Source: a virus
Length of the DNA stretch: 24,831 nucleotides
Direction: 5' to 3' (one strand)
Virus record (IMG/VR): IMGVR_UViG_3300046009_015234
Location: 1-24,831 of that record
Shown: one piece after another, positions 1 to 24,831 of the stretch
Layout of the letters: each line of letters opens with the position of its first letter
How positions within the stretch are numbered: position 1 is the first letter of the stretch
The notes under the pieces: generated by a model
Seen by the model: the letters and a program-made list of their open reading frames with translations, nothing else
Databases searched by the model: none
Told to the model about the DNA's origin: nothing
Position numbers and translations under genes: made by a program

Positions 1-1
1 T

Positions 2-265
2 TTTGGAACTAGCACAAATGTTGGATTAGGTGTTGATAAGGTAGAAATAAACACCCCTTCAAACATTGATTCTGTTATTTTCACCGCACAAGCTACAAAG
101 AGCCAAGCAGTTATTAATGGCCAGATCAAATCTGGATTTATAAATGCAATGGGTAAAACTGCAGGTGGTTATACTTTCACAACCGTTCAGCAAAATGTTC
201 GTCCGGCTGGTGCTGAAAGAAAATACAACAGAATTACAAGAACACTGAAATACGACAGATCATAA
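2..265 (+). CDS. C-terminal part of an unrecognised protein (5' end outside window)
   Basis: An open frame runs in from the left edge (first full codon at base 2) for 87 codons to TAA at 263-265. The visible part is rich in Thr, Val, Asn and Gly and ends in a basic tail (RKYNRITRTLKYDRS). I do not recognise a family. The alternating Thr/Val/Ile pattern would suit a beta-rich virion protein, but that is inference. It is followed after 14 bases by a small membrane-protein gene on the same strand, and both are closed by the terminator at 422-451, so they probably share a transcript. Only the C-terminus is visible, so no function is assigned. Confidence 0.6.
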   Translation, partial: FGTSTNVGLGVDKVEINTPSNIDSVIFTAQATKSQAVINGQIKSGFINAMGKTAGGYTFTTVQQNVRPAGAERKYNRITRTLKYDRS

Positions 266-279
266 CAAAGGAGCAAAAA

Positions 280-405
280 ATGGAATTCTTCTTCGCAGAC
301 ACACTCGGAAAAGTTTTTTACACCGCACTTGTTTTTGTTGCCGGAGCAGCCATCGGTCCAGCACTCTGGAAATGGGTAAGTGCAAAATTCCCTTGGAATA
401 AGTAA
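280..405 (+). CDS. 41-aa single-pass membrane protein
   Basis: ATG at 280 is preceded by a strong Shine-Dalgarno (AAAGGAG, 267-273) at normal spacing. The frame encodes 41 residues and stops at 403-405. After a short N-terminus (MEFFFADTLGK) there is one hydrophobic segment, about residues 12-31 (VFYTALVFVAGAAIGPALW), then a short basic aromatic tail ending WNK. It is too short to assign to a family. The good ribosome site, the clear membrane helix and the terminator directly behind it support it as a real gene. A lysis-related or host-membrane role is possible but unsupported. Confidence 0.6.
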   Translation: MEFFFADTLGKVFYTALVFVAGAAIGPALWKWVSAKFPWNK

Positions 406-421
406 GTTCAGCTTGGGAAGT

Positions 422-451
422 AAAAAAACCCCGCCTTTCGGCGGGGTTTTT
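422..451. terminator. Bidirectional intrinsic terminator
   Basis: A 7-bp GC stem (CCCCGCC 429-435, GGCGGGG 440-446) with a 4-base loop TTTC is flanked by an A-run on the left and TTTTT on the right, so it works as a rho-independent terminator on both strands. It sits between the converging 41-aa gene (plus) and the 798-aa gene (minus), and is the natural end of both transcripts. Confidence 0.9.
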
Positions 452-454
452 CTT

Positions 455-2851
455 TTACCGGAATATTTCGTTTAGCTTTTCCCTAGCCTTTATGATATAA
501 TTCAATGAATCTGTACTCAACTTATGGTTTATTGCTTTGAATACATCATTTCTGAAAATTGTTTGATTAAAATTCAACCAAGGTGCCAGAGATGAAGTTT
601 GATCTAGTTTACAAGGTGAGGGCAACATATTCGTGAATGTTCCCCCACTAAACCCCCACCATACACTAGATATATTGTTCCAGAAATAATTGGACAAAGA
701 ATTATCTCTGTAATATGTAATGTTGTCCCCAGTGCTTGCGGTATACCATAAAGTATTTCCTGAACTCAATTGCGGTCTTCCAAAAAATTCTCGTTCGAGT
801 GCATTTCTCATCATCCAGCATTCCACTTTGTCTTTGGTCACAACACTTGGGTTATCAAAGAATTGTGATGGTATATTTAAATTATAATATCTTCTTGCGT
901 CCCATATCCATATCTCATCCGGTAATTTTATTTCATCGTAAGTTGTATAATCTATTCTACTGTTAGTTCTGAATATTGCAGCAATTTCATTTTCAGCTGT
1001 TTTTTCTGGATCTTTGTTCTGAGATCCATGCCATTTATAACGACTTCTCCATCCCCCACCGGGATTTGCAAACAAGAAAATAGATTCTATACTGTATATT
1101 ACAATAGGTGCTATTTTTTGTGGCATATCTCTTCTAGCCATAAAACCTAAAGAAACACTTTCATTACATGCTCTGTAATATTCAAGCCACATCTTAGCTG
1201 ATGTCACCTTTACTGCGTCTTCCAATACAGCTTGGGTAAAATCTGTAGCATTAGTAAAGCTGGTTCCACCACTGTAACCTCTCAACACTATGTCCGTTGA
1301 AGACCAAGAAGAAATACCACAAATTCCTCTTGCTGAATTAGGAACAAAACAATAAGCAGCCGCTCCATGTGCATCTGCATTTGATTGTGCTCTTGCCATA
1401 GCACCATATGAATTTTCATTTATCTTGGTATTGAAGTTTTCTCTCATTGTTGGATTGTATACCGAATTGGCTTGATACCAATAATGAGTTTCAGTAACAC
1501 CGGGTAAAGGACCATATTCCAGCATTCCGACAGGAACTCCCGTATAGTCGGAAAATGCTTGGGCAGTTGAGGCATAGTGAATCATTTTTGGACAGCCTCT
1601 GTTTCGCATTCTCTCAACAATATCTGTCCAACATCTCACTGCTATTTCCTTGTACCCAGCCAAAGTCAAACCGGTTAATGTCACACCTTGTCTTTGAGCT
1701 TCTTGAACAACTGTAGGATCGGTAATCCATTTGGAATCCAGTTCAGAACTATTTTTTCTGTAAAGTATCTCCAGCCAAGGATATTCCGCATTTATCATTA
1801 TAGGCATGGCTTTTTCTTCATCAGAAAAATATTCAAAAGTGGCGATGGTTGCGTTGTATGTGCATGTCGCATACCCACCAGTAGCCCTGGGACTTAGATA
1901 TTTGTACGCTGAGCCATATTTTTTCATTTCGTTTGCGTAATAGGCATACTCTGGTTCATTTTTATAAAATGCAACCATCAAATCGGGTTCATAATACAAC
2001 GGAAACTCTTCTTGAAGAACAACATATTGACCATATGTCGAACCGCTTAATCCTGTCAATATTTTACTACCATAAATCAAAGTTACACCTTTGGTTCCAG
2101 TAGAACCAAAAATATGATTTATTGCATTTCCAGAATATGTTTGACCATCTATTTGCCAAGTAAAGTTAATATCACCATATAAATGACCATTCAATCCAAC
2201 AATACTTGCAGTCAGACCTATTTGTCTGGTTATTCTGACATCACCAAATGTAGGATTAGCTGAAATTGAAAATATCGGAGTGGATATTGGGAAAAATGTT
2301 ATGCTAGATTGATTTTCTCCAAAAATATTTGAAATGGTAAGTCCAACTGTTTTCGGTCCAACTCTGTCAAATCTAATTATTTGAGTATTTGCAGTTCTTC
2401 CTGAAAATGTTATTCCTTCTCCATAATTCCAAATATATGTTTTTGGTTCTGTTGCCGAATTTTCTTCAATAACATCAAAAGAGAATGTAGTTCCTCTTAT
2501 CACATAATTATCAGAATATGAAGACGACTGATCTGGATATTTTGTGTATGAAAGATATTGATTTGGCTGGAACCCAACATCAAATGTTGCTGAAACTGAT
2601 TCGGACTCGAAGATTCCATTGACTACTCTTTCACCAGTGAGTATTATCACTTTTTTTCCTGGATCTGAATATGCAAATATTAAACTAGCCCCCTGAGGAA
2701 AATCATTAGATAATGTTTTTTCTGCTTCTATTTGTCCAGTGGTAATATCATAAGTAATCAAAAAATACTGTTTGAATCTTGTCGAGCTTGTATTTTCAAT
2801 AAGTATTGCTTTATTTACTTCTGCTAAAGTTAAACCTTCTAAAAATGCCAT
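455..2851 (-). CDS. PKD-containing large virion/tail-fibre-like protein, possible hydrolase domain
   Basis: The gene encodes 798 residues from ATG at 2851. That start is chosen over the longer frame at 2884 because AGGAG lies directly upstream of it; the SD overlaps the end of the preceding gene. Residues about 100-195 and 200-280 look like two PKD/Ig-like beta domains (pattern TYIWNYGEG ... TVGLTISN). The rest (about 290-798) is a large Trp/Tyr-rich globular region with no transmembrane segment. It includes a stretch with PIMINAEYPWLEI, MIHYASTAQAF and VGMLEYGPLPG that has the feel of a TIM-barrel glycoside hydrolase, but I cannot name a family or catalytic pair. It is the last gene of the baseplate operon, directly after the gp7-like gene, where T4 carries outer-baseplate and fibre genes. 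A receptor-binding or surface-polysaccharide-active virion protein is likely; the enzyme activity is a guess. Confidence 0.6.
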   Translation of the reverse strand: MAFLEGLTLAEVNKAILIENTSSTRFKQYFLITYDITTGQIEAEKTLSNDFPQGASLIFAYSDPGKKVIILTGERVVNGIFESESVSATFDVGFQPNQYLSYTKYPDQSSSYSDNYVIRGTTFSFDVIEENSATEPKTYIWNYGEGITFSGRTANTQIIRFDRVGPKTVGLTISNIFGENQSSITFFPISTPIFSISANPTFGDVRITRQIGLTASIVGLNGHLYGDINFTWQIDGQTYSGNAINHIFGSTGTKGVTLIYGSKILTGLSGSTYGQYVVLQEEFPLYYEPDLMVAFYKNEPEYAYYANEMKKYGSAYKYLSPRATGGYATCTYNATIATFEYFSDEEKAMPIMINAEYPWLEILYRKNSSELDSKWITDPTVVQEAQRQGVTLTGLTLAGYKEIAVRCWTDIVERMRNRGCPKMIHYASTAQAFSDYTGVPVGMLEYGPLPGVTETHYWYQANSVYNPTMRENFNTKINENSYGAMARAQSNADAHGAAAYCFVPNSARGICGISSWSSTDIVLRGYSGGTSFTNATDFTQAVLEDAVKVTSAKMWLEYYRACNESVSLGFMARRDMPQKIAPIVIYSIESIFLFANPGGGWRSRYKWHGSQNKDPEKTAENEIAAIFRTNSRIDYTTYDEIKLPDEIWIWDARRYYNLNIPSQFFDNPSVVTKDKVECWMMRNALEREFFGRPQLSSGNTLWYTASTGDNITYYRDNSLSNYFWNNISSVWWGFSGGTFTNMLPSPCKLDQTSSLAPWLNFNQTIFRNDVFKAINHKLSTDSLNYIIKAREKLNEIFR

Positions 2852-2855
2852 TTGA

Positions 2856-4031
2856 TTACTCCTGTGCCTTTTCAAAGAACACATTGTTGCTGTCTATTTC
2901 ACTTTGTTCAGAAACTGTCAAATCATTGTTTATAGAGTATTTAAATTCTATATCACCACTTTCTCCACAAGAAATAACACAAGATGTTCCTATCTCATCA
3001 TTTGGCCAAACTTGTCCTTCAACCGGAGACAGTGTAAAAAAATCATTCAATGTTATATCTCCAAAATCTACAGGAGTTTTGCTTGATATTTCAAGATCCC
3101 AAGATGGATATTCAAAGGTTGGATATTTCCAGCCATTAAAACTTAATTCTCCTGTGCAACCAGTGCATCTGGGTAATGTTGCTGTTGACTGTAAATTGTA
3201 AGGATAATAATTAGCCACTTTAGGAATCTCATAATTTTCTATTGGACCGGGTTCATAATCACCCTCCGAATATCGTTCTATCTTTTCATATAGACCAAGG
3301 ATTCCAGCAGGATGTAATGTTTCCTTCACAACCGCTTCGTAATATGGATTTGAATCGTCTATTTCAGAACTCAAAACATATGAAAAATCCTGCCACATGT
3401 TTGAATCCGGCAATACTCCTTGATTCAAGTGGCTTCCAACCATGGTATATCTGTCTTGTGAATATTCTCCCGTCACACCATAATAATCGGTGTTTATCAT
3501 CCAATCTAATCTACCACCGTTCAATCTCATCAATTTTCTTTTTGGATAACTGATTCTGATCGTATCTGCAGTAATTCCAAAAAGAGATGACATCAATGTC
3601 CTGAATGCATCTTCGTTTGACTTTCTTTGATACAATTCAGTCTTGATGTTTTTAATTGTTCTTCTTATCTGTTCCGGTGTTGGCCTGTTTTCCGGATCAA
3701 TATTATAAATTCCCTGTATATCAGGAGCATAATTTTTCACGAAATTCGGCAATAGAAATTCTGGTGTCTCATCGACATCGAATAATTTGGCGATGTCCAT
3801 CACATTTGCACCCGAATAACCAAAAGAATTAGCTAGCCAATCATAATACAGTTGTAAAAATCTTGTGAAATTAGAAGATTCTTTTGTTAACCAAAAAGGT
3901 ATTTGGTTTTTTACTTGTACCGGATTGAAATTTTGCTTCTTAATATCAAGTGCTGAAGCAGAATTTGCCTGCATCTTTTGAAAGATGCCGGTGGGTGTGG
4001 GGAATGTTGCGCCTCTGAAAAAAAGTAGCAT
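2856..4031 (-). CDS. 7: gp7-like baseplate wedge protein (short form)
   Basis: This 391-aa protein starts at ATG 4031, overlapping the gp6 stop by one base (TAATG), which suggests translational coupling. Residues about 45-160 (PFWLTKESSNFTRFLQLYYD ... LYQRKSNEDAFRTLMSSLFG) have the layout of the C-terminal third of T4 gp7: an F-x-x-Y/L-Y-x-W/L helix, a run of conserved Pro, then a Y-x-x-K/S-G/N-x-x-x-S/T-F-x-x-L-x-x-x-LFG segment. A later HPAG motif (near residue 241) matches the gp7 HPVG. T4 gp7 is about 1030 aa, so this protein lacks the long N-terminal part. Position right after gp6 agrees with T4 order 6-7. It is probably a structural wedge subunit at the baseplate periphery. The homology comes from remembered family patterns, not an alignment. 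Confidence 0.6.
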   Translation of the reverse strand: MLLFFRGATFPTPTGIFQKMQANSASALDIKKQNFNPVQVKNQIPFWLTKESSNFTRFLQLYYDWLANSFGYSGANVMDIAKLFDVDETPEFLLPNFVKNYAPDIQGIYNIDPENRPTPEQIRRTIKNIKTELYQRKSNEDAFRTLMSSLFGITADTIRISYPKRKLMRLNGGRLDWMINTDYYGVTGEYSQDRYTMVGSHLNQGVLPDSNMWQDFSYVLSSEIDDSNPYYEAVVKETLHPAGILGLYEKIERYSEGDYEPGPIENYEIPKVANYYPYNLQSTATLPRCTGCTGELSFNGWKYPTFEYPSWDLEISSKTPVDFGDITLNDFFTLSPVEGQVWPNDEIGTSCVISCGESGDIEFKYSINNDLTVSEQSEIDSNNVFFEKAQE

Positions 4032-5791
4032 TAGATGTTAATCTTTAAATCGTTTGTGGTGTCTAAGTATGATACAATCTCGTCTTTTGCCGTAAAATTA
4101 TTATCAGGTACTTTAACTGAAAATACCAATTCATTTGAGGTGACATTCGGATATATGCTTATTATTCCATTAGTCAAATCAACTTCACCTATAGGATCTT
4201 TGGATATAAGAGTCGTTTTTTGATACAAATATATGTGTTTGCCGTTGTCTTGTGCGTAATAATTTGGATCGTCAAATCCTGTTATTTTTACCGAACTTAT
4301 TTGATTTTTCAAATTTATTTTTCTTGCCTGAGCATCTGGCACTTTTGGACTTGATATAATTATATCCATAAAAACATTCGGAACATCGGTTCCCAAATAA
4401 GCATTTCTGGCTATATTTTTAATGTCGATTTCTATAAAACTCCTGTCATATTTCTTCGCTCCATATTCGGCTTCAAGAGCGTTTCTGACAGAGGTTCTTA
4501 TTTGACCAGCAACTCCGGGAGATTTTGAAGCTTTGTTGGTCAACGATAATGTTAAAGCAATTTTGACCGTGAATGGTGCTAGGTATTCTGGCAAAATACT
4601 AACTACAGATTTATTTTTCAGTGTGGATAGAATCCTGTTTATTTCGCTTTGTTGCGTATAATCACTTTCATCTGTAGGATTCAAATCTATTATGCTCACA
4701 AAGACTCTACCGTAAACGGGCGGAGTCGCTTCTTCTCCTCCAAAAACTTTATATCCAAATTCAGGGGATGTTCCTGCACCATATCCCAATTCGTTCAATA
4801 CAGCATAGTAATCATTTTTTGTAACGACTCTTCCCTGGCTTGCAAATGACTTGGGAGCGAAGAATCGTATTTCATCCAAATCGGGAGAAGATGTTCCGTT
4901 TCTGGAATTTATCAACATTTCTACTAAAGTTGTTTGTTTTGCAATCAAAGAATTAACAGGGTCAGATACAAATTTTATGTTTGATATTCCGTTTGCATTT
5001 GAACCCGATGACACCAGATATGAGACATATACCGTATTTTGATCTGTTATTTGTTTTCCATTGCTGGACCCACCATCGTCATCAAAAGATATTTTTCCAA
5101 AATTCACATTATATCCAACTTTTGTTCTCTCGATAAAAAACACTTCGGTATTTGATCCGACAATGGTATCGGGAGACAAATAGTAATTCGTCCACAATGA
5201 AAGATTTTCGCTATTCGCATCCCCGACTTCAATGGTTATTGTTCTTGGATCTATCTCCACATTAGGTAAAGAAAAACTTTGAGTTGTTAGATCGACCTGA
5301 ACCAATTGTCTTCTGATAAGACCCCTTCCTTCATACACCTCAAAAGAAGGTGTTTCATATAAACCATTTATAACATCACTTTCCTTTATTGCTATAGATC
5401 TTATGTTGTAGAAATAATAAGGTCTACCCGCCGGATTTGTTCCTTTAAATGTGGAAAATGCAGATAAGGAAGAATATGATGGATTTACATCGGTTAGCTT
5501 AAGTGTTGATTTTGCAGACAAGGAATTGTAAACAACATAACCTAATGGTTTGGTTAGGGATATCATGGAATTTTCCATTTTAGCCGTATCCAAAAACATC
5601 TCGTTTGCCATCATATTCGAATAGTAACCATAATAAAAAGTATTGTATGCCAATAGGTCAATTAAAGTTCGAATGGCAGAACCTTCAAAATTATAATCTT
5701 TGAATGTGTTTTGTTTTTTCAAATACTCAATCAGTGAGTCTCTGATGCCTTCAAAAGTTAAATCTGAGATTGTAATATCATTCGCCGCCAT
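4031..5791 (-). CDS. 6: Baseplate wedge protein gp6 (baseplate J-like)
   Basis: This 586-aa protein compares with about 660 aa for T4 gp6. The N-terminus (about residues 8-75) has the typical gp6/J start: FEGIRDSLIEYLKKQ, then FEGSAIRTLIDLLAYNTFYY and MMANEMFLDTA. Around residues 309-331 the baseplate-J signature FFAPKSFASQGRVVTKNDYY is clear. The C-terminal half has the expected long strand-rich region. In T4, gp6 dimers form the inner ring of the baseplate that joins neighbouring wedges and carries sheath-contraction movement. The start is supported by GAGGAA just upstream, in the short gap after gp25. Neighbours are gp25 upstream and the gp7-like gene downstream with a one-base overlap. 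Confidence 0.88.
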   Translation of the reverse strand: MAANDITISDLTFEGIRDSLIEYLKKQNTFKDYNFEGSAIRTLIDLLAYNTFYYGYYSNMMANEMFLDTAKMENSMISLTKPLGYVVYNSLSAKSTLKLTDVNPSYSSLSAFSTFKGTNPAGRPYYFYNIRSIAIKESDVINGLYETPSFEVYEGRGLIRRQLVQVDLTTQSFSLPNVEIDPRTITIEVGDANSENLSLWTNYYLSPDTIVGSNTEVFFIERTKVGYNVNFGKISFDDDGGSSNGKQITDQNTVYVSYLVSSGSNANGISNIKFVSDPVNSLIAKQTTLVEMLINSRNGTSSPDLDEIRFFAPKSFASQGRVVTKNDYYAVLNELGYGAGTSPEFGYKVFGGEEATPPVYGRVFVSIIDLNPTDESDYTQQSEINRILSTLKNKSVVSILPEYLAPFTVKIALTLSLTNKASKSPGVAGQIRTSVRNALEAEYGAKKYDRSFIEIDIKNIARNAYLGTDVPNVFMDIIISSPKVPDAQARKINLKNQISSVKITGFDDPNYYAQDNGKHIYLYQKTTLISKDPIGEVDLTNGIISIYPNVTSNELVFSVKVPDNNFTAKDEIVSYLDTTNDLKINI

Positions 5792-5798
5792 TGTTCCT

Positions 5799-6200
5799 CT
5801 ATTCCAAAGTTAAATTTAATGTTTGAACCAAGTTGGATTCTAAATTGTTTGCCATTCTATATTTAATATTTATTGTTAGTTTGCCATTTCCCTCGTTTGT
5901 CACCGTGACATCATTATATTCCACGACAACTCTGGGCTCATGTTTTCCTATGGCAGCCACTATTAGACTTGTTATGTAAACTAATTCGTCTCCTTTTGGG
6001 TTTTCGAACAAATAACTGTAAAGATCCGAACCTATGTCTGAAAAGGGTCTTTCTCCGGGAGAGGTCAAGATTATATTTTTTATGGATTGTGATATTGATG
6101 ACATTCCGGTTCTGGTTTTCACATCTTTGCTAACATCATTTGAAAAGAAATCAAAATCAAAATCTTTATAACTTTCTAGGTTTGGTTTAAAAGATGACAT
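5799..6200 (-). CDS. 25: Baseplate wedge protein gp25
   Basis: This 133-aa protein has the usual gp25 length. The conserved gp25/W core is present: ISQSIKNIILTSPGERPFSD in the N-terminal half and the EPR signature in GKHEPRVVVEYNDV at about residues 86-99. It is a structural wedge component in the inner baseplate that contacts gp6 and nucleates sheath assembly; the name lysozyme sometimes given to the family is historical. A G-rich Shine-Dalgarno lies immediately before ATG 6200, overlapping the hub gene's end. The gene sits between the hub gene and gp6 in a tightly packed operon (3- and 7-base gaps). Confidence 0.93.
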   Translation of the reverse strand: MSSFKPNLESYKDFDFDFFSNDVSKDVKTRTGMSSISQSIKNIILTSPGERPFSDIGSDLYSYLFENPKGDELVYITSLIVAAIGKHEPRVVVEYNDVTVTNEGNGKLTINIKYRMANNLESNLVQTLNLTLE

Positions 6201-6203
6201 ATA

Positions 6204-9200
6204 TTAATCCCCCTCTCCATCGCTTGGATGCGGCAATTCTCTAGACAAAACAAGTCTCATCATGTGACCATCACCCGTAAAAAGATGTTTTATTGTCGAT
6301 ACAATCCACTTACCAGAAAATCTTGAATACATGCCAGTTCCAAGTTTTTTAGCGTCAACAGTTACGACATCTCCCGTAACAAGATAAAAATCTCCAGGCA
6401 CATCTATAGTTATTTTATTTGAATTGAACAGTGCCATTTGTGCTGTTCTGTATAATGGTGCCTCTAATGGTGTTTCCCAGAAAGTGGCATTTGTCCTGTT
6501 ATACTTCATGTATAGGGGGAAATTTTTATTTATGATCGGACATATGCAATTATATTTGCTGTCTGGGTCATCCCAAACACAACCCAACCAAGATTCTCCG
6601 AATTGAGGGTGATTTTTTACCAAATTGCATTCAGAAAGAGTTTTTTCCAATTGTTTCAATTGGAGAGATGATGGTTCTTGTCCCCAATAATATTGAGGAG
6701 ATTTTGTGATTCCTACAAATTTATCTTCGTACATGTCCATCAAGTCTGGTCTCAAAACTATTTCATCTGGCATTTCACTACTAGGTTCAACATATGTTGA
6801 TAGTAGTTTTCCTTTGTTCTGACCTTTTCCTTGGCAGGGGCAGTTGCACAGGGGATCGGTTGGTGGGCATCCGGCTATTCCGGTAAATCCGTCCGGATTC
6901 ATACACTGGTATCCCTTACATCCGCCATCAACTTTAGACATAACAACAAATTGAGCCGAAAAATTGTTGTCAAAAATGGTATTTTGATACCAGTCTATGA
7001 GTTTATTAGATACCCATTTTTGGTACTCTTGAATTTTTTCTATCTCCCCGCCCACTCCTCCTATTAAAGATAACAAAGACGGCATTGAGTCCGAATTCAA
7101 TTGGACTAGACCGTATTGAGTTTTTCTGGAAATATCAAAATAATGAACAAGTTGATGATCGTAAAGCACACCCCCCGGATAGGTGTATGTGGAATTTAGT
7201 CCAGATCCCCATATTAAAGTTCCAACTGGATATGATATGGTATCATACGGTATCCTGTCCAATGCAGAAAGTCCTGCAAGATCTCGAATGTGTGGGAAAT
7301 TTGCAATTCTATAAACATAGTTTGATGGATCATTGGACAATACAGATGCAGTTTTCCCAGGAATAAATGTTGTGGTGCCTGCCGGTCCTGTTGCAAATTC
7401 TGCTGTTTGGAAAAGTTCCGAGAACGGAATAACAGCGGCATCAGATGCAAATGCACCGGAAATAAATTGTTCGGTGTCTGGGTGTAAGAACAGTGGCCAT
7501 GGTTTATCTGTAGGAGAACAAGAATCCCCACTCTGACCGGAACATCCTCCTGTATACAGGAAAGGTTCTGCTACTAATGCATTTTCAATATAGAATCCCA
7601 CTCCAGGACCGCCATATGATATTCCTGGACTTGTTTCACTTGCTGCTCTACTTATTCCAGTAACATCATGTCTATTGTAAAATGTAGATACAGCCATGGG
7701 AGGCAAAGATACCCACATATCCCACCATGTCTTAGCTGGGTAACTTCTCTCTAAAGCAGATGCCCTGAATATATCCTGTACTCCATTGGGAACGAAAAGA
7801 TCTGCAACACCGTCTTTTGGTTTATAAAAAAGTGAATTTTGATTTGTTTTCATCCAAGAAGAAGATGTTCCAAATGGAGTTCTTAGATCAGGATACGGTT
7901 TTTTATTTAGATCATTTTCTATAGCGTCTGGGACAAATTTTGCTTTAATATCATCTGTAAACATCAAATTCATATTTGCAAAATCATCTCTATTCTTTAT
8001 TTTCTTTACAGCTAAATCGAACCCAAAAGGATCTTGCCCGATAACTGCTATGTTTGTCCTTGCCGATTGTGCACCAAATGGTCCTGCCGTTGCCAGTACG
8101 ATATATGGCAAGAAATATTCACTTCCATGAGTATCGACAAACCCTTCAGGAAAATCCTGTAATGTTTCAGCTCCTATAGGCTGAGTAAATTCTACTCTGA
8201 CGAAACTTTCAAGTCCTTCGAGGACAAGATGAGGAGGAAGATCACCGTCATCAAAGTCATTTGTTCCTGTTATTCCTGGGTTTCTTTTAAATAGACTGGC
8301 TGATCTTTTGTAATTATTATAATCATCTAAACTAAATGATCCAGCCGGACCACATAACCCCGGCAATTCATCAGCTGCCCACGGGTGATAAAGTTTAACA
8401 CTAGAAGCAGGTTCAACATTCAATATTCTTATTTTACATCCATCGCAATTTTTTGAAAGTTGTGCGTGGGAATAATTTATTATTTGAACCGAACCAGATG
8501 TTCCTGGAGTTCCCTGTAAAATCTCAGCATTTTTATAATTTGCAAATGCCTCAAAATGCATATGAAGATCCAGATTTATTTCATCACAACTGCAATCTCC
8601 CTCAAAACATGGAGGTTGTCTGTTCAGACATGGTGGTTTTAATATTGTTATTCTGTATGAAACCAACCAGTTTCTATACCAAATAGGACCTTTCGGTCGC
8701 TCTTCACTGGCTTCGCTGTATGGAAACGCAGAATATGGATTTTCAAACGAAGACCAAAAATCTGCATTCCCCCCACCAACACCTAAAGCTCCGCTGTCAT
8801 ATCCTCTATTATAGTAAACATTTACTGCAGTGACACCACAAACATCGTTTCCATTATATGTGTTTATCGAATCTACAGAATTCATATACCCCAAATCATC
8901 CACATATGGGGGAACTTCATATGGATACATGCATGTTGATGTCGTTCCTGACCACAATGGATTTGCTACAGGGCTTGCTACCGGTTTACCATAATAATCC
9001 AGAGCTCCCGTGACACCTGGAACCATATTTCCAGCTAAAGGTTTTCTAAGAGCAAATGGCTCATATTTGCTTCCACGAATGGGTGTTCTTTTTATGCTTT
9101 TTATGTTGAATAAATTATTTCCGGAAGTAAGAAAAGTAGAAAAATCTATATTTCTAGAAAAGAAAAATGCTTTTCTTGACCAATACTTGGAATAAAGATC

Positions 9201-11438
9201 CTTAAATTCATTTTTTAGATGTTGAAGTTTAGCAATTATTGGATCTATTTGTGCATATATTTTATCTTCATGCAAAGAAAGTTCTTCATGTGCACCTACA
9301 ACCAAATTGACTTTATTTTGTACTGTTTCTGGATATTCAGTTGGACACAAACAGGTTCCGGTACATCCCTGTTGAAGACATACTTCATTTTTTGATTTAT
9401 ATGCAGCAGTATATCCAGAAGCTCCTTTGATATATTTGTCTTTTCTTATTTGTCTTGCTATTTTATTTTTTTCTAGGATTTGTTTTAATTTTTCGTGTCT
9501 TTTTATTTCAAGATCAAATCTGTATTTTACAAAATTATCCGGCTCTTTTTCTAGACTAAAAAATTCCCCAAGGCTCAAATTATATGGACTTTCGTTCAAA
9601 TTATAACTCAAGGTCAATCCACTCTTGGTCCATTCATTTTGAAATGTTTCGATTTCCCCTTCTTCATTTTCAAAAGTTATCCCAACTCCCACTTTAGAAG
9701 AGTCGTAATTCAATACATCACTGAACGAGCCAGCAGCAACTATTTCATACTGTGATAAATTTTTATCTCTCAGATTGAATGACTTTTCAAATTTTTCCGA
9801 TTTAAACTCAAAAGTGCTTCCAGGAATATTTGCAATTTCTCCTGGAGTTCCTGCTGGCAGGGTGGCTCCTGGTATATCACCTGCACAACAAATGGAACAT
9901 TTATAAACTTTCCATTTTTCTTTTAGATTTTTCAGCTTTGCATAAAGTTCTTGATTTTGTTTTAGTTTTTGTTTGATTTCCTTGTAAAGCCAGCGTACTC
10001 TATCTCCCTCAAGATCTGTTATATCAAATTGAGTTTGCCATAAAGTTTCTTCTTGTCTTGTAGAGTAATCATAACCATAATACTCCCATGGAACATTATT
10101 CTGCCGATTAAAAAACCCAGGAGAAAAATAACCATAATTTTTGTCGATTATGCGATTTTTTGAAATTGCTTTTGAAAATTTTTGTATTGCTGGTGAACCT
10201 GGAACGAAGGCTAATTGCCTTGACAAAGAAAATTGGACCTGTTCCGGTTGTTCCAATCTTGACCAATATTTGCCGTCTTCAATGTAATCATATTTTATTT
10301 CTTGGATTATATGAGCTTTTGCCGAATCAAGATACCTTGAATAAGGATCGTCGGTATATTTTGGTTCCACAAACACATAATTTGAACCATATGCATAAGA
10401 ATTCAACAACGCCAAATTGTCCATTTCGTCGGATGTTCTCAACAATCCTTCGGATATGTTATTGGATTTTAAATTCTGAATGGATTCCGCATAATTCATG
10501 TAACCAGAAAGAACATAATTTCTTGTTGGGGGGAGTTTTACCAATTTTTCAAGTGAGAAAAAATTCCAAGAATCAAGTGTTCTCCAAAAGAAAAAATTTG
10601 CTGCTTTTGTATTATTTGTTTTCCAATCCTTGTGTACAGCATTTTCGGCTAGCATCTGCACCAATTGATTCATTCTTGGGGGACTTGCCATTTTTCCCCA
10701 CGGATAAAAATTATAATTTCTTTTTAACCAAATCCAATTCAAAGCTTCTTCGTATTTTAAAGGGACTTCATTTAAGCCGTTGTTTTTTAATTGACCATTA
10801 AGACCATTAACTAAAAACTGAACCAGCCCTTCTCCTGTATATGGAACTCCCTCTTGTTGTTCCTCTTCCTCTTTTTTATTTTCCTCTTTTTTATTTTCTG
10901 TCTTTGAAATCGGTATTATCAAATCCTCTTTCAGTTCTAGGTTTTCATCTTGTTCTCCAAAATAATCAAAAAACAAATAATTCATCAATGCGAATTCCGG
11001 TGAAGCAAGTTTTAATGTGATTATTCTTGGTACTGTACTATTTGCATACAAAGAATTTGCCTCACCAGATTCTTGCGAGAATGCGTATATTAAAAATTGA
11101 AATTTGTAACTAGCTTCACTACCATCAGGGATTGGTAAACCATTTGTTACTTTTTCGGTTTCAAAAGTCAACTCTAGAATATCATAACCACCGATTCCTA
11201 AATACGGAAATACAACTTGACCGAAATTATTACCCAATCCGCTATAATCTCTTATCAATGCCTTTCCTTTTATGGTTGGCTCAAACATGCTCTCTTCTAC
11301 TTCAAGAGACATAACGCCAGCTGTCTTTGTGTCAGGATCTCTAAATCCTGCTGTGTTTAATAGAAATGGTGCGAGATTCTTATCAAGAGTGCTGAGAATT
11401 CTTGCATCTTTTAATCTAAACTTATTGACTTCACTCAT
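6204..11438 (-). CDS. Very large baseplate hub protein with cysteine-rich inserts
   Basis: This 1744-aa protein starts at ATG 11438, one base after the gp53 stop codon. Residues about 1-110 (KFRLKDARILSTLDKNLAPF, EVEESMFEPTIKGKALIRDY, LELTFET) and the last about 100 (FYLVTGDVVTVDAKKLG, SGKWIVSTIKHLFTGDGHMM, RLVLSREL) read like the two ends of a gp27/gpD-type hub protein. The roughly 1500 residues between are unlike any hub I know. They contain a Lys/Glu-rich linker (about 178-195), predicted helical or coiled-coil stretches (about 490-515, 640-720), and clusters among 28 cysteines near residues 510, 685, 870, 940, 1505-1535 and 1605-1635, with many CxC and CxxC pairs. By synteny it takes the place of T4 gene 5 after gene 53. 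I see no lysozyme catalytic motif. It is probably the central hub; the role of the inserts is unknown. Confidence 0.7.
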   Translation of the reverse strand: MSEVNKFRLKDARILSTLDKNLAPFLLNTAGFRDPDTKTAGVMSLEVEESMFEPTIKGKALIRDYSGLGNNFGQVVFPYLGIGGYDILELTFETEKVTNGLPIPDGSEASYKFQFLIYAFSQESGEANSLYANSTVPRIITLKLASPEFALMNYLFFDYFGEQDENLELKEDLIIPISKTENKKEENKKEEEEQQEGVPYTGEGLVQFLVNGLNGQLKNNGLNEVPLKYEEALNWIWLKRNYNFYPWGKMASPPRMNQLVQMLAENAVHKDWKTNNTKAANFFFWRTLDSWNFFSLEKLVKLPPTRNYVLSGYMNYAESIQNLKSNNISEGLLRTSDEMDNLALLNSYAYGSNYVFVEPKYTDDPYSRYLDSAKAHIIQEIKYDYIEDGKYWSRLEQPEQVQFSLSRQLAFVPGSPAIQKFSKAISKNRIIDKNYGYFSPGFFNRQNNVPWEYYGYDYSTRQEETLWQTQFDITDLEGDRVRWLYKEIKQKLKQNQELYAKLKNLKEKWKVYKCSICCAGDIPGATLPAGTPGEIANIPGSTFEFKSEKFEKSFNLRDKNLSQYEIVAAGSFSDVLNYDSSKVGVGITFENEEGEIETFQNEWTKSGLTLSYNLNESPYNLSLGEFFSLEKEPDNFVKYRFDLEIKRHEKLKQILEKNKIARQIRKDKYIKGASGYTAAYKSKNEVCLQQGCTGTCLCPTEYPETVQNKVNLVVGAHEELSLHEDKIYAQIDPIIAKLQHLKNEFKDLYSKYWSRKAFFFSRNIDFSTFLTSGNNLFNIKSIKRTPIRGSKYEPFALRKPLAGNMVPGVTGALDYYGKPVASPVANPLWSGTTSTCMYPYEVPPYVDDLGYMNSVDSINTYNGNDVCGVTAVNVYYNRGYDSGALGVGGGNADFWSSFENPYSAFPYSEASEERPKGPIWYRNWLVSYRITILKPPCLNRQPPCFEGDCSCDEINLDLHMHFEAFANYKNAEILQGTPGTSGSVQIINYSHAQLSKNCDGCKIRILNVEPASSVKLYHPWAADELPGLCGPAGSFSLDDYNNYKRSASLFKRNPGITGTNDFDDGDLPPHLVLEGLESFVRVEFTQPIGAETLQDFPEGFVDTHGSEYFLPYIVLATAGPFGAQSARTNIAVIGQDPFGFDLAVKKIKNRDDFANMNLMFTDDIKAKFVPDAIENDLNKKPYPDLRTPFGTSSSWMKTNQNSLFYKPKDGVADLFVPNGVQDIFRASALERSYPAKTWWDMWVSLPPMAVSTFYNRHDVTGISRAASETSPGISYGGPGVGFYIENALVAEPFLYTGGCSGQSGDSCSPTDKPWPLFLHPDTEQFISGAFASDAAVIPFSELFQTAEFATGPAGTTTFIPGKTASVLSNDPSNYVYRIANFPHIRDLAGLSALDRIPYDTISYPVGTLIWGSGLNSTYTYPGGVLYDHQLVHYFDISRKTQYGLVQLNSDSMPSLLSLIGGVGGEIEKIQEYQKWVSNKLIDWYQNTIFDNNFSAQFVVMSKVDGGCKGYQCMNPDGFTGIAGCPPTDPLCNCPCQGKGQNKGKLLSTYVEPSSEMPDEIVLRPDLMDMYEDKFVGITKSPQYYWGQEPSSLQLKQLEKTLSECNLVKNHPQFGESWLGCVWDDPDSKYNCICPIINKNFPLYMKYNRTNATFWETPLEAPLYRTAQMALFNSNKITIDVPGDFYLVTGDVVTVDAKKLGTGMYSRFSGKWIVSTIKHLFTGDGHMMRLVLSRELPHPSDGEGD

Positions 11439-11439
11439 T

Positions 11440-12330
11440 TTATTGATTCACTAGCCTTTCTACGGATGAATTGTAAGCATTGGTAAATTGTCCCAGTAGA
11501 TTATTCGGAACAGCCTTTATCACCCTGGAAGAAACCCACTGTCTTTGTTTTTGTTCCATGAATGTAACGACAGTTACGGATGGAGACAGGGTGTTGTTAA
11601 TATAGTTATACAGTATGGTTTTTATCCCAGATTCACTGTTTAAATTTGATATTTGATCTGATATCAATGACGAATCTTCCAGTGACTGATATGGAGAGAC
11701 AAATATGTTTTCTCTTGTGTTGTCATCTGCTTTCAAAAATTCAACTCCAGATTCTAATTTTAATGATCGTTTTTTCAGAATTTGAGTTTCATTTTCAGTG
11801 GAAGTTGATATTATAGAATATTTCTTACCTATTGGTCTCAGAACATAATATTCATCGCCTTCTTTCAAGTCCCCGGCAATCATCTGAACATCAAAAGATC
11901 TCAAAAATTTATTTGAATCCAAAACAACTCCATAGTTTCCATCATCAAACATTGATGATGTATTATTTGCTTTGACAATTATATCATTCTTTTTTATTTC
12001 CATGTTGTATAAAGTATAAAATGTATAAGTCGCATTTGTTTCATAAAGTTCTCTTGACAGTTCATAACTGGAAACAGGCCATTCCCTATAAAAGTCAATT
12101 ATTTTATTTGAAACCAGAATAACCCAAAAATAGTTCCTGTCTCCATATATTTCATTGCTCATTTCTTCTGGGGTTTTTGTGTCTTGCACAAAATATTGAT
12201 CGCTATCTGCATTATAACTTTCAAGATCACTTGTTTTTATTTCTGGACGATCAAAAATATTTACCATTTCAACGGTTTGTTTATTCGGGGCCAGATATTT
12301 GGTGGAAGGAAATGAAGTGAAATATTTCAT
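11440..12330 (-). CDS. 53: Baseplate wedge protein gp53
   Basis: This 296-aa protein compares with about 196 aa in T4. The N-terminal 90 residues match the gp53 pattern: a start of the type FPSTKYLAP, then MVNIFDRPEI, YFVQDTKTPEEMSNEIYGD, YFWVILVSNKIIDFYREWP (T4 has PEELANAIYG...YWVLLMCN...Y.GW). The C-terminal 100 residues are extra relative to T4. gp53 is a structural wedge protein at the inner baseplate that clamps neighbouring wedges around the hub. It lies 3 bases downstream of the tube-cap-like gene and directly upstream of the hub gene. In T4, gene 53 likewise precedes gene 5. Confidence 0.88.
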   Translation of the reverse strand: MKYFTSFPSTKYLAPNKQTVEMVNIFDRPEIKTSDLESYNADSDQYFVQDTKTPEEMSNEIYGDRNYFWVILVSNKIIDFYREWPVSSYELSRELYETNATYTFYTLYNMEIKKNDIIVKANNTSSMFDDGNYGVVLDSNKFLRSFDVQMIAGDLKEGDEYYVLRPIGKKYSIISTSTENETQILKKRSLKLESGVEFLKADDNTRENIFVSPYQSLEDSSLISDQISNLNSESGIKTILYNYINNTLSPSVTVVTFMEQKQRQWVSSRVIKAVPNNLLGQFTNAYNSSVERLVNQ

Positions 12331-12333
12331 CTT

Positions 12334-13125
12334 TTATGTTACCTCAAAAACAGATTTAACACCACTACTAAACACCACCGGCTCAATCTCAGCTAAAATC
12401 ATATTTACAGCCACTCTAGCAGGAGTTGAATAGGTTCCATCTATTGCTTGATAATCGACAGCCGATGAGTTGAAACCAATCATCATGCATGGTTTTGGTG
12501 AAAAAAACCAATTATTTGTGACATCGCCTCCGACATTCCCATTTTCACTTCCGGCATGTATTGAAAATGTAAATACCGATGGTGTGTATAATGTTAAACT
12601 ATCCCCACCACCTTCCGATTTTATCATGGAGGCTATGTGCATAGTTCTTACCCATTGTGCTATGTCAAAGTAATCTGTTTGTTGCGCCGCAAACAATTCA
12701 AAAGAGAAGTTATATGCTCTTTTTCTTGTTCCTTTGAATTGCAACGCTGTCAAGTCTTTCGGTATACTTGATTTTCCAATCAAATATTCGTAATTTGCCA
12801 AACCGCTTGCACTTTGCTGAAACCCCTCTATAACCCTACTAACACCATAAAAAACAGTATCACCAAGAATCATTCTTGCTTTGTCACCTACCGAAGAAAC
12901 CTGCCAAAACTGAACTTCATCCATGTTTTCACTGTGCGTTCCGAGTCCCATTCCTATCTTTGGTGGCGGAAGTATGTAAGAATCGCCATCTATAACATCA
13001 GCATTTGTTATATTTCTCCATTTTTTCAATACAGATGTTTCTTTCCTAAATAATTGCAAATACAATGGAGTTGCAGTCGTAGATAATTTTCCTAAAGATC
13101 CTGGAATTCTAAATACTTGTCCCAT
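12334..13125 (-). CDS. Tail-tube-fold baseplate protein (gp48/gp54-like tube cap)
   Basis: This 263-aa protein starts at ATG 13125 with AGGAG six bases before it. The pattern in the second half (KGTRKRAYNFSFELFAAQQT, IAQWVRTMHIASMI, LYTPSVFTFSIHAG, NWFFSPKPCMMIGFNSSAVD, VAVNMILAEIEPVVF) is the tail-tube-type beta barrel with an insertion helix, as in T4 gp48 and gp54, which cap the baseplate and start tube polymerisation. I cannot tell gp48 from gp54 by sequence alone. It is the first gene of the minus-strand tail operon, and its start lies only 10 bases from the divergent gp4 gene. Confidence 0.65.
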   Translation of the reverse strand: MGQVFRIPGSLGKLSTTATPLYLQLFRKETSVLKKWRNITNADVIDGDSYILPPPKIGMGLGTHSENMDEVQFWQVSSVGDKARMILGDTVFYGVSRVIEGFQQSASGLANYEYLIGKSSIPKDLTALQFKGTRKRAYNFSFELFAAQQTDYFDIAQWVRTMHIASMIKSEGGGDSLTLYTPSVFTFSIHAGSENGNVGGDVTNNWFFSPKPCMMIGFNSSAVDYQAIDGTYSTPARVAVNMILAEIEPVVFSSGVKSVFEVT

Positions 13126-13135
13126 TTTAACTCCT

Positions 13136-13564
13136 ATGCCCTACAAAACTTCTTTTTTACCAAAAAATCCATCAAAATATGTAGGCGATTACCTAAAGAT
13201 AATATGCAGATCATTATGGGAAAGAAAATTTTGCAAATACCTGGACGAAAACGACTCAATTATAAGATGGTGCAGCGAAGAGTTGAGGGTTCCATATTAT
13301 TGCCCCGTAAAAAAGAAACCCTGTATGTATTACCCCGATTTTCTTTTTGAAGCCAATGAAAACGGTGAAATAAAGACTTATGTTGTGGAGATAAAACCAA
13401 AAAAACAAACTAAACCCCCAGAAAACAAAAAAAAGAAAAGCTTTGTTTCTGAGATGGCTACTTATTTGATAAATAATTCTAAGTGGGAATCCGCAAGAAT
13501 ATTATGCGATAAAAATGGGTGGCAATTCAAAATTCTCACGGAAGAGGATCTACACATAAAATGA
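13136..13564 (+). CDS. 4: Head-completion nuclease-fold protein gp4
   Basis: This 142-aa protein has the usual gp4 (gp50/65) length of about 150 aa. It carries a PD-(D/E)xK/TnsA-like nuclease core: E29 in SLWERKFCKYLDEN, D68 in YYPDFLFEAN, and E85-x-K87 in YVVEIKPKKQTKPPE. In T4, gp4 is needed to complete the packaged head before tail joining. The start at 13136 has no good Shine-Dalgarno, which is notable because its promoter and leader must lie inside the divergent tube-cap gene. The stop overlaps the next start (ATGA at 13561-13564), so the pair is probably translationally coupled. Confidence 0.85.
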   Translation: MPYKTSFLPKNPSKYVGDYLKIICRSLWERKFCKYLDENDSIIRWCSEELRVPYYCPVKKKPCMYYPDFLFEANENGEIKTYVVEIKPKKQTKPPENKKKKSFVSEMATYLINNSKWESARILCDKNGWQFKILTEEDLHIK

Positions 13565-14124
13565 GCCAATCCATAGACATGTTAAAAACTTTTATAGCCA
13601 CAGAAGGTGTCCAAGACAGCTCAAGATATACCGTTGCAATAGGAAATTATGTGTTCGACGAAAATGTAATTGCTGTTGATTTGCCTGGTCCAAGTTATGA
13701 ATTTTTGGACATAAATTATTGGCAAGGGAACCCGTTTTTCAAAATGCCGATTGGCGTAAAATTCAGAGAAAGTATTGTTATTCAACTACTTGTTCCGGAA
13801 AAAATTGATGGTGAATTGTTTAAATTTATCAATGAATACACAAGAGCTTTCTTTTTTATGAATAACGGTGGTTCGTTTTTTTATGGCGGCACGATTCCGG
13901 CTGACGCAGGCAGTTTTTCTGCCATAAGAACAGGAAATGCTCCTGGGGTTAGAATCCGAATTACAGCGTATAACAGAGTGAATGATGATCCTGTTAGAAC
14001 TTACAATTATAACAATTGTTTTCTAGAAAAAATTCTTCCCCTGAGATTCGAATCTGGAAAACCAGATCCACAAACATTAACAATGTCGTTTGTGGTATCT
14101 TCAATGGGAAATGACTCAAATTAA
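13561..14124 (+). CDS. Tail-tube-fold structural protein
   Basis: This 187-aa protein has ATG 13561 overlapping the gp4 stop as ATGA. An in-frame ATG at 13519 exists but lies deep inside gp4 and is not used here. The sequence shows the tube-protein layout: YTVAIGNYVF, AVDLPGPSYEFLDINYW, FFKMPIGVKFRESIVIQLLV, a short helix FKFINEYTRAFFF, then VRIRITAYNRVN, FLEKILPLRFESG and LTMSFVVSSM. This resembles T4 gp19 (163 aa) and the gp48/gp54 group. It stands just upstream of the chaperone-like frameshift pair, the place where long-tailed phages keep a tube protein. It could be the major tube protein or a baseplate-proximal tube ring; I cannot decide. Confidence 0.6.
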   Translation: MSQSIDMLKTFIATEGVQDSSRYTVAIGNYVFDENVIAVDLPGPSYEFLDINYWQGNPFFKMPIGVKFRESIVIQLLVPEKIDGELFKFINEYTRAFFFMNNGGSFFYGGTIPADAGSFSAIRTGNAPGVRIRITAYNRVNDDPVRTYNYNNCFLEKILPLRFESGKPDPQTLTMSFVVSSMGNDSN

Positions 14125-14145
14125 ACTTAAAATGAAAGGTAATAT

Positions 14146-14856
14146 ATGATTTCTGATTTATTGAAAAATGCTCTTCCGACTTATGATGTATTCTTGCCGA
14201 TAACAAAGAAAAAACACAAATTTAGACCAATGACAGTCAGGGAAGAAAAAATTCTTCTTATTGCCCAACAAACAGGATCTATAAAGGAAATGGGATATGC
14301 ATTGGTCACGATCATAAAAAACTGCTTTTATGACATTCCAAACCCGGAAAATTTGCCGATAGCAGACGCAGAGCGGGCTTTTCTTGCTGTAAGAGCAAAG
14401 TCTATAGGTGAAAATGCAACATTCTATATTCGTTGTCCAGAAACACAAGAAACAGTGACCTCAAAAATAAACCTTGAAAGTTTTGATTTACCGAAACAAG
14501 ACAATTCGGAAATAAAAATAAAACTATCGGATGATATGGTTTTGGTCATGAAATATCCAACACTCAAATATCTGTGTGAGGAAGAGGAAGATGATGAAGC
14601 AAAGAAGCAGTTTAAACTTTGTTTTGCCGAATTGCAAACAAAAGATAACAGTGTAAAAAAGAACGAATTGACTGATGAGGAATTGAGTGATTTTTATGAT
14701 AACATGACATCACTACAGCTCAATAAATTTTTAGATTATCTTCAAACCACCCCAAGACTCAGAAAAACGATAACATACAAAACTAAAGATGGTCTGGAAA
14801 GACAATTGGAAATATATGGAATAGACAGTTTTTTCGCATTTGCCTCAGCCACATAA
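14146..14856 (+). CDS. 26: gp26-like baseplate hub assembly protein / tail assembly chaperone (zero frame)
   Basis: This 236-aa protein starts at ATG 14146 with AAAGG a few bases upstream. The N-terminus (PTYDVFLPITKKKHKFRPMT, VREEKILLIAQQTGSIKEM) and the RCPETQETVT segment fit the T4 base-plate family that includes gp26 (208 aa). In T4, gp26, gp28 and gp51 act in hub assembly and are not clear parts of the finished particle, so a chaperone role for the tape measure and hub is reasonable. The last codons contain T_TTT_TTC in the reading frame (14829-14835), seven codons before the stop. A -1 slip there would give a 288-aa product with the extension listed next. Confidence 0.75.
   Translation: MISDLLKNALPTYDVFLPITKKKHKFRPMTVREEKILLIAQQTGSIKEMGYALVTIIKNCFYDIPNPENLPIADAERAFLAVRAKSIGENATFYIRCPETQETVTSKINLESFDLPKQDNSEIKIKLSDDMVLVMKYPTLKYLCEEEEDDEAKKQFKLCFAELQTKDNSVKKNELTDEELSDFYDNMTSLQLNKFLDYLQTTPRLRKTITYKTKDGLERQLEIYGIDSFFAFASAT
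14829..14835 (+). promoter_or_regulatory. Slippery heptamer for programmed -1 frameshift
   Basis: TTTTTTC is in the X_XXY_YYZ register relative to the gp26-like frame (agT TTT TTC). Nine bases downstream, TCAGCCA (14845-14851) can pair perfectly with TGGCTGA (14914-14920), a 7-bp stem enclosing about 62 bases that could stimulate slippage. The structure is a suggestion by eye only. Confidence 0.6.
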
Positions 14857-15011
14857 GTGTTAGTGATTTTTACAAATTGAACTTTTTATTGGTTCAAATC
14901 TACAACTGGTCGTTGGCTGATATAGAAAGCATGATCCCTTGGGAAAGAGAAGTATATGTCGTGCAACTGAGGCAACATTTGGAAGAAGAAAAAAAGAAGA
15001 ATGAGAGATAA
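14835..15011 (+). CDS. -1 frame extension of the gp26-like protein (tail assembly chaperone C-domain)
   Basis: From the slippery heptamer 14829-14835 the -1 frame is open for 58 codons to TAA 15009-15011. The product includes DFYKLNFLLVQIYNWSLADI and ESMIPWEREVYVVQL, followed by a charged EEEKKKNER tail. No ATG or GTG start exists in this frame upstream of that conserved-looking part: the frame is closed at 14784, and the first ATG (a Met codon in ESMIPW) comes too late. Expression by frameshift therefore explains it best. The helix with Y-x-W-S and a downstream M-x-x-x-E is typical of the T-part of lambda G/GT-type tail chaperones. The pair sits between a tube-fold gene and the gene in tape-measure position. 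Alternative: initiation at the ATA overlapping the zero-frame stop (14853). Confidence 0.65.
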   Translation, partial: RICLSHISVSDFYKLNFLLVQIYNWSLADIESMIPWEREVYVVQLRQHLEEEKKKNER

Positions 15012-15014
15012 AAA

Positions 15015-16340
15015 ATGCCAGAAAAAATACAATATTCCTTCACTACAAAGGAAATAAAACCATCAAAGTCTAAATTCCCCCCAAAAATGGGGAAAAACCC
15101 AAATATCATAAAAAGTAACAATAAAAATGATAAAAAGGCAATGCCTGCAATAGATGGAAATTCAAACTCTCAGATGATAAGTGAATTTTGGAAAAATTAT
15201 TACAATGAAACAGAGAAATTTACGAAAAATCCTATTGCTCCAATAAATCTGACTGCACCAAAACCAAATGAAATTGTAAAACAAAAAGTCAGAGAAGCAA
15301 AACAATTTTCATACGCAAAAAAATATGCGTATGAAAATACACCAAATAAATCCACAATATTTCCAAAACCAAATGAATCGATGATCAAAGAATTGCCAAC
15401 TCAGACCAATTCAAAACCAAATACTTCCATAAAAGAATTGACTAGTCCAGTCAATTCAAAACCAAATACTTCCATAAAAGAATTGCCAACCCAGATCAAC
15501 GCAAAACCAAATACTTCGATAAAGGAATCGACGGCACAGATCAATTCAAAACCAAATACTTCCATAAAAGAATTGACGAGTCAAGGCAATCTTAAACCAA
15601 ATTCCACCGTAGATAATGTCTCTGATGAAAAATTAAGTTTTAAGTTATCTAAAGTATATGATTCAACAAAAACAGATTTCTCTAAAAATAATGAAATAAC
15701 AAGAGAAATAACACCAAAATCAAATATACCAAATATAAAACAAAATAAAGTTGAAAATTACAATTCTTCTTTAAGTATAAAGAATCCACAAAAAAATCAA
15801 GAAACAAATCAATATTTTTCGGATCTTCGCCAGAATTTTGAAAATAAAACAAACAATAAAGAACAAACACAATTTAATATATCACCAACATCAAACAATT
15901 CAACAGAAGAGTTAAATCAATCATTTTCTCCCAAACTGGATATTCCCAGAGTTTCAAGTGCAAATTTATTTTCAGATACGATAAAACCACAAAGTTTTAC
16001 TAATTTCAGTCAATTAAAAGCAAATTCTGAACCCATATCAACTCCAAATTATCCTTTGTTGCAGATGTTACCCAGTCCATTGAATGAAAACAAAGAAAAC
16101 TCCAGATCAATTGAAAAAATGAGAGATAACATCTATATCTCCACATTCAAATCATTGCCGACCCAAGAAAAATTAAAAGAGCCGCCACCCATGCAAGTAC
16201 AGTCCCAAGCAGCAAATTCTGGAAAATCATCTTCATATGGTGGTGGAAGTTCTGTCGTTATAAACAACATGGCCACCATTGATCAAACGATCATGGCGGC
16301 GGTCATGTTGCCTATTTGGAGACAGGGATTTGTTGGCTAA
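15015..16340 (+). CDS. Low-complexity repeat protein in tape-measure position
   Basis: This 441-aa protein starts 3 bases after the frameshift product's stop. It is very rich in Asn, Lys, Ser, Pro and Thr and reads as intrinsically disordered. Residues about 118-197 contain tandem 15-residue units of the type KPNTSIKELTSPVNS. The only ordered-looking parts are the N-terminal third and a hydrophobic C-terminus (INNMATIDQTIMAAVMLPIW) behind a Gly/Ser linker. Its place after the chaperone pair is where a tape measure is expected, but it has no long helix pattern and is shorter than T4 gp29 (590 aa), so it could instead be a hub-associated or flexible tail protein. The gene ends exactly at the hairpin shared with gp32 (16332-16356). 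No function assigned. Confidence 0.6.
   Translation: MPEKIQYSFTTKEIKPSKSKFPPKMGKNPNIIKSNNKNDKKAMPAIDGNSNSQMISEFWKNYYNETEKFTKNPIAPINLTAPKPNEIVKQKVREAKQFSYAKKYAYENTPNKSTIFPKPNESMIKELPTQTNSKPNTSIKELTSPVNSKPNTSIKELPTQINAKPNTSIKESTAQINSKPNTSIKELTSQGNLKPNSTVDNVSDEKLSFKLSKVYDSTKTDFSKNNEITREITPKSNIPNIKQNKVENYNSSLSIKNPQKNQETNQYFSDLRQNFENKTNNKEQTQFNISPTSNNSTEELNQSFSPKLDIPRVSSANLFSDTIKPQSFTNFSQLKANSEPISTPNYPLLQMLPSPLNENKENSRSIEKMRDNIYISTFKSLPTQEKLKEPPPMQVQSQAANSGKSSSYGGGSSVVINNMATIDQTIMAAVMLPIWRQGFVG
15414..15593 (+). repeat. Four tandem 45-bp coding repeats
   Basis: Four in-frame 45-base units encode KPNTSIKE followed by a variable 7-residue half (LTSPVNS, LPTQINA, STAQINS, LTSQGNL). A diverged 16-codon unit precedes them from 15366, and a decayed one follows. 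Synonymous and non-synonymous differences between units show they are not freshly copied. Confidence 0.85.
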
Positions 16341-16356
16341 TTATTCGTTAGCCAAC
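16332..16356. terminator. Hairpin spanning both convergent stop codons
   Basis: A perfect 9-bp inverted repeat, GTTGGCTAA (16332-16340) and TTAGCCAAC (16348-16356), has a 7-base loop. The plus-strand stop TAA forms the end of the left arm and the minus-strand gp32 stop lies in the loop. There is no T-run after either arm, so it may be an RNA end-protection or weak termination structure and not a classical intrinsic terminator. Confidence 0.55.
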
Positions 16357-17237
16357 TTCTCGAAGTAAGACATGGAATCCATCTCCTCCTCCGGCTCGGG
16401 AGTCTTATCAGCCTTCTTCTTGGGGCCCCCAGAGGCCCGTGGAGCCTGCTCAAGCTCCTCGTCCTCCACAGTACGGTCATCCGTCGAAGTCTCGCGGATA
16501 TCGCTTCCAATGACATCCTTAGCCTTCTTGGAAAGAACCTCATAAGCCTTGAAGTTTGAGGGATCAGTGAACTCCTTGAGAGAATAAAGCTTGTTCCAAA
16601 CAGCCTCAAGCTTTTTGTCATCACCTTCGAAGAGAGCAGATGCCGAATCAAACTCGGACTTGTCGTAATTAGTATATCCAGCAACATTACGAATCTTCAT
16701 ACGGAAGTTAGAACCCCCCCAAGGATCAAATGGATTTACAGCCTTTTCATCCTTGAAATCGGGAACCATTGCCTCTTGGATCTTGTCAAAGATCTTCTTT
16801 CCATACTTGAACAGGAAAACTTTGCCGTCGTTCTGAGGATTTGCCGGATCTGAAATAACAACAATGTTTGAAATGTACGAAAGCTTACGCTTACGGTCGC
16901 GGGCGATGTTCTTGTCGCTCTCGATGCCAGAATTCCAAAGCTCGTTGTTCATCTCACAGATCGGACACTTCTGACCAATTGCCGTAGGACAATTCTCGAT
17001 GTACCAACCACCCTTACCCTTGAATGCATGGGTGTAGGTTTTAGCCCACGGAATGTCCTCATTGTTTCCGGCTGGCAGGAAGCGAATAACTGCATATCCG
17101 CTACCTGTCTTGTCCAGTTCCGGTCGCCAGAAACGATCATCCTTGTAATCCTTCTTGGTTCCAAGATCCTCTTGGAGCTTCTTGGCAAGGGTGTCGATGC
17201 TAGACTTGCTACGCTTCTTAAAATCGCTAAATGACAT
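16341..17237 (-). CDS. 32: Single-stranded DNA-binding protein gp32
   Basis: This 298-aa protein (T4: 301) is the helix-destabilising protein of replication, recombination and repair. The N-terminal basic LAST-type motif for cooperativity is present (KKRSKSS, residues 7-13). The zinc ligands are H70, C83, C91 and C94 (T4: H64, C77, C87, C90, so the loop is two residues shorter). The aromatic-rich OB core follows (VFLFKYGKKIFDKIQEA, NPFDPWGGSNFRMKIRN). The C-terminus is acidic (DDRTVEDEELEQ ... EPEEEMDSMSYFEKLANE), as expected for contacts with replication partners. AAGGAA lies six bases before ATG 17237. Codons are strongly G/C-ending (AAG, CTC, ATC), unlike the tail genes and in line with heavy early expression. 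It has its own promoter and leader hairpin. Confidence 0.96.
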   Translation of the reverse strand: MSFSDFKKRSKSSIDTLAKKLQEDLGTKKDYKDDRFWRPELDKTGSGYAVIRFLPAGNNEDIPWAKTYTHAFKGKGGWYIENCPTAIGQKCPICEMNNELWNSGIESDKNIARDRKRKLSYISNIVVISDPANPQNDGKVFLFKYGKKIFDKIQEAMVPDFKDEKAVNPFDPWGGSNFRMKIRNVAGYTNYDKSEFDSASALFEGDDKKLEAVWNKLYSLKEFTDPSNFKAYEVLSKKAKDVIGSDIRETSTDDRTVEDEELEQAPRASGGPKKKADKTPEPEEEMDSMSYFEKLANE

Positions 17238-17250
17238 AATGGTTCCTTTC

Positions 17251-17267
17251 CCCGGGAACTACCCGGG
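17251..17267 (-). promoter_or_regulatory. gp32 leader hairpin, candidate autogenous operator
   Basis: In the gp32 mRNA a 6-bp all-GC stem, CCCGGG-TAGTT-CCCGGG, ends 13 bases before the start codon and abuts the Shine-Dalgarno AAGGAA. T4 gp32 represses its own translation by binding a leader with a folded 5' element beside an unstructured ribosome site. Position suggests the same control here, but the fold differs and no pseudoknot was worked out. Confidence 0.45.
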
Positions 17268-17282
17268 CCTTTTGTTGGTTGT

Positions 17283-17315
17283 ATTGTACCACACTGGAAG
17301 TGGAATGCAAGTCAA
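17283..17315 (-). promoter_or_regulatory. 32: Probable sigma70-type promoter for gp32
   Basis: On the minus strand TGGTACAAT is an extended -10 (TACAAT at 17283-17288, TGG at 17289-17291). TTGCAT lies 16 bases upstream as a weak -35; a better TTGACT (17310-17315) is 21 bases away, too far. The start site would be near 17276, giving a leader of about 40 bases that contains the hairpin. Confidence 0.5.
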
Positions 17316-17542
17316 AAGGGCAACTTAATTTTTGTTTTTGGCAAGAAATTAAGAGTTTGACCTTCTACTTTTATTTTTTCCAATATTGGCTTCGAAAGAT
17401 GCTTTACTACCGCTTCTGGTTCGACATTATACTGTTCGCATAATGTTATTACTGCGTCCATATAGGACACATTCCATTTTTCGACATAAAGCTCTACGCT
17501 ACGAGAAAATTTGTTCTTTAAGTCTAATATCATAGCCATCAT
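17312..17542 (-). CDS. 33: Late-transcription coactivator gp33-like
   Basis: This 76-aa protein (T4 gp33: 112 aa) matches the shorter gp33 form I recall from marine T4-like phages: SVELYVEKWNVSYMDAVITL, CEQYNVEPEAVVKHLSKPIL, EKIKVEGQTLNFLP. It is all-helical with no DNA-binding motif. In T4, gp33 bridges RNA polymerase and the sliding clamp gp45 to activate late promoters that the gp55 sigma factor recognises. It lies directly upstream of gp32 in the same direction, as in T4 (33-59-32), but gene 59 is not between them. Three ATGs within four codons (17542, 17539, 17533) leave the exact start open, and no good Shine-Dalgarno is seen. Confidence 0.72.
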   Translation of the reverse strand: MMAMILDLKNKFSRSVELYVEKWNVSYMDAVITLCEQYNVEPEAVVKHLSKPILEKIKVEGQTLNFLPKTKIKLPF

Positions 17543-17600
17543 TATACCATAAACTTACTGGAATATATAGGTATGATTCCCAATTTTTTTGGAGAAACTA

Positions 17601-19040
17601 ATGGCAGTCGATAACGATAATAATTTACCAGTAGCAGTAGATGACGGAAACCAAGCAATAATCGGAACTGATATTTTTTCAAACTCTGGAGTTACAGCCC
17701 ATGCTCAAGTGATGAAAGTTGCTTGGGGAAATGAACTAACTGTAAATAGAGTTACCAGTACATCTCCAATGCCAGTGCAAGTGTATGGATTGACTGGTAG
17801 CCTTTCAACCGTTACTATTACTGGTTCTGTATATGGCTTAGGCTCATTCAATGTGGCTAACACTGCCGGTTCTCCAGTTCATGTCACCGGCGGCATAAGA
17901 ACCTTTGTGTATGGTGTCACTGGGGCACCTGCCGTTGCCGTCACCGGAAGTGTTATTCTGGGATCAAGCGTAGGAATTACCGGAACTGTCACTGTTACCG
18001 GAGGAAAGGTACTAAATTGGGATGTAGACAGAGTTCAAGTTACCGGATCTCTTGGTAAATCATGGAATCTAAGCAACCTAACAGATAGCATACAAGTTTA
18101 TGGTCCTGCAGGTTCCACCCATGTTTTTGCAAGAATCATGGGTCCAAGTGGAACACCAATCGGTGCTTCTGGTGATGCATTGAATGTAAATGTTGTCGGT
18201 GCTGGAATAAGCGCAACAGTGAATGTGTCGTCAAATGTCTCTGTACAAAATGTGACAGGAACTGTGTTGAGAATTCAAGGAACCGCAAATGGTGAACCAA
18301 TTCCGGTATCAGGAACAGTTTCCCTCTCGGCAAATACTGAAGTGTTGATTGATGATGAATCTCCCGTAAATGTAATTCCACCAGAATCATTGATAATTTA
18401 TGGAAAAGAAAGTCAAGACGAATCTTTACTTAACAGTTTTGAAAAAGTCTTTGTTGCTCCCGAAACAGGAACATCCAAGTATCATACTGTTGCGACATGG
18501 CTTCGATATGTCTATGATATTCTGGGTGGAGCCACTGGAGCGAATACTTTACTTCAACAGATCAAAAATATAGGCGATGGAACAAATACGGTCAAAACAA
18601 AGTCATCAACAAATTTGACATCAAATCCCAAAGTATTTGTATATTCAATAACAGGAACAAACTCAACATATACAATATTCAATCTTCTAAAGCAAAATCT
18701 ATACGGGACTGATGTTTTGGCAACTTCACTTGCCACAAATGGTTATTTGTATCAGAACAAATCAACTGAAATAATTTATCTGACATCGACAAGTCATATA
18801 TCAAATGTTCTCGGTTCTTCCTGTGTCACATCAGGAACTGGTTGCAGAACCGGAACAACAAGCGATACAATTGATGTCAGGATATCATCAGCTTCGGCAG
18901 ATGTGACCGCACTCTTACACGGTTGTTATGTTCTGGAACCGGGAACATCAGCTTTATTGCCCACGCTATTTGATAGAGCATTTATAACTACCACATTGAC
19001 AACAACATCAGCAGCAATATTAAATATAACTCTTGTTTAA
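17601..19040 (+). CDS. Fibre-like beta-rich virion protein
   Basis: This 479-aa protein starts at ATG 17601, preceded by TGGAG; the upstream TTG at 17589 is not preferred because the SD lies between them. Residues about 70-240 are dominated by repeated V-T-G-S/T-V and V-x-V-T-G strands (VTITGSVYG, VAVTGSVILG, ITGTVTVTGG, VQVTGSLG), a pattern seen in fibrous phage proteins. The C-terminal third (about 280-479) is more globular, ending in Thr-rich strands. It has no signal peptide or membrane segment. It overlaps the next gene by one base (TAATG), so the two are probably co-translated and may form an adaptor/fibre pair. I cannot name the family. Confidence 0.55.
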   Translation: MAVDNDNNLPVAVDDGNQAIIGTDIFSNSGVTAHAQVMKVAWGNELTVNRVTSTSPMPVQVYGLTGSLSTVTITGSVYGLGSFNVANTAGSPVHVTGGIRTFVYGVTGAPAVAVTGSVILGSSVGITGTVTVTGGKVLNWDVDRVQVTGSLGKSWNLSNLTDSIQVYGPAGSTHVFARIMGPSGTPIGASGDALNVNVVGAGISATVNVSSNVSVQNVTGTVLRIQGTANGEPIPVSGTVSLSANTEVLIDDESPVNVIPPESLIIYGKESQDESLLNSFEKVFVAPETGTSKYHTVATWLRYVYDILGGATGANTLLQQIKNIGDGTNTVKTKSSTNLTSNPKVFVYSITGTNSTYTIFNLLKQNLYGTDVLATSLATNGYLYQNKSTEIIYLTSTSHISNVLGSSCVTSGTGCRTGTTSDTIDVRISSASADVTALLHGCYVLEPGTSALLPTLFDRAFITTTLTTTSAAILNITLV

Positions 19041-20056
19041 TGTTTTATACTCAAAAATATTATCTTCAAAATTCAACATCATCGCCAAACATCGTGGCGA
19101 CAAGAGTGGGTATTTTTTTGGGATTGGATTTTACTATAAATTTGACTCAAGAATTGAACACGAATAAGTATCTTTCCACAATACCTGCATTTTCTTTTTC
19201 TTCCGATTATACAAAAGTATTGATCGATTATTCGAATTCACAGAATAATACCGATATTTCATTGTTAAACGGACTTTTTTCAGGTTTAACCGCTGGATTT
19301 ACATTCACGATTAACACTGCAATTTATTCTTTGGATGGTTCCGAATCAAATGCGAATTTGGGGGGAACATATGAATTTGAGGATTTTGTCGGAAATGTTA
19401 TTATTGCTTCCCCAGTAACAATCAACAATCTGAACAAAAGAATTCTCAGATATGAATCAAATTATTTCACAAATCCGCCACAGTTTGGGTTGTCTCTTTC
19501 TCCACAAAAGGACGAACCAGAATACATCATTATCAATGCATTGGCTAAAGACAAAACTTCATCTTTCACTAAATTTGGAATTTATCCAAAAGATAAAATA
19601 AAAATAACTGGAACACAATTAAACAATAAAACTTATACGGTAAATGATGTTTTCACAAACAAAGATGGAAGTGAATACCTTTCGGTAGAAGAACCAGTCA
19701 CTCAAGAAGCAACATTTGGACTTAGGGTTGGAGTAGAATTATTGCAAGAAAGAAAAGGAACTGATTCAATAACAACAGCAACAGGACCGGCTGTTATTGG
19801 TGCTTGTGGCATATACCAAAATAACAATAAAGTTGCGTGTTATGAAAATCAAACCTTTGGTCAATGTCAAGTTAGAATGACATTATTTGATAATTCTTCT
19901 ATGAGATGGTTTGAGAACACATCATGTGATAAATTACCATCATCAATAGAAATTCCTAGAACCACACGATTTGTTGGTCCTTCAGCGGTAACAAATCCTT
20001 ATTCTTCTCTTGCTGGATTGGGATATTTTGGCTCAGGGAATTCAATAAATCTCTAA
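19040..20056 (+). CDS. Unrecognised virion-like protein coupled to the fibre-like gene
   Basis: This 338-aa protein has its ATG at 19040 sharing the A of the upstream TAA stop. It is rich in Asn, Ser, Thr, Phe and Tyr, has no transmembrane helix, and reads as mostly beta structure (KIKITGTQLNNKTYTVNDVF, YLSVEEPVTQEATFGLRV). A small Cys-bearing stretch lies near residues 255-300 (GACGIYQNN, VACYENQTFGQCQ, ENTSCDKLPSS). One-base coupling to the fibre-like gene suggests the two products act together, perhaps as fibre and tip or as a neck/whisker component, but no family is recognised. It ends just before the stem-loop at 20060-20088. Confidence 0.55.
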   Translation: MFYTQKYYLQNSTSSPNIVATRVGIFLGLDFTINLTQELNTNKYLSTIPAFSFSSDYTKVLIDYSNSQNNTDISLLNGLFSGLTAGFTFTINTAIYSLDGSESNANLGGTYEFEDFVGNVIIASPVTINNLNKRILRYESNYFTNPPQFGLSLSPQKDEPEYIIINALAKDKTSSFTKFGIYPKDKIKITGTQLNNKTYTVNDVFTNKDGSEYLSVEEPVTQEATFGLRVGVELLQERKGTDSITTATGPAVIGACGIYQNNNKVACYENQTFGQCQVRMTLFDNSSMRWFENTSCDKLPSSIEIPRTTRFVGPSAVTNPYSSLAGLGYFGSGNSINL

Positions 20057-20059
20057 AAG

Positions 20060-20088
20060 GCGAGACTCCCCGGAATGAGGAGTCTCGC
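20060..20088 (-). terminator. Stem-loop, terminator on the minus strand
   Basis: A perfect 10-bp stem (GCGAGACTCC 20060-20069, GGAGTCTCGC 20079-20088) with a 9-base loop. On the minus strand it is followed by CTTTT, so it can end the tRNA transcript. On the plus strand there is no T-run, but it lies 3 bases after the 338-aa gene and may protect that 3' end. Confidence 0.65.
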
Positions 20089-20130
20089 ACCCTGACGGTC
20101 CTAAGCGGCATAATTATTTATATTTTTTAG

Positions 20131-20203
20131 CTCCTTCAGTTGGGCTCGAACCAACGACATTCGAGTTAACAGCTCGACGCTCTGCCTGCTGAGCTATGAA
20201 GGA
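20131..20203 (-). tRNA. tRNA-Asn (GTT)
   Basis: A 73-base cloverleaf on the minus strand: acceptor TCCTTCA/TGAAGGA, D arm with AGCTCAGCAGGCAGAGC, anticodon stem TCGAG/CTCGA with loop CTGTTAA (anticodon GTT), T arm GTTGG-TTCGAGC-CCAAC, discriminator G. CCA is not encoded. Confidence 0.93.
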
Positions 20204-20207
20204 AAAA

Positions 20208-20281
20208 TACTCCCACGGGGGCTCGAACCCCGAGTCACCGCCTTGAAAGGGCGGGGATTTAGCCGGTTAATCTATGGGAGC
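20208..20281 (-). tRNA. tRNA-Glu (TTC)
   Basis: A 74-base cloverleaf: acceptor GCTCCCA/TGGGAGT (first pair G-T wobble), D stem GATT/AATC, anticodon stem CCGCC/GGCGG with loop CTTTCAA (anticodon TTC), T arm CGGGG-TTCGAGC-CCCCG, discriminator A. Only four bases separate it from tRNA-Asn, so the two are cut from one precursor. Confidence 0.92.
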
Positions 20282-20284
20282 GTT

Positions 20285-20300
20285 GCCGGGTTTCCCCGGC
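20285..20300 (-). other. GAAA-capped hairpin between membrane-protein gene and tRNA-Glu
   Basis: On the minus strand GCCGGG-GAAA-CCCGGC forms a 6-bp stem with a GNRA tetraloop, three bases upstream of the 5' end of tRNA-Glu and just after the 84-aa gene's stop. There is no T-run, so it is more likely a processing or mRNA-end structure than a terminator. Confidence 0.5.
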
Positions 20301-20306
20301 TTTGAA

Positions 20307-20561
20307 TCACTGGCGATCAGCCTTCTTCTCTTGAAGTTCTGAAATATGACGATGCATCATATCATCAAGATCATCTACGCGACGATTGTTCCAGTCGTTA
20401 CGACGATCAGCAAATTCTTCACTGATCTTCAAATAAGCAAGAATCAATGCACACACAAGACTTGCAAAAGCAAACTTGTGATATTCCTGTCCAGCAAGAA
20501 CGAGAAAACCAGCAGCAGCCGCAAACGCATACGATGTAGTTCTAAAACCAAGTCCAAGCAT
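20307..20561 (-). CDS. 84-aa protein with two membrane helices and charged tail
   Basis: ATG 20561 is chosen because GGAGG lies seven bases before it; the frame extends upstream to 20651, but that part overlaps tRNA-Gly and lacks a ribosome site. Two hydrophobic segments (about residues 10-24, SYAFAAAAGFLVLAG, and 28-43, KFAFASLVCALILAYL) are joined by a short polar turn. They are followed by a highly charged C-terminal half (EEFADRRNDWNNRRVDDLDD ... ELQEKKADRQ) that looks helical. The hairpin-plus-charged-tail layout recalls class II holins, but no lysis gene is nearby, so that is only a possibility. It is embedded between tRNA-Gly and tRNA-Glu in the tRNA operon. Codons are G/C-ending, unlike the tail genes. 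Confidence 0.65.
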   Translation of the reverse strand: MLGLGFRTTSYAFAAAAGFLVLAGQEYHKFAFASLVCALILAYLKISEEFADRRNDWNNRRVDDLDDMMHRHISELQEKKADRQ

Positions 20562-20621
20562 TTTGTACCTCCATGGTAAAAGTTTAATTTTCATTTCAAT
20601 CTCCGACACAGTATTTAGGAA

Positions 20622-20694
20622 AGCGGGCGAAGGGATTTGAACCCTCGACATATAGCTTGGAAGGCTATCACTCTACCAACTGAGTTACGCCCGC
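20622..20694 (-). tRNA. tRNA-Gly (TCC)
   Basis: A 73-base cloverleaf: acceptor GCGGGCG/CGCCCGC, D arm ACTCAGTTGGTAGAGT, anticodon stem ATAGC/GCTAT with loop CTTCCAA (anticodon TCC), T arm GAGGG-TTCAAAT-CCCTT (last pair G-T), discriminator T as usual for bacterial tRNA-Gly. CCA is not encoded. Confidence 0.93.
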
Positions 20695-20697
20695 GAA

Positions 20698-20771
20698 CAT
20701 TCCCGACAGGACTCGAACCTGTAACCAACGGTTTAGAAAACCGTTGCTCTATCCGATTGAGCTACGGGAAT
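20698..20771 (-). tRNA. tRNA-Arg (TCT)
   Basis: A 74-base cloverleaf: acceptor ATTCCCG/CGGGAAT, D arm GCTCAATCGGATAGAGC, anticodon stem ACGGT/ACCGT with loop TTTCTAA (anticodon TCT, reads AGA), T arm ACAGG-TTCGAGT-CCTGT, discriminator G. It is first in the tRNA operon, a few bases after the predicted transcription start. Confidence 0.93.
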
Positions 20772-20784
20772 ATGATCTACCACA

Positions 20785-20812
20785 AGTATACCACAAAAAA
20801 ACTAGATGTCAA
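20785..20812 (-). promoter_or_regulatory. Strong sigma70 promoter for the tRNA operon
   Basis: On the minus strand TTGACA (20807-20812), a 16-base spacer, and TATACT (20785-20790) preceded by TGG give a perfect -35, a 5/6 -10 and an extended -10 element. Transcription would begin about seven bases before the 5' end of tRNA-Arg. Confidence 0.85.
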
Positions 20813-20849
20813 GGACATACATATTAAGTTCAAACCTATAGGATGAATC

Positions 20850-23800
20850 ATGAGAAATTTTTATAATCAACAGCCTAATAGAATATTTGATAAGATGTTT
20901 AGAAAAGGGGCTCGACAATTACAAGCAGACCCCACTTTAGATTTAACAAAATGTAAATGTTGTCAATGTGATAAACTTGAATGTAAAGGATGCATGCAGG
21001 GACATATTGTAACTCAAAGTGATGGTTGTTGTCCGTCAAAAAACGAAGCTTTGATATTTGAATACGAAAGACCATATTGGCCTGCTCCAGAAGGCCCGGA
21101 ATGCTGTCCTGGAAATTATTTTTGCTGTAATCCAGAAAATCCACCTGAAGCATGTGGTTCTAATTGTTTTAATGATAATGGAGAAAGAATTTGTCCTTTT
21201 TGTGTTGGTAGTCCGGCACAATTTATTGGAGATCCGGACGCTAACTATACTTGTTTACTGCCCGGTGGTTGCAGACAATTAACTCCTGTATCGAGATGTT
21301 GTAATCGTTCAAAATTAGAAGAATCAAATGTAAGATTTTATTATAATTACATAGGAAAATACTTTAAAATTGAATATGAACCAACAGGAAGATATACAAA
21401 TGGTAGAAGAAATATAACCTCAAGACTATGTTCTTATTGTGATCCAACCAGTGTTACAGAAACAATAGGAAGTGATTGTGGCAATCCAAATTATGATTAT
21501 GAAAATTCTTGTTTAGATTATTCTACTGGTTCACAACCAGATGGTATGGAAAATGATGCTCTTTGTTCATCTGAATGTGGTGGAATTGTCAGTCCATGGT
21601 ATAACTGTCAATGTATGGGAAGTGGTCAAAGAAAAGATACGCTGGGTCCTCCTGATCCTGGTCCAAGAGGAAAAAGACTTTCAAAATACAGAAGAAGACA
21701 GATGGAAGGAGACCCATATTACATGTGGCTCCTGGATATCATGTGTTATGATGAGGGAAACATTCAATTTAATCCTGCTCTTGAATTTGAATATACAATA
21801 GGACAGTCTGAAGCTACTGTACGAGAACACTTTAACGGAACACTTTATGAGCATTTAGTCGGGGTTGTTCACTGTGAACACTGGTATGAATTAGCTCATT
21901 GTGATTTAAATCCCGAACATAACGATCCTAATGGAATAGTCGGTGGATGGCTAGATGATCCACAAAATCCAGGCACTCCATTAGGATACAATACATCAAA
22001 ATTAGCTCCTAGATTTTGGATATATTCTTGTTCTGGAGTTCCTTTGTTTGACTTCGAAATACAAGACGCAGTTGAAAGAGGTTATATTTCAGAAACAGAT
22101 AAAAGAAGAATACATTTAGCATTTGCACAAAAACTAACACCCCCACAAGAAATAATGAAAAAACTTTCTGCTGGTGGTTATTTGGATGTTGGTGATTGGA
22201 GACAAGAAGCTAGTTCTGAACTTAGAGCTTTAAGGGGCAATACATTTACAGCTCCTGCTTATGGTGGAATAATAAATGGAGATCCCAATATAGGATCTTG
22301 TTGTGTTGGAAATACATGCGCAGGTGAGACTTCAGCTCAATATTGTGAATTTACTGGTGGTAACTTTTTTCCGGCGACCACATGCAGTGAATCTTTTTGT
22401 AGCAGTCAATTTTGCTCTCAAATGAAATATTTGGGTCCAGTAAGAAAAAGGTGGGCAATTAATCCTTCTTTTATTTTAGCAGTCCCCCCAGAATATCCTG
22501 ATCCAATCATGGAACCAAACATTTCAAACCCATTAAAAGCCAGACCAAACATTGTTTCTGTACCTCCTCCCTCTGCAAGAATGGAAAGATATCCTCAAGG
22601 TAGACAATTTGAATCTTTACAACTTCCGACAGATTTGATAAGAGATCCGTGGAATGGTGGTCCATATCCTTTACCTCCAGCACCGGGATCTGAAGAACCA
22701 GAAACTCCAGAATATAAAGCTTTTAAATTATGGAGAGATACACAATGGGTTTACATGCATGCAAGACCCGGAGGATGGTCTTATGTCTGTGGTGGATATA
22801 ATTTTGGTGCCGGACCAGGAGAAATAAATTTAGATGTAAAAATACCAGATCTTCCAAGATTCAGAGGTAATGGAAGTTTTCTTGGTTGTTTAGATGGTCT
22901 TATGGGAGTACCACAAAGAAACGGTCCACTCCAACAATGTATAGTTCCAGAAAATATTTGTGATGAATGTATATTAATAAAAGATGGATTTGATGAAGAA
23001 GGAAATCCAATTTTTAGAGAAGAATGTACATCACCAATTCAAGTAGAATGTTTAGAAGCTGCAGAAGGAGGACCATCTTGTGTTGGATTAGAATGTTATG
23101 GATCTGATGTTTGTAAAGATTATTGGGAAATTGGAGGCGGAGGTACTCCGTGTAGTAATTTGTCATTAAAATCAAATTGTGACGGTATCAGATTCATGTA
23201 TTATACACAAAGATACTTGCCGAATAGAGGATATGAATGTGCAAGAAAAATAGATTCATATTTGTACAAAGTAAATGTCACTACCGGTAATTATGGAAAT
23301 TTTTGCCCTCATATGTGCAGAAATTTACAAATACCAAGAGAAATAGCAAATGCAGTTCCAAATCTATTTTCAAATTCTATAGCACATAGAGAAATATGTG
23401 ATCAAATTCAAAATAGAATATTGGGTGGAGGGCAACCAGATACATCTGATATGTGTCCATCGAGTTATTGTTTTGCTTCTGCTGGATGTAAAAATCCCAC
23501 ACTAGATTATGGCCCGGAAGGATGTAGATGTTGTGATCCAAGAGTAGATGCCCCTGAACACAGTCCTCCTCCACTTCATCTTCCTACACACAGGGCTTCT
23601 TCTAGAGAAAATTGTCCTTTTTATCCTGGAGCAGGTTGGCCTTTCATATATGATGGTCAATTTTTGGGAACTCCAGTTGATTTTAATCCTGTAGGATGTT
23701 GTTGGAAATGCACGATGAATAATGGTGTTCCTGTTCCAGATACTTACAAAGGAATAAAAACATATTTTGAATGTTATCAGTTGCAACCAGAAAATATTAT

Positions 23801-24026
23801 AGCTTTTGATAATTATGTTGTAACAGGAAGAGGATTTATTTATCCCGATTCTATTAATAGTATATCGACCGATTGTCCGCAAATATGGGCTGGAGAATGT
23901 GCGTGTGGCACAAATTCTCCTGGGAATGTTCCACCAGCATCCGGAGGCGAATCGTGTGAACCAGATAGTGGAGGAGGTCCCCCTGGCGGAGGCGGTCCCC
24001 CCGGTGGTGGTGGTCCTTCTCCGTAA
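20850..24026 (+). CDS. 1058-aa cysteine-rich protein, probable virion component
   Basis: ATG 20850 is preceded by AGGA at 7-base spacing. The protein has about 70 cysteines (6-7 percent), many as CC, CxC or CxxC. They are densest in residues 34-160 (CKCCQCDKLECKGC, ECCPGNYFCC, ICPFC), with further groups near 485-525 (GSCCVGNTC ... CSESFCSSQFC), 700-780, and 860-960 (EGCRCCDP, VGCCWKC). The CC-x4-C...C...GG...C...C unit near residue 485 resembles small repeats in surface proteins of some aquatic bacteria. There is no signal peptide or membrane helix. The C-terminus is a Gly/Pro tail (GGGPPGGGGPPGGGGPSP). Codons are AT-rich (AGA, GGA, GAA) like the tail genes, which suggests late expression. 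Metal-binding or disulphide-stabilised structure after lysis are both possible; function unknown. Confidence 0.65.
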   Translation: MRNFYNQQPNRIFDKMFRKGARQLQADPTLDLTKCKCCQCDKLECKGCMQGHIVTQSDGCCPSKNEALIFEYERPYWPAPEGPECCPGNYFCCNPENPPEACGSNCFNDNGERICPFCVGSPAQFIGDPDANYTCLLPGGCRQLTPVSRCCNRSKLEESNVRFYYNYIGKYFKIEYEPTGRYTNGRRNITSRLCSYCDPTSVTETIGSDCGNPNYDYENSCLDYSTGSQPDGMENDALCSSECGGIVSPWYNCQCMGSGQRKDTLGPPDPGPRGKRLSKYRRRQMEGDPYYMWLLDIMCYDEGNIQFNPALEFEYTIGQSEATVREHFNGTLYEHLVGVVHCEHWYELAHCDLNPEHNDPNGIVGGWLDDPQNPGTPLGYNTSKLAPRFWIYSCSGVPLFDFEIQDAVERGYISETDKRRIHLAFAQKLTPPQEIMKKLSAGGYLDVGDWRQEASSELRALRGNTFTAPAYGGIINGDPNIGSCCVGNTCAGETSAQYCEFTGGNFFPATTCSESFCSSQFCSQMKYLGPVRKRWAINPSFILAVPPEYPDPIMEPNISNPLKARPNIVSVPPPSARMERYPQGRQFESLQLPTDLIRDPWNGGPYPLPPAPGSEEPETPEYKAFKLWRDTQWVYMHARPGGWSYVCGGYNFGAGPGEINLDVKIPDLPRFRGNGSFLGCLDGLMGVPQRNGPLQQCIVPENICDECILIKDGFDEEGNPIFREECTSPIQVECLEAAEGGPSCVGLECYGSDVCKDYWEIGGGGTPCSNLSLKSNCDGIRFMYYTQRYLPNRGYECARKIDSYLYKVNVTTGNYGNFCPHMCRNLQIPREIANAVPNLFSNSIAHREICDQIQNRILGGGQPDTSDMCPSSYCFASAGCKNPTLDYGPEGCRCCDPRVDAPEHSPPPLHLPTHRASSRENCPFYPGAGWPFIYDGQFLGTPVDFNPVGCCWKCTMNNGVPVPDTYKGIKTYFECYQLQPENIIAFDNYVVTGRGFIYPDSINSISTDCPQIWAGECACGTNSPGNVPPASGGESCEPDSGGGPPGGGGPPGGGGPSP

Positions 24027-24051
24027 TAAAAATATATAAGAAAGAAATTTT

Positions 24052-24231
24052 ATGCATTACATATCCGAACATTTGCCTCAATATATTTTTAAATTTTTAG
24101 TTCATGGTGAACAAAAAACAGAAAAACCAACTAATAAAGTAATACAATTTAGAAATTCTTCTGATATACAATTAGAAAAAAAACCATGCCCATGCATGGC
24201 GAATAAAATCAAACCACCCGAGTCTTCTTAA
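24052..24231 (+). CDS. 59-aa hypothetical protein
   Basis: An open frame from ATG 24052 to TAA 24229-24231, 25 bases after the cysteine-rich gene on the same strand. The product is basic and polar (EQKTEKPTNKVIQFRNSS) with a CPC motif near residue 46 and no membrane helix. The ribosome site is weak (AAGAAAG). AT-ending codons match the gene before it, so it may be the last gene of that transcript. Its end overlaps the convergent minus-strand gene by 23 bases. No family is recognised and expression is uncertain. Confidence 0.4.
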   Translation: MHYISEHLPQYIFKFLVHGEQKTEKPTNKVIQFRNSSDIQLEKKPCPCMANKIKPPESS

Positions 24232-24427
24232 TATCGAATGTCGCATTTGCATGCATCAGAATCTGATCTGATCTGAAATGCAATATTTTTCCGCCTTCTT
24301 CTAGCACAACTGTGAAGATGTCATTTTCGAATGTTCCACCATCACGAACATAAATTGCATATCCATCACCCATAGGCGTGACAACTGGAATCGGATTTTT
24401 GAATTCCATAAACATAAAAAACGGCAC
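24209..24427 (-). CDS. Small conserved phage protein of unknown function
   Basis: Up to 72 aa. The core (NPIPVVTPMGDGYAIYVRDG, GTFENDIFTVVLEEGGKILH, FRSDQILMHANATFDIKK) closely resembles a short protein I recall from marine T4-like phages (pattern PIPVITPLGEGYAIYV ... FENDxW.V.LE.GGKxRHF.SDQ). It reads as a small SH3-like beta barrel; no function is known to me. The start is open. GTG 24427 has GGGAG seven bases before it, while ATG 24409 fits the remembered family start (MEFKNP) but has no ribosome site. Both lie in or beside the hairpin 24421-24446. Codons are of the G/C-ending type. The 3' end overlaps the convergent 59-aa ORF. Confidence 0.7.
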   Translation of the reverse strand: MPFFMFMEFKNPIPVVTPMGDGYAIYVRDGGTFENDIFTVVLEEGGKILHFRSDQILMHANATFDIKKTRVV

Positions 24428-24446
24428 AGGATTTCTCCCATGCCGT
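24415..24446 (-). terminator. Terminator hairpin overlapping the start of the next gene
   Basis: On the minus strand ACGGCA-TGGGA-GAAA-TCCTG-TGCCGT forms an 11-pair stem (two G-U pairs) with a GAAA loop, followed by TTTTTT. It closes the 50-aa gene's transcript. The same stem contains the GGGAG and GTG that could start the following 72-aa gene, so read-through RNA would have that site masked. Confidence 0.7.
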
Positions 24447-24465
24447 TCTGATCAACAATCAATGA

Positions 24466-24618
24466 TCACTGGCTGACATTACCGAGCATGTCCGCAATGA
24501 AGCGAACACCCGCTGCAAAGAACGGAAGAGTCGCAATCAGGAAGTACCAGTGACGGGGATTACGCCAGCAAAAAACACACGGAGCAGCCCCAGCAGTGCA
24601 AGTTTTAGATTCGTTCAT
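24466..24618 (-). CDS. 50-aa membrane protein with N-terminal cysteines
   Basis: ATG 24618 is chosen because AAGGAG lies seven bases upstream; the frame stays open to 24666 but without a ribosome site. The N-terminus MNESKTCTAGAAPCVFCW holds three Cys (C7, C14, C17, including a CxxC). One hydrophobic helix follows at about residues 24-42 (WYFLIATLPFFAAGVRFIAD). It has no recognised family. It lies 11 bases after the stop of the upstream partial gene, so the two are probably co-transcribed, and it is closed by the terminator at 24415-24446. Codons are G/C-ending. A small membrane partner of the preceding beta-barrel-like protein is conceivable but not shown. Confidence 0.6.
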   Translation of the reverse strand: MNESKTCTAGAAPCVFCWRNPRHWYFLIATLPFFAAGVRFIADMLGNVSQ

Positions 24619-24629
24619 AATATTTCTCC

Positions 24630-24831
24630 TTAGAAGTTGATAGTAAGCCCGCCAGAGACAACACAATTGTTTTCAGGACGGAAGGATTGGAGGTCTTGCC
24701 ACACTGGAAGATCTACTCCAAAGTCAACGGTGGTGGCAGCAGTTGGCTTCCAGACGACGCTGGGTCCAACAAAGAGCTGTTGCTCACCGGGATCGACGGT
24801 GTAGTTCTGCTTGACGGTGACGGCACCAACT
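24630..24831 (-). CDS. C-terminus of a probable outer-membrane beta-barrel-like protein (5' end outside window)
   Basis: Sixty-six codons are visible, entering from the right edge and ending TAA at 24630-24632. The residues form alternating amphipathic strands: GAVTVKQNYTVDPG, QQLFVGPSVVWKP, TTVDFGVDLPVWQDLQS, then a final strand GGLTINF ending in Phe. The pattern GPS-x-x-W-x-P ... G-V-x-L-P-V-x-Q-D ... G-L-x-x-x-F is what I associate with bacterial outer-membrane transporter-like barrels, where the terminal Phe is the BAM signal. With only the C-terminus visible the call is tentative. A phage adhesin or fibre with beta structure is the main alternative. Confidence 0.45.
   Translation of the reverse strand, partial: VGAVTVKQNYTVDPGEQQLFVGPSVVWKPTAATTVDFGVDLPVWQDLQSFRPENNCVVSGGLTINF

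Follow-up and report, generated by a model that had tools for sequence, protein, structure and literature searches.

The window analysed here is the complete IMG/VR record IMGVR_UViG_3300046009_015234 (24,831 bases, 37% G+C). It comes from an uncultured T4-like phage, and gp6-, gp25-, gp53-, gp4-, gp32- and late-regulator-like genes are among the neighbours of the locus under study. On the plus strand, a gp26-like ORF of 236 amino acids (14146..14856) matches the Pfam family PF12322 (T4_baseplate; 2.1e-44, residues 11-231 of 236) and phrog_150 (baseplate hub; 1.2e-46). Its 3' end is overlapped by a second plus-strand frame in the -1 register (14835..15011, 58 codons and a stop), which corresponds to the C-terminal domain of gp51 and matches phrog_634 (baseplate hub assembly catalyst, gp51; 1.1e-20, model positions 56-112). 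The upstream gene on the same strand (13549..14124, with an alternative GTG start possible at 13519) is probably tail-tube-like; its match to the tail tube family phrog_45 is weak (E 0.0013), and the same family matches the gene directly upstream of gp26 in nt-1, P-SSM2, HTVC008M, and phiM19 at 1e-39 to 1e-41.

Downstream, a plus-strand ORF of 441 amino acids (15015..16340) with low complexity and 45-bp tandem repeats occupies the region of the tape-measure-like genes of HTVC008M and phiM19; Pfam and PHROG profile searches gave no family match for it. A tape measure may lie downstream of gp26 in phiM19, from weak matches, and in HTVC008M, from annotation. About four copies of the 45-bp repeat lie at 15387-15602, inside this ORF and 3' of the extension. 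Promoter and terminator signals between the two frames were at chance level. Elsewhere in the window, an ORF of 1,744 amino acids (6204-11438) is located between the gp53- and gp25-like genes, and its C-terminus alone best matched the tail family phrog_350; a cysteine-rich ORF of 1,058 amino acids at 20850-24026 has no PHROG match.

The slippery heptamer T_TTT_TTC is found on the plus strand at 14829-14835, in register with the gp26-like ORF (AGT TTT TTC at 14827-14835), and six sense codons follow it before the 0-frame stop TAA at 14854-14856. The -1 frame reads from CGC (14835) through 15008 and ends with the stop codon at 15009-15011. In front of the slip site, this frame is open for 15 codons that include no ATG, GTG, or TTG, and its first ATG in the window is codon 33 of the extension. 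The heptamer, the 58 open codons, and the missing upstream start had all been reported in a preliminary description of this DNA, and all three were confirmed; the extension, described there as chaperone-like, can be named more specifically as gp51-like from its phrog_634 match. Two features of a tandem-slip -1 frameshift, an X_XXY_YYZ heptamer in register and an overlapping conserved -1 frame, are present. An open frame of 59 codons has a chance probability of about 0.8% at the composition of the window. By itself, the heptamer is no rarity in the window, as T_TTT_TT(C/T/G) occurs in register 7 times in the 7,496 codons of the main ORFs, and XXXYYYZ patterns number about 80 in these ORFs.

To compare the locus with its relatives, sequences were taken from an annotated phage collection, from 80 IMG/VR records matched with a profile of the extension, and from 25 IMG/VR records matched with the window's own extension. 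In the joint analysis of 99 loci, T_TTT_TT stands at the same codon in 98, with C as the next base in 85, T in 11, and G in 2; these are not independent trials since the loci share ancestry. The 98 loci span the window clade, cyanophages, a pelagiphage, a methylophage, Vibrio nt-1, Aeromonas AS-szw, and rhizobial phages. It is because of this conservation that the site stands far above chance. In the 98 loci, the 0-frame stop lies 0-8 codons past the slip and the -1 frame is open for 57-69 codons, so that the alignment of related phages proposed earlier bears out both the heptamer and the open frame. In the second and closer set, the heptamer is at the same codon in all 25 loci. The gp26/gp51 loci of Kyanoviridae, pelagiphage, Mylasvirus, Aeh1-like phages, Emdodecavirus, and Pootjesviridae share with the window the heptamer, its codon, the open -1 frame, and the gene order; however, the 0-frame stop follows the slip after 0-1 codons in most of these loci and after 6-8 codons in the window clade. 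The stretch from slip to stop encodes conserved protein in both frames, and its DNA is near-identical in seven members of the window clade.

The wobble positions have their own control in the same sequences. In an alignment of 97 gp26 genes, AGT, TCT, GAT, or AAT precedes the slip, always with T as the last base, and the first Phe codon of the slip is TTT in every gene. Apart from the third bases of the two codons with which the heptamer starts, every wobble position in the alignment varies. Selection therefore acts on the nucleotide run itself.

Overall, the comparison indicates that the locus is very probably a single gene with two products, the second of them made by programmed -1 ribosomal frameshifting. 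Most ribosomes would stop at 14856 and yield a gp26-type short chaperone (TAC-N), whereas a minority would slip on T_TTT_TTC and yield a fusion of 288 amino acids, the last 58 residues of which would form a gp51-type C-terminal domain. We infer the slippage, its rate, and the function of the proteins from this comparative evidence. If the two proteins behave as other tail assembly chaperones do, the short one would coat the tape-measure or hub protein during tail assembly, and the long one would provide the link to it.

The homology to the T4 proteins accounts for the whole length of the proposed fusion. T4 gp51 begins with a gp26-like domain and ends with the C-terminal segment that is also found in the extension. 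In hhalign comparisons, residues 14-284 of the 288-residue conceptual fusion align with the T4 gp51 set (2.5e-22), and its part before the slip aligns with the T4 gp26 set (3.9e-22). A relationship between the two T4 sets is also seen (2.5e-20), and Pfam PF12322 matches T4 gp26 and T4 gp51 alike. The proposal that a frameshift makes a gp26 fusion is strongly supported by the alignment with gp51, together with the phrog_634 match and the conservation of the heptamer. In T4, the counterpart of the short form is gp26 and that of the fusion, over its length, is gp51, but the two are encoded by separate, divergently transcribed genes with no slip, whereas the window has one gene with a slip site. 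These alignments likewise indicate that EcS1, IME13, avDM2, and Margaery, as T4, have two genes where marine, Vibrio, some Aeromonas, and rhizobial relatives have one gene and the slip site. The kind of relative that would contradict a frameshift, with the extension as a gene of its own and no slip site, was not encountered, since the T4-type phages encode the entire fused form as a gene. T4 and its close relatives thus produce the same two proteins from the paralogous genes 26 and 51, and one reading of this pair is a duplication that took the place of recoding.

The preliminary description went further and identified gp26 and the extension with the G/GT system of lambda. The architecture, the tube gene upstream in relatives, and the literature agree with a functional link; common descent did not emerge from the comparisons. 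In lambda, G and GT (PF06894, PF06223) are a short and a long form made by a -1 slip and encoded between the tube and tape-measure genes, an arrangement that the locus here appears to share, and the gene order V-G-T-H is resembled by the tube-gp26-extension neighbourhood of the relatives. A short and a long form with a common N-terminal domain are found at the level of sequence. By its architecture, the locus would therefore work like lambda G/GT. It is also conceivable, although rather unlikely, that the gene has two products of which the long one is a T4-type hub assembly factor, unrelated by descent to the lambda-type chaperones, so that the likeness to G/GT is convergent. Such convergence is consistent with the lack of sequence homology to lambda G or T (hhalign probability 0.1-0.2%) and with a PDB fold search that gave no match below E 0.5 for the confident AF2 model of gp26 (pLDDT 92.8). 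The same arrangement beside a tube gene argues against it, as do two entries in the non-significant PDB fold list, 3FGX (third) and HK97 2OB9 (21st), which are both described as tail assembly chaperones (PMC9603447). Matches among predicted viral structures were mostly other T4-like gp26 proteins, the PDB sequence search with gp26 profiles gave chance matches only, and a search of NCBIfam returned nothing useful.

Published work bears on the same question. The title of Vladimirov et al. 2022 reportedly names T4-like tail assembly chaperones (gp26/gp51) as identified, which also speaks against convergence. That T4 gp26 and gp51 are tail assembly chaperones is therefore already published and is not new here. 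According to a summary of that study in a passage of PMC10885494, some T4-like phages have a short gene and a separate long fusion, and a passage of PMC12846349 refers to it on the poly-T signals for a -1 shift in TAC-N genes of T4-like phages. The TAC locus of Vandenendeviridae and Andersonviridae (PMC12846349), which belong to a phage lineage different from that of the window, is similar in the description of its slip site, a conserved GTTTTT close to the end of TAC-N at which the -1 shift takes place.

A second alternative is that the extension is translated on its own as a small gene, in line with its gp51 annotation in cyanophages, from a start within the -1 frame, so that it would overlap or abut gp26. 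Such an annotation is found in many GenBank records, and an ATG at codon 4 or 7 of the extension is common in cyanophages, in which gp51 is annotated from starts in this stretch. However, no ATG occurs in the first 15 extension codons of 18 loci, one of which is the window's. In addition, the -1-frame residues directly after the slip are conserved (F in 98 of 98 loci, R/L, I/V/L, L/M, and H in 93 of 98) and precede any usable ATG. Since the ATG is not conserved and conserved residues lie ahead of it, a separate start is unlikely as a general rule. The invariant wobble positions of the heptamer and the presence of both domains in the single chain of T4 gp51 also disagree with a small gene, which we consider highly improbable; a separate gp51 start was rejected as its start codon is not conserved among the loci. 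The one locus that needs such a start is S-SCSM1 (L016:2480-2530), the only one in which TTTTTTC is present but extra bases follow and shift the extension one frame off, either by a sequencing error or by a real switch to a separate start. Finally, chance, with a T-run of an AT-rich genome falling next to a fortuitous open frame, has a negligible probability, as has a sequencing error splitting one gene, even though the heptamer alone is not rare, given its conservation among phages whose protein identities are about 20-35% (for gp26, identity to the window falls to about 20% across the sampled isolates), the known family of the extension, and the identical sequence in two further IMG/VR contigs.

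With programmed frameshifting as the preferred reading, annotation of some relatives can be revised. Aeromonas phage Aeh1 was reported in 2010 without gp51 (PMC3037559). The slip heptamer is present in both Aeh1 (L136:2501-2665) and Cronobacter phage S13 (L137:2501-2656), each with a gp51-type -1 extension that lacks annotation. The absence of gp51 from Aeh1 therefore looks like an annotation gap, and what marine phage records list as short 'gp51' genes probably does not represent separate genes.

The elements that may stimulate slippage appear to differ between groups. A perfect 7-bp pairing that begins nine bases past the heptamer had been pointed out, between TCAGCCA (14845..14851, plus strand) and TGGCTGA (14914..14920, plus strand). 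The complementarity is real, but the pairing is not conserved: all seven pairs are found in the window and one other member (L114) of the clade, and the other five of its seven members keep 4-5 of 7. The 5' arm is invariant in the clade, although it lies inside the dual-coding sequence. The fold of the stem was no better than chance (z = -0.9), and no consensus structure was detected downstream of the slip among the seven clade members. A stem-loop was rejected as the stimulator on these three grounds, and since it is not conserved the stem is unlikely to be a general one.

Most of the 97 genes have a GGAGGG-like sequence about 9 nt upstream of the heptamer, for example in a cyanophage-type locus (L007:2480-2498). 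In cyanophage-type loci, the Shine-Dalgarno (SD)-like stretch about 9-14 nt upstream of the heptamer has biased synonymous codons. Across the 97 genes, its conserved Glu column is GAG in 73% of cases, the highest of 21 Glu columns and compared with a median of 28% in the others, and GGG in its Gly column and NTG in its Leu column also rank first among comparable columns. Of these genes, 78 have a predicted anti-SD pairing that reaches -6 kcal/mol, compared with 8% of background blocks. The element is not shared by the window (-3.3) or by the clade members tested (-4.0 to -5.6), which sets this clade apart from the cyanophage types. In E. coli dnaX, an internal Shine-Dalgarno-like element stimulates slippage. 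By analogy, the SD-like element may stimulate slippage in the relatives. One possible scheme, to which we give about even weight for and against, is that the cyanophage-type slip is driven by GGAGGG about 9 nt upstream and an immediate stop, that the window clade lost or never had this element and retains a longer dual-coded overlap, and that in the T4-type phages a gene duplication took over from the shift altogether; stimulators would then turn over while the heptamer remains fixed.

The site in the window is a real and well-supported, but ordinary and largely expected, example of its kind. The additions made here are how widely the slip site is conserved, the case against the stem, the SD-like element, and the correction for Aeh1, any of which may already be contained in Vladimirov et al. 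2022. In practice, annotation improves, and a clean set of loci becomes available in which stimulators of the slip can be tested. For the family, the comparison suggests that nearly all sampled T4-like phages outside the T4-type group use a tail-chaperone frameshift.
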